Source of the DNA: Neoarius graeffei
Taxonomy: Eukaryota > Chordata > Actinopteri > Siluriformes > Ariidae
Assembly (NCBI RefSeq): GCF_027579695.1
Contig: NC_083575.1
Coordinates: forward strand, 31,165,382-31,229,381
Direction: 5' to 3'
DNA length: 64,000 nucleotides
The notes under the pieces are model-generated. The model was not told the origin of the DNA and did no database searches. It was given only the letters and a program-made list of their open reading frames with translations. This document shows positions 1 to 64,000 of this stretch, in pieces. Made by a program: the position numbers and the translations under genes. Position 1 is the first letter of the stretch; every line of letters starts with the position of its first letter.

Positions 1-287
1 GTTACAAGTATGAATAGGTGGGCCTCAAAGCAAAAAATGTTGAGAACCCCTGCTCTACAGCATTTCACTGCATGCGCCTAAGACTTTTGCAAAGTACTGT
101 ATATTTTCATCCTCAAACAGAGAACTGGATAGTCAGTGTTCAAGCAAACGTCCATGTTGACTGATCCAAATACTTGCATACATACTCACAGGTCACTTTA
201 AGAGAACACCTGCACCACCAGCTCATTTATGCAGTTATCCAACAGGACACCTTCATTTTTTCAAGACTTGATTATTGTAACTCTATA
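1..287 (+). mobile_element. L2-type LINE, 5' part of a split fragment
   Basis: The last part of this stretch encodes the FSRLDYCN-like motif of the reverse-transcriptase C-terminal region of L2/CR1-type LINEs. The reading resumes at 1887 after a Tc1 insertion, with LQLVQNAGAKFVTGTRKHES. The first 190 bases show no recognisable coding signal. This is the 3' portion of a dead element. The L2 rather than Rex1 assignment rests on the QLVQNA...HWLP motif order. Confidence 0.6.
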
Positions 288-1884
288 CAGTTGTGCTTGA
301 AAGTTTGTGAACCCTTTAGAATTTTCTGCATAAATATGACCTAAAACATCATCAGATTTTCACACAAGTCCTAAAAGTAGATAAAGAGAACCCAGTTAAA
401 CAAATGAGAGAAAAATATTATACTTGGTCATTTATTTATTGAGGAAAATGATCCAATATTACATATCTCTGAGTGGCAAAAGTATGTGAACCTTTGCTTT
501 CAGTATCTGGTGTGACCCCCTTGTGCAGCAATAATTGCAACTAAACATTTCCGGTAACTGTTGATCAGTCCTGCACACCGGCTTGGAGGAATTTTAGCCC
601 ATTCTTCTGTACAGAACAACTTCAACTCTGGGATGTTGGTGGGTTTCCTCACATGAACTGCTCGCTTCAGGTCCTTCCACAACATTTCAATTGGATTAAG
701 GTCAGGACTTTGACTTGGCCATTCCAAAAAATTTACTTTATTCTTCTTTAACCATTTTTTGGGAGAATGACTTGTGGTCATTGTCTTGCTGCATGACCCA
801 CCTTCTCATGAGATTCAGTTCATGGACAGATGTCCTGACATTTTCCTTTAGAATTCGCTAATATAATTCAGAATTCATTGTTCCATCAATGATGGCAAGC
901 TGTCCTGGCCCAGATGCAGCAAAACAGGCCCAAACCATGATACTACCACCACCACCACCATGTTTCACAGATGGGATAAGGTTCTTATGCTGGAATGCAG
1001 TGTTTTCCTTTCTCCAAACATAATGCTTCTCATTTAAACCAAAAAGTTCTATTTTGGTCTCATCCATCCACAAAACATTTTTCCAATAGCCTTCTGGCTT
1101 GTCCACGTGATCTTTAGCAAACTGCAGGTGAGCAGCAATGTTCTTTTTGGAGAGCAGTGGCTTTCTCCTTGCAACCCTGCCATGCACACCATTGTTCAGT
1201 GTTCTCCTGATGGTGGACTCATGAACATTAACATTAGCCAATGGGAGAGAGGCCTTCAGTTGCTTAGAAGTTACCCTGGGGTCCTTTGTGACCTCGCCGA
1301 CTATTACACGCCTTGCTCTTGGAGTGATCTTTGTTGGTCAACCACTCCTAGGGAGGGTAACAATGGTCTTGAATTTCCTCCATTTGTACACAATCTGTCT
1401 GACTGTGGATTGGTGGAGTCCAAACTCTTTAGAGATGGTTTTATAACCTTTTCCAGCCTGATGAGCATCAACAATGCTTTTTCTGAGGTCCTCAGAAATC
1501 TCCTTTATTCGTGCCATGATACACTTCCACAAACATGTGTTGTGAAGATCAGACTTTGATAGATCCCTGTTCTTGAAATAAAACAGGGTGCCCACTCACA
1601 CCTGATTGTCATCCCATTGATTGAAAACACCTGACTCTAATTTCACCTTCAAATTAACTGCTAATCCTTGAGGTTCACATACTTTTGCCACTCACAGAGA
1701 TGTAATATTGGATCATTTTCCTCAATAAATAAATGACCAAGTATAATATTTTTGTCTCATTTGTTTAACTGGGTTCTCTTTATCTACTTTTAGGACTTGT
1801 GTGAAAATCTGATGATGTTTTGGGTCATATTTAGGCAGAAATATAGAAAATTCTAAAAGGTTCACAAACTTTCAAGCATCACTG
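288..1884 (-). mobile_element. Tc1-A: Tc1/mariner transposon, structurally complete
   Basis: It starts CAGTTGTGCTTGAAAGTTTG and ends with the matching inverted repeat. TA dinucleotides at 286-287 and 1885-1886 are the target duplication. It is 1597 bp long, normal for Tc1-like elements, and splits the L2 LINE that continues at 1887. Internal direct repeats of the ITR type (TGGCAAAAGTATGTGAACC) lie about 190 bp inside each end. The transposase is on the minus strand and is broken. Related pieces lie at 37260-37521 and 48527-49182. Confidence 0.93.
500..1517 (-). pseudogene. Tc1-A transposase (DD34E type), disrupted
   Basis: The start is the Met of MARIKEISEDLRKSIVDAHQ at 1517. A paired-like helix-turn-helix follows (GYKTISKEFGLHQSTVRQIV). 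Reading stops after TLPRSG at about 1338, where TGA replaces the expected Arg codon. It then resumes through the region with the first catalytic Asp (WMDETKIELFG, about 1040) and the MVWACFAASG block. The second Asp (QQDND, about 785) is out of frame with the following KKWLKKNKVNFLEW...SPDLNPIEMLWKDLK, which holds the catalytic Glu, so a one-base indel lies there. The total span of about 339 codons equals the family norm. It cannot produce active transposase. Confidence 0.9.
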
Positions 1885-1886
1885 TA

Positions 1887-2490
1887 TATGTGGGGATTGG
1901 CACAACTCTTATTGAGGTTGCAGCTTGTTCAGAATGCAGGAGCCAAATTTGTGACAGGTACTCGCAAACACGAGTCTATTACTCCAGTACTTGCATCATT
2001 ACACTGGCTGCCATTTAAATTCAGAGTCGATTTTAAGATTTTACTTTCGGTTTTTAAATCCCTTTGTGATCAGTGACCCAGTTACTTGTCAGAACTGTGC
2101 ACCCCCTACATTTCTGTGTTCTGCTAATGAGCCACTTTTAGTTGTGCACCAGGCAGGGGGATTGGGCTTTTAGCATTGTTAATCCAAGGCTCTATAACAG
2201 CATCTCTCTGAATGTCAGAACAGCTCCTCCTCTCCGTGTTCAAAACCAGATTAACCCCTGCCCCATCGCCTTTAATTGTTCTTAATTTTTTTTGTTATTT
2301 TGTATCTTTTATTGTGCCTTGTGTTGCTGCTTGTTTTTCAGATGCACTGCACTGCCTAGGGTTGTGTAATTTTATTTAATTGTATTTTAACTCTCCCATT
2401 ATGTATGCTTATGTGTCCAGTATGCGTTCAACACTTTGGTATGACATTGACTTATCATTTAAACATGCTGTACAAATAAATTTGATTGAG
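1887..2490 (+). mobile_element. L2-type LINE, 3' part of the split fragment
   Basis: This continues the fragment at 1-287. It encodes LQLVQNAGAKFVTGTRKHES and ITPVLASLHWLPFK, the end of an L2-like reverse transcriptase, then decays. Scattered ORF2-terminal pieces follow (SANEPLLVV at about 2125, the 'VRTAPPLRVFKT'-like stretch at about 2210). The 3' end is the ...CTGTACAAATAAATTTGATTGA tail at about 2470-2490, typical of fish L2 ends. No intact open frame remains. Confidence 0.7.
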
Positions 2491-2539
2491 GATGACAAAG
2501 TCTATATTAACTCAAATAAGCACTCTTTACAACCATTGT

Positions 2540-2995
2540 AAGTATAAAAAGCATCTCAGAGCACACATCAAAACTTGAGGTAGATGGATACAGCAGCAGA
2601 AGACCACATCAGGTTCCACTCCTGTCAGCCAAGAACAAGAATCTGAAGCTGTCATGGGCACAGTCTTATTGAAACTGACCAGTTAAAGACTAGGAAAAAA
2701 AGACCAAGTGATTCTCCCCCCCCAATATTCAACTGTCTAGTTTCAATCAGCCTGTGCCCATGGTAGCCTCAGATTCCTGTTCTTGGCTGACAGGAGTGAA
2801 ACCCAATGTGGTTGGCTGTTGTAGTCCATTCACCTCAAAGTTCAATGTTTTGTGCATGCCGAGATGCTTTTCTGCTCACTATGGTTGGAGAGAGTGATGA
2901 CAGTTACTGTATCCTTCCTGGCAGCGCAAACCAATCTGGCCATTTTCCTCTTACCTCCATCAATAAGTAATTTTCACCCACAGAACTGTTGGTCA
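2540..2995. repeat. Imperfect fold-back made of two copies of a Tc1 fragment
   Basis: About 2565-2675 (AAAACTTGAGGTAGATGG onwards) is the imperfect reverse complement of about 2730-2850. The shared core is CACTCCTGTCAGCCAAGAAC and its complement. The spacer contains a run of C. The right arm continues to about 2990 as the reverse complement of the 3930-4190 stretch, which is a third, plus-oriented copy of the same Tc1 region. It could extrude a hairpin. It reads as rearranged transposon debris, not a gene. Confidence 0.75.
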
Positions 2996-3024
2996 ACACC
3001 TTTTTATTTTTCGCACCTTTCTGG

Positions 3025-3830
3025 TTTACAACTCTGTTCCAAAAAAGTTGGGATACTGTGTAAACTGTAAATAAAAAGAGAATACAATGATTTGCAACTT
3101 ATGCAAACCCTATATTACCTTGACAGTAGTACAAAAGAAACATACTAAATGTTGAAACTGAGAAATTTTTATTGTTATTTGAAAAATATATGCTCATTTT
3201 GAACTTGATGCCAAGAACATGTTTCAAGTTGGGACAGGGAAATGTTTACCACTCTACTGCATTACCTTTTCTTTTAACAAACACTCTCTGTAAAAACTTT
3301 TGGGAACTAAAGAGACCGGTTGCTGTAGTTTTGAAAGTGAAATGTTGCCTCATTCTTGCTTGATGTACAATTTAAGTTGCTCAACAGTTCGCAGTCTCCT
3401 TTGTCGTATTTTGTGCTTCATAAAGCACCAAATATTTTCAATGGGAGACAGATCTGGGCTACGTGTCTGTTCAATCGAAATTTGAAATTCCTTTTGGAAA
3501 ATTGTGCACCCCGTGTACTATGGGCTAAAGAGGAGAGGGACCAGCCGGCTTGTTATCAGCACACTGTTCAAAAGCCAGCGTCTGTGATGATATGGGGGTG
3601 CATTCGTGCACATGGCATGGGTAGCTCACACATCTGAGAAGGCACTATGAATGCTGAATGAGATTCACGTTTTGGAGCAACATTCTGCTATCCAGAAGAC
3701 ATCTTTTTCAGGGAAAGCCTTGCTGATTTCAGCAAGACAATGTCAAACCACTTTCTGCACATATTACAACTGCATGGCTCTGTAGTAAACGAGCGTGGGT
3801 GCTCAACTCTAATCAACCGGTTGTGTGGCA
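3025..3830. mobile_element. Rearranged Tc1 remnant with inverted halves
   Basis: The left part (about 3030-3465) is antisense: it begins with the inverted repeat CCAAAAAAGTTGGGATACTG and carries, in reverse, the transposase C-terminus. From about 3466 the orientation flips to sense, with KEERDQPACYQ...VQKPASVMIWGCIRAHGMGS, then a decayed second-Asp region to about 3815. The two halves are therefore joined head to head. It is related to, but more diverged than, the Tc1 copies at 39309 and 46587. Confidence 0.75.
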
Positions 3831-3860
3831 GCAGTGCAATGCTATAAACGCTGATCTGAA

Positions 3861-3888
3861 ACACACACACACACACACACACACACCA
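3861..3888. repeat. (AC)n microsatellite
   Basis: A perfect run of about 14 AC units. It lies between two Tc1 remnants. Confidence 0.95.
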
Positions 3889-3924
3889 GTCCTCTATAGT
3901 TTAGTCAGAATGGTGCAGAAAAAA

Positions 3925-4790
3925 ACAAACAAAAAAAACTCAGTTCTGTGGGGGAAATTGCCTTGTTGACAAGGCAGGTCAGAGGAAAATGGCCAGGTTG
4001 CTTTGAGCTGCTAGGAAAGGAATAGTAGCTCAATCACTTGTTCCAGCCATGGTGAGCAGAAAAAGCATTTCAGCATACACAAAACATCAAACCTTGAGGT
4101 GGATGGGTTACAACAGCCGAAGACCACATAAGGTTCCACTCCTATCAGCCAAGACCAGGAATTTGAGGCACATGTTCACCAAAACTGGAAAAAAGTAGCC
4201 TAGTTTGATGAATCTTGATTTCTGCTGAGGCACACAGACGGTAGGGTCAGAATTTGGCACCAAAAGCATGAATCCATGGTCCCAACCTGCCTGGTGTCAA
4301 CAGTCTGGGCTGGTGGAGGTGGGGTCATGGTGTGGGAAATGTTTTCTTGCACACTTTGGACATGAATACCAATTAATCATTGCTTGAATGCCACAGTCTA
4401 AGTATTGTTGCTGACCACGTGTATCTTTTCATGACCCATTATCTAATGGCTACTTCCAGCACGATACTGCACCAGGTCACAAAGCAATAGTCGTCTCAAA
4501 CTGGTTTCATGAACATGAAAAAGTGAGTTCAAATGTACTTCAGTGACCTTCCAAGTCACCAGATCTGAAGCCAACAGAACACCTTTGGGATGTGATAGAA
4601 CAGGAGATCCACAGCATGAAAGTGCACCTAAAAGTCTACAGGAATCATGTTGTAATCATGTCTACATGGACCTGAATTTCACATGTCCAACATCTTGTGG
4701 AATCCATGCCATGAAGAACTGAGGCTGGTTTGAGAGCAAAGGGAGGCCGTATCCAGTACTAGTATAGTGTTTCTAATAAATTGTTCTGTG
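3925..4790 (+). mobile_element. Tc1-D: degenerate Tc1-like transposon remnant
   Basis: A decayed transposase can be followed in changing frames. It runs from a CCGAAGACCACATAAGGTTC N-terminal section (about 4110), through the WAGGGGVMVWE-like block at 4315-4340 and a HDTAPGHK-like second-Asp region at about 4460, to the Glu region SPDLKPTEHLWDVIEQE at about 4555-4610. It ends near GTGTTTCTAATAAATTG at about 4770, the usual inverted-repeat end of this fish family. There are many stops and indels, so it is old. Confidence 0.75.
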
Positions 4791-4799
4791 AGCATATAT

Positions 4800-6495
4800 T
4801 TATACAATGAGAATAAAAGCATTATTGTACACAAAAGCAACACCTTGGCAATAAACAAAGCTCTAATTCAGCTCTAATTAATTAAATTGAAAATTGTTCT
4901 ATAGTCAAACTAAAAGTTTAATTAACACTTTACCTCAATTAAGAAGTACAAATATTAGATCACACATCATGTAACAATGTCAGTTAACTGAGGACAATTT
5001 TTTGTAATTGGACTAATTTAAGGCCAAATTTTTTACTTAATGTAGGGTGTTCATGTAATTTTTGAGTTAGTTTGTTCATTTAATTTTGCAAATCCTGTAT
5101 TATGCTGCTAATGCAAGAAACAAATCAAAATGTTACCTTGTGATTTGTATATAATCTTTTCAAAATTCCTTTTAAAATAGCTTGTTTATGAATTTGGAAA
5201 ATATTGAAGGTATTCTTAAACGTTTTTATTTTTACTTTTGATCTAAGAACTGGATTTTAGAATGCTAATCATGCCAATATCTTAATGTGTAGTCTAGTTT
5301 ACTAATTCTACAGCATGCAAACAATACTAGAATGTGTTCTGTGTATTCCTGTAATTGGAATGTGATTTATTGATACCATGAATGCTACAAATATATAATG
5401 ATTTCAAACCCATCACTGAAGAGGAAACTAAAGGCCTAAGACAATAAAATGTATGGTCTAGATTACCAAACATCATTAAAATGGTTTTTGGCATAGGTGA
5501 CGACTTTAAGACTACTCTGTGACCAAAACTATGTGGACACCTCTGTATGTATATGTTCGAGCCACCAGAGCCAGAATATAATTCTGAGCTAGCAGACACT
5601 GACCTACCAGAGAATCAGCCTCATTCCTCTCAGCCTGCAAGAGAATGGTAATTTCCTCTCCCATTTTTCTCCCAAGTATGCAAGTTAGCAATATATGTAT
5701 TAATGACTAGCATAACCTAGCCAAAATAATGTTAGACTATCAATAAATAACAGGGAGCAAAATTTGTCACTTTCCATGTATAGTTACAGATCAAACACAA
5801 CCATCCTCTGCACTCCACCATAAAAGTTTATTTTTATAACTTATTTATTCATCCATTTATTGAATTTTTGTTTTGTGAGTAGCATAATGGTGTTATGTGG
5901 ATAAATATTTAGTGTGAACCAAGCACTTTATGGAGGTCTGTTAGCTTCTGAAAGGATCAAAAGCTGTAGAGAACAAAATCTGAATGTGGTGAAATTAGTA
6001 CAATCCGAATAACAAAAAGTCTGAGTGCAATTAAGTGCCTGAGTCAGGACTCAAACCAGAAGCACTGGCACTGCCATTCTGCTGTTTTAGCCCAGTGAAC
6101 TGACTGTCCGAGACTCCAGGGAATCAGGGATTCTTGGGTCATGATGTTTGTGAGACACATGGAAGATGCATTTGTGAGATGAAAGAATAGCTTGCAAGCA
6201 AAACGTTAGCTGTAGTTTGTGCAGTAAGTTGCAATTGAGCAGGATGACCATGATATTGCAGCTCTAATTTTTTAATATTATAGTGTTAGAGGAGTTATAC
6301 CAAGTATGGCGCTGTTCAGTCATTGAGCCATGACTTCTGACCCACCCAAAAAATCTTGAACACAAAAATTACGCAAAAACTCCATAATTCACTACGACAT
6401 AGTTCACATTATTTTCAATGCTTTCAGCAACTATTTACATATGTATAATGTGTTTCAAAACAAATTTGTGATTCTGATTTCAAATTTTGCTTTCA
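4800..6495. other. AT-rich stretch with no gene; one Tc1-type ITR relic
   Basis: No spliced-exon signal, RNA gene or sizeable coding region is seen. The only recognisable item is GTGACCAAAACTATGTGGACACC-like sequence at about 5518-5540, which resembles the terminal repeat of another fish Tc1 family and stands alone. If ggps1 is transcribed through here, this is intron. Confidence 0.55.
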
Positions 6496-6496
6496 C

Positions 6497-9200
6497 CGGA
6501 TTTTAGATTAGATAGAACTTTACTGATCCCTTTGGGAGGGTTCCCTCAGGGAAATTAAAATTCCAGTAGCATCATTACAGGATAAACAGAGAATAGAAAA
6601 TCGAGAAAACTTCTAGATAAATTAAGTATTTACATATACAAAAAAAGTCCAGCAGGAAAGGTATTGTACATTGTCCAGTACTGCTTTTTGTCAGGCTAGG
6701 CTACTGCTCCTTCCCATCCTCTGTCCTCCTGTTACTCCTCCTCCCCCCAGAGAGGAGTTGTACAGTCTGATGGCATGAGAGACAAAGGAGTTTTTAAGTC
6801 TGTTAGTCCTGCACTTGGGAAGGAGCATTCTGTCACTGAACAGGCTCCTCTGGTTGCTGAGGACGGTGTGCAGAGGGTGACTGGCATCGACCATAATGTT
6901 CAGTAGTTTGTCCATAGTCCTCTTCTCTGCCACCGTCACCAGAGAGTCTAGTTTCATGCCGACCACAGAGTAAGCCTGCCTGATCAGTTTGTCCAGCCTG
7001 GATGTGTCCTTCTCGGATGTGCTGCCCCCCCCCCCAGCACACCACGGTGTAAAACAGGACACTGGCAACCACAGACTGATGGAACATCCACAGGAGTTTC
7101 CTGCAGATGTTAAAAGACCGCAGCCTCCTCAGGAAGTACAGCCTGCTCTGTACCTTCCTGTACAGGTGGTTGGTGTTGCAAGTCCAGTCCAGCTTGCTGT
7201 CCAGCCACAGCCCGAGGTACTTGTAGGAATCCACAGCCTCCACCTCAACTCCCTTGATAAGAACTGGTCGTGACCTTGGTCTGGACCTCCCAAAGTCAAT
7301 GACCAGCTCCTTGGTCTTCGAGGTGTTGAGCTGCAGATGGTTCCTGTTGCACCAAACAGCAACAGCAAAAGTCCCTCATCAGGCTCCTATACTCCTCCTC
7401 TCTGTCGTCCCTGATACACCCTACTATAGCTGTGTCATCGGCGAACTTCTGAATGTGACACAGCTCCGAGTTGTAGCAGAAGTCCGAGGTGTACAGGGTG
7501 AAGAGGGGCCAGCACTGTGCCCTGGGGTGCTCCGGTGCTGCTAATTAGAGTCAGACGTGATGTCCTTCAGCCTGACGTACTGCGGCCTGTCAGTGAGGTA
7601 GCTGGAGATCCAGGTGACCAGGCAAGGGTCCACTCGCATCCTGTTCAGTCTGTCCTGAAGCATAAGGGGCTGGATGGTGTTGAAGGCACTCGAGAAGTCT
7701 AAGAAGAGGATCCTCACTGTGCCATTTCCCTTATCCAGATGCGACTGGGCTCGGTGTAGCAGGTAGAGGATGGCATCTTCCACACCAACACCTGCCCAGT
7801 ACGCAAACTGCAGACAGTCCTGGGCATGTTGTACCTGGGGTCTGAGGAAGCTGAGGAAGAGCCGCTCCAACGTCTTCATCAGATGTGAAGTGAGTGCCAC
7901 CAGTCGGAAGACATTCAGCTCTCTGGGACGGTTCTTCTTGGGAACTGGAACGATGCATGATGTCTTCCAGAGGGTGGGCACTCTTCCCAGCTGCAGGCTG
8001 AGGTTGAAGATACGTTGGAGTGGTTCACCCAGTTCAGCAGCACAGGTCTTCAGTAGTCAGGGACACACCTTGTCTGGGCCTGCTGCTTTCTTGGGGTGAA
8101 GCTTCCTCAGTTGACCTCTGACCTGGTCTGCAGAGATGCATGGAGGAGTCTGTGTTGAGGTGGGGGAGGAGGAGGGGGCTGCTGGGATGACTGTGGGGAG
8201 GTGTGTTGAGGGAAGAAGGAGAGATGGCTACAGTGAGGGGAAGGGTGGTGGGGACGTGGACTGGTTGAACAGGTCAAAGAAGTCATTCAGCTCGTTCGCT
8301 GTCCCCCCTACGACTCTGGTCCTTGTGTTGTGGCCTGTGATGGTTTTCACACCTTCCCAGACCTCCCTCATGCTGTGCTCCTTCAGCTTCTGCTTCACCT
8401 TTCTCCTGTAGCTGTCCTTAGCTTCCCTCATGCAGCGTTTCACCTCCTGCTGTGCTGATTTCATCACCTCCCTATCCCTGCTCCTGAAGGCGGCCTTCTT
8501 CCTGTTGAAGACAGCTTTGACTTCCTGTGTTACCCATGGCTTGTTATTAGGGTAACACCGTACAGTCTTAGCGGGGGAGACCACGTCTGCACAGAAGTTG
8601 AGGTAATCAGTCAGACAGTGTGTCAGCCCCTCTATGTCCTCACAGTGTGGGCTAAGTAGCACATCCCAGTCCATGGTGTCATAACAGTCTCTGAGGGCAT
8701 CTTCCATTTCAGGGGACCACCTCCTGATGGAGCCAGTTGTTGCAGGTTGCCTTTGGGCCAGGGGGGTGTACTTCGGCTGTAGACGAACCAGGTTGTGGTC
8801 AGACTTCCCTAGTGGGGGGAGGGGTGCAACTCTGTATGCATCCCTCACATTAGCATACAGCAAGTCAATTGTCCTGTTGTTCCTTGTTGGACAGTCCACA
8901 ACCTGGTAAAAAGCAGCCAGAGTCGAGTACAAAGTAGCGTGATTAAAGTCCCCAGAAACGATCATAAATGCCTCAGGGTGCTGTGTCTGCAGTCTTGCTG
9001 TGACAGAGTGAATCCTCTCACATGCAGCAGCTGCGTCTGCCCTCGGAGGGATGTAAACACAGATGGTGATCACATGACTGAACTCCCTTGGCAGATAATA
9101 TGGCCGCAGGCTAACGGCTAGCAGCTCCAAGTCCGGGCAACATAAGACTGCATACGAGGCATAAGCAGAATTTCTGAGACAGACTGGTAATCCTTTGTTT
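6497..9200 (-). mobile_element. Rex1/CR1-like LINE, 5' truncated
   Basis: A minus-strand non-LTR retrotransposon holds the C-terminal part of an apurinic-type endonuclease, a reverse transcriptase and a 3' UTR. The 3' end at about 6500-6560 has the AGATTAGATAGAACTTTA / GGTTCCCTCAGGGAAATTAA tail common to fish Rex1-like elements. The endonuclease lacks its N-terminal third, so the copy is 5' truncated near 9200. Frameshifts separate the conserved blocks. The clade (Rex1 rather than L2) is a judgement from the 3' tail and the YKYLG...FYQSVVAS-type block. Confidence 0.85.
6691..7990 (-). pseudogene. LINE reverse transcriptase, frameshifted
   Basis: Reading the minus strand: WKTSCIVPVPKK and LTSHLMKTLERL (RT motifs 1-2) at about 7900-7980, FLDFSSAFNTI (motif A Asp) at about 7690, a broken STGAPQGTVLAPL block at about 7530, and KFADDTAIV (the catalytic FADD) at about 7440. 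VDSYKYLGLWLDSKLDW and RRLRSFNICRKLLWMF follow at about 7090-7240, then HPLHTVL and a final AIRLYNSS near 6770. At least two frameshifts lie between them, one in APL and one at 7340-7400, where extra Cys codons appear. It is not functional. Confidence 0.85.
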
Positions 9201-9211
9201 TCTTTTTGCAT
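8228..9211 (-). pseudogene. LINE ORF2 endonuclease and linker, N-terminally truncated
   Basis: An uninterrupted 327-codon frame. Residues about 45-150 are the C-terminal half of an AP-type endonuclease: ICVYIPPRADA, MIVSGDFNHA (catalytic GDFN), TRNNRTIDLLYAN and GKSDHNLV (catalytic SDH). The remainder is the linker before the reverse transcriptase, rich in basic helices (NRKKAAFRSRDRE, KDSYRRKVKQKLKE). The N-terminal metal-binding part of the domain is missing. The apparent Met at 9211 lies in flanking sequence. Its openness contrasts with the broken RT and is probably chance preservation. Confidence 0.85.
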
Positions 9212-9512
9212 TTTTCTTTTTACATTTTTCTTTTCTGTGAAATTATTTTGGTATTTTCTTAAAGGTCTCCTTGCATCGTTTTTTCATTAATTGTGCGGTG
9301 GTCTCTAGTATGAATGAATGCCCCGTGAGCTGGTTTTGGTGAAAAAAAATGCTGTGGTTCTCCTGTTTCAGGCTGTTCTAGTTTGGTGGAGGAGTAGGTG
9401 GCGGGAGAACGACAGGATTTCAGCTCTTACTCATTAATATTCATGACATGTAAACGTGTTACCTCTGATTGGCTAACAGCACTGTGATGCTACCTCCAGT
9501 GGGTCAGAACAA
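9205..9512. other. Unassigned stretch between LINE and hAT-type repeat
   Basis: No gene is seen. The ACTCATTAATATTCATGAC and TGATTGGCTAACAGCAC-like sentences at about 9430-9480 are of the sort found inside fish hAT elements, so this may be the truncated inner part of the repeat that follows. Confidence 0.4.
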
Positions 9513-9513
9513 G

Positions 9514-9831
9514 CGGATGTGGGTGTCTTTGTAAAAACTGTTTTGATTGGCTATTACAGTCTCGACATTGATGTTTTGACCAATAACAATGTAGATAACA
9601 TGAATTTTACATCACATTCAATGAGATTTAAACGAGACTAAAGATGGCGACTTACAAATAATGTGTAAACATCGTTGGAGTTAATAAAGTTTGAACAACA
9701 TGAAGGAACATACCCCAACCCCCCGAAATTAATTTAAAAAATTCTCAACAGATTTGGCATAATATAAAAAGGTCATTTTTTACTCAGAAAAAGCGGAAAT
9801 CCGCCGAAAAGCGGAAAAAACTCATCCCTGC
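9514..9831. repeat. Left direct repeat (truncated copy of hAT-E right end)
   Basis: Nearly identical, in the same orientation, to 11766-12080: both run from AAGCGGATGTGGGTGTCTT to ACTCATCCCTG. The right copy is the 3' terminus of the hAT element at 10772-12080, so this is the end of a second copy whose left part is lost. The few differences (for example CGATGTAG against CAATGTAG) suggest a moderately recent spread. Confidence 0.85.
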
Positions 9832-10046
9832 TTAGCTTGTGACCATGTCATGCATGCTAACGTGGAGAATATTAATGATGAAATTAAATGATCAGAACAC
9901 AGTACTAATGTTGCATTATACTTCGCTGGTGGTGTTCCAAAAATAAATTCCAACCATTTCTTTTTCACCTCTTCTATCTTGGGCAAGAAATGCAACGTTG
10001 ATGTGTTACTGCCACAAATAACACAGGCACGAACTTGTTCAGACAT
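9822..10046 (-). pseudogene. THAP zinc-finger exon, copy 1 (broken)
   Basis: From the Met at 10046: MSEQVRACVICGSNTSTLHF, then KIEEVKKKWLEFIFG and LVLCSDH. The spacing Cys-x2-Cys ... Cys-x2-His is the C2CH signature of the THAP DNA-binding finger, found in P-element and Kolobok transposases and in host THAP proteins. After the His the frame diverges from copy 2 through a short deletion. It looks like the first exon of a transposase gene, duplicated, with nothing further of the gene recognised nearby. Confidence 0.75.
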
Positions 10047-10098
10047 GTTTTCAACATGCTATTTTGTAACAAAAGCCTCCGAACAAAAAGTTCATGTT

Positions 10099-10377
10099 TT
10101 ACTTACAGCTTGTGAGCTGGTGGTCGATCGTCTTGACGACAGATCCAAGTATTAAAAACAACCTCGAAGCAAAACCACTACTGAAGGCACCGAAGTTTGA
10201 AAAGTCACTGTGGTTGAAATGATCAGAACACAGTATTAACGTTGCATTATACTTTGCTGGTGGTATTCCAAAGATAAATTCCAACAATTTCTTTTTCACC
10301 TCTTCTATCTTGGGCAAGAAATGCAACGTTGATGTGTTACTGCCACAAATAACACAGGCACGAACTTGTTCAGACAT
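10099..10377 (-). pseudogene. THAP zinc-finger exon, copy 2
   Basis: Starts at the Met at 10377 with the same MSEQVRACVICGS... reading, continues past the C2CH His as CSDHFNHSDFSNFGAFSSGF, and ends ...SVVKTIDHQLTSCK. The section CSDHF..SDF.N matches the normal end of a THAP core. It differs from copy 1 by a few bases over about 200, so the pair is a tandem duplication of roughly 330 bp. A third, shorter echo of the upstream part (CAGACATGTTTTCAGCTTGC) lies at 10433-10452. No later exons are seen, so I call it a relic. Confidence 0.75.
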
Positions 10378-10381
10378 GTTT

Positions 10382-10763
10382 TCAACTTACTATTAGGTCC
10401 TCTTCGTTAAATAACGCAGGCAGAAACTTGTCCAGACATGTTTTCAGCTTGCTGTTAGGTCCTCTTCGTGAGCTACTGACGAGATGGGCTCTGCTATCTC
10501 TCCTCGCGCTTAAATCCGAACTTTCTTCCCGTGGGCGGTCGCAAGCCAAGGTGGGCGAGGCCATGAATACTAATTTTCGAAGTGACGTAACTTCGCATGG
10601 CTTTTTCTGATCTGCTCGTTCTTCCGACTATTTTCTTTCATAAGCTAATACAGGGAATGGGAGTAGAATTACATTTTCAATCAGCATGCATATACAACTC
10701 GGAGTGAACTACAGTATTTCAAAAAGAGCCAGTATTAAACGTTTTTGGTGGAAGGGCACCTTT
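10382..10763. other. GC-richer flank of THAP duplication, no gene assigned
   Basis: Contains the third echo of the duplicated unit (10400-10470) and a CGCTTAAATCCG...GGGCGGTCGC stretch that could be the 5' flank or promoter of the THAP-encoding transposon on the minus strand. No coding region can be supported. Confidence 0.4.
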
Positions 10764-10771
10764 AAGTTTTG

Positions 10772-12080
10772 CAGGGATGAGAGTGGGTCCTGATGAAAAA
10801 AAGCAGAAAATCTGTAAAATGTCCTGAGGGGGCCGAAGGCGCCCGAAGTAATAAGGGGGGTCCAGGGGGACACCCCCCGTGAAATTGTTTTCAAAATGAG
10901 ACCATACACACCCTATTTCCTGTAATCTGAGCTGTAGTTAATTAAAACACCTGATGCCTATTTTCATACTTATTGAAATAAAAACACTATTATATAGAAC
11001 ATGTATCAAAATGTGTATTGCATTAATTCAAAATATGTACATTTTATGGGGACTGGTTATTACTCAGTCAACATCACTTGTTTTTCTAAAAAATGTCCAT
11101 TAAAATCCATAGTTATTTACAGTTCCATTAATAATTCAAATTTTCATATATTCAATATAAATTAAATAAAAACATTTATATATCTTATCGAGACTGACCT
11201 TTTCCTAATGTCCACATTACTTGTACTGTATATGATTTCTTCACAATGTCTATTTAAACTTTAAAGTTATCAACACGGTCAGCTATAATTCAAATTATCA
11301 TATATTCAATGTATTGAATCAAACAAATGCATATTTTATGGGGACTGTCTTTATCTTATTGTCCACATCACTTGTATGTTTTCTTCAAAACGAAGCGCAT
11401 ATGTCTATTCACACTTTTTACAGTTAAGTTGTTTACAGTTCCCAGTTATTTTTGAAACAAATTTTCATTAGATCATTTAGAATTATTCAGCTTCTTGGCC
11501 AAAGCCAAAAGCTCATCAGTCCTCTCTTTTTTCCTTTTTCTTTCATTAGCTAGCTCCTCCTGTGTTTTTACATGCTCTAACCTGGCTCTCTCTCACACTC
11601 CTCTCTTGCTTTGCTAAACTTGTTTTTTATACCAGCATCAATTTCACGTACTTTCGCTTCATCTCGCTTGTCAATAGTATTCGGCATCTTGAGAAAACAC
11701 GCCGATTAGAGGAAAGTATTTTTGATATGCAGCTCACGAACATGTGTAAGTTTTGATAAAAGAAAGCGGATGTGGGTGTCTTAGTAAAAACTGTTTTGAT
11801 TAGCTATTATGGTCTCGACATCGATGTTTTGACCAATAACGATGTAGATAACACGAATTTTACATCACATTCAATGAGATTAAACGAGACTAAAGATGGC
11901 GACTTACAAATAATGTGTAAACATCGTTGGAGTTAATCAAGTTTGAACAACATGAAGGAACATACCCCAACCCCCCGAAATTAATTTAAAAAAAATTCTC
12001 AACGGATTTGGCATAATATAAAAAGGTTGTTTTTTACACAAAAAGCGGAAATCCACCGAAAAGCGGAAAACTCATCCCTG
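10772..12080. mobile_element. hAT-E: non-autonomous hAT element with 8-bp target duplication
   Basis: The ends are CAGGGATGAG... and ...CTCATCCCTG, flanked by AAGTTTTG at 10764-10771 and 12081-12088, a perfect 8-bp duplication as made by hAT transposases. Length is 1309 bp. The interior contains a GGGGGCCGAAGGCGCCCGAAG / GGGGGTCCAGGGGGACACC block near the left end, AT-rich filler, and a short coding-like relic at 11473-11687. It has no transposase. Confidence 0.9.
11473..11687 (-). pseudogene. Short coiled-coil-like coding relic inside hAT-E
   Basis: From the ATG at 11687 the minus strand reads MPNTIDKRDEAKVREIDAG and IKNKFSKAREE. One base is then out of register, after which HVKTQEELANERKRKKERTD and ELLALAKKLNNSK follow to a TGA at 11473. 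The length of 215 bases confirms a single indel. The segment is Lys/Glu-rich and probably helical. I do not recognise the family. It may be part of the parent transposon's accessory gene. Confidence 0.5.
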
Positions 12081-12104
12081 AAGTTTTGGGATTATTTCAC
12101 TCGT

Positions 12105-12107
12105 TTT

Positions 12108-12153
<46 letters not shown>

Positions 12154-12162
12154 CATACACCC
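12105..12162. repeat. Compound (TA)n(CA)n(TA)n microsatellite
   Basis: A run of TA, then about 14 CA units, then TATATACATACAC. It lies just outside the right end of hAT-E. Confidence 0.95.
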
Positions 12163-12169
12163 CTGATAT

Positions 12170-12526
12170 TCCATGTAGGCATAGTATATCCAAAAAAAAA
12201 AAAGGCCAAGCCACCCAGAAATTATGTTACTTGGCATCATGCCTCAAATTCTAAAATTGTCTCTTGTGGCCGTTTAAATAAAACAGTCAACACCCAACAC
12301 CAGAATAAGTTTTACTACTCCAGTTCCCTTCTGATTCTCCCAAGGTTTTCTTAATATCTGTTGGGAGTTTTCTTTCTTCAAATGTCCTGAGAAGGTCAGA
12401 TTTTGAATTAAATCTGCTTATACCACTGGAGAACCTTGGACTTCTTTCCTGCTCTTTTTAAATTCATATACTATACTCTTAGAAGACACAGAACTATTAT
12501 TATTTTAAAGATAAACATGCTCTTAC
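12170..12526. other. ggps1 intron 2 (inferred), no feature seen
   Basis: No coding exon is visible between the ggps1 exon donor at 12526 and the microsatellite. The next ggps1 exon (catalytic domain) was looked for across 1-12526 on the minus strand and not found. Confidence 0.5.
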
Positions 12527-12597
12527 CTGAAGTTTGTCCTCAGGTACACTAAGCCAGTGGTTGAAAGCTTGGGACAGTTTAGTTCTGAGTTGTTTCC
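12527..12597 (-). CDS. ggps1: ggps1 second coding exon (geranylgeranyl diphosphate synthase)
   Basis: Minus strand: acceptor ...AATTTCTAG, 71 coding bases, donor GTAAGA. With the single G carried from the exon at 20041 it reads G-KQLRTKLSQAFNHWLSVPEDKLQ, matching vertebrate GGPS1 (human PGKQVRTKLSQAFNHWLKVP). GGPS1 is the cytosolic all-alpha prenyltransferase that joins isopentenyl and farnesyl diphosphate to make the C20 donor for protein geranylgeranylation. This exon is the second helix region, before the first Asp-rich motif (DDxxD), which is on the next exon and is not in view. The exon phases (73+71=144 bases) close exactly on codon 48. Sequence conservation against a background of decayed repeats shows the gene is under selection. 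The next intron exceeds 12.5 kb. Confidence 0.93.
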
Positions 12598-13945
12598 CTA
12601 GAAATTTAGTAAGAACACATTACATTAGTGAAAAAGTGATTTATACCAGTTTCCATGTGTTATCCGTTAAGAAAACAATGCCCTTTCAGTTTAATATTGG
12701 CTATCTCTAAGAATTTGTACAGCAAATGAATAGAACTGGTGGCTCATCTTTGACTGTGCCACTGTGTTTCAGGTGTAGTTTATGGACAATAATGTCCTCA
12801 ACTTCTGTGCAAGTCCGCTGCCTGCACGTCAGTCCAACTCCCTAACTGTGTGTGGCAATTCTGCCAAAACAATTCTGCTATTGAATATGGGACTAAAATT
12901 TCTTTATCACACTATTTAATCGTACTCCTATTATGCAAGGCAGAACACCTTCAAGCCACAGGCACTTCACTAGCCTATGAAGTTCAAATATTATAAATGA
13001 GCAATTCCAGCGTTATGGACGTGACACTTGAACTCAAAATGGCAACAAATGACCCAGTGCATGTTTTATTGTCTCCCAGTATTTAAACAGGTGTTGCATA
13101 TTTTAAGGCTGTACCATACTGGAGAAGTGATAGAACAAGAACAATTCCCATAGTACATCTAGGGCATGCCAGAAAACGCCAATAAAAGATGCGTTATGGA
13201 TGTGACAGAAAAAGTATCACTTTTCTTGGGTGACTGTACATTTTTATCAAACTCTGTGAAATTGTAAACCTAATGTCGAAATGGAGATATCCATTTGATA
13301 GAGGGGTCCAAGGTGAATATTAAAAAATCTTTGTTTAAAATATTTTATATTTCATGCAGAGTTTCGGAAGGAAAAGTCAGCGTTATGGATGTGATGAAAT
13401 TCCGTTAGGGATGTGACGCGTCTGGAATAGACATGGCATATGTTTAGAAAATCAGCAATTTAACCACCATAACCCTTTGAAAAACTCTCTAAATATCAGC
13501 TAAAACTATCAAAGTTCTTAAATAATATTTAGGATGGCTATTGTTTTGCTGTTTTGTGGATTTTAGCATACATTTCTGTGGCTTGTGGCAATAATATAGA
13601 ATTGTACATGATCAAAGTTGATTTTAGCTTGGGTTTTACATTATAAGAAAGAAAGACTGACGGTGACATATTAGGTGATCAAAATGTGACAAATTGGTTC
13701 AACTTATTCACATCTGTAAAATACAGGCCTAGGTGATATCTCTGGGAGTGGTTTTAATGTATTACATGTTGCTTTATTTTTGCATGGTGAGGTTGACATT
13801 TACATGGAATTGCCCAAATACAATATGGTTATGGCATTGGGTATCTACCCAAGTCATGTTCTCAACTCAAACATTACAATTTAAAACACACACACACAAT
13901 CCTGGATCTGAAGCAAGTATCAACAGAATAACCTTCTCAAACCTT
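12598..13945. other. ggps1 intron 1 portion with four spaced copies of a 15-bp motif
   Basis: No gene on either strand. CGTTATGGA(T/C)GTGAC-like motifs occur at 13011-13025, 13192-13206, 13381-13395 and 13403-13417, all in the same orientation. They probably belong to an old dispersed repeat that I cannot name. Confidence 0.5.
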
Positions 13946-14215
13946 TAGGTTAGAGAAGCAGCTTTGGGACCACAAGATTGCCAGTTTGATTCCCTGGACC
14001 AGCAGGAAAAATGTGTGGGTGGGGGGAGCGAATGAACAGCACTTTCCATGGCTGAAGTGCCCTTGAGACACCTAACTCCCAACTGCTCCCAGGGCGCTGC
14101 AGCTCAGTTCACAGCTCACTTGTGTCCGTGTGTTTTCATTACTTCAAGGGGATTAAATGCAGAGAATGTCACTGTGCTCTGACATACATGTAACGAAGAA
14201 AGGTTTCAAAATTCA
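13946..14215 (+). mobile_element. tRNA-headed SINE with tail type B, old copy
   Basis: The head reads GGTTAGAGAAGCAGC...CCAGTTTGATTCCCTGG (degenerate A and B boxes). The body is GAAGTGCCCTTGAGACACC...CCCAACTGCTCCCAGGGCGC, then TCACTGTGCTCTGACATACATG. The same body and tail occur at 22013-22256, 22840-23013 and 44806-44990. Confidence 0.7.
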
Positions 14216-14376
14216 AAACAAAAATACTTCTGAAGGCTTTAATATTTCACACTATAGCACTGTGAATGAAACAGCAACTTTACCCATTCCTTTTGTGGAT
14301 TCCTTTCTCACCTTGCTCATGCTCTTCTGCAAGTGTGTGTTTTTTGCTCGCGTATACACTGTTTAATCCTCTATGT

Positions 14377-14576
14377 CAGGGATGTCCAATCTTATCCAGA
14401 AAAAGACAATGTGCATGCAGGTTCTCATTCCAATCAATTAGATGCCATATCTGATTCCACCTGTTTAATCAGTTGATCATGCCTTTCAACAGACTATCAG
14501 GTATGGCTTCTGCTTGGTTGGAATGAAAACCTGCAGCATCCACACCAGCCCTTTCTATACAAGTCTGGACACCCAT
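14377..14576. mobile_element. Palindromic hAT-type MITE
   Basis: Begins CAGGGATGTCCAATCTTATCC and ends ...GTCTGGACACCC. The middle is a long inverted repeat: GGTTCTCATTCCAATCAA at about 14420 against TTGGTTGGAATGAAAACC at about 14516. This is the common fish fold-back MITE with CAGGGGTGTCC ends. The target duplication is not preserved clearly. Confidence 0.65.
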
Positions 14577-14861
14577 TCGCTTTGTTATTCCAATATGTCT
14601 GTACCTTGTACCAAAAACAAATTCCTTATACAAGCACATGCGTCATTCTCCTCGGACCTACTCAAATATACCTCTGGAACCAACCATTATTCATGGTCAA
14701 AATCACAGAGATCATATTTTTCCAAGAACAGGAATCTGAGGTTACTGTGGGCAAAGGCTCACTGAAACTTTAATTCTAAATTATTGTGCAACTAGTTGCT
14801 ATCAAAAGTCACATATACAGAACGGAACTAATCAATGTGAAATCATGTGATCGCCGTATAC

Positions 14862-16045
14862 AACCCCAATTCAGAAAAAGTTGGGACGGTATGTTGAAAC
14901 TGAAATTAAAACTGAAAACAATGATTTGTAAATAATTTGACATGTATTGCACTCAAAACAATACAACAGCACACTGACATTTTACTTCATGAATTGGATT
15001 GCTTTTTCAAAATTCACCACACATTCTCTATTGGGGACAGGCACCCTCTCCTTCGGCAGCCACACCTTTGTAATGTGTGCAGAATGTGCTTTTGCATTGG
15101 CTTGTTTAAATATCCCTGGAAAAGAGGTCATCTTGAAAGCAGCATATGTTGCTCCAAAATTTCAATGTAGTTTTCTGAATTAATGATGCCATCACAGAAG
15201 TGTAAGTTATCTTTGCCAAAGGCACGGACAACCCCATGCCATGACAGACCCTGGCTTTTGGACTTGCTGCTGGTAACAGTCTGGAGGGTCCTTTTTGCCT
15301 TTGCTCCCGGGCACACTGCATCCATTTCTTACAAAAAAAGACCTAGAATACTGATTCGTCTGACCACAATACATGTTTCCACTGTATGATGGTCCATCCC
15401 AGACGCCTCTAAATCCACAGAAGATGACAGCGCTTCTGGACACAGTTAACATAAAGCTTCCTTTTTGGATAGTAAAAGCTTTAACTGACATTTGTGGATG
15501 TAACTCCGTGTTGTAGTGCTTGACAAAGAACTGCCAAAGTAATTCCAACCCCATGCGGTTATATCAGCTACAGATGAATGACTTTTCTTGATGCAGTGTA
15601 ATCTGAGGGAGCAGAGATCATGGGTCCTCAGCTTAGGCTTGTGCCCTTGCCCTTTCTGCACCGAAATTCCTCCAAATTCCTTGAATCGTTTATTATTATG
15701 CATCATTGAGGGTGAAAATTCCCAAATCCCTTCTTATCTTTCTTTGAGGAACATTGTTTTTAAAAACATTTTCTCATGCATCTGTTGACATACTTTACTC
15801 CTCAAAGACAAGCCTTTCCTGGACACTGATTTTGTACAAAATCATGATTACAATCTGTTGACATCACCGCTTTCAAATCACATAATTATTTAATTGTTTT
15901 ACCTCATTACTAGCCCAAATTGCCCCAATCTCAACTTTTTTTTTTTTGGCATGTGTGTCAGGCCTGAAATGCAGGAATGAATGTATATTAACAAATGAAA
16001 TGAAGTTGACCAGACAAAACATGAATATCTTGTCCATACTGGCCT
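14862..16045 (-). mobile_element. Tc1-E: degenerate Tc1-like element with flipped 3' segment
   Basis: The left end CAACCCCAATTCAGAAAAAG is an inverted repeat of the CAACCCC...AAGTTGGGAC type. Minus-strand transposase pieces follow: ILEQHMLLSR (about 15140), VVRAFGKDNLHFCDG (about 15210), QKPGSVMAWGC (about 15235), NMYCGQTNQYSR (about 15350) and a KPKLRTHDLCSLRLHCIKKS piece (about 15620). After about 15900 a 3' UTR segment (CAGGCCTGAAATGCAGGAAT) is in the opposite orientation, so part of the element has been inverted. There are many frameshifts. Confidence 0.75.
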
Positions 16046-16389
16046 GAAATTAAAATAAATAAATAAATATAATTATTTATACACACACAGAGTACACACA
16101 GGTGTGTCCGATGCTGTAGGATGCTCTGGCCCCATCCCAATGCGGCGTGGTGATGTAGCTTACAGCAGGTTATGGTCGCTGAACTGCTGGTTGTCCAGGT
16201 GATGCTCTGAAAACAGTGGGGGCTTTATAGATAATTGGGCTAATTTTGAGGGCACTGCTGGCCTGTTAGGGTGGGACAGTATCTATCCCACTCGGGAAGG
16301 TGCTGCTCTTATTTCTTGAGATTATTAACCAGGAACAAGTCCACTATAGACACATGCACACCTGTAGTAGCAACGACTTCATGAATTTT

Positions 16390-18362
16390 TTTAATGACAA
16401 AATTGAGAATATCTGACAAAAAATTCAAACTACTAATTTAAGGTCAGACAATGTAATTGACCCTGTAGTTAACAATATAACTGTATCAGATCAGCAATTA
16501 GAATGTTTTACTCCCCTAAAGGAAACTGAATTACTTTCATTAATCCTGGCATCAAAAGCCTCAACTTGTGTACTAGATCCCTTACCTACAAGTCTATTCA
16601 AACAGATAATACCTGAAGTAATTGAACCGCTCCTAAAAATAATAAATTCTTCTCTTACGATTGGCTATGTACCCAAATCCTTTAAACTAGGAGTTATCAA
16701 ACCCATGATTAAAAAAACCTGACCTTGATCCCTGTCAGCTGTCCAATTATCGGCCAATATCAAACCTCCCTTTTATCTCCAAGATCCTAGAAAAAGCTGT
16801 GGCACTTATATTTACATAGGAATAACATCCATGAAATGTATCAGTCAGGATTTAGACCTCATCATAGCACAGAGACAGCACTGGTTAAAGTAGTAAATGA
16901 CCTACTGTTGGCGTCTGATCAGGGCTGTGTCTCGCTGCTTGTGTTGCCTGACCTTAGTGCAGCATTGATACCATTGATCATTCCATTCTTCTGGATAGAC
17001 TAGAAAATGTTGTGGGAGTTAAGGGAACAGCCCTCTCCTGGCTCAGATCTTATTTAACTGATCGCTATCAGTATGTTGATATAAATGGTGATATTTCTAG
17101 ACGTACTGAGGTAAAGTTTGGTGTTCCACAAGGTTCTGTCTTGGGTCCACTGCTTTTTTCTTATGTTACCTCTGGGTGATATTATTCGTAAACATTGTAT
17201 TAGTTTTCACTGTTATGCTGATGAGACACAGTTGTAGGTTTCTGCAAAACCTGATGAGACACCAGCTTAATAGAATTGAGGAATGTGTAAAGGACATTAG
17301 ACACTGGATGCTTATTAATTTCCTTCTGCTTAACTCTGACAAGACTGAAGTACTTGTACTAGGACCACATGCAGCTAGAAGTAAGTTTTCTGATTACACA
17401 GTAACTCTGGATGGCCTTTCTGTTTCTTCACGTGCAGCCATAAAAGACCTTGGTGATTATTGATCCCAGTCTTTCATTTGAAACTCATCTCGATAACATT
17501 ACCCGGATAGCTCTCTTTCATCTCAGAAATATTGCTAAGATAAGAAATTTAATGTTACTACATGACGCGGAAAAACTAGTTCATGCTTTCGTTCCCTCCA
17601 GGTTGGATTATTGTAATGCCTTACTGTCTGGATGTTCCAATAAGTGCATAAACAAGCTCCAGTTAGTTCAAAATGCAAGAGTCCTGACTAGAACTAGAAA
17701 ATATGACCACATCACCCCTGTCTTATCCACACTGCATTGGCTCCCAATCAAATTTCATATTGATTATAAAATACAGCGGCACGGTGGTGTAGTGGTTAGT
17801 GCTGTCGCCTCACAGCAAGAAGGTCCGGGTTCAAGCCCCGTCGCCGGCGAGGGCCTTTCTGTGTGGAGTTTGCATGTTCTCCCCGTGTCCACGTGGGTTT
17901 CCTCCGGGTGCTCCGGTTTCCCCCACAGTCCAAAGACATGCAGGTTAGGTTAACTGGTGACACTAAATTGACCGTAGGTGTGAATGTGAGTGTGAATGGT
18001 TGTCTGTGTCTATGTGTCAGCCCTGTGATGACCTGGCGACTTGTCCAGGGTGTACCCCGCCTTTCGCCCGTAGTCAGCTGGGATAGGCTCCAGCTTGCCT
18101 GCGACCCTGTTAAACAGGATAAAGCGGCTAGAGATAATGAGATGAGATTATAAAATACTACTAAATACTACCATTGACCTTTAAAGCACTGAATAGTCTC
18201 ACATCACAGTACCTGAGTGAACTTCTGGTCCTCTATGACCCACCACGCCTACTTAGATCAAAGGGTGCAGGCTATCTGCTGGTACCTCGTATAGTGAAGG
18301 CTACATCAGGGCAGAGCCTTTTCTTACAAAGCCCCACAGTTATGGAACAGCCTTCCAAGTAG
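16390..18362 (+). pseudogene. L2 reverse transcriptase, disrupted
   Basis: Open pieces at 17176-17463 and 17450-17953 overlap in different frames and together cover the palm and thumb: FLLLNSDKTEVLVLG, KDLGD|YDPSLSFETHLDNITR and RLDYCNALLSG. The catalytic FxDD block near 17200 has become HCYADETQL-like and is out of frame. A SINE at 17775-18146 interrupts it after LPIKFHIDYKI. This is a dead copy. Confidence 0.8.
17775..18146 (+). mobile_element. Mermaid/DANA-type tRNA-derived SINE (tail A)
   Basis: The head GGTGTAGTGGTTAGTGCTGT (A box) and GGGTTCAAGCCCC (B box) is followed by the conserved body (GTTTGCATGTTCTCCCCGTG, CACAGTCCAAAGACATGCAG). It ends GATAAAGCGGCTAGAGATAA...GATGAG. The target duplication ATTATAAAATAC is perfect at 17763-17774 and 18147-18158, which dates it after the L2 it splits. 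Confidence 0.95.
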
Positions 18363-18731
18363 TGTTCGGGACACAGTCTCAGCGTTTAAGTCTAGGCTGA
18401 AAACATATCTGTTTAGTCAGGCCTTTTGTTAAGGGTGTTTATGAGGTAAAGGTGTAGATCTGGAGGGTCCTCAGACAGAGTGTTTTGGTAAGCTGGGATG
18501 TATGGATGCTGTCAGTCCCCCATTTGCTTGCTCACTCGAGTTTGTTGACGGTGTAGTGGCTGGCTGCTTTATGTCCCGGGGCTCCCTCATGCCTGTGTTA
18601 CCTTCTGGCTATCCCCTTTTAGTTATGCTGTCATAGTTAGTTGCCGGAGTCTCTGCTTGTACTCAGTGCAATATGTATATTGTTCCTACTTATTCAGGTG
18701 ACATTGGGCATACCTAACAACCTGTGTTTTC

Positions 18732-18768
18732 TCTCCCCCCCCCCCCCCCCCCCCAAAAAAAAAAATCC
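18732..18768. repeat. poly(C) then poly(A) tract
   Basis: About 22 consecutive C followed by about 11 A, inside the L2 3' UTR. Its length is likely to be uncertain in assemblies. Confidence 0.9.
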
Positions 18769-19351
18769 GTCCCTCTGAGTTACATGTCGGTCCTGGGATC
18801 GAGATGCTGACCTCTTCTGCTCCTCAGACCTGCCTGATCCATCCTGGTGCCCTGTGTCTGGTTGGAGTCTCATCGCATCGCTCTTGTGGAGAGCGGCCCC
18901 ATGTGGACAGTTGGGGGTCACGCCTGGAGGACGCTCTGGACTCTTGCAGTGGTGCTTTTGTGGCTGGGGACTGCAGCTGACTTGCTGACTTTGAGACTGC
19001 AGTTGTCGTGAGCGGTTTTGCGCTTGGGTTTCTGTCGGTGGGGGGGGGTTTACAGCATCAACGAAGCTGACTATGTTAGGACTGTTATAGTCATGTTGTC
19101 TGTTGTTGCCCAAATGAGGATGGGTTCCCTTTTGAGTCTGGTTCCTTTCGAGGTTTCTTCCTCATGTCATCTGAGGGAGTTTTTCCCTTGCCACCGTCGC
19201 CAGAGGCATGCTCATTGGGGATAGATTAGGGATAAAATTAGCTGATATTTTAAGTCATTCAAATTCTGTAAAGCTGCTTTGCGACAATGTTTATTGTTAA
19301 AAGCGCTATACAAATAAACTTGACATGCCTGTTTCTCTCTCTGTCATTCAT

Positions 19352-19352
19352 A

Positions 19353-19413
<61 letters not shown>
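19352..19413. repeat. (TA)n microsatellite
   Basis: About 28 TA units following the end of the L2 element. Confidence 0.95.
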
Positions 19414-19415
<2 letters not shown>

Positions 19416-19544
19416 ATTGCATACTTTTGTTTGTTAATGTGTCTATATAATAAAAGAAAAATCACATGTTGGCCTGAAGATTTACACAATTGTACTTTGT
19501 GAATATATAGGACACATTTATAGAAGAAAGTTATTTATGTCATG

Positions 19545-19790
19545 CTATCTCATCACTCAAATGAGGATGGGTTCCCTTCTGAGTCTGGTTCCTCTCAAGG
19601 TTTCTTCTTCGTGTCATCTGAAGGAGTTTTTCCTTGCTACCATTGCCACAGGCTTACTCATCAGAGATAAATTTATTAGGGATAAAATTACTTCATATGT
19701 TAAAGTCTTTATTTTTATGTCAAGCTGCTTTGCAACAATGTCTGTTGTTAAAAGCGCTATAAAAATAAACTGGCTTGACTTCAGTACTGG
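19545..19790 (+). mobile_element. L2 LINE 3' end, second copy
   Basis: Starts at CTCAAATGAGGATGGGTTCC and ends AAGCTGCTTTGCAACAATG...GCGCTATAAAAATAAACTGG. This is the same terminal 240 bp as the L2 ending at 19326, severely 5' truncated. A poly(T) run lies at 19809-19824. Confidence 0.85.
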
Positions 19791-20040
19791 TGGGTATTAG
19801 CATGCTTGTTTTTTTTTTTTTTTTGCATCGCTGATGACCATGACACTTTACAAGTCACTGCTCAAAAATCTCTTACTCATTGGTGAATTTGCACTGTGAA
19901 ATTCACAGTGTACATTACTAACTGATTAGAAACTTAAGAGTAATAAACAGATTAGTTGATAACTAGTCACCAACCAATAAGGTCTACTGTATTGTTAGAG
20001 TATCATGCTTGCCTGCTAGAAAAAGGTGTTAATGTTTTAC

Positions 20041-20142
20041 CTGGTAGCTGCAGCAGGTAATTGTATGGTTCTAGCAGAATCCTTTCAGTAGCTTTTTCCT
20101 CAAGATTGTCCATCCCTTGCAACTTCCACAAACAAGTAAAAT
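20041..20142 (-). CDS. ggps1: ggps1 first coding exon (start codon)
   Basis: On the minus strand a pyrimidine-rich tract ends CATGGCAG (acceptor) at 20143-20144. Then come 29 UTR bases, the ATG at 20113, 73 coding bases and the donor GTAAAAC at 20040. It encodes MDNLEEKATERILLEPYNYL then LQLP, plus the first base of Gly. Human GGPS1 starts MEKTQETVQRILLEPYKYLL, so the RILLEPY.YLLQLPG block matches almost exactly. The visible acceptor upstream implies at least one further 5' UTR exon at higher coordinates. I infer it starts near 52.3 kb, opposite arid4b. CDS in this exon is 20041-20113; the rest is 5' UTR. Confidence 0.93.
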
Positions 20143-20144
20143 CT

Positions 20145-20750
20145 GCCATGAAAACAAAACCAGGTATAAAACAGCAGAACAAACACTCTTCATCTGGTAG
20201 AAGACGATCTGTTATGATGAAAAATTTCATTTACATCTGCAGATTGACAAACGTTAATGAAAAGCAGCATATGTTAGATGCCGTTTCAATACAGGAGTAA
20301 ACCAAGTAGACAAGTGCATTTCCTGAAGAAAATGCAACTGTGATTGCTCAATGCAAAAAAGATAAGTATAGCTCACGATGATGTGTTGGTCTGAGCTATG
20401 AAACCAAGTTTGATGGCTGTTGGATGAATCATGACTAAGTGAAAGAGCTTAGCCTCTGATGATCAGTGTATTTCTATGGGGCCAAGAATGCATTGCTGCC
20501 AATGGGAGAAAAAGGAATGGATGAAAAAGCAAGAAAAAGAGGAGTGCAGGTTAGAGCACACATAGGTTCCATGTATGTGTTGGGGGAGTTGGCCTGAGGG
20601 GTCATGTTAAGTTGGTGGCTCTCCGATGAAGTGTGAACAAGAAGGAAGGGAAGGATTTTTTTTTTATATATGAGACCGTTACTTCCCTTAAACATGAATT
20701 ATTTAATGGAAGGGAGTACATGCTGCATGTGATACTCCGCAACAATGCTG
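20145..20750. other. Stretch with no gene seen (inferred ggps1 5' UTR intron)
   Basis: No exon, repeat of known type or RNA gene is identified. There is a poly(T) run at 20657-20666. Confidence 0.5.
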
Positions 20751-21059
20751 ATGTTTAAGGAGTGGTATAAATGTGAACAGCTAACAAAAGCACCTCACCA
20801 AGTTCACCAACCGTTGTTTTAAAAGCAGCACCGGTATGCTTGGGGTATTCGTATTTCTGATGCGTAGACATCACCCTCAACACCGATGTTCCATTGTGAG
20901 GAGTCACTATCATGACCAGGAGGTCACGGGTGCAGATAGGACCCAAAGAACAGCTACGAAAGTCACAGATAGACGGAGGCATACCTGATAAGTAGAACAC
21001 TGTGGGTGTATTCAATCCAAGGAAGTGCCTGGCTCCAGGAGGAAGAAATCACTGGACAT

Positions 21060-21720
21060 CAGGTATTGTAGAGTGGCCTCTAACTTCTAATTGGTACATT
21101 CTGCCTGCCCGTTAGTCTGTGGGTGGTAACCTGAGAAGAAGCTGGCAGTGGTTCCAATGAGTTTGCAGAATTCCTTTCAGAAGCAAGCAGAGAGCTGAGG
21201 GCCACTGTCTGACACAATCTCCGTCTAGACCATGAACCCAGAACATATGGTTGATAAACAGTTCTGCCATCTCGATCAATGACAGTCATGATGCAGGTGT
21301 TACCCTTGGAACTGGGGAGGCCAGTGACAAAGTCCACTGCAATGTGGGACCAGGGGCAGCAAGGCACAGGTAAGGGTCTTAATAGGTTGCAGGTTGGTTG
21401 CTCATCTCGTTTCTGGAGCAGACATCACAGGCCGCCACAAAGGTCCTAACATCCCGGTGCACATTAGGCCACCAGAAGCGTTGCCTGAGGACAGCAAGGG
21501 TCCGGACTGCCCCAGGATGACAGGCTAGGAGGGAGCTGTATCCCCACTGATGCACCTGGAAACGCCCACAAAGAGGCACATAAAAGCAGTTGGACAGGCT
21601 ATTACCTGGTCCCGGATTACTGGATTGGGCATTTTGGACAGCAGTTTCTCTGTTGAGACAGGCAGCAGCCACGAGACAACGAGCAAGAAGAATGGGCTTG
21701 ATGGTGCCTTGCTGAGAGTC
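21060..21720 (-). pseudogene. Gypsy integrase, broken
   Basis: The zinc-binding region is HQWGYSSLLACHPGAVRTLA ... [20 protein letters not shown] (H-H-C-C type, about 21410-21570). The catalytic core begins [19 protein letters not shown] and [11 protein letters not shown] (first Asp) at about 21280-21360. The next segments ([11 protein letters not shown]..., [12 protein letters not shown]) are in other frames. The stop and frame changes rule out function. Confidence 0.85.
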
Positions 21721-21850
21721 TGAAGAAAACATCTGGCTTGACATTCTTAGAGCCTGTTCTAAAAGAGAGCACAAAGTTAAAGTGGGAGAAAAACAACAGG
21801 TATGACCCCTGGGATGTGTGGTTCCAGGTAACAGTTCTATGGCACAACTG

Positions 21851-22256
21851 GTGTACGGTGTTGTCACTGTTGCCTCACAGCAAGAAGGTTCAGGCCCAGT
21901 AGCCAATGGGTGCCTTTCTGTGTGGAGTTTGCATGGTCTCCCCATGTCTGCGTAGGTTTCCTCTGGGTGCTCCAGATCCCCCCCCCATCCAAAGACATGC
22001 CGCTAGGTTAACATGGGGCAACCTTGGGCTGAAGTGCCCTTGAGCAAGACACCTAACCCCCAACTGCTCCTCAGGCACTGTAGCATCGCTGCCCACTGCT
22101 CTGGGCAGTGGGCAGCAATGTGCTCTGGGCAGTGGCCAGCAAGTGAGTGCTCATTGCTCACCTGTGTGTGCATGCATACATTCACTGCTTCAGAGAGGTT
22201 AAATGCACTGTGCTTGAGTGTGCATGTGACAAATAAATGCTGCTTCTTCTTCTACT
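21851..22256 (+). mobile_element. tRNA-derived SINE with tail B, inserted in Gypsy
   Basis: The head and body are as in the tail-A SINE: CACTGTTGCCTCACAGCAAG, TGGAGTTTGCATGGTCTCCC, CCAAAGACATGCCG. After the body at about 22010 the tail switches to CCTTGAGCAAGACACCTAAC...GTGCATGTGACAAATAAATG and a CTT-rich end. The tail also contains a local duplication of CTCTGGGCAGTGG. It interrupts the Gypsy pol frame. Confidence 0.85.
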
Positions 22257-22529
22257 GTAGGGCTGATGGGGAGGGAAGAGAAGTGGCACGAACCTTACTG
22301 AACACCAAACGAAGGTCCAAGTATTTAGGGGGGCACATTGAAAAAAATCCACTGTCTCATTAGGGCTAGTGACAAGAGGGGCCAGAGGAATCTGAGCAGA
22401 CGACAGAGAGGTCGCCAGGCAGGGAGTACTCCAGGAGAGGATGGTTCCATATGGGGTTAATATGGGGGTTGTGGACGTGTAACCAGGGAAGGCCAAGCAC
22501 AATAAGCTAAAGGGAGTTGTTCATGGCAT

Positions 22530-22838
22530 AGAACAAAATAGACGATTCAATTTAAGACGTAACAATTTCATTTCACTGCTCGTTTCTGTCCTAAACTCGT
22601 CCCATCCGCTACTAGGTCTACAGCCATCCTGTGTTCATTGCCCACATGTTATTTTGCATGTTGTAGAGTGATCCATGTGAACATGGTTGGGCTGACTATA
22701 AAATGATGAAATAAGGTGGAATAATACTATAATAAAAGCAGTGGCGCTGATATTTGGGGAGTCAATTTATGCTTTCTTATATTCAGGCCAGGTCCATTTT
22801 TGGAGACAGTGTGACTAAATTTTATAACTTTTATAACC
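22530..22838. other. No feature recognised
   Basis: Low coding signal on both strands and no repeat ends seen. Confidence 0.4.
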
Positions 22839-22839
22839 A

Positions 22840-23013
22840 ACCCCCAACTGCTCCCCGGGCACTATAGCATCGCTGCCCACTGCTCTGGGTTTCTGTATGT
22901 GCTCATTGCTCATTTGTACGCGTGTGTTCACGGCTTCAGATGGGTTAAATGCAGAGGAGGAATTTCGCTGTACTCGAGTGTACATGTGACAAAAATAAAG
23001 GCTTCTTCTTCAA
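22840..23013 (+). mobile_element. SINE tail-B fragment
   Basis: Runs from CCCCCAACTGCTCCCCGGGC to CATGTGACAAAAATAAAGGC and TTCTTCTTC. Only the 3' half is present, consistent with 5' truncation during reverse transcription. Confidence 0.8.
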
Positions 23014-25895
23014 AAGTATAATGTTCCCCCTATATTTAAATGGGAGTGACAAGACAGACAAGCAGGTTGCAAGAGCCTGGCTGCTGCTCATTCTCCATGA
23101 TTAGAGCAAAAAAAGGCAAGTGACTGGGCAGAACCACTACAGCAAAAAATAAAATATTGAATGATGTAAAACACTGACTATGAAAGGGAGTGAAGACAGT
23201 ATGACCTTAAACAGCGAGATTTTGAGCTCATTACCACCATCATGCTCGTCATCATCAACATGAAGCCAGTTAGCTAGTAAGCTACTTAGCTAGTTACCTA
23301 ACATGAACAATCACTAGCTCACTAAACACAAAAGTTCCACGCAGCTTTCACGGACTCCAACAATCCTGATCAGTCCTTGAAAAAAAAAAAAAACCTCCCA
23401 GTCTTACTTGCCCAATGGGCAAGCAGCACCCAAAACATGCTTGCCCAAAAAACAATTCCACTTGCCCAGAGCTTTCTTTTATTTTGGAGAGAACAGAATG
23501 CAGTTGATTTTTTTTTTAAAATAGGTGAAGCATAATTGTGATAAATCCACAAAACTATAACATCAATATATGCAGACACATTCAGAAAGAAAGAAGCTCT
23601 GGTAGCAGAGGAATTAATAATTTAGGGTATATTAAGCTGTGGAGAGTTTTGAATGATTATTATAATAATGCTGGAGCTTTGTTTCTGTTATCAAAGGAAC
23701 ACAGTCCTGTGCAAAATGTCACCGTGGAACCAGAGTGTAGAAATGAACCTACAGTTTGAGAGAGTTTTACACAAACAGACTGAACTTTACAACAGCTGCT
23801 CGCATGTGAAATGGAAATAAATCGACTAAGGCAGGAAAAACTATTTTGGATAAAATTTTCCATCGTCTGTTACACACTGATCAACCTGTGTGACTCAGTT
23901 GTGCCTTTTAAATCAAGAATAAATGAAGAGGGAACCGAACATTAACCATTTATTGAAATTATTATTACAAGGGTGATTATAGTTACTGTATGACTACAGC
24001 TGCAACTGGAATGTGCGGATTGTTGGCATTTGTAATTACTGTACCATCCACTATTAGATAAAATTAAAATAAAATCTTACAATTTTGTTTGAAAGTCTAG
24101 AGCAAGATATTGTTATTTTACAAATAACACTTCAGATATTGTTTTAACAATAATAAGCATCACTATATAAATGACAGATGCAGATAGCTGTGTAACTACA
24201 TGTCCTTGGGGTTGTTGAGACATGGAGGGGCAGGAATAGTTTACCATCCAGCCCACAGTTCAGCTAGGAGTCCTTTGAAAGTAAATGCTTTGGCTTTCAC
24301 AACATTCTGTTCCCAAAAGCTGATGTCGAGGAAAGTCTTTACACAAAGAAGGTTTTCTTGCTTTTGTAGTTTTTTTTTTTTTAACTGTTCTTCCGTGTCA
24401 GGACTCTTCGGGAAAAAGAAGGTATATTCCAACATGTAGCTAATGCTAACGCTCGGTCACAAATCTGCACCATCACTCCAGCCATTTCAAGGAATTTTGT
24501 ATGGCTCAGAACTGCTAATAAACACTAATAAAAACACTTCTTTCTGACTAAGATTGTCCAAGTAATCCAGTAGTAGAGCTTTTTTTAGCTGCAGTTTTCT
24601 TCAGACAACAGCAACAGACGCCGGACATCTCCGCTTGGCTTCAGTATGCAAACTGCCAATCAGCGGGTCCCATATGGGTTTACAATTTTTATGTCACAAT
24701 TTACAACCAATGGGAGACACCCAGAGTGCGAATTACCCCACCATAATTGGGGGGTACCATCATGGTCCACTATCATATCAATCGCGCCCCCCCCCGGTCC
24801 TGTCCCGTCTCGTCTATGGAAGTCGGTGTCAGTAACTCAACACAATAACTCTGAACAATAATTTTTAATGTCATTAAGAAGCATGACAAACCATACAGTA
24901 CTACCACAGAAGAAAAACAGCAGTACAACCTGATAACCTTCTTTGTCAGAACAAACTGGGTATCAACACTACAAATGAGTCACAAACAGTATATACACAC
25001 ATGCAGAACAGTCCTGCTGAATGTCTTGCTGTACCTCTCCTGTCTGCTGGGAACCCATTTTCTTTATTCACATGAACAGTGTATAAAACCTAACTGCACC
25101 TACACTTGTACTGTAATTGTCTGTAGATCTTAGTGCTAATATTTACTACTTACTCTTTTAGCACCAAAAAAATGCCTGATGTCTGACCCTTTTCTTTTCC
25201 TCATGTTTGGCCTACTGTCTCTGTGAATAAACTCACACAGGGTACTCAGATGAAACTATGACTATCTTAAAAATAATACAAAAGGAATGTAAGTAAAAAC
25301 AATAGAAAACATCCATGTACTAGGCTATTTTGCCTAGGCTAGCCTACTACCTGGCTCTTTTTATGTTGCCCCCAGAGGTTCTGATTGTAATTTTACATAG
25401 GCTTAGCTAGGCCTACATCAGAACTTCTTGTGCCTAATCACACAGACATGTTGGGCCTATGTGCCAAATGAATTTCAGAAGGGCACAATTTATTCATGAT
25501 AAAATGAGAATGGAAACATATGGAGTTCTTCTCGTTTGAAATGAGAATCGTTTCTATACCACACTGTAATAAGCTTGATTTAAATAGAGACTTAGTTTAT
25601 CTTGCTAACTAACGTTGGTAACTAACGTTAATGTCTGTCCACTGTAGCCTTCTGGCCTCAGTGGGTAAGTAATTCAATGTATAAAGATGTGATATGAGCT
25701 GAAAGAACAAATCACTTTAATAAATGAAAGTTGTAAAATAACACATTTTCAACAGGCTAAAAGTTGGTTAGCAACTAACATTACCAATGCACGTCTTCTG
25801 CTGCAAACCACAGACTGTATAAATTGCTGCAAACCCATGGACTGTATCTGATGAATCAGCTGAATACGGTGTGGACTAGAAGCTATTGCTTCTAG
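23014..25895. other. Long stretch without recognisable gene
   Basis: I see no coding exon. TTGCCCAATGGGCAAG is a palindrome at about 23410, and CTTGCCCAAAA repeats follow. At 24700-24790, GGGAGACACCCAGAGTGCG and TAATTGGGGGGTACC resemble the GGAGACACCC / GGGGGGTACT stretch at 26735-26805, so the interval may be an old unclassified DNA transposon. There is a poly(T) at 24370-24381. Confidence 0.4.
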
Positions 25896-26040
25896 CGCAG
25901 GGCTTTTCAAAGTGTGGGGCGCGTCTCCCCTAGGGGGCGCCAGAGTTCTTCGGGGGGGCGCAATGTGAGGAAAAATAAACTAGAATAAGTTACTATTGCA
26001 GACATTTAGCGAACTTCAGCTAGCCTTTGCCAGACACAAA

Positions 26041-26253
26041 ATGGATCGATTTTTAGTACCTAAAGCTACAGTGAGTGAGGAGACAGAGTCTGGGCCAAGC
26101 AAAAAAAGAAGGAAGTATGACCACGATTATTTAAAGCTTGGATTTTCATGGACTGGATCTGAAGATGCTCCACTGCCACAGTGTGTTGTCTGCCAAGAGG
26201 TGCTAGCTAATGATGCTATGAGATGTTTAAAATGTGTAAAACAAGATGTTTAA
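26041..26253 (+). pseudogene. FAM200/ZBED5-like hAT transposase N-terminus
   Basis: From the ATG at 26041: MDRFLVPKATVSEETESGPS then KKRRKYDHDYLKLGFSWTGS and EDAPLPQCVVCQEVLANDAM. This is the N-terminal BED zinc finger leader of Charlie-like hAT transposases from which host FAM200A/ZBED5 derive. The Cys-x2-Cys pair (CVVC) is present. The His pair is lost because the frame runs into a minisatellite after NDAMR. Confidence 0.8.
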
Positions 26254-26392
26254 AAAAAAAGCACAGATGTTTAAAATATGTTAAAAAAAGAGGCTTTCAA
26301 AAAGCACAGATGTTTAAAATGTGTAAAAAAAAAAAAAGATGCTTTCAAAAAGCACAGATGTTTAAAATGTGTAAAAGAAAAAAATGTGTACA
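26218..26392 (+). repeat. Minisatellite inside hAT-F
   Basis: Four imperfect units built on AGATGTTTAAAATGTGTAAA followed by an A run and GCTTTCAAAAAGCAC. Unit length is about 35-60 bp. It replaced most of the transposase. A (TG)n(G)n run follows at 26447-26487. Confidence 0.8.
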
Positions 26393-26453
26393 ACACCCAT
26401 TTTTTTTAAATACGAATGGAACATTAAGTATAGCAACAACAAAAATTGTGTGT

Positions 26454-26484
<31 letters not shown>

Positions 26485-26559
26485 GGCGCTGTTGTTTATT
26501 TGCTCTCTGCGGGGGGGCTGACTCTCCCACACTTTGAAAACCCCTGCTCTAGCACGTTC

Positions 26560-27454
26560 TAGCGCTGCAGTTACTAAAAATGGTACGGTCCACAATAGGG
26601 GTGTCTGTCTGAAATCAATTTACATTAAAATGTTCCGAATGCCGAATGGGAGTTGGTTTGAATTATATATTCCTTTTCACAATATCAGAAAAAATATCGG
26701 ACCCCCCCCAAAACTTATATTTTTGTCTCTTTGGGGGGTACTGGGTCTTCATTGGGGGGTATAGTACCCCCCAGTACCCCCCGTAATTCGAACTATGGAG
26801 ACACCCTTTGTCAGCTGTCCACCAATCGCAGGCTCCCATGCCACAATGGTGGTGTGTTGATAAATATTTAGAAAATAAAAATATCATTACGAAACATACG
26901 AAACCATCAAAAGCAATTAAAAAAAAAAAAATTGTATACACATACACTGGTTAGAGGTAAGGAACATTATTCAGTGATGTCATTTATTAATAACTCCAAT
27001 TGTGGTATGAAAGTTCCAAGTTTGAGACCTGCCCACTTCAACCACGCTGCTGGCGCACGATGTCCTTGACCCTCATCGTCCTTAGCTAACTGGTATAATT
27101 ACGTCATTACGTGGACCCCTCTGAGCCGAGCTTTTCCAGTACACTTGAAGACACACGTACTTCGATGAATTATAACCAAACACAAGGAAATTTGAATGAT
27201 TTCCTCAAATTTGTTTTTTTACACTTTTATATAGTGTGTTGATGAAAAACTTAACACATTTCCTGTGAAACGAGACGAGCTACTTTAGACTGGTTCCCTG
27301 CTCTCTTAGCGCAGAATGAGCATACAAAGTCTCTGACACTTGGTAGGATTAATTTTATACAGGAACCAGTTCAGGAAAACAAGATTTTCGATAGACACAG
27401 GTGAACTTGGGTTTGACAAGGAGTCAGATGTCACAATGCATGATTTAATTTGCA

Positions 27455-27491
<37 letters not shown>

Positions 27492-27990
27492 TATTATTAT
27501 TATTGAGATATGCTACTACCGGACTGACAGTTCAGGTCTGTATCATGGAGCGGTTGCCAGCACTAACTTTTGTCGTCCGATCACCGTTCAAGTTTTACTC
27601 GTCCTTGCACATACTTTAGTCATCTTGGACGATCGGACATGCAGTTTTCCGAGCACTGCCTATAGTAGCTCAAATTCGTTCATAATTTTTTATTACCCAC
27701 TGACATTTAAGTTGATACATTTTTTTTTATTTAAAATAAGTCTCATGCATAGTGCAGACAACTTGCAGACAACAGCATTAAATAAATGTTCATTCATGTC
27801 CAGCAATTCTGTGTCACTTGTTATTGTAATTGTTGTATTTCATCATATACAAAAAAAATGATATCGGCATTACATATCCAATACATTTAGTTTTTATCTC
27901 CGCCCATCAGCTGTATAAATTATTTATACAAATTGTGTCTCTGCCAGGTTGTTTTCCCTCTCAAGCCACTGCTGGATACGACATCATACC
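26560..27990. other. Stretch without recognisable gene; (AAT)n/(ATT)n palindrome
   Basis: 27456-27504 is AAT repeated and then ATT repeated, a perfect trinucleotide palindrome. The rest shows no exon. Bases 27930-27998 resume, after the hAT stack, at 35436, so they are the 5' flank of the THAP element described at 35436. Confidence 0.55.
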
Positions 27991-28965
27991 GACTAGCCCA
28001 GGGGTCGGCAACCCGCTGCTCCGGAGCCGCATGCGGCTCTTTCATCCTTATGCTGCGGCTCTGTGCGGCTTGGGGAAGTAAATTTTATAAGTATCCAATT
28101 AAAGTGCATTTTATTTTTGTTAGTTCATTTTTTATTGTAGTTCTAAATTGGAACATTATTGTGATCTTGAAATATTAAAATAAAATAACATTTTTTTCGT
28201 CTCTCAATATATGCGTCACTCGTGGAAGCCGGTAGCCTGTATACCCGCCAAAACTCTGTGCATCTATCGAGACTTTCAACCCCAGGTAGGCTAAGCAGGG
28301 CTCGAAATTCATATTTTTTCACCAGCCAGCCGGACTAGTTACCTTCCAAAGCAACTCGCCAAAATTTGTTCATGTATGAATTTTACTTCTGTCAAACATA
28401 ACACAAAAGAGAGTAGTTACCATTGTTCATGACTAATGTGCATTTATTTCAAGACCCGAGTATTTTGATACTGTTTTTTTTTTTGCACACTTTAAACTGC
28501 CATTTGCTGTTCCACGTCCCCTTCGCGATATCCAAAAAAATGCCAGATGACTGACCCCTTACTCGTTCTGTTAGGAACCAATTCATCCGCTTCCATTTTT
28601 AATTTGTCGCTGAAATTGACAGAGCTTACACGGTAGCCTATGCAGCACCAGCGATTGCACAAACTGAGTCAGCGCTGTGTTGTAGAGCCCTGCACTCCCG
28701 CGGGACTCGCGGGACCCGCCGCAAAGCAGTGCAGCGCGGGACAAATTTTGAAAGCTCATTGCGGGCGCGGGCGGGACCGGAAGTGCACATATGCGCGCGC
28801 GGGCGGGAGCGGGAGTGCACATATGCAGTGCGGGCGGGAGCCGTGATAAGCTGCAGTCCCGCTAACTAAAAACGTGTTTGAAATAAAATTTATAAATTAT
28901 TAATTTATGTCTATCATATATAATTTGTGCTGGATATTTTATTTGGCATTAATAAAAACATTTTA

Positions 28966-29338
28966 GGGGCGGCACGATGGTGTAGTGGTTAGCGCTGTTG
29001 CCTCACAGCAAGAAGGTCCTGGGTTCGAGCCCCGGGGCCGGCGAGGGCCTTTCTGTGTGGAGTTTGCATGTTCTCCCCGTGTCCACGTAGGTTTCCTCCG
29101 GGTGCTCCGGTTTCCCCCACAGTCCAAAGACATGCAGGTTAGGTTAACTGGTGACTCTAAATTGACCGTAGGTGTGAATGCGAGTGTGAATGGTTGTCTG
29201 TCTCTATGTGTCAGCCCTGTGATGACCCGGCGACTTGTCCAGGGTGTACCCCGCCTTTCGCCCGTAGTCAGCTGGGATAGGCTCCAGCTTGCCTGCGACC
29301 CTGTAGAAGGATAAAGCGGCTAGAGATAATGAGATGAG
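28966..29338 (+). mobile_element. SINE (tail A) in hAT-C
   Basis: A boxes-and-body SINE as at 17775, ending GATAAAGCGGCTAGAGATAA...GATGAG. The target duplication AAAAACATTTTA is perfect on both sides (28954-28965 and 29339-29350). Confidence 0.95.
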
Positions 29339-29350
29339 AAAAACATTTTA

Positions 29351-30094
29351 AGATGCCTAAATTTGCAGAGAGTGTCAGATTGCCAGATTGAGTGAGGAAT
29401 GGCATCTTAAATTTGCCATTGATCACCCTAACAGGAAATCCTTTGATCACTCTAATGACTCACAGTTCACACCCAGCCTCCAGTGACCCACACTAACATG
29501 ATGCCTCAATGACACCTTAGATGAGCTGGTCATCAGAATTATGATTCTGATTCAGGAGAGGATAAATATCTCTCGTTCGTTTCTCGATTCTTTTCCTCTT
29601 CCGTGTTTGAGATCTCCGATCATGGCAGAAGAGCAGAGTTCTGGAGGAAAGGCGCAGTATGTTGAAGCCCTCAACAGTGAACAATTTGCTGTTTCTCCAT
29701 AGCTGTTCAAAGAACCCGATATCCTAAGCAATAGGCTTAGTTGTTTCGTTTACCTGCGTTTGATTTTCTCATTTTTCTTATTCATATTCAAACAAGGTCA
29801 GGTATGTTATAGAGTTTAACACTTGCACGGAGGCTCAAGCCCAAATAGTTTTAGAAATGTGCAACCATAGCCCTATAATGTCTACAGTAGCCTATACTGT
29901 CGATTTTTTGTTGTTGTAGGCTAGGACTGTGTTTTGTTATAACATTTATATATGCTATGCTTATAGGGTATTCTATAGGATATTCTAGTTAGAAATGCTT
30001 AACAAATGTAAACTGGGTTAGCCTAATGTTTTGTATGGCTGAACAATAAATATACCAAATTTCCACTTGGAATTACGTGCTCGCCTGTCTTTTT
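29351..30094. other. Interior of hAT-C
   Basis: Mostly AT-rich, without a usable frame except the short MAEEQSS... start at 29622. It includes GGCTAGGACTGTG and TATATGCTATGC filler. Confidence 0.5.
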
Positions 30095-30104
30095 TTAATT
30101 ATTA

Positions 30105-32654
30105 GGGCCCGAGCCCTATAGGGCGAAGGCCCTATTGTTCTTGTAAGAGTTCACTATTATTATTCTTCCGTCTTCTTCTTCTTTATTTTTCTCCGCTGTT
30201 GGGCCATTTTCGGGGCGCTTGCCATGGGCGAAAACGCACCAAATTTGGCACCAGTTCCGAGAATTGCCACCGCTACTCAGAACCAAAAGCCCAAACTTGG
30301 CCGGGGCTCAGGGCCTCTATAGCGCCCCCTAAGTCGTTGTGATTTTGGCCTCCCGCTTTAAGGGGCCTGGGTGCCGTGTAGTTTGTAGTAGTGGCATGCC
30401 ATTTGGTACGCATATGTATCTCACTAAGCCGGACAAAAATGTAATGCCAATGCATTAGCCACGCCCAACAGGAAGTGAGGTAATTTCACTTTTGTGCGAA
30501 ATGCATGGCCACGAAGACGGCGCAACTCCTCCTAGACCGTTCATAGGAATGTCACCAAAATTGATACACATCATCTACAGACATGGCTGACAAAAGTTAC
30601 TAAATACGTTTCACGTAGGATAAACCGTTCAGAAGTTATACGTCAATCAATTTTCGATGCAAAATTTTACATGCTTAAAAATTCATAACAAATCTTCTGA
30701 TTGCTCAAAACTGCTCATACTTCACACGCAAATCACGCATTGGGCTTCTGACATGTTACCCAATTTCTGTGATATTTCGCCACTGGGGGCGCTATTTTTG
30801 GGCAAAAAATCCAATCTTTCCTCAAATTTGGTCAAACTTCACGGCCACCCTCTTACTACCTCCCATGTCATGTACACCACATTTTGGGAATTTTCGTCCA
30901 TGGGGGGCGCTGTTTTTGGCCGACGCAATTGCTCCAAAACGGGTTTTGGTGAATAATTCCATAATGCTTTTCCTTCACACCACTACCTTGTGATAGTACG
31001 TTGCTGTTGTAGACACTTATTTTTCCAACTCATAATCGCTCATGTACAGCATAGCGCCACCTACTGACATGGGAAAAACCAAAAAATTTATTCTTCAAAA
31101 ATCTATATCTCATCTTCTATTTACTCAATTGTCATCAAACTTCATAGGCCACCTCTTCATAGCTCACCTGACATGTACGCCAAATTTTGTGCACTTTCGC
31201 CCCTGGGGGTGCTGGTTATGGCAAAAATGATATTGCAGCTTCTGATTTGTCAAACTTGGCAAGCAAACTCTTTACAAGCCCCTTATTGGGGCGCTTGCCA
31301 TGGTCGACAACGCACGAAATATGGCTCCTTTTTCTTAGACTGCCACCGCTACTGAGAACCAGAAGCCCAGATCCAGGCGGGCCTCAGGGCCTCTATAGCG
31401 CCCCTTAACTCGTTGTGATTTTGGCCTCCCGCATTAAGGTGCCTGGTTGCCATGTAGTTTGTAGTAGTGGCATGCCATTTGGTACGCATATGTATCTCAC
31501 TAAGCCGGACAAAAATGTAATGCCAATGCATTAGCCATGCCCAACAGGAAGTGAGGTAATTTCACTTTTGTGCGAAATGCATGGCCACGAAGACGGCGCA
31601 ACTCCTCCTAGACCGTTCATAGGAATGTCACCAAAATTGATACACATCATCTACAGACATGGCTGACAAAAGTTTCTAAATACGTTTCACGTAGCATAAA
31701 CCGTTCAGAAGTTATACGTCGAATCAATTTTCAATGCAAAATTTTACATGCTTAAAAATTCATAAATCTTCTAATTGCTCAAAACTGCTCATACTTCACA
31801 CGCAAATCACTCATTGGGCTTCTGACATGTTACCCAATTTCTGTGATATTTCGCCACTGGGGGCGCTATTTTTGGGCAAAAAATCCAATCTTTCCTCAAA
31901 TTTGGTCAAACTTCACGGCCACCCTCTTACTACCTCCCATGTCATGTATACCACATTTTGGTAATTTTCGTCCATGGGGGGCGCTGTTTTTGGCCGATGC
32001 AGTTGCTCCAAAACGGGTTTTTGGTAAATAATTCCATAATGCTTTTCCTTCACACCACTACCTTGTGATAGTACGTTGCTGTTGTAGACACTTATTTTTC
32101 CAACTCATAATGGCTCATGTACAGCATAGCGCCTCCTACTGACATGGGAAAAACCAAAAAATTTATTCTTCAAAAATCTATATCTCATCTTCTATTTACT
32201 CAATTGTCATCAAACTTCATACGCAAACTCTTCATAGCTCACCTGACATATACGCCAGATTTTGTGCACTTTCGCCCCTGGGGGTGCTGGTTATGGCAAA
32301 AATGATATTGCAGCTTCTGATTTGTCAATCTTGGCAAGCTAACTCCTTACAAGACCCTTATTGGGGCGCTTGCCATGGTCGACAACGCACGAAATTTGGC
32401 TCCTTTTTCTTAGACTGCCACCGCTACTGAGAACCAGAAGCCCAGATCCAGGCGGGCCTCAGGGCCTCTATAGCGCCCCCCGAGCACCGTACAGTGCGAG
32501 ACCCTATTGTTGCCATGTGTCCAATTCTGTGCTTTGTCGCCATTGTGGGAGTAATGTCTCTTGCCGAAGAAGCTGTGGAAGGTCTTTCGCGGGGACGCAT
32601 GCCCCCGCCCCCCTTGGGCGCTGGCGCGAGGGCCCGTCGAGGCCGCTTGCGGCT
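30105..32654. repeat. Tandem array, unit about 1076 bp, in a TSD-flanked element
   Basis: GGGGCGCTTGCCATGG recurs at 30212, 31288 and 32363, giving a 1075-1076 bp period with two full units and a partial third. The units are nearly identical (for example GTTTGTAGTAGTGGCATGCC at 30381 and 31457). The edges are GGGCCCGAGCCCTATAGGGC and ...GGCCCGTCGAGGCCGCTTGC. TTAATTATTA flanks both sides (30095-30104, 32655-32664). The unit contains repeated GGGGGCGCT and CTCTATAGCGCCCC phrases. Its short open frames shift between units, so it is probably non-coding. Confidence 0.85.
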
Positions 32655-32666
32655 TTAATTATTATT

Positions 32667-33792
32667 AGTGCTGTAAAAAATGTCGCGTTATTATCGCGTT
32701 AACTTGACTCAATTTTAACGGCGATAATTTTTTTTTATCGCGAGATTAATGCTCTGTGACATGATGTAGGTTTTTCATAAGCTTTTGAAACTAGTAGAGA
32801 TGGGATTTATGGCTCTTTGATGGGATCCGCAGCTTTGTGATCCGTTCTTTGAAAAGAGCCGTTCAGAAGACTGGCTCATTTGGCTCTTTTTAAATATTTA
32901 TTCAGTTTTAAGAAGACAGCGTCTGTAAACTCAATGCTATCCCAGAAATCCTTCCTCATCTCATCTCATCATCTCTAGCCGCTTTATCCTTCTACAGGGT
33001 CGCAGGCAAGCTGGAGCCTATCCCAGCTGACTATGGGCGAAAGGCAGGGTACACCCTGGACAAGTCGCCAGGTCATCACAGGGCTGACACATAGACACAG
33101 ACAACCATTCACACTCACACCTACGGTCAATTTAGAGTCACCAGTTAACCTAACCTGCATGTCTTTGGACTGTGGGGGAAACCGGAGCACCCGGAGGAAA
33201 CCCACGCGGACACGGGGAGAACATGCAAACTCCATACAGAAAGGCCCTCGCCGGCCCCGGGGCTCGAACCCAGGACCTTCTTGCTGTGAGGCGACAGCGC
33301 TAACCACTACACCACCGTGCCACCCAGAAATCCTTCCTGTAATATGCAAATTTGGCCGCCTCTGATTGGACAGCGCGACGCATCAACAGGCAGAAAAAGT
33401 GTAAAAGTACGAAATGTGTTAAGTGAGATGAAACAGTAAAGATCAGATTCAATGCAATATTTATCAACGAACAACTTAAAGTTAATATAATAGTGTACTT
33501 TATATTATAATCAAGCATGTCAAGCCTACCATCACTGTGTAACCTGTCTCTCTGATTAGAGCTGTAGACTAACTCAAGCAGTAAATCACTTCACTGAGTG
33601 AAGTGGAAGAAGAGTGAAGTTCACTCCTCTTGCTAGCTCTGCTTTGCAATAAAAAACAAACAAACAAAAAAAACCACCATTGGTACAAAGCAAGCCCATT
33701 CACTTTTTTATGCTGATCAGAGAATTACAATGGTTTCTCATGTGATAAAAATGTGCGATTCGCGATTAAATATTTTAATCGCTTGACAGCAT
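32667..33792. mobile_element. Non-autonomous DNA element with TGCTGT ends
   Basis: The left end is AGTGCTGTAAAAAATGTCGCG. The right end, read in reverse, is AATGCTGTCAAGCGATTAAAA. Both subterminal parts are rich in ATTAATCGCGA-like motifs. It sits within TTA repeats, so the target duplication cannot be read. It hosts a SINE at 32956-33322. Superfamily uncertain, possibly hAT. Confidence 0.6.
32956..33322 (-). mobile_element. SINE (tail A), minus strand
   Basis: The reverse complement of the tail-A SINE. The flanks CCCAGAAATCCTTCC at 32941-32955 and 33323-33337 are a perfect 15-bp duplication. This is the deepest level of the nest: SINE in TGCTGT element in hAT-C in hAT-B in hAT-A. Confidence 0.95.
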
Positions 33793-34125
33793 TATTATTA
33801 TTATTATTATTATTATTAGAGACACTACATGCTGAATTCAGAAACAAGGTAAATAATAACAAACGTGAACGTGAGCTGTAGATATTTATGCTCAAATCCA
33901 CTCAAAGTAGGGGGCGGGGCACCATCACGCTGTGTCAAGACAAGAACTTTCCTGAGAAATAACGTGAACGTCTGCATCATGCGGGATTTGCGGGCGGGAG
34001 CGGGACAAAATATGGCAGGCGCGGGCGGGAGCGGGACTGAAAATCATAATTCTTTGTGGGCGCGGGCGGGACTGCACAATGCGGGCGCGGGCGGGACTGA
34101 AAAATCCGACCCGCGCAGACCTCTA
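33793..34125. other. Right interior of hAT-C
   Basis: A (TTA)n run, then AACGTGAACGTGAGCTG and the right GCGGGCGGGA repeats. No gene. Confidence 0.6.
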
Positions 34126-34686
34126 CTGTGTTGCGTTGCCAGATACTGCTGACGTTTTCCAGCCCAAAATATGTTCAAAACCCGCCAAAATGCACTTGAA
34201 ACCGCCCAATCTGGCAACACGTTCCTTTCAGCACCAAAATGTCATCCGGGATTGGTTGGCGAGTGCGTGCCGTTGTTATTATTTATTTATTTATTTTAAT
34301 TTCTTTTTTTAAACCCTTAGGCAGCCTCTCACGTTACTGCCTGAGGGACAGGGAGAAAACCACCGGAAAAGGTTTTAAACAAACGCAACAAACACGAAAC
34401 AAACGCAAGTCGGCAGATGGCCATAAAATACTCGATAGTTACGATGTAATAATTATATGTATCTCACACAGAATTTTCGGAGATATATCAAGTATATTCG
34501 ATATATCGCACAGCCCTAGTCTGAATCTTCGCTTCATATATATTTTTTATTTTCAACTAGTGACAGGAATTACCCGCCAAATGGCAAATTAAGTCGCCTT
34601 GTTAAGTCTCCTCGAGCGACCAGACCACCGCGAATTTCGAGCCCTGCTGAGTATGGAGAAATTTAATCCCCGACACCTACATAAAC

Positions 34687-34896
34687 ATGAAGAAATATGC
34701 ATTTGGAGTCCTGTCGATCTTCGGATCCACATACGTATGTGAGCAGCTATTCTCCACCATGAACTTTGTTAAAATCAAACACCGCTCGCGCCTCCCAGAT
34801 GATCGCTTACAGTCCTGCGGAAAGATGAAAGTGACTTCCTACAGCCCTGATTTGCAGACACTGTGCGCAGAGGTTCAGGAGCAGAAGTCCCATTAA
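34687..34896 (+). pseudogene. hAT-A transposase C-terminal dimerisation domain
   Basis: MKKYAFGVLSIFGSTYVCEQ continues LFSTMNFVKIKHRSRLPDDR and ends QEQKSH. S.YVCEQLFSTM...K..HRSRL.D..L is the hallmark of the hATC domain in Charlie-like transposases, with relatives in the host proteins GTF2IRD2, ZBED and EPM2AIP1. Only the last 69 residues survive, so it is inactive. Confidence 0.88.
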
Positions 34897-35270
34897 CCAG
34901 GTAAAATAAATATTTATGCAGATATTTTGCAAATATTTAATTTTCATTGTTCAGTGAAAGTGCTCTTTTTTTTCCAATTTATTTTTTTAATTCAGGTCAA
35001 GGCTCCGCACTCCAAAAGCCCAAAGGCGATATGAGGATGACGGCTCACGGCATTTTTTGTTTGCTACATGTATAATTTAAGTTCAACTTTTTAATTCATT
35101 TGAAAGAGACCCTTAACTTGGTGTTTTTTTTTTATTAGTTTTAAGAGTCCAAAATGTCTTCATTACATGAATAAAATTCCATTTTCTCTGTAGCACTTCA
35201 TGGATTTCATAAGCAACACACTATACTTGTTTATACAAAGCGTAAAGGTAAAATAATAATAATAACAAAA

Positions 35271-35273
<3 letters not shown>

Positions 35274-35331
<58 letters not shown>
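35274..35331. repeat. (TA)n microsatellite
   Basis: About 28 TA units in the 3' region of hAT-A. Confidence 0.95.
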
Positions 35332-35332
<1 letters not shown>

Positions 35333-35538
35333 GTGTGTGTATGTGTTATTTGCGGCTCTCAGTGTTTTCTTTTCCGTGGAAACTGGGTCCAAATGGCTCT
35401 TTGAGTGTTAAAGGTTGCCGACCCCTGGACTAGCCCAACAGACCCCTTGCGCATGATGTCACGCATCATGTGATAATTTCTCCTGGGGGACAACCAGACT
35501 ACGTCTTTCCTGTAAGCAAGACTTAATCTGTCTTAAAT

Positions 35539-35680
35539 ATGGTTCATTTTTGCACTGTTTTTGGTTGTTCCAATCATTCAAATAGAGAAAAAGAGAAAAA
35601 GGTATTACCGTCTCCCTGAAACTTTGTCTTGAACTTCTGATTGCGGCTTAGGAACTTGATTGGGGCATTTCTTTAGAAAG
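35539..35680 (+). pseudogene. THAP zinc-finger start, frameshifted
   Basis: The ATG at 35539 gives MVHFCTVFGCSNHSNREKEK (Cys-x4-Cys). With one base shifted, YYRLPETLS follows. This is the typical opening of a THAP domain (MVxxCxxxxC...YRLP). The C-x2-H half is not recognisable. Confidence 0.75.
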
Positions 35681-35848
35681 GAAATATCTCTGATCCAGGA
35701 GGAGGAGATTTTTTCATAGCAGTAGGAAGAACCCAGTACGCCTTTTCGTCTGTAACTGTCAGTCAATCCCTTTGTTTCACTCCAGCTTCAATAGCCCACA
35801 ACAACGATGCTATGCGAGAACAGCTCTCTCCAAGGCTTGCCATATACA

Positions 35849-36544
35849 CTACGTTCACACTGCAGGCTGAAGTGACTCAAATCCGATTTTTTCGCCCATA
35901 TGTGACCTGTATCCGATCTTTTATTGACAATATGAACGACACAGATCCGATTTTTTCAAATCCGACCCAGGCCGTTTGGATATGTGGTCCTAATTCCGAT
36001 TCCTATCCGATCTTTTCATACGCGACTTCAGTCTGAACCGCCAGGTCGCATTCATCCGACTTACACGTCATCAACAAGCCACAAACGTCACTATTCTGCG
36101 CTGAAGTAGGCGGCGGGTCTCTCAAAAAAAGTTACAACAACATGGCTTTGATGTTCCTTTGAACGGAGGTTGCAGTCACTACCCCGCAGAACGCCTGAGC
36201 CAAAACCCTTGCCCTCTTCCTTCTCAACCTCCTCCTTAACATCAGGCTATTGTGCATGTTCTGGCTCCGTCGCAACAACAACTGCATCATCGCCAGGTAC
36301 TCCATGCTGGCTACTGTCATACACAGGAAACTTTAGGTTACTTCCGTAAACACTGGCCATGCTCACTGCGTGCGACGTCGTCGTATCCTGCAATGCGCAT
36401 GCGGAACACTTTTAGGTCGCTTTTCGTTCATACTGAGGATCACGTACAAGTCGCATATATTTGTTAATGTGAACGACCTCACAAAAAAATCGGATTTCAC
36501 AAAAAAATCGGAATTGAGCATTAAGCCTTGCAGTGTGAACGTAG
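35849..36544. mobile_element. MITE with perfect 16-bp inverted repeats
   Basis: CTACGTTCACACTGCA at 35849 and its exact complement ending at 36544. Subterminal repeats of (A/T)TCCGATTTTTTC and CGGATTT(C/T)ACAAAAAAATC occur on both sides. A 62-codon minus-strand frame at 36132-36320 has no recognised domain. The target duplication is not readable. The ends resemble PIF/Harbinger-type fish MITEs. Confidence 0.75.
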
Positions 36545-36714
36545 CATTAGTCGCAGTATGCAGCCACGATCTTGCCATTTTTTTCCCCCACTGAATCCAT
36601 GGAGTTAAAGATTTTTCATTCAGTCAGTCATTCTTTGCGAGTAGTTAACCTGGAATAGAATATAGGTTGTATTCAGCCACATGACTTTTGCTTGCGAGTT
36701 TACTTCTGGTGAAT

Positions 36715-37060
36715 GAAATGGTGGTCAGACAAACCAATTTGGCTGCCGTTATGCAGAGAGCTAGTGAAACCATCTCCAATTATTTTCACAGTTTAGAGGC
36801 CAATGAAGGGCCAAGATACCTTCAGAAAGTTACTCTTTGCAATGGGATAGATCCTTACACACTAGTAAAGAACAACTTTTCAGACGAGTTGGAAGATTAT
36901 CCATCCGTGGACTATCCTGACATCTCACCTGGTGCTGCAGATATCATTCTACATGAACAAACAGATGAAAACCTGGAAGAGCATGGAGGCTACAACTTTT
37001 TACATGTGGCTGGGTTAAAGATTTGGGGATCAGGACACTACAAGATAAATCCTCTCTCAT
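36715..37060 (+). pseudogene. Fragment of a dispersed unknown protein (SWIM/YqaJ-like?)
   Basis: Reads MQRASETISNYFHSLEANEG, RYLQKVTLCNGIDPYTLVKN, NFSDELEDYPSVDYPDIS. A small deletion (relative to the 63.8 kb copy, which has AACTA before CCTGGTGC) then shifts the frame, and later GGYNFLHVAGLKIWGSG appears. The DPYTL and YPDIS...QTSFYM-type blocks are what I associate with fish proteins combining THAP, SWIM and YqaJ-exonuclease domains. No catalytic residues are in view, so the assignment is tentative. Confidence 0.5.
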
Positions 37061-37259
37061 TTATGCTCGAGTATGTAGGCATTTTTGAGCTTTTTGTACG
37101 TGTCTTTGCAGTGGTTGCTAGGATGCTACAAAATTTAGTATCAGGTGTAAACAAACTACAGTGCTCAATTCTCAATCCTCCCTGCTCTTCTCTTCCAGCA
37201 AATGATTTTTTTTAATTAAAACAGAGAAAATGCAGTGAGAAGGTACATTCCAACATCTA

Positions 37260-37521
37260 CAGTGGTGCTTGAAAGTTTGCGAACCCTTTAGAATTTTTTA
37301 TATTTCTGCATAAATATGACCTGAAACATCATCAGATTTTCACACAAGTCCTAAAAGTAGATAAAGAGAACCCAATTAAACAAATGAGACAAACATATTA
37401 TCCTTGGTCATTTATTTATTGAGGAAAATGATCCAATATTACATATCTGTAAGTGGCAAAAGTATGTGAACCTCTAGGATTAGCAGTTAATTTAAAGGTG
37501 AAATTAGAGTCAGGTGTTTTC
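37260..37521 (-). mobile_element. Tc1-A left-end fragment
   Basis: Starts CAGTGGTGCTTGAAAGTTTG after a TA (37258-37259). Identical in layout to the first 200 bases of the element at 288, it then jumps to the internal repeat GGATTAGCAGTTAATTTAAA...CAGGTGTTTTCAA. The whole transposase is deleted. Confidence 0.85.
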
Positions 37522-37523
37522 AA

Positions 37524-38440
37524 TAAATGTTTTTGTCATGAAATTTCAAATGAGCCAATATAATTGTTAGGGATGTCCCGATCAGGTTTTTTTGCCCTCC
37601 GATCCGATACCGATCATTTGATTTTGAGTATCTGCCGATACCGAGTCCCGATCCGATACTTCTTATAATCCATAAAAATAAAGATGAGGAAAGAAACGGA
37701 TCCAGGATGTTCCTCATTTTTTATTTAACACCTTATTTTAACATCCAACAACTCCGTTAGCAAACAGAGCACTTACGTGAGGCAGTTTGAACAATAAATA
37801 ACAAATTAAAAAAAATAACCTTAAAATACCTGGCAGGAATGTAAACAAATAAAAAAAATAAAGTGCCACAGTGCCGGTAATTTGCTTTTAAGAACGCATC
37901 TCACAGTGGTGTACAGTAATTTCAATTAAGGAAATGAACGTTTTTCTTGATGAAAACAAGCATTTCTACCTTTTCAGGTTTGAGCCTGTTTTTGTCATCC
38001 AACGAAAAAAAAAAATTCTCATGCTTTGCTTTCCGCTTCGAACTGCTTCCGTGTTCAACTTTGCCGGCAACAGGCAGCCAATAACCAATAGCGTCTCTGC
38101 TACAAAGTGATGTCATGCCGCACGCGTTGATGTTGCTGTGTTGAGACAAGAGGTCTGGTCTCACTCTGTGCCAACGCATAGCTATTGATGTGTTAAAAAT
38201 GAGAATATATTACATAGATATATATCCGATCCCTGATCGGGAGGCAATGCCCGATTCCGATCGAGTCTGAAACCATGTGATCGGGCCCGATTTCCGATCA
38301 CGTGATCGGATCGGGACATCCCTAATAATTGTCTATGTTCTATTGTGAATACAATATCAGTTTTTGAGATTTGTAAATTATTGCATTCTGTTTTTATTTA
38401 CAATTTGTACTTTGTCCCAACTTTTTTGGAATCGGGGTTG
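37524..38440 (+). mobile_element. Tc1-B 3' fragment, split by hAT-G
   Basis: TGTCATGAAATTTCAAATGA, interrupted at 37568-38324, resumes CTATGTTCTATTGTGAATAC and ends ...TTTTGGAATCGGGGTTG before TA at 38441. It abuts the Tc1-A fragment directly. Confidence 0.85.
37568..38324. mobile_element. hAT-G: non-autonomous hAT with TAGGGATGTCCCGATC ends
   Basis: TAGGGATGTCCCGATCAGG and ...GATCGGGACATCCCTA are inverted repeats. ATAATTGT at 37560-37567 and 38325-38332 is a perfect 8-bp duplication. Subterminal regions are dense in CCGAT/ATCGG motifs (CCGATCCGATACCGATC and its complement). 757 bp, no transposase. Confidence 0.93.
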
Positions 38441-38485
38441 TAGTTTGATTTTAAAAATTAGTAAAATTTTCCGTTTAGCATCAAG

Positions 38486-38670
38486 TCTTTACCCCTTAAT
38501 GACGACATATGACGACCCCGTGTATATCCCATAATGACGACATATGACGCCTTGTCTAAAACCTTGTCAAAACCTTGTCTTTAGACTTTTTTTCGTGTAA
38601 ATATGTTCTAAGGGTGAACAGTATATACATATACAAGGGTGGCTGTAGCAACTGCTTTAAGGGGTAAAGA
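38486..38670. mobile_element. Short MITE with 14-bp perfect inverted repeats
   Basis: TCTTTACCCCTTAA at 38486-38499 and TTAAGGGGTAAAGA at 38657-38670. Inside, TAATGACGACATATGACG occurs twice in tandem. The right flank reads GTTAATG; no clear target duplication. Possibly piggyBac-type, judging from CCCTTAA. Confidence 0.65.
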
Positions 38671-38814
38671 GTTAATGTTGTCAATATAATTTTCAACTTG
38701 CATATATGTGCAATGTGACAAAAAGGAAGAGGACATGGCAGTTGAGAAATCAGCAGGTCCTGCAATTTAAGAACACTGTAATCAAACATCGTTAGCTTGA
38801 TTACAATGTCAGCA

Positions 38815-39235
38815 TCGCTGGTGACACCTCCCACCCTTCACACTCACTCTTCAGCCTCCTGCCCTCAGGGAAAAGGTACCGGAGCCTCCGGGCCCGCTCC
38901 ACAAGACTGCTAAACAGCTTAATCCACCAGGCTGTCAGGATGCTGAACTCTGTCCACTACCTACCCCCTACCCCTGGTCTGTAACACATTCATTCACACA
39001 AGAAAACTACCTCATCCATTTGCACATCACACCACAAACATGAGCATTACTGCTGTATCTGCTGCTACTGCTCAGCTTATGAGGTCATATACACCTTATA
39101 AGCTGCTCTTCTAGCACCTTCTCCGTTATTGTACTGTATTGCACTACTGCTATTTTGTACATTGTTTGATTTTAGTGTATTTTTAGTTTTTCTTCATTGT
39201 TTTTATCTATATTAATAAATATTTATATCTATTGT
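38815..39235 (+). mobile_element. LINE 3' end (Rex1/CR1-like)
   Basis: The plus strand encodes HPSHSLFSLLPSGKRYRSLR and RARSTRLLNSLIHQAVRMLNS, the C-terminus of CR1/Rex1-type ORF2. A TTTTAT-rich 3' UTR follows. A severely 5' truncated copy. Confidence 0.75.
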
Positions 39236-39545
39236 TTTCTTTTTTTTTTTCCCCTGTGTGTGTAATTTTTCATCTGCTTTTTTACAAGTAAGGTGAGAGA
39301 GAGAAATACAACCCCGATTCCAAAAAAGTTGGGACAAAGTACAAATTGTAAATAAAAACGGACTGCAATAATTTACAAATCTCAAAAACTGATATTGTAT
39401 TCACAATAGAACATAGACAACATATCAAATGCCGAAAGTGAGACATTTTGAAACTTCATGCCAAATATTGTCTCATTTGAAATTTCATGACAGCAACACA
39501 TCTCAAAAAAGTTGGGACAGGGGCAATAAGAGGCTGGAAAAGTTA

Positions 39546-41105
39546 CACGGAGTGCAGAATTATTAGGCAAGTTGTATTTTTGAGGATTAGTTTTATTATT
39601 GAACAACAACTATGTTCTCAATCAAACAAAAAGACTCATAAATATCAAAGCTGAATATGTATGGAAGTTAGAGTGGGGTGTTTTTAGTTTTGGCCATTTT
39701 AGGAGAATATGTACGTGTTCAGGTAACTTTCACTGTGCAGAATTATTAGGCAACTTAATAAAAACCAAATGTGTAGCCATTTCACTTATTTATTTTCACC
39801 AGGTACACTGATATGACAACTCCAGATTTGCAAATAAACATATCTGACATTCAAACACAAAACAAAAACAAATCAGTGACCAATATAGCCACCCTTCTTC
39901 ATGAGGACACTCAACAGCCTTCCAGCCATAGATTCTGTCAATTTCTTTATCTGTTCACGACCAACATTGTGTGCAGCAGCAACCACGGCCTCCCAGACGC
40001 TGTTCAGAGAGGTGTACTGTTTTCCCTCTTTGTAGACCTCACGTTTTATAATGGACCACAGGTTCTCTATGGGGTTTAGGTCAGGTGAACAAGGGGGCCA
40101 TGTCATTATTTTTTTCACCTTTCAGACCTTTACTGGCTAGCCACGCAGTGGAGTATTTGGACACATGAGATGGAGCGTTATCCTGCATGAAAATCATGTT
40201 CTTCTTGAAAGATGCTGACTTTTTCCTATACCACTGCTTGAAGGTTTCTTCCAGGAACTGGCAGTAGGTCTGGGAGTTGAGTTTGAGTCCATCCTCAACT
40301 CGAAAAGGTCCAACAAGCTCGTCTTTGACGATACCAGCCCATAGCAGTACTCCACCTCCACCTTGCTGGCATCTGAGTCGGAGTGGAGCTCTGTGCCCAT
40401 TACTGATCCAGCCACAGGCCCATCCATCTGGCCCATCAAGAGTCACTCATCTCATCAGACCACAGCACCTTAGAAAAATCAGTCTTAAGATATTTCTTGG
40501 CCCAGTCTTGACATTTTATCTTGTGTGCCTTACTTAGTGGTGGTCGTTTTTCAGCCTTCCTTACCTTGGCCATGTCCCTCAGTATTGCACACCTTGTACT
40601 CTTTGACACTCCAGGAATGTTGCAACTCTGGAATATGGCAGAACTGGATGCTAATGGCTGCTTGTTAGCTTCACGTTTGATTTTCCACAGATCATGTGCA
40701 GTTATTTTGCGCCTTTTTTTTTTCCCACACGCTTCTTTCGACCCTGTTGACTATTTGCAATGAAACGCTTGATTGTTCGGTGATCACGTTTCAACATCTT
40801 CGCAATTTCAAGAGTGCTGCATCCGTCTGCAAGACATCTCACAATTTTATACTTTTCAAAGTCTGTCAGATCTCTCTTCTGACCCATTTTGCCAGAGGAA
40901 AAGAGGTTGCCTAATAATTATGCACACCTGATATAGGGTGTTGATGTCATTAGACCACACCCCCTCTCATTACACAGATGCACAGCACCTGATATACTCA
41001 ATTGGTAGTAGGCTTTCAAGCCTAAACAGCTTGGAGTGGGACAACATGCATTAAAAGGATGTTGTGGTCAAAATACTCACTTGCCTAATAATTCTGCACT
41101 CAGTG
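39546..41105 (-). mobile_element. Tc1-C: Tc1/mariner with GCAGAATTATTAGGCAAG ends
   Basis: Begins CACGGAGTGCAGAATTATTA and ends ...ATTCTGCACTCAGTG, inside TA/TA (39544-39545, 41106-41107). The sentence GCAGAATTATTAGGCAACTT recurs near 39737 as the inner direct repeat. 1560 bp, with a minus-strand transposase. It is younger than the Tc1-B it splits. Confidence 0.95.
39873..40887 (-). pseudogene. Tc1-C transposase, longer D-to-E spacing (about 37-38)
   Basis: The Met at 40887 opens MGQKRDLTDFEKYKIVRCLA, an HTH N-terminus (STLEIAKMLKRDHRTIKRFI) followed by a basic GRKKRVGKKKG. The first Asp block (WSDEM / VTLDGPDGW) at about 40440 is broken by a missing base. The second Asp is in FMQDNAPSHVSK (about 40180). 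The catalytic Glu is in CSPDLNPIENLWSIIKREV (about 40070), after one more frameshift in a run of A. Allowing for the indel, 37 or 38 residues separate Asp and Glu, against 34 in Tc1-B. That points to one of the longer-spacing Tc1 siblings rather than classical DD34E. About 338 codons, inactive. Confidence 0.85.
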
Positions 41106-41585
41106 TAAAGGTACAAGAAAAGGAACAGCTGGAGGACCAAATTGCAACTCATTAGGTCAATTGGCAATAGGTCATTAACATGACTGGGTATAAAAAGAGC
41201 ATCTTGGAGTGGCAGCGGCTCTCAGAAGTAAAGATGGGAAGAGGATCACCAATGCCCCTAATTCTGCGCCGACAAATAGTGGAGCAATATCAGAAAGGAG
41301 TTCGACAGTGTAAAATTGCAAAGAGTTTGAACATATCATCATCTACAGTGCATATCATCATCAAAAGATTCAGAGAATCTGGAAGAATCTCTGTGCGTAA
41401 GGGTCAAGACCAGAAAACCATACTGGGTGCCCGTGATCTTCGGGCCCTTAGACGGCACTGCATCACATACAGGCATGCTTCTGTATTGGAAATCACAAAA
41501 TGGGCTCAGGAATATTTCCAGAGAACATTATCTGTGAACACAATTCACCGTGCCATCCGCCGTTGCCAGCTGAAACTCTATAGTC

Positions 41586-41685
41586 CAGGGGTGGCCAACC
41601 AGTTGGAGACCAAGAGCCACATTTTTTACTGCATTACCGCAAAGAGCCACATCATACACATGGGCACACGAACATCACCCATCCC

Positions 41686-41741
<56 letters not shown>

Positions 41742-43003
41742 CCCTCTGCTCAGCCAGATTAATAGTAAATGTCACACACCAACATATTTACTCCTACAGT
41801 ACTAAGACCACAGGCTGAAGCCAGTCATTTTTAACAATGAACATTGTGTGCACTTACTATGCATGCTGCTTAGTGGGACTCATGGCATTACCAAAAAAAA
41901 GCCACACCATACACATGACCGCACATGAACATCGCCCCCCCCCTCCCTCGCTCTCTCTCTCTCTCACACACGCACCTCTGCTCAGCCAGATTAATAGTAA
42001 ATGTCACACACCAACATGAGAGAAATTTACTCCTTCAGTCAGTACTAATACCACAGGCCAGTCATTTACAGCAATCAATATTGTGTGCACTTACTATGCA
42101 TGTTGCTTAGTGGGACTTCTGACATTCCTTGCCTTGAACAATCCTCTTCAAATCTGGCTTGTATTCCGTCGTTGCCACTCGAAGCAGTTCTTTCACATGG
42201 GTGTCAGTCAGAACAGAACGATGCTTTGACTTCACGTGTTTCATGGTAGAGAACACAGACTCGCAGACGTATGTTGACCCAAACATTGACAGTATCTTAA
42301 GCGCAGCCCGTTTCACATTCGGGTATTTTTCCAATGGCACACTTTTCCAAAACTCAATGGTGCCTTCCCTCAAAACAGGTTTCAGTTGGTCTTCCTCACG
42401 AAGATCGATCATCTCCAACTCAGCCGCAGCCTCATCTGTGACAAGCGGGGCTTTCACACAGTCCGTCTCCGCACTGAATGGGTCGACGAGGAACGTAACC
42501 TGTGGCCTTTTCAGTTGTATATCACGGAACCGGGTTACAAAGCTTTCGTGCAGGTTTTCAATTAGTGTTGCATATCTGGCTCCTTGCTTATTCAGGGAGG
42601 CGGGAAGCTTTGAAATGAGCTAATGACGACTGACATATAAGGCAGAATGGCTTGCCATTACGTTCAACAAAAAAGTATAAACTCTCCCACTCTGTTAAAA
42701 ATGTCCTATGTTCGTCTTCATATTTTTGTTTTGCTGTGCATTTTTTCATTGCCATTTTGAGAGGCTACTTGACACAAGATACACCTTGCCCAAAAACTTA
42801 GCGATTATCTCACGCACATGCGCATTTGACATGACCTGAAAATACCATAATATACCCAAGCAAAGCGAAGATGCATTTGATTAAAATACCATACTGAACT
42901 CAAGCAAAGCGCACACGCACATAAAAAAAAAAAAACACAAACTTTGATATGAACGTAAGAGCCGCATAACACCGGGCAAAGAGCCGCGGGTTGGCCACCC
43001 CCG
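41586..43003 (-). mobile_element. hAT-H: hAT-Charlie-like element in Tc1-B
   Basis: CAGGGGTGGCCAACC and ...GGTTGGCCACCCCCG ends, with CTATAGTC perfect on both sides (41578-41585, 43004-43011). 1418 bp. An internal direct duplication of about 290 bp (AAGAGCCACAT...CTCTCT...CACACA...GCTCAGCCAGATTAATAGTA) occurs at 41640-41860 and 41895-42110. The minus strand carries the end of a transposase. Confidence 0.95.
42107..42640 (-). pseudogene. hAT-H transposase C-terminal part (GTF2IRD2/ZBED-like)
   Basis: Minus strand from about 42640: KLPASLNKQGARYATLIENL, FRDIQLKRPQVTFLVDPFSA, DEAAAELEMIDLREEDQLKP. The hATC dimerisation block is SMFGSTYVCESVFSTMKHVK then SKHRSVLTDTHVKELLRVA. It ends KECQKSH at 42107. 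Open for at least 117 codons, it lacks the catalytic Asp/Glu regions and the BED finger. Confidence 0.88.
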
Positions 43004-43904
43004 CTATAGTCCAAAGAAGAAGCCGTATCTAAACATGATCCAGAAACGCAGGCGTCTTCTCTGGGCCAAGGCTCATTTAAAATGGACTGCGGCAAAGTGG
43101 AAAACTGTTCTGTGGTCAGACGAATCAAAATTTGAAGTTCTTTATGGAAATCAGGGATGCCGTGTCATTCGGACTAAAGAGGAGAAGGACGATCCAAGTT
43201 GTTATCAGCGCTCAGTTCAGAAGCCTGCATCTCTGATGGTATGGGGTTGCATTAGTGCGTGTGGCATGGGCAGCTTACACATCTGGAAAGACACCATCAA
43301 TGCTGAAAGGTATATCCAGGTTCTAGAGCAACATATGCTCCCATCCAGACGACGTCTCTTTCAGGGAAGACCTTGCATTTTCCAACATGACAATGCCAAA
43401 CCACATACTGCATCAATTACAGCATCATGGCTGCGTAGAAGAAGGGTCCAGGTACTGAACTGGCCAGCCTGCAGTCCAGAGCTTTCACCCAGAGAAAACA
43501 TTTGGCGCATCATAAAACAGAAGATATGACAAAAAAGACCTAAGACAGTTGAGCAACTAGAATCCTACATTAGACAAGAATGAGTTAACATTCCTATCCC
43601 TAAACTTGAGCAACTTGTCTCCTCAGTCCCCAGACGTTTACAGACTGTTGTAAAGAGAAAAGGGGATGTCTCACAGTGGTAAACATGGCCTTGTCCCAAC
43701 TTTTTTGAGATGTGTTGTTGTCATGAAATTTAAAATCACCTAATTTTTCTCTTTAAATGATACATTTTCTCAGTTTAAACATTTGATATGTCATCTATGT
43801 TCTATTCTGAATAAAATATGGAATTTTGAAACTTCCACATCATTGCATTCCGTTTTTATTTACAATTTGAACTTCGTCCCAACTTTTTTGGAATCGGGGT
43901 TGTA

Positions 43905-44151
43905 GCATTTCGATTCTCCTATATGTCCTGGATATATAGTGAATTGACAAAGAATCTTGAATAATCCATTCTTATCACATGTTTTATGAAAACACAACAA
44001 GGTTCCAGAGCACGCACACATCAGAAAATCAGCTAAAAAATGGCCCACCTGTACTTTCAGGTCTGTTCATGCTGAAATGAACATCTTGTGTGTCATATTA
44101 GGATTCATGAATATTTTGTTGATAATTGTGTGTTGTGAAACATGTAGAAAC

Positions 44152-44188
<37 letters not shown>

Positions 44189-44210
44189 GCAGCGGTTACA
44201 ATTAGACATC
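43905..44210. other. No gene; (AAT)n at 44151-44188
   Basis: Unassigned sequence between Tc1-B and the Kolobok-like element, ending in an AAT repeat. Confidence 0.6.
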
Positions 44211-44497
44211 TTAAAGCATATATGCAGAGCCATGGCCTCACTTTTGTTTATAAATGCCTTGAGACCTCAAGAATGGCACAGGAATAATTTTAAGCGTTAA
44301 CAATAAATCTAATATAGTAATATTTATGATTAAAGTTATTTATATAGGTTGTATATAGATGTATTAAAGTGATTTATATGACCTTGATGTCCATAACGTC
44401 ACAGCAGGAAGTCTATCGGTCTCATTGCCATTTCCGCTATACTAAAACACAGAGCTGACTGCAACTCCAATCATCCATTTTGAGCTAATTTATCGCC

Positions 44498-44756
44498 ATG
44501 CCACGTAGATGTGTTTTTGGCCGGTGCACCTACACGACAGAAGGTGGACTTACGTTGCATTCATAATCCAAGAATGTTCAAACTGCAAAGATTTGGACGC
44601 GTTTTGCGAGAAATTCACAGGCACATTGGGCGCCTACAAAATGGTCTCTCCTCTGCTCTGCACATTTGACTGAAGACTCGTACGAAACCTCTGATCTGTT
44701 GAGGAGCATTGGCTATAAGCCTGTATTGAAAGAGGATGCAGTACCAACAATTAAAG
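44498..44756 (+). pseudogene. THAP domain, Kolobok-like copy 1
   Basis: The ATG at 44498 gives MPRRCVFGRCTYTTEGGLTL (Cys-x4-Cys). An indel at about 44565 shifts the frame. NVQTAKIWTRFARNSQAHWA then PTKWSLLCSAHLTEDSYETS and DLLRSIGYKPVLKEDAVPTI follow. This supplies the second half of the C2CH finger (CSAH) and the family-specific AVPT end. A full THAP domain of about 85 residues, frameshifted once. Confidence 0.88.
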
Positions 44757-44805
44757 AAAAAGAAAACTACAAGTATTTATTTTATTTATTTATTTTAAAA
44801 GGGAT

Positions 44806-44990
44806 TAGGTTGATGTGGAGCGACCTTGGGCTGAGGTGCCCTTGAGCAAGGTACCTGACCCCTGACTGCTCCCCGGACGCTTTGGTGTGGCTGCCCACTG
44901 CTCTAAGTGTGCGTGTGTGTTCACTGCTTCAGATGGGTTAAATGCAGAGGATGAATTTCACTGTGCTTGAAGTGTGCATGTGACGAATAA
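44806..44990 (+). mobile_element. SINE tail-B fragment in Kolobok copy 1
   Basis: GATGTGGAGCGACCTTGGGC ... CCCTTGAGCAAGGTACCTGA ... GTGCATGTGACGAATAATG. It interrupts the stretch after the THAP domain and is absent from copy 2. Confidence 0.8.
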
Positions 44991-45564
44991 TGAAAGGTTT
45001 GAAAAGGAAAGCGAGTTCAGTTGCACCAGTCCTCCCGGAGTGAGCCAAGGGTTGTTGCTAAAACCTGGGACAGAACGGGATGGGACATATCGCTCGGGCA
45101 GTGACCTCCCTGCAGTTGTTGCTAAAACCGGTGACATCCTGCTCCGTCCTAGGTTTTAGTAATTGCCTAAGCCCAGCAGTAATGGCAGACTACACAGTAC
45201 TGTATGAAGAAAAGTGAATGAGTGGAGCAGCCGTCTTATTTCTAAACTGGATATTGCTGCCATCTCTCCCTTACATGGAAGAAGTGAATGAACAGAGAAC
45301 TGAACAAACAACTGAAAGTCAGATTGTTTCAAAAACAACCAGCCTTCAAGAAGCGAGAACACAGACGAGTAAGCTCTGACTCTCATTTGGATTTAAAAAA
45401 AAAAAAACGTGTTTTCCTGCATTTAGATTAATACATGCAACTTGTATTGTGTTTAAGTTACAGGTACAAGATTATTTAATTTGCTTCAGAATGTGATCGT
45501 CTCAGTTCATCTGATTATTTATCAGTTTTATCAGTGAAAATCCATGCATGTAAAGTACATGTAT

Positions 45565-46582
45565 CAGGCCTAGAAATTCATATATTTTTTCACCAGCTAG
45601 CCGGACTAGTTACCTTCCAAAGTAACTAGCCAAACAGAAAATCCACTAGCCAAAATTTGTTCATGTATGAATTTTACTTCTGTCAGAAATAACGCAAAAG
45701 AGAGTAGTTACCATTGTTCATGACTAATGTGCATTTATTTCAAGACCCGAGTATTTTTTATACTGTTGTTAAATACATAAATGACAACACAGAGCACCAT
45801 AATATAATATAATGTCACCAAATAATAATATATTGGAAAACTTGGCAACTTGGTGTATGAGTATTGAAAACAAATATACTTACTATCATGACTATAGCAC
45901 CCAAAATATGTCCAACATGCTTTCTGTATTTAACCATTTATGAGAGAGAAAGCATTAGGAGCTTCATATTGACGAGGAATCAACTTGAAAAAAATTAATT
46001 ATTCCATAAAAATCATATTGCAGCCAAGGCCTACCCTGCTCCCACGTTTGCTTGTAAGTCCTTCGCCGTTTCTCCTTGAACAATTTATCAGCGGTCTTTT
46101 TCTCCTCTTCAGACCGAGGTCGCTTTGTGCCTGTCTCTGGCGGTTTCTGTACACCTTTCAGAAAATTCCACATCGCAACGTAGCTTTGGCAGATGTAGAT
46201 GTAAACAACAACAAAAACACGTGTTTAAATGGGCGACAAAGTCGCCACATCTATTGAATTTGATAACGTGATTACTGTGATATTCAATGAGATGCGTTAT
46301 ATGCATGCGCAGTAGTGAAAAAAACGACAGCCTGACTCATACACGATAGGATTTGGAATTCTTCGGTATTTTCCGTCCTGCTGATAAACACATCGATGAG
46401 CACAGACGCGGCACACGCTTAATATGTGGTGGCTTTAGTTGACGGTGTGTCTGAATCTTCGCTTCATATATATATTTTTTATTTTCACCTAGCCAGCCGG
46501 GCTGGCGAGTGACAGGAATTACCCGCCAAATGACAAATTATGTCGCCTCGGGCGACCGGACCACCGCGAATTTCGAGCCGTG
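45565..46582 (-). mobile_element. hAT-B2: second copy of the hAT-B family
   Basis: CAGGCCTAGAAATTCATATA start and ...GCGAATTTCGAGCCGTG end. Left flank ACATGTAT; the right flank retains TGTAT around the later Tc1-B. Copy 2 of the host element reads ACATGTATGTTGC without the insertion, giving the empty site. About 1.02 kb. Confidence 0.85.
45964..46173 (-). pseudogene. hAT transposase N-terminus with TTF-type finger start
   Basis: MWNFLKGVQKPPETGTKRPR, then an acidic/basic linker and KRRRTYKQTWEQGRPWLQYD. The [RK]RTF/Y..[ST]W....PWL.YD sentence opens the TTF-like zinc finger of ZNF862/KIAA1586-related hAT transposases. Cys and His residues of the finger are missing because reading enters unrelated AT-rich sequence. 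Confidence 0.7.
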
Positions 46583-46586
46583 TGTA

Positions 46587-48160
46587 CAACCCCGATTCCA
46601 AAAAAGTTGGGACAAAGTACAAATTGTAGATAAAAACGGAATGCAATGATGTGGAAGTTTCAAAATTCCATATTTTATTCAGAATAGAACATAGATGGCA
46701 TATCAAATGTTTAAACTGAGAAAATGTATCATTTAAAGAGAAAAATTAGGTGATTTTAAATTTCATGACAACAACACATCTCAAAAAAGTTGGGACAAGG
46801 CCATGTTTACCAATGTGAGACATCCCCTTTTCTCTTTACAACAGTCTGTAAACGTCTGGGGACTGAGGAGACAAGTTGCTCAAGTTTAGGGATAGGAATG
46901 TTAACCCATTCTTGTCTAATGTAGGATTCTAGTTGCTCAACTGTCTTAGGGCTTTTTTGTCATATCTTCCGTTTTATGATGCGCCAAATGTTTTCTATGG
47001 GTGAAAGATCTGGACTGCAGGCTGGCCAGTTCAGTACCCAGACCCTTCTTCTATGTAGCCATGATGCTGTAATTGATGCAGCATGTGGTTTGGCATTGTC
47101 ATGTTGGAAAATGCAAGGTCTTCCCTGAAAGAGACGTCGTCTGGATGGGAGCATATGTTGCTCTAGAACCTGGATATACCTTTCAGCATTGATGGTGTCT
47201 TTCCAGATGTGTAAGCTGCCCATGCCACACGCACTAATGCAACCTCATACCATCAGAGATGCAGGCTTCTGAACTGAGCGCTGATAACAACTTGGGTCGT
47301 CCTTCTCCTCTTTAGTCCGAATGACACGGCGTCCCTGATTTCCATAAAGAACTTCAAATTTTGATTCGTCTGACCACAGAACAGTTTTCCACTTTGCCAC
47401 AGTCCATTTTAAATGAGTCTTGGCCCAGAGAAGACGTCTGCGCTTCTGGATCATGCTTAGATATGGCTTCTTCTTTGAACTATAGAGTTTTAGCTGGCAA
47501 CGGCGGATGGCACGGTGAATTACGTTCACAGATAATGTTCTCTGGAAATATTCCTGAGCCCATTTTGTGATTTCCAATACAGAAGCATGCCTGTATGTGA
47601 TGCAGTGCCGTCTAAGGGCCCGAAGATCACGGGCACCCAGTATGGTTTTCCGGCCTTGACCCTTACACACAGAGATTCTTCCAGATTCTCTGAATCTTTT
47701 GATGATATTATGCACTGTAGATGATGATATGTTCAAACTCTTTGCAATTTTACACCGTCAAACTCCTTTCTGATATTGCTCCACTATTTGTCGGCACAGA
47801 ATTGGGGGGGATTGGTGATCCTCTTCCAAGATGCTCTTTTTATACCCAGTCATGTTAATGACCTATTGCCAATTGACCTAATGAGTTGCAATTTGGTCCT
47901 CCAGCTGTTCCTTTTTTATACCTTTAACTTTTCCAGCCTCTTATTGCCCCTGTCCCAACTTTTTGAGATGTGTTGCTGTCCTGAAATTTCAAATGAGCCA
48001 ATATTTGGCATGAAATTTCAAAATGTCTCACTTTCGACATTTGATATGTTGTCTATGTTCTATTGTGAATACAATATCAGTTTTTGAGATTTGTAAATTA
48101 TTGCATTCCGTTTTTATTTACAATTTGTACTTTGTCCCAACTTTTTTGGAATCGGGGTTG
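46587..48160 (-). mobile_element. Tc1-B copy 2, uninterrupted
   Basis: CAACCCCGATTCCAAAAAAG to ...TTTTGGAATCGGGGTTG, with TA at 46585-46586 and 48161-48162. 1574 bp. It lies inside the damaged right target site of hAT-B2, and so is the youngest event in Kolobok copy 1. Confidence 0.96.
46807..47810 (-). pseudogene. Tc1-B copy 2 transposase, start deleted and stops present
   Basis: Relative to copy 1 a deletion removes the start codon and flank (about 47830), and the N-terminus has an extra base in a C run. A TGA lies at KGV*RCKIAK (about 47757), from CGA. The frame 47245-47736 holds both HTH motifs and [13 protein letters not shown] replaces Trp in MV*GCISACG (47245-47247). The frame then continues to FQHDNAKPH and [18 protein letters not shown], with DD34E spacing, where another TGA follows. 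Confidence 0.92.
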
Positions 48161-48526
48161 TATGTTGCACAAGTTATAACACCTATCCTGTTTTAATGAG
48201 AGTCAACCCACAATCAGTGAAGTCAAATTAGTCTTAGTTGAGCAAGTCGGTAACAGTATTTCTTACTTTCACCATAAACTTTTATTTATATGACTTTGGT
48301 CTACAGCTGTAAAAAGCCTCGGCCTAAAAAAATGGTTCTTGCTGTGATATCACGCACTCAAGGCTGGCTGGTTCAGTGGGGCAGCTCGAATGCCAACTTT
48401 GTGGTCGATCTTAACTCTCAAAAAAAAAAATATTTTATTCCCATTTATGCAGCATACAAGAGTCAAGGATGGAAATACTATCCACTCAGAAATTTATTTA
48501 AAAAATAAAGGCTCTGCGTATCTCCT

Positions 48527-49182
48527 TTAACATTAGCCAATGTGAGAGAGGCCTTCAGTTGCTTAGAAGTTACCCTAGGGTCCTTTGTGACCTCACCAAC
48601 TATTACACGCCTTGCTCTTGGAGTGATCTTTGTTGGTCACCCACTCCTGGGGAGGGTAACAATAGTCTTGAATTTCCTCCATTTGTACACAATCTGTCTG
48701 ACTGTGGATTGGTGGAGTCCAAACTCTTTAGAGATGGTTTTGTAACCTTTTCCAGCCTGATGAGCATCAACAACGCTTTTTCTGAGGTCCTCAGAAATCT
48801 CCTTTGTTCGTGCCATGATACACTTCCACAAAGGTGTTGTGAAGATCAGACTTTGATAGATTCCTGTTCTTTAAATAAAGCAGGGTGCCCACTCACACCG
48901 GATTGTCACCCCATTGACTGAAAACACCCGAGTCTAATTTCACCTTCAAATGAACTGCTAATCGTAGAGGTTCACATACTTTTGCCACTCACAGATATGT
49001 AATATTGGATCATTTTCCTCAATAAATAAATGACCAAGTATAATATTTTGTCTCATTTGTTTAACTGGGTTCTCTTTATCTACTTTGAGGACTTGTGTGA
49101 AAATCTGATGTTGTTTTAGGTCATATTTATGCAGAAATATAGAAAATTCTAAGGGTTCAAAAACTTTCAAGCACAACTGTAC
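48527..49182 (-). mobile_element. Tc1-A 5'-coding half, left side missing
   Basis: Joins the TTAA at the end of Kolobok copy 1 (TTAACATTAGCCAATGTGAG is continuous Tc1-A sequence) and ends in a complete right inverted repeat ...CTTTCAAGCACAACTG followed by TA. The minus-strand transposase N-terminus MARTKEISEDLRKSVVDAHQ to TLPRSG is at 48637-48807 and ends in TGA, at the same codon as the copy at 288-1884. Catalytic parts are absent. Confidence 0.88.
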
Positions 49183-50659
49183 GCAGAGCCATGGCCTCAC
49201 TTTCGTTTATAAATGCCTTGAGACCTCAAGAATGGCACAGTTTTAAGTGTTAACAATAAATCTAATGTCGTAATTTTTATGATTAAAGTGATTCATATAG
49301 GTAGTGGTCTGAGTGAATGACCTTGACGTCCGTAACGTCACAGCAGGAAGTCTATTGGTCTCATCACCATTTCCGCTATACTAAAACACAGAGCTAACTG
49401 CAACTCCAATCCTCCATTTTGAGATAATTTATCACCATGCCACATAGATGTGTTGCTGCACCCGGCAGCAGCATGACAGAAGGTGGATTTACGTTGCATT
49501 CATGGCCCAAGAATGTTCAAACTGCAAAGATCTGGATGCGTTTTGCGAGTTGTTCACGGGCACATTGGGCGCCTATGAAGTGGTCTTTCCTCTGCATATT
49601 TTACTGAGGACTCGTATGAAACCTCTGATCTGTTGAGGAGCGTTGGTTATAAGCCCGTATTAAAAGAGGGTGCAGTATCAACAATTTAAGAAAACTACAA
49701 GAAAAGAAAAAAGTTATTTACTTATTTTTAAAAGCAAAGTTCAGTTGCACCAGTCCTCCCGGAGTGAGCTGAGGGGTGTTGCTAAAACCCGGGATGGAAT
49801 GAGACGGGACATATTGCTCGGGCAGTGACCTCCCCGCGGTTGTTGCTAAAACCGGTGACGTCCTGTTCCGTCCCGGGTTTTAGGTCATCTTGCCTGAGCC
49901 GAGCAGTAATGGCAGAGTACTCCGTATGGACAAAATAGAGAATGAGTGGAGCAGCCATCTTATTTCTAAATTGGATATTGCTGCCATCTCACCCTTACGT
50001 TGAAGAAGTGAATGAACGGAGAACTGAAAGTCAGATTGTTTCAAAACAATCAGCCACAAGATCGGCCTTCAATAAGCGAGAACACAGACGGGTAAGCTCC
50101 GACTCTCATTTGGATAAAAAACAACAAAAACAACACGTTTTCCTGCATTTAGATTTATACATGTAACTTGTATTGTGTGTTTAAGTTACCGGTATAAGAT
50201 TATTTAATTTGCTTAAGAATGGGATTGTCTCAGTTCATCTGATTATTTAATTAGCCTTTTACATTTTATCAGTGAAAATGCATGCATGTACATGTATGTT
50301 GCATAAGTTATAACACCTATCCTGTTTTAATGAGAGTCAACCCACAATCAATGAAGTCAAATCAGTCTTAGTTGAGCAAGTTGGTAACGGTATTTCTTAC
50401 TTTCACCATAAATTTTTATTTATATGACTTTGGTCTACAGCTGTAAAAGGCCTCGGCCTTAAAACCGGTTACCGCAGTGACGTCACGCACTCAGGCATGG
50501 CTAGCTCAGCAGGGCAGATCGAATGGCAAGTTTGTGGTCGATTTTAACTCTCAAAAATATCTATTTTTCATTCCCATTTATGCAGCATACAAGAGTCAAG
50601 GATGGAGATACTATCTACTCAGAAATGTATTTAAAAATAAGAGGTTCTGCGTATATCCT
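49183..50659 (+). mobile_element. Kolobok-like element copy 2
   Basis: Colinear with copy 1: ACGCAGAGCCATGGCCTCAC at the left, CTCTGC/GTATATCCT then TTAA (50660-50663) at the right. The first dozen bases of its left end are cut off by the Tc1-A terminus. Distinct stretches shared with copy 1 include GTTGCTAAAACCGGTGACG at 49840 and GTCAACCCACAATCAATGAA at 50336. There is a splice-donor-like CACAGACGG|GTAAGCTC at about 50085. Confidence 0.8.
49437..49640 (+). pseudogene. THAP domain, Kolobok-like copy 2
   Basis: MPHRCVAAPGSSMTEGGFTL, HSWPKNVQTAKIWMRFASCS, RAHWAPMKWSFLCIFY then TGA. The first Cys is present. A five-base deletion relative to copy 1 removes the CSAH part and breaks the frame, after which EDSYETSDLLRSVGYKPVLK is readable in another frame. 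Later coding remnant: ESQIVSKQSATRSAFNKREH at about 50025-50085, before the putative donor. Confidence 0.85.
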
Positions 50660-50663
50660 TTAA

Positions 50664-51555
50664 GGGTGTATTCAGACCAGGATAGTTCGATAGTTCACTT
50701 GCTTTGGTCCGAACCAAATGTTTTTTTTATTTTTTCATTTTGGTGCGGTTCGCTTTCACACTGTACATTTTAGTAAGCGGACCAAAATCCGTCAACAAAG
50801 CCACGCGCCCTGAGGTCGTTCAGCTATTGGTCAGAGACGACACGCGTACAAAGTGTTAAGTTCAAAAGTAGTCACGGAGGATAGCGCTGATGAGCGCACA
50901 TCATGTGACAGTTCTGGCTCTTCACGCAAGTCACTAGTACTGCCACTTTTTGAAAGAATGTCCCTGATTTTAATGTAGGTCTGACGGAGTTTCTTCACTT
51001 TTAGCCGACATTGTTCTGGGGAGCGCGTGAACCCCTTCTCCTTCATTTTCTCACTGAATACAGCAAACACGTCGGCATTTTTGTGTGTTCTCTCCATAAA
51101 GCTCAGATATGTGGACATCTGCCCATATATCCACAAGGGTACGTGTTTCTTCCTCGGCCCACATTTGCCCCCTACTCATTTTTTGTACTCTGTAGTCTAG
51201 CCTGAATGACTGAACGACTGTTGTAAGGTTCCCTTGACAACCGAAACAGTGTTTGCACTTTGCGGTGGAGTGTCAAGACTCTGTTTCCCATAATGCTCGA
51301 CAAACGACGGAAACTCCCGAGGTACAAAAAAGCAAAACTGTCGGATTAGGTCCGGTCTGCTTTCACACCTCCAAAAGGTCCGCACCAGGGTTCCTTTGGT
51401 CCGGACCGAGTCCGACCTTGCAGCTCGGTCTCGGTCCGCTTGTTTGGTCCAGACCAGAGTTTGGTGGTTTGTATTCAGACCAACCCAAAAGGTCCGGACC
51501 AAGGGAAATTTGGTTCGTTTGGTCTGGACCAAACAACGTAGGTGTGAATACGCCC
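50664..51555 (-). mobile_element. PIF/Harbinger-type element
   Basis: GGGTGTATTCAGACC and ...GGTGTGAATACGCCC are inverted repeats. The 3-bp target TAA at 50661-50663 and 51556-51558 is typical of the superfamily. It landed in the TTAA at the edge of Kolobok copy 2. Subterminal regions are full of GGTCCGGACC/TTTGGTCC repeats. Confidence 0.88.
50831..51180 (-). pseudogene. Harbinger Myb/SANT-like DNA-binding protein, broken
   Basis: Upstream, in another frame from about 51180: MSRGQMWAEEETRTLVDIWA DVHI. Then, after a frameshift, MERTHKNADVFAVFSEKMKE and KGFTRSPEQCRLKVKKLRQT YIKIRD. The W..EET..L..IW...and RSPEQCR.K.K.LR..Y pattern is the Myb/SANT-like (Myb_DNA-bind_4) domain encoded by the second gene of Harbinger elements. 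The DDE transposase gene is absent. Confidence 0.8.
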
Positions 51556-51584
51556 TAAGGTGTCCATAATTGTAGCTGCTGCTC

Positions 51585-51828
51585 TAGTTAAATTTATTTA
51601 TCTTCAGCAACTGCTTTATTCTGGACAAGGTCCCAGTGGATCCAAAGCAGGAGAATTTACACCCATACAGGGCACACACTCATACTTAGGGGAAACTCAG
51701 TGTAGCGACATTGGGAGGAAAGAGAGAGGAAACAGGAGAACCCAGAGAAAACATGCAAATATAAACCGAGCTCAGGATCAAACCTGGGACCCAAGAAGTG
51801 ACAATTCTACCCACTGTGCCTCCTGAAG
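51585..51828 (-). mobile_element. Old, diverged SINE
   Basis: The reverse complement gives a CAGGAGGC...A-box-like head, a GGTCCCAGGTTTGATCC B box and the GTTTGCATGTTT(T)CTCTGGGTT body of V-SINE/Mermaid-like SINEs, with heavy divergence. Confidence 0.65.
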
Positions 51829-51829
51829 G

Positions 51830-52339
51830 TTTTAATGATTTTAATTTATTGATGACTTAATACAGTCTGTATCCACAGGCTGGAGTGCACGACTTCTCAA
51901 AGGGAAAATCCATTTCCTCTCAGCTGTTTGATAAAGTCACAGTTCCATTATTAACACGTGAGAGCTGTCTGCCTCAATTAAAACAATTTTATAACAATAC
52001 AATCTCCCGAAATAGTCATGGCAGAGGTTAGTAAAACTTAACAATGACGCCAAGTTTATGGAAATGGAAACTGAAATGCAAAACCATATAAACAGACGCG
52101 CTCATTTTTCAGTTGTTATGATGTAAACAGACACACCACCCACCTTGCAACACCGGAATTTATGATCCAGTTACTTCCGCTATCGAATTAGACAAGCTAA
52201 CATTAGCTAGCTCACCAAATCCAAGAGTATGTTTTAATTTTGTTCCTAAACTAATGTTTACTAGATCGCAAGAATTTTTTTTTTTAAATCCTTGGGCTCT
52301 ATGTATCCATCACTGCAACGATAGTGAATAATTTCAATC
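51830..52339. other. Unique sequence upstream of the promoter
   Basis: No repeats recognised. GGATTTG|GTGAGCTAG on the minus strand at about 52207-52223 could be a donor for a ggps1 5' UTR exon, but this is weak. Confidence 0.4.
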
Positions 52340-52680
52340 GATCCTCCCCAACCGCTGCGTGTTCTTCCCACCTCCTCCTCCAGCATCCGCATACGTCATG
52401 ACGCAGAAAGGGCGGAGACAAAGAATTGTGGGAAATGTATTACATGTAATGAACATGCCGTTTGAAATTAGGCGAACCGAAAACTCTCTTCGAACTACAT
52501 TTCCCAGAGACACCGTACCCCTGCTTTGCTTGGAATACAAAGCCATTTTCCTCCTCAGTGCATGTGGTCCAATGATATCAAGAGGACGGACATTTACACA
52601 GATAGTAACTAATAAGAGAGTAGAATGTCCATGGGGGCGGGTTTGTATATCTGTCAGTCAATTATAGAAGGGTCGCCAAA
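52340..52680. promoter_or_regulatory. Probable bidirectional ggps1/arid4b promoter
   Basis: Contains ACTACATTTCCCAG (52494-52507, plus) and the oppositely oriented AATACATTTCCCACAATTC (52424-52442, minus). Both fit the ZNF143/THAP11-type ACTACA-TTTCCCA element common in vertebrate divergent promoters. It also has AGGGCGG (GC box, 52409-52415), TACGTCATGACG (CRE-like, 52392-52403) and CCAAT at 52570. GC content is higher than in the neighbouring repeats, and no transposon has inserted. The location, between the inferred 5' exons of ggps1 (minus) and arid4b (plus), matches the head-to-head arrangement in human. Confidence 0.65.
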
Positions 52681-52850
52681 AAGAAAAGGAGAGCGACGAG
52701 TGAGATATTTCGACGGATTTGCTTAGACGTGGATACCTACCTGTTTTTGGGTGACATCAACCTTAATGTTCGAGTCTGATGTTTTCCAGATGGATTAATG
52801 CTCATGCGCTGTATCAGAATCGGGCAGCCGTGTTGAAGTGTATTCATCAG
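52680..52850 (+). other. arid4b: Probable arid4b 5' UTR exon 1
   Basis: A unique GC-balanced sequence ending TGTATTCATCAG followed by the strong donor GTAAGAAG at 52851. It contains upstream ATGs but no long frame, as expected for a UTR exon. The start is not known; the boundary given is nominal. The gene identity depends on the exon at 56985 and on linkage to ggps1. Confidence 0.5.
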
Positions 52851-52925
52851 GTAAGAAGAATTATTTTTGTAGATCAGCTCATCAAACCGTGTATTTATTT
52901 ATAAAGCAGTTAATGGCGATGTTGC

Positions 52926-52968
<43 letters not shown>

Positions 52969-53514
52969 GTGGATCAGGGAGCAAAACAGCTTACTGTACT
53001 CGGGCAAGGACAGACTTACTGTCTAAATAGCGCGCTGCTTTATGTCTTATTAAATCGCTGTATGCTTTTGCACATTTAACATTCGTGATTTTGGCCACAT
53101 TCGTCAAATGCTGCTGGTCGTATCAAGTAAGTGATCGGGGAAAACACTGCCTCATTGGAAAGCCCTTACGTAAGGGCTTCTTAATGCAGGACATCGCGGT
53201 TTAACAAAGCTCTTTCTGACCGAAAGCGTGTGTGTTTGCAGGTTGCTGGATTCGATCGAATGGAAAATGATGGTATGCGGGTAACGTTATATGGCTAAGG
53301 AGCTTATGTACTGGGGCGACGGTGACGTATTTTTTTTCTTCTCTCCTCTCATTTCTGGACGGATTGTGTTTTGTTTTGTCTTTTTCTGTTTGTTCTTCGC
53401 CATCGTTTTCCACCAAATCTCGTCGCTGGAGCAGAAATGACTTGCGACTGTGAGCTGGAACTGTTTTGGTCGTTAAGCCACAGTGATGGATGGATAGATG
53501 GATGGATAGTAAGC

Positions 53515-53551
<37 letters not shown>

Positions 53552-53782
53552 TCCTTAGTTTATCCTTCACTCAAAACGACATTGTATGGAGTGACATTGT
53601 TGCCATCAGCCTGTTGTAGTGAGTAAGGTTTATTTACATTCAGGTTAGCTGCAGTGTGAACAGGTTAGCATAAATTAAAAAAAAAAAAAAAACAAGAAGG
53701 GCTTACTTGGTTAAGTTTTATTGAGCTTGTTTAGTCGATTTAGCTTTAAGAACCTTTCTGGCGTGTCATCAGCCTCCTTATA

Positions 53783-53817
<35 letters not shown>

Positions 53818-54860
53818 CTTGTAGGCTGCACAGCCGCCAGCATTTTGTAGCCCAGTTGCTTTTCGCCACCATTTACACACCGAATACTGCTTCTCTGTGT
53901 TTATATGCTAACAAATGCGCTATAAATGTTTACCAGGTCCCCTCTTCTAAATTTTAATTTCATTTTATTTAGCAATTAACCCATTGCTTCACCCTTCTTT
54001 TTAATTTTGATCTGTAAACTGGCTATTTTAGCGAACTCACAGCTCGAATATGGCTCGATGGGAGATGTTGTTGTTGTTGTGCCTCAAAAGTGCAGCGTGG
54101 TGCTGCCGAAATAGTAATAGGAAAAAAAATAGCGGTGATTTTTTTTTTTTTTTTTTTGATTTGTCTCGAGTGTGTCTCCATTCCTCCCAGCTGGACCCGC
54201 TGAACAGAACGTTGTGTGCCACAGAAATGGCGTCACCGGCTGCAGAGCAGACATTATGCGACCTCGGGCTCTGCTGTACCGCTGTCTCGTTACAAATCCG
54301 CAGTATGAGTAAAGATCTCCGAGTCCTCAGCCTGACACGACTGCAGAAAGTTTAGGCATCGGATTTTAAAGTCCGCCTTCGCTCAGACTCTGCATGTTGA
54401 CCGAGCAGTTGCTGGTGGGAAAGAAAATCGTGATTTTTTTTTTTTTTTAGTAGGGATTGTTTTACAATCAGGGTACGCAAGCTAAAAATCACATTTAACA
54501 CTTATTATCTTCAATATCAAAAGGCTTGACTAAATAAACTTGGTTGTTTATTGTAGCCCTGTGATAGCTCTATTTACCATGCAAAAAAAATGTGGTGATA
54601 ACGTTATTTTTGGTGAATGTATGGCAATATGTGTCATACTATTTAGCAAAATTACTCGTGTCATTTAGAAAAAGTGCTTTTTTGACCACAGGTAGCTCCA
54701 AAAGGGATGCACTTACATCATTCTTTATACCATAAAACACATATTTGGTTCCGTATCATTGGAAACATAGTTAAGTTTTAATGTTGAATGCCAGTAAGTT
54801 TTCAGACTGTTTTGATCAAATTAGTAAGTAATTGTGTCAAAAAAAGTCCTCTTCGAGACA
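52851..54860 (+). other. arid4b intron 1 portion, with microsatellites
   Basis: Holds (AT)n at 52929-52966, GATGGATG repeats and (TA)n at 53485-53548, (GT)n(GA)n at 53787-53817 and poly(T) at 54140-54158. The 53200-54400 part is unusually rich in unique sequence and may contain intronic regulatory elements. The Met frame at 54227 (MASPAAEQTLCDLGLCC...) has no recognised domain. Confidence 0.5.
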
Positions 54861-55240
54861 TCTCATCTCATCTCATTATCTCTAGCCGCTTTATCCTGTT
54901 CTACAGGGTTGCAGGCAAGCTGGAGCCTATCCCAGCTGACTACAGGTGAAAGGCGGGGTACACCCTGGACAAGTCGCCAGGTCATCACAGGGCTGACACA
55001 TAGACACAGACAACCATTCACACTCACATTCACACCTACGGTCAATTTAGAGTCACCAGTTAACCTAACCTGCATGTCTTTGGACTGTGGGGGAAACCGG
55101 AGTACCCGGAGGAAACCCACGCGGACACGGGGAGAACATGCAAACTCCACACAGAAAGGCCCTCGCCGGCCCCGGGGCTCGAACCCAGGACCTTCTTGCT
55201 GTGAGGCGACAGCGCTAACCACTACACCACCGTGCCGCCC
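54861..55240 (-). mobile_element. SINE (tail A), minus strand
   Basis: A complete copy in reverse. The target duplication CCTCTTCGAGACA is perfect at 54848-54860 and 55241-55253. Confidence 0.95.
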
Positions 55241-55287
55241 CCTCTTCGAGACATGTTATTTTATATTGAAAAATTATCCATCAGGTA

Positions 55288-56360
55288 CCCCCTTTCCACC
55301 AAATCAGTTCCAGGGCTGGTTCGGAGCTAGTCTGGTTAACACCAGACCATATCACAAGCGAAATATGGTCTGGAATCCACCTATTGAATTTCTCGTAGGG
55401 GAGGTGTGGTTTACAATTGTCAGCGGCCGTTTATTGGACGTTGCGAATGTCTATCGTTTGGCGTATACGTAGCCCATGGCCAATCATGGCAGTTGTACCT
55501 GGTGACGTAGTTAGAGCGAAGAAGAGAAGGAAAGAGAAGGCAAAACAAAAATAGGAAAACAATGGCACCGAACTTATTTCACTTGTGATATGGTCTGGTG
55601 TTAACCAGACTAATTCAGAACAGTGTCTAAAGCTTGATCGAAAGTTTGGTTCGTATCGCTCGCCGCCATGTTAAATGTGATCCGTAAACAGTCCCAAATA
55701 AACTACAAGCTTCCGTTTGTCGAGTAGTACGCGTCACCGTCTTTCCACCCCTCCCCACTCTCTGATTGGCTCCCTAACTCAGGCGAGCCTTTAGACCATA
55801 GTTTCCATGCTGTCTTTTCAGATCGGAACGATTGTGCAAAGCAGCATGGGATTTCCCAGGCTAGTTCGGAGCCGGTGCTGGTTCACAACTCGTTCAACTT
55901 GCGAGCCAGCTGAGAACCAGTTTGCTTTTCCATAGCTCACGGTGCTAAGGGAAGCCACGTCATTACGTCGTTGTATACGTTGCTGTATACGTCAGTTACG
56001 TCGCTACGTTTGCATAAACCTTGGCGCGAACATCGAAGCAAAAACAACACGGAAGAAGCAGCAGCAACAACGACAACAATAATAATAATGGATGACTTCG
56101 CGTTTGTACAGCTGCTGCTTCTCGTCGTTTAAAAATGGCGATCTTTCGCGGTCTTGTTATTGTTGTTGGTCTTAACAACTCCCCACCCCCCCACTGACAT
56201 AAGTGGTTCTTTCCTCTGGCCCAGCAGAGAGTTGGTGCTAGCCTGGAACCAGTTTTTCTGGCCCCAGAGCCAGTTCTTTGTCAGTGGAAACAGAAAACCT
56301 GGTTCCAAACTAAGCACTGGCCCTGAACCAGCCCTGGAACTGCTTTGGTGGAAAAGGGGC
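55288..56360. mobile_element. DNA transposon derivative with CCCCTTTCCACCA ends
   Basis: The left CCCCCTTTCCACCAAATCAG and right TTTGGTGGAAAAGGGGC are inverted repeats. AACCAG/CTGGTT words are dense on both sides (GGTTCCAAACTAAGCACTGG, GGAACCAGTTTTTCTGG). The interior has CTACGTCGC and GTCATTACGTCG-type motifs. No transposase. It hosts the MITE at 55330-55610. The superfamily is not certain (PIF/Harbinger or ISL2EU type). Confidence 0.7.
55330..55610. mobile_element. MITE with long perfect terminal inverted repeats
   Basis: GTCTGGTTAACACCAGACCA at the left and its complement ending at 55610, within TA/TA (55328-55329, 55611-55612). At least 25 bp of each end pair. The ends are themselves palindromic (GGTTAACA/TGTTAACC). 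281 bp, nested in the larger element. Confidence 0.88.
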
Positions 56361-56984
56361 ATAAAATGATTTTCATCCTACAATGTGGTCAAGATATCGG
56401 GACATAAATATTAGAGACAGCACAAAGCTTACAGCCTTATATTTAAAAGCACTATGGAAGTAGTGGATTCTGAATTGTCAAAGAAAATGTCCTCTCCGAG
56501 AATCACTTCATTTGTTTCTTCCAGCCCTGCTTAAAGCTACACTTAATCATCTTTATCTGATAGCAGATTACACAAAACTACCATACACATGTCAAAAAAT
56601 TACCTGAAATCTGTTCTTTAACTTGTCCTTCACTTAAAAACTGGTACAAGAACCAATTTGAATTTTGGACCCCTGTGACACAAACTTTGTACCCTGATTG
56701 TAAAACAACCCTATACCATATAAACAACGGTCATATGACATGACATAATATTGGCACAGTGTTTCAAACCTGGTTATAACAAGACTCGTATTGTTTATCA
56801 TGAAAACAAAAGCAAAAATGGCTTGAGAAGGGTCTGCAGGCGTCACTCACTCTCAGCTCTAAACATGCAGTAAAGCAGCACAAGTTCACTCGTGCATGTG
56901 TGCATGCTTAAATAGTCTCTCTCAGGATATAGCATGGATATGCTTTATTCTTCTGTCATTAAGTAATTTTGTTCTCCTTTGTAG
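56361..56984 (+). other. arid4b intron, no feature recognised
   Basis: Unique AT-rich sequence leading to a pyrimidine tract (TTTTGTTCTCCTTTGTAG) that serves as acceptor for the next exon. Confidence 0.5.
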
Positions 56985-57022
56985 CTGAAGAAATAGCACA
57001 GAAGTTGTGGACAGAAATGAAG
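56985..57022 (+). CDS. arid4b: arid4b start-codon exon (Met-Lys)
   Basis: Acceptor TTCTCCTTTGTAG, 38 bases, donor GTAAGC. The exon ends AGAAATGAAG, so the ATG at 57017 has A at -3 and encodes Met-Lys, ending on a codon boundary. ARID4A and ARID4B both begin Met-Lys-Ala, with the Tudor-like N-terminal region following, so the next exon should start with an Ala codon. ARID4B is a nuclear chromatin protein of the mSin3A-HDAC complex. The identity is inferred from this start, the splice sites, and the head-to-head position relative to ggps1. No further coding exon is seen to the right edge. A tiny exon by itself could belong to another gene. Confidence 0.6.
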
Positions 57023-57828
57023 GTAAGCTGATGGATGCTTAAACTTTTTTTTTTTTTTAAGTCTAGAATCAGGCTCCAGAATAAATATAGACATTTCAAA
57101 TATTGACTGCTTATTACTACTTATATTTTTACTATGATGGTGAAAGTATTAGTTAGAACAGGAGATGTTTTCCTGGCATACATCTTTTTTTAAATAATGT
57201 TCACATTGCAGTGTATCTACATGATGTTCTATGGATTTGCAAATGGGTTGCTTTGACCTTTATTATAGCTGCTTATTGTCTGACTTCTGTGAACCTATAA
57301 TAGCTGAATGAGTACAATGACTGTTATGTAAGCTACAACCCCTGGCAAAAATGATGGAATCTTCACACTTGGAGGATGTTCACTTAGCTTTTCTACTTCA
57401 TAGCAAGTAAACAGCTCACAGATATGATACTAAATCATATCTGTTTAATAGCTGAATATTCTGGCTTCGTGAAAACGTTCCTCAAATAAATAAAATAAAA
57501 TAATTTTAATATATTAATTAATGGCATATGTTTTCCCCACATGAAATGGAGGAAAAATTATAGAATCACTCACTGTTGAAGGAAAAAAAATAATGGAATA
57601 ATCATTAAAAAAAAAAACAGCCCTCAATTAGTACACTTGCTCCTCCTCTGGGTTTTATGACAGTCTGACTTCTTTGAGCCCTGGAATTCACTAATAAAAA
57701 AACAATATTCTCCATAAAACTAATTCCAACTTTCTCAAATTTATAGATTTTTATGCATATAGATTTATCTTTCTCTGATCGGTTTGCAAGACGGTCCTTG
57801 TCATGGGCTGTTTATTATTATTATTATT

Positions 57829-58196
57829 GGGCGGCACGGTGGTGTAGTGGTGAGCGCTGTCGCCTCACAGCAAGAAGATCCGGGTTCGAGAACCCCATGG
57901 CCGGTGAGGGCCTTTCTGTGCGGAGTTTGCATGTTCTCCCTGTGTCCGTGTGGGTTTCCTCCGGGTGCTCCGGTTTCCCCCACAGTCCAAAGACATGCAG
58001 GTTAGGTTAACTGGTGACTCTAAATTGACCGTAGGTGTGAATGTGAGTGTGAATGGTTGTGTGTCTACGTGTCAGCCCTGTGATGACCTGGCGACTTGTC
58101 CAGGGTGTACCCCACCTTTCGCCTGTAGTCAGCTGGGATAGGCTCCAGCTTGCCTGCGACCCTGTAGAACAGGATAAAGCATCTAGAGATGATGAG
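57829..58196 (+). mobile_element. SINE (tail A) in ATT repeat
   Basis: A full copy, with CGGTGGTGTAGTGGTGAGCG head. It inserted into an (ATT)n microsatellite, present on both sides (57818-57828 and 58197-58240). Confidence 0.92.
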
Positions 58197-58229
<33 letters not shown>

Positions 58230-58716
58230 TATTATTATTATTTCAAACATAATTTTTATTCAGATTGGAATCCAGACTGTTTGCTGGCCATGTCATTGAG
58301 TTGACTTCAACTCAAGAAAAGCTTTAACACCTTTTGCTTTGTGGCAAAATGCATTATTATCCTGAAAAATGACCATCACCAAACCTATTTTCTATTGATA
58401 GAATGAAAGTGTCCAAAATTTAAATGTACACCTGTGCGTTGACTGTTGTAATGATTGCAGTCTCTGCTAGTCCTTTACTTGACATGCAACAACATATCAT
58501 AAATGAGTGGGGGGGGAATTTGTTTTCTTCAGGCGGTCATCTTTATATGCTTTATTAGAACCGCACTAGATAAAAATTCACCACAATCTATGGTTGCCTC
58601 ATTTAAGCCCACGATCACCTTGTTTTCTTCTATTTGTGTGTTAGTGCTGGTTTTCGTTTCGCTTTTCTATATGTAAATCCTATTTCATTCAGCAGATTTC
58701 GTACATTTCTGAGACA

Positions 58717-59111
58717 CATCTCATCTCATTATCTCTAGCCGCTTTATCCTTCTACAGGGTCGCAGGCAAGCTGGAGCCTATCCCAGCTGACTACGGGCGA
58801 AAGGCGGGGTACACCCTGGACAAGTCGCCAGGTCATCACAGGGCTGACACATAGACACAGACAACCATTCACATTCACAGACAACCATTCACACTCACAT
58901 TCACACCTACGGTCAATTTAGAGTCACCAGTTAACCTAACCTGCATGTCTTTGGACTGTGGGGGAAACCGGAGCACCCGGAGGAAACCCACGCGGACACG
59001 GGGAGAACATGCAAACTCCACACAGAAAGGCCCTCGCCGGCCCCGGGGCTCGAACCCAGGACCTTCTTGCTGTGAGGCGACAGCGCTAACCACTACACCA
59101 CCGTGCCGCCC
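58717..59111 (-). mobile_element. SINE (tail A), with internal duplication
   Basis: A reverse copy flanked by TCTGAGACA (58708-58716, 59112-59120). CAGACAACCATTCACA appears twice in a row (58858 and 58878), a slippage duplication of about 20 bp. Confidence 0.92.
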
Positions 59112-59956
59112 TCTGAGACAAATATATTGACTTATTTTTCTGCCCATTTGTTTTTGCTTTGTTGTGCATTTTCTATTTCCCAAGCATACTGCTTTGAGTT
59201 TTATATCCTACCACCTTGATATCTTCCTTGGCTTGCCCCTATTTTTCCTTTTATAGCCTTCCCCTTATGTTTATACTTGTACCAAATTTTAGACGCAGCT
59301 GACTGGGTGCAACCAACATCTTTTGCCACAATCTGTGTTGGATTTCCTTGTTAGAGAAATTTTATAATCCTTTCCATTGTTTCAATTGACCGCTCTCTTG
59401 TTGGGGCCATGTTTCCTTTCAATTAGCCAAGTCCAACAGCTCGTTAAGGTCTGCAAGCACTCTTTTAACTGCAGACTAATTTGCATTTTTAGACTTGTGC
59501 CAGTATTTGTTTTAGAAATGCAAATTACAAGGTGATTCAATAATTTTTCCTCTACTTGAGCTGTAAAAAAAAAAATGCCATTAATTAAAATAATTTAATT
59601 TGTTTGAGGTATGTTTTCATGAAGCCAGAATGTTCGGCTATTAAATAAAAATTGTTTTGTGTCATTTTTATTTGTATATTTGCTGTGAAGTAAAGAAGCT
59701 GGAGAAACATCCTGTAAGTCTGGTGAGTCCATAATTTTTGCATGGTTCCTACACTCCAGGGGGGTGTAGGACCCAAAATAGCCATCAGTTTTTACAACTG
59801 GGAGGATAAATAAACCTACCAAATTATTAGATATGACTAAACTCATTGTAAAATTTACATAAAACTATATAAACTGTACATGCATGTGTTCTCTGAACAA
59901 AAGTGGAAATACTTATTGAACTGTTGTATAGTAAAGTATCAAGGATAAATATTCAT

Positions 59957-60328
59957 TCATCCATCCGTTATCTGTAGCCGCTTATCCTGTACAGGGTCGC
60001 AGGCAAGCTGGAGCCTATCCCAGCTGACTATGGGCGAGAGGCGGGGTACACCCTGGACAAGTCACCAGGTCATCGCAGGGCTGATACACAGAGACAAACA
60101 ACCGTTCACACTCTTATTCACACCTACAGTTAATTTAGAGTCACCAGTTAACCTAACCTGCATGTCTTTGGACTGTGAGGGAAACCGGAGCACCCGGAGG
60201 AAACCCACGCGGACACGGGGAGAACACGCAAACTCCGTACAGAAAGGCCCTCATCGGCCGCTGGGCTCGAACCCAGGACCTTCTTGTTGTGAGGTGACAG
60301 TGCTAACCACTACACCACCATGTCGCCT
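59957..60328 (-). mobile_element. SINE (tail A), older copy
   Basis: Reverse orientation: CTGTAGCCGCTTATCCTGTA ... GGTTCGAGCCCAG complement ... CACCACCATGTCGCC. More substitutions than the other tail-A copies. Target duplication not clear. Confidence 0.88.
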
Positions 60329-60329
60329 G

Positions 60330-61079
60330 CAATGCTAAACTTTTTTTTTTTTTTAATTTAAGCCACTTTTCATGGTTTGAAAGCAAAAACATATGATGGC
60401 TGGAAGGCTAGCACAGCTTTTTCTGTTTATGAAGTGTGGACATGGCTGAAAACACCACCTTTTCCTACAGACATTTAAATTGTCCAACCTCATAGCCAGT
60501 ACATTTACATGCAACTGTCCCAGCCCTGAGGTTCACGCCTGCTTGTAGTGTTGCTTGATTTACAACTGGTGTTGTAAGAGGAACGCCTAACATTTTGTTT
60601 TGTTCATTTATATTATAAACTACAAAAATTGTTCTATGAATGTATTTCAGTGCTGCTCTTTTGAAATGTTATTGTGAATCACAAAGTTACATTTTAAACA
60701 GAAGTGTATTTTAGTCTTATTAGTTATCCTGACATGCTGCGGTAGCTGTATAATTCAGCAATAAAATTGGACAAATTTCTCACTGAAAATTATGGGACCC
60801 CTTTGCAAGCTCCTACTGGTGTGAACCTGATTAAATCCAAGTATAATTTGAAGCTGGATGTGATGTTAATTGGATGCCCCCTTTTTAACATATCTGACTT
60901 CAAAAAGCTGTGTTAAGAAATGTAAGCTCATCTTTCCTACTGTTAGTAGGAGGAATATTATTTTGGTTTTTAGTTGTTACTAGAGGTGAAACTGTAAAAT
61001 GAAAATCTAATCACGATTGCAGTGACCAGAATGATCACAGCTATCAGTATTATTATGGTGTTATTAAAGAAGGAAATAG
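60330..61079. other. No feature recognised (arid4b intron)
   Basis: AT-rich, without coding or repeat signatures beyond a poly(T) at 60340-60352. Confidence 0.5.
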
Positions 61080-61261
61080 GGGGCGTCGTGGCTCAGGTGG
61101 TTAAGGGGCCGTACCATGAATGCGGGCGACCCGGGTTCGATTCCGGCCCGAGGTCATTTCCCGATCCCTTCCCGTCTCTCCCGCTCATTTCCTGTCTCTA
61201 CACTGTCCTATCCAATAAAGGTGCAAAAAGCCCAAAAAAATATCTTTAAAAAAAAAAAAAA
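61080..61261 (+). mobile_element. tRNA-derived SINE of a different family
   Basis: GGGCGTCGTGGCTCAGGTGG and CCGGGTTCGATTCC form clear A and B boxes. The body is CCCGATCCCTTCCCGTCTCT and TCCTATCCAATAAAGGTGC, with a poly(A) end. The target duplication AAAGAAGGAAATA occurs before 61080 and after 61261. The near-consensus head suggests a recent insertion. Confidence 0.9.
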
Positions 61262-61408
61262 AAGAAGGAAATAAACTGGTATAAACATGCATGGGATTCA
61301 TTCTTAATAGCAAATGCACTGTTAGAAGTAGGGGTACAATAGGAGTCCATTTCTGTCCCCCCCCCAAGGTGCAATCTACACTAATGTACCCCCTATGGCT
61401 CATTATTA

Positions 61409-61913
61409 AGGCCTCTGCATGCTCTTGCGACAAGGCTTTCGCAGATAGCTTTTCGCAGACAGTTGTAATTTATTGTTGAGCGGGGAGTAATAGGCGTGCG
61501 CGATGTTATTCACCGGCACAACGCAAGGGGGCGCGAAGTCGCTAGGAGTAGTTGGTGGGTGTGGTTAGTGGAGTGTTTATCCTCCGGTTACTTATAATGA
61601 CTAGAACTGGAGTCGTATAGATGTACGTACTTCCTCACTTCCTCGATCAACCGCTCTTCGTGCTGCTCCATCTTCGCTCGTGTTTTTAAAAATGGCGGTC
61701 GTGAAAACAAACCAAACCGGGAAAGTAGGGAAGCGGAAGTGCGTGTACAGCGGATGTAGAGTGGACCAATCAGAGCCCTCTTGTCTGCGAGGCTTCTGCG
61801 GTGGTCACAATTTTTGGGAGGTGCGCACAGAGCGTCTGCGAAGGTGGGGGGGCTACGCAGACACTATCTGCGGCACCGTCTGCGAGGACTGGGTTGTCAG
61901 CATAAATTGGCCT
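61409..61913. mobile_element. PIF/Harbinger-type MITE, TTA target
   Basis: AGGCCTCTGCATGCT and ...AGCATAAATTGGCCT are inverted repeats. TTA at 61406-61408 and 61914-61916 is the target duplication. Internal CGCAGA/TCTGCG motifs are abundant near both ends. The short frame from about 61692 (MAVVKTNQTGKVGKRKC...) is not recognised. Confidence 0.8.
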
Positions 61914-61988
61914 TTAGACCTCGTAACTGTGTACCTTTTTAGAGTCAAACAGGTACATATACTGTATGTTCCCAAGCAGTATATAAAG

Positions 61989-62713
61989 CAGGGGTGGGCA
62001 ATTATTTTTTCCATGGGGCCACATGAGAAACAAAATTTTGTGGAGGGCCGGACCAAAAGGCTGAACTAAATTCTGCATAATATTAATTGTATTTCTTTAT
62101 ATAAAGCAGTAAATAACATTGTTTTTACAAGCTGCTAAGACTGGTAAGAGTATGGAAAAAACGAGGTTGCCTTATAAAAAATGTCATTTATTCAATCAAA
62201 CTTCCCAAAACAATGGTTAACAAAATGTGAACGTTTGTACTTTTTTTTTTTTTTTCAGTCACATTCACCCCAAAACACAATAAAGACATCACAATATTGT
62301 CTTTCTACTCCACATATCAAGCAAGATACATCATATTATAATAATGATGCCATGTCGATTCGGTGTAGGTATCAGATCTACAGATTGGCTCCGGCGCCTG
62401 CTGGTGACGTCACACTATGTGATTGGCTGGACCGTTTGAAGGATGACGTACAAGTTTGTGGTTGGTCTGGACAAATTACGGAAGTAGTTATCGTGGGATT
62501 AGGTTTTGTGGGATTTCATGTCGTGTTCATGTCGCACGCATTGTGTTTTTGTTGAACACAACTTCAAAATAAAAGCAATGCACATTCAGTCCATGCATGA
62601 GGTAAAATTAGAAAATGCGTTTATTTTGTAATTTCTAATTAACCTTACGCGGGCCGGTCAGAATGAACCAAAGGGCCGGATGCGGCCCGTGGGCCGTAAA
62701 ATGCCCAGGTCTG
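61989..62713. mobile_element. hAT-I: non-autonomous hAT element
   Basis: CAGGGGTGGGCAATTATTTT start and ...GCCGTAAAATGCCCAGGTCTG end. ATATAAAG at 61981-61988 and 62714-62721 is a perfect 8-bp duplication. GGGCCGGA-type subterminal motifs (GGAGGGCCGGACC, AAGGGCCGGATGCGGCCC) occur at both sides. 725 bp, no transposase. Confidence 0.93.
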
Positions 62714-62739
62714 ATATAAAGGGTACAAATAAGTACTTT

Positions 62740-63260
62740 AGAGCAGTGTTTCTCAACCTGTGAAGTGCCATCTAGTGGGCTATAATTTATTTTATTTATT
62801 TTTTTTCCAAGTTGAAGCTAATTTTTACTCGTAGTAGGGTACAATTGCTGGGTTGCATCTGACGTCACATCCGCCTCATTAAGCTACGGTCACACTACAA
62901 CTCGCGATGCTTTGCGATGGGTTATTGATGAAAATGAGGCATTTTGATGGCGATATATCATGAGCTAAAAGTTGTGGTCACACAGCAAGTGAACACTGTA
63001 TTGTCGCGCCTTTGTGCGCTTGAGTCCGGCACAGCTCAAGCGGCTGTGCATGCTCTTGGAGCGCATTGTGCGTGGTTGGGACCCAGTTGTTATGGGAAAC
63101 ACCTGATGCTGACTTGAGTGCAATCAGCACACACAGATACGGAAGCTGTTTTCACGGAGGCTTTGCAAAGTATCATTATCACTGTCACATTTGTTTCTAG
63201 CCATGTTTTATAACGCTGTTTAAATACTCTGCTTTCTGTTTTGCTTTTGTAAAAAAAAAA
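62740..63260. other. Possible further DNA-transposon debris
   Basis: CAGTGTTTCTCAACCTGTGA (62744) looks like a hAT left end without a partner. CTACGGTCACACTACAACTC (62884) resembles a PIF-type MITE end. No gene. Confidence 0.4.
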
Positions 63261-63264
63261 CACT

Positions 63265-63738
63265 TGGAAGATGGCTCTGGACACTTGAAGGAATGCTTTT
63301 ATGGCTGAGGACGACATTCGACTTGCTAACTTTAAGACTGCAGTTGTCATGAACAGTTTTGCACTCAAATTTCCATCAATGAACAATTTATAAATTCAAC
63401 AAAACAGACTTCATGTTAAACTGTAAGGATTTTCCTGATCACGCAGTTATACTTTGTGACTACATAGGACGCAGTTAGAGAAGTGAGTTATTTAATATCA
63501 CGCTGTCTGTCGTCACCCAAATGAGGATGGGGTCCCTTTTAAGTCTGGCTCTTCTCTAGGTTTTTTTGTTCATGTTTGAGAGAGTTTTACCTTGCCACCG
63601 TCACCACAGACTTGCTCATTGGGGATAAATTAGGGATAAAATTAGCTCACGTTTAAAGTCTTTAATTCTCTGTAAAGCTGCTTTGCGACAATGTCTATTG
63701 TTAAAATGCTATAAAAATAAACTTGACTTGACTTAAAT
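63265..63738 (+). mobile_element. L2 LINE 3' end, third copy
   Basis: GACTGCAGTTGTCATGAACA, AATGAGGATGGGGTCCCTTT, and the terminus AAGCTGCTTTGCGACAATG...ATAAAAATAAACTTGACTTG. Colinear with 18960-19326. Confidence 0.88.
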
Positions 63739-63759
63739 ATCATGCCTGCTAATAAACAC

Positions 63760-64000
63760 TCTTCCTGCACTTAGATCCATCTACTGCCGTCTATCTTCTA
63801 TCCTGATCCCCAGATCTTTAACCCAGCCACATGTAAAAAGTTGTACGCCTCCATGCTCTTTCAGGTTTTCATCTGTGTGTCCATGTAGAACGATGTCTGC
63901 AGCACCAGGTAGTTTGAGATGTCGGGGAAATCAACGGATGGATAATTTTCCAACTCGTAGGAAAAATCCTTCTTTGTTAGTGTGTAAGGATCTATCCTAC
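63760..64000 (-). pseudogene. Second copy of the unknown-protein fragment
   Basis: The minus strand from 64000 reads DPYTLTKKDFSYELENYPSV DFPDIS, then NYLVLQTSFYMDTQMKT, a stop, and KSMEAY; GLKIWGSG is found after a frameshift. Colinear with 36850-37060 but retaining the NYLVLQTSFYMD segment that the other copy lost. The sequence is cut by the window edge. Confidence 0.6.

Follow-up and report, generated by a model that had tools for sequence, protein, structure and literature searches.

The closest described counterparts of this locus are mammalian housekeeping promoters that carry binding motifs for THAP11 (Ronin), for which two consensus sequences serve here as a reference: the M4 motif ACTAYRNNNCCCR, taken from PMC5006282, and the 15-bp Ronin-binding motif (RBM), printed as CTGGGARWTGTAGTY in PMC10329844. 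PMC10329844 reports that the RBM lies on average at -81 bp, just upstream of the starts of mainly housekeeping genes. Several elements per promoter are also on record (Max 3, Fntb 2, Gsk3a 11). A second group comprises the promoters with ZNF143/Staf binding sites (SBS), whose consensus is given as YWCCCRNMATSCMYYRCR in PMC5006282; there, ACTAYR is assigned to THAP11 with HCF-1, M4 is said to overlap STAF sites often, and STAF sites associate with ZNF143 and RBP-J. PMC7154149 mentions the view that ACTACA directs THAP11 and HCF-1 to the sites of ZNF143, and promoters with an SBS include bidirectional ones (reporting Anno et al., 2011). In PMC11687419, 375 of 1846 gene-assigned peaks lie at bidirectionally transcribed promoters. 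For teleosts, PMC11676430 gives 1737 divergent pairs in medaka, and the main text of that paper contains none of the words ZNF143, ggps1 or arid4b.

The window analysed here is the whole 64,000-bp stretch of DNA, and the feature under study is its core at 52340–52850. GGPS1 and ARID4B lie head to head in human, and the initial annotation had read this core as a divergent promoter shared by the two fish genes, with two opposed ZNF143-type motifs. Like the mammalian M4/Ronin promoters (PMC5006282 and PMC10329844), the core combines an exact consensus, a metabolic housekeeping gene and more than one element; it differs in having one exact and one degenerate inverted element, both of them predicted binding sites, and in belonging to a fish. 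With the ZNF143/Staf promoters it shares ACTACA and a TCCCA core in its right element as well as a divergent arrangement, but the SBS consensus is missed at 7 of the 17 specified positions on the right (52501–52518), which falls short of an SBS match, and at 4 of 17 in a stretch overlapping the left element (52417–52434, with AATACA). In common with the human GGPS1/ARID4B promoter region, the locus has ggps1 to one side of what looks like a promoter, whereas arid4b is not seen here and the likeness is one of labels and gene order. The core would resemble the bidirectional promoters of medaka if, as proposed from the sequence, it has two starts within 1 kb. The features that enter the argument are the following.

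52493–52507, minus strand: exact M4/Ronin (THAP11) binding motif CTGGGAAATGTAGTT, reading AACTACATTTCCCAG on the plus strand (motif match)
52428–52442, plus strand: degenerate inverted copy GTGGGAAATGTATTA, 3 mismatches to the RBM (motif scans)
52394–52403, strand not applicable: CRE-like palindrome CGTCATGACG made of two half-sites, a class not above background
52410–52415, plus strand: GC box GGGCGG (motif scan)
52635–52640, plus strand: GC box GGGCGG (motif scan)
52001–53700, strand not applicable: CpG-undepleted stretch, observed/expected 0.95 (composition), with other stretches equal or higher
20041–20142, minus strand: first of the ggps1 coding exons, presumably exon 2, with an acceptor before 20142 and the ATG at 20113
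12527–12597, minus strand: ggps1 next coding exon (protein match)
52144–52372, minus strand: candidate ggps1 first-exon donors at 52372, 52216 and 52144 (scores 8.2, 7.6 and 10.0)
52850–52851, plus strand: candidate donor CAG/GTAAGA (score 11.01), 52850 being the last base of a possible first exon

Two exact copies of the 11-mer TACATTTCCCA, and no more, are present in the 64 kb, at 52496–52506 on the plus strand and at 52429–52439 on the minus strand. The two arms are inverted and separated by 56 bp, with their ACTACA ends pointing inward to face each other and their CCCA ends pointing outward. On the right, the 11-mer extends to the full 15 bp of 52493–52507, which has no mismatch to either the RBM or M4. 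This exact RBM is unique in the 64 kb, where base composition predicts 0.00093 occurrences, and it appeared in none of 300 dinucleotide shuffles of the window. The shorter M4 is found exactly at three sites in the window (shuffle mean 0.48), the other two being at 26753 and 45891, and shuffling the 511-bp core 5000 times produced an exact M4 in 0.44% of cases. A further RBM-like site, ATGGGAGATGTTGTT at 54058–54072 (plus strand, 2 mismatches), adjoins a GTT repeat within the proposed right-hand intron; it is likely a chance match because shuffles yield 0.9 such sites per window.

The left-hand copy departs from the RBM in 3 of its 15 positions and from M4 in 1 of 10, and reads AATACA instead of ACTACA. 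Taken alone, it is near chance: RBM matches with no more than 3 mismatches number 16 in the window, where shuffles average 10.3 and reach 21, and SBS matches with exactly 4 mismatches number 150, where shuffles average 148.5. The inverted pair, whose members have centres 65 bp apart and the exact 11-mer in common, is probably not accidental, because such a partner is rare in flank, whole-window and core shuffles. In tests that were picked after the pair had been seen, 486 of 20,000 flank shuffles contained an RBM with up to 3 mismatches within 100 bp of the exact element, and 11 of 20,000 contained the exact 11-mer beside it; a divergent pair (11-mer Ronin core with at most one mismatch, within 100 bp) appeared in 0.5% of 200 whole-window shuffles and a pair in any order in 2.5%, and no element pair arose in 5000 shuffles of the core. 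The two opposed elements first annotated are present as the inverted pair of exact 11-mers. Overlapping the left element, at 52427–52434, is an exact TGTGGGAA, an RBPJ-type site; it is one of three in the window, and such a site is present in 454 of the 20,000 flank shuffles. A 12-bp perfect palindrome, ATTACATGTAAT (52439–52450), abuts the left element.

As to the factors involved, the right element reads as an M4 site of the THAP11 type whose ZNF143 half is poor, and six of its seven SBS mismatches lie in or adjoin its 3′ half. The M4/THAP11 label fits it exactly, the ZNF143 label badly. The left element would be classed as a weak SBS-like site. The original description of both motifs as ZNF143-type was only partly right, because the right element looks like M4/THAP11 and the left one resembles an SBS, if weakly. 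The ACTACA submotif alone is useless as evidence because it has 48 matches in the window against a shuffle mean of 34.8. We also tried the full SBS2-type pattern ACTACAATTCCCAGNATGC, which has no match in the window at up to 3 mismatches.

The remaining motifs of the core contribute less. The GC box reported there is confirmed at 52410–52415 and has a companion at 52635–52640. Of the reported CRE-like site, the palindrome is present, but no full CRE TGACGTCA was found in the core and the class is common window-wide. Because one-mismatch matches are so common in the window (104 CRE-like, 203 CCAAT-like), the CRE-like and CCAAT-like sites of the core carry little weight. Within 400 bp, the core gathers 5 of 8 motif classes, which is the window maximum; since other places in the window reach up to 4 of 8, we give little weight to CRE, CCAAT, ETS, NRF1 and YY1. 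An Rfam scan of the window returned 0 families at gathering score.

The core lies in a stretch whose CpG content is undepleted. To the left, at 51001–52000, the observed/expected ratio is 0.60, and to the right, at 53701–54000, it is 0.48; within 52340–52850 it is 0.87, and the window median is 0.47. Segments of 400 bp from the core rank in the top 8–27% for CpG count or ratio. Higher CpG is found in stretches near 28–34, 46, 55.5 and 61 kb, and those near 28–34 and 46 kb sit inside the proposed ggps1 intron 1. The CpG level of the core fits an unmethylated promoter, though it is not unique in the window.

The placement of ggps1 on the minus strand is confirmed, and the joined 48 residues of its two exons match GGPP synthase 2q80_A (E 1.7e-19). 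A good acceptor, TTTTGTTTTCATGGCAG, precedes the first coding exon, 29 bases before the ATG. Because that exon is preceded by a splice acceptor, a non-coding ggps1 exon is expected upstream. Use of any of the three candidate donors would give an intron 1 of 32.0–32.2 kb. A predicted ggps1 promoter at the core is well supported, based on the exact RBM, the undepleted CpG and a first coding exon that starts at an acceptor.

On the other side of the core, the donor at 52850 is the best between 52450 and 54600, and 0.12% of the window's 7417 GT sites score at least as high. Searches for arid4b turned up no coding exon anywhere in the window, including the 11 kb to the right of the core. A search of the window with the arid4b N-terminal coding sequence gave a best E of 1.8, and exon-sized pieces gave best E values of 0.23–0.38; as a positive control, ggps1 pieces were recovered in the exon-sized-piece search, and the arid4b query itself matches human ARID4B chain 7dm4_A (E 4.8e-99). 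The arid4b gene that had been placed to the right of the core thus yielded no coding exon up to position 64,000, and for this reason its identity rests on human gene order. In human methylation tables, a promoter region carries the label 'GGPS1;ARID4B', as does one probe (PMC4340013 and PMC7371466). The excerpts of these two papers and of PMC8709867, PMC10055147 and PMC5119954 describe no ZNF143/THAP11 site at the GGPS1/ARID4B promoter. PMC5119954 names GGPS1 only together with B3GALNT2, as a cis-trans illustration, and does not use it for its bidirectional case. A shared promoter in fish calls for caution because PMC2423431 dates the emergence of many human bidirectional promoters to after the split between chickens and fish; the same study found orthologs of 60 pairs in each of the seven other species. 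We consider a shared divergent promoter plausible, because of the inverted pair, the donor at 52850 and the human 'GGPS1;ARID4B' labels; of the joint promoter originally proposed, it is the arid4b half that is not seen in the window.

The setting of the core was also re-examined. It had been called transposon-free, and this agrees with the absence of any within-window copy: a blast of 51,800–54,900 against the rest of the window, which can detect a repeat only if another copy of it lies in the window and was run with low-complexity filtering on, gave no match before 54,451. A transposon origin of the core, having no such copy to point to, is unlikely. For the accompanying statement that the flanks are almost all transposon, the evidence covers two counts: 29.3% of the window is repeated within itself (blast), and 7 of 10 open frames scanned from the whole window match transposon-type families, Tc1-type, hAT and LTR-integrase among them, at E 0.001 or better. 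One of these seven weakly matches a reverse-transcriptase-type endonuclease, the seven also include the Myb/SANT-like and THAP frames described below, and two of the ten frames match nothing.

We propose that the core is a CpG-undepleted housekeeping promoter of ggps1, of the THAP11/ZNF143/HCF-1 type and probably two-way, and give this reading a probability of roughly two in three (0.68). Judged by the human gene order, the right-hand partner gene would most likely be arid4b. THAP11 (Ronin) is predicted to bind the right element, and the left element may be bound by ZNF143, perhaps in competition with RBPJ. Together with HCF-1, THAP11 and ZNF143 would keep a short region open. Polymerase II starting leftward would then transcribe a non-coding ggps1 first exon, and polymerase II starting rightward would produce a transcript with 52850 as the last base of its first exon. 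Intron 1 of ggps1 would owe its length of about 32 kb to transposon insertion, with the core left without visible repeat.

It is also possible, if unlikely, that the core is a one-way ggps1 promoter acting through M4, in which case the rightward product would be a short unstable antisense RNA and the donor at 52850 would be due to chance or belong to a non-coding RNA. Such a promoter would account for the want of an arid4b coding exon right of the core within the window; about nine donors in the window are as good as the one at 52850, and the late origin of many bidirectional promoters (PMC2423431) points the same way. It sits less well with the human tables that label the region GGPS1;ARID4B and with the presence of an inverted partner element, and a right-hand first intron could well exceed 11 kb in a locus this expanded. 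A start of ggps1 within what we call intron 1, in a CpG-rich stretch at 28–34 or 46 kb that was perhaps supplied by a transposon, would leave the M4 promoter to serve another gene or a non-coding RNA. Although those stretches hold the window's top CpG counts or ratios, and 32 kb is long for a ggps1 intron 1, we regard this as quite improbable: none of them has an RBM with up to 2 mismatches (only 52493 and 54058 do), and two of them only partly overlap within-window repeats. That the motif match is a functionless accident is hardly credible. The second element, the GC boxes, and the CRE-like and CCAAT-like sites occur, taken singly, at ordinary frequencies, but an exact 15-bp RBM (0.0009 expected per 64 kb) lies upstream of a housekeeping gene, in a stretch where CpG is not depleted and no repeat is seen.

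The probably two-way ggps1 promoter that we favour can be extended into a bolder proposal, which we consider unlikely: an ancient two-way ggps1–arid4b module, already present in the last ancestor that fish and human share and kept ever since, in which one element would be THAP11-optimal and the other ZNF143/RBPJ-like, the whole forming an insertion-free island. Transposons would then have stretched both first introns, by 32 kb on one side and more than 11 kb on the other.

If the favoured reading is true, the locus adds a fish example to the M4/THAP11 promoters, one that possibly drives both a prenyl-lipid enzyme and a chromatin gene and whose core stayed insertion-free while the introns filled with transposons. 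Because both points are expected from known promoters of this kind, the value is mainly one of annotation; the core offers a precise place to seek the non-coding first exons of ggps1 and its neighbour. The feature is real but ordinary, a known kind of promoter in a transposon-rich setting.

Two further observations concern the surrounding frames. Of all SBS (ZNF143) matches in the window, the best is TTCCCATAATGC at 51285–51296 (plus strand, 2 mismatches); a Myb/SANT-like open frame on the minus strand (50831–51175, PF13837) lies about 110 bp away. This match may be chance, because SBS matches at that level (up to 2 mismatches) do not exceed their number in shuffles; perhaps the frame is a transposon gene that has an SBS-like site of its own. 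A THAP domain fragment, of the same domain family as THAP11, lies at 44567–44845 (plus strand, PF05485, E 2.5e-6), and a look-alike at 10099–10386 (minus strand) has no Pfam match. The fragment at 44567–44845 is probably the remnant of a P-element-like transposon, and it is likely, but not certain, that the Myb/SANT-like and THAP frames are transposon genes.
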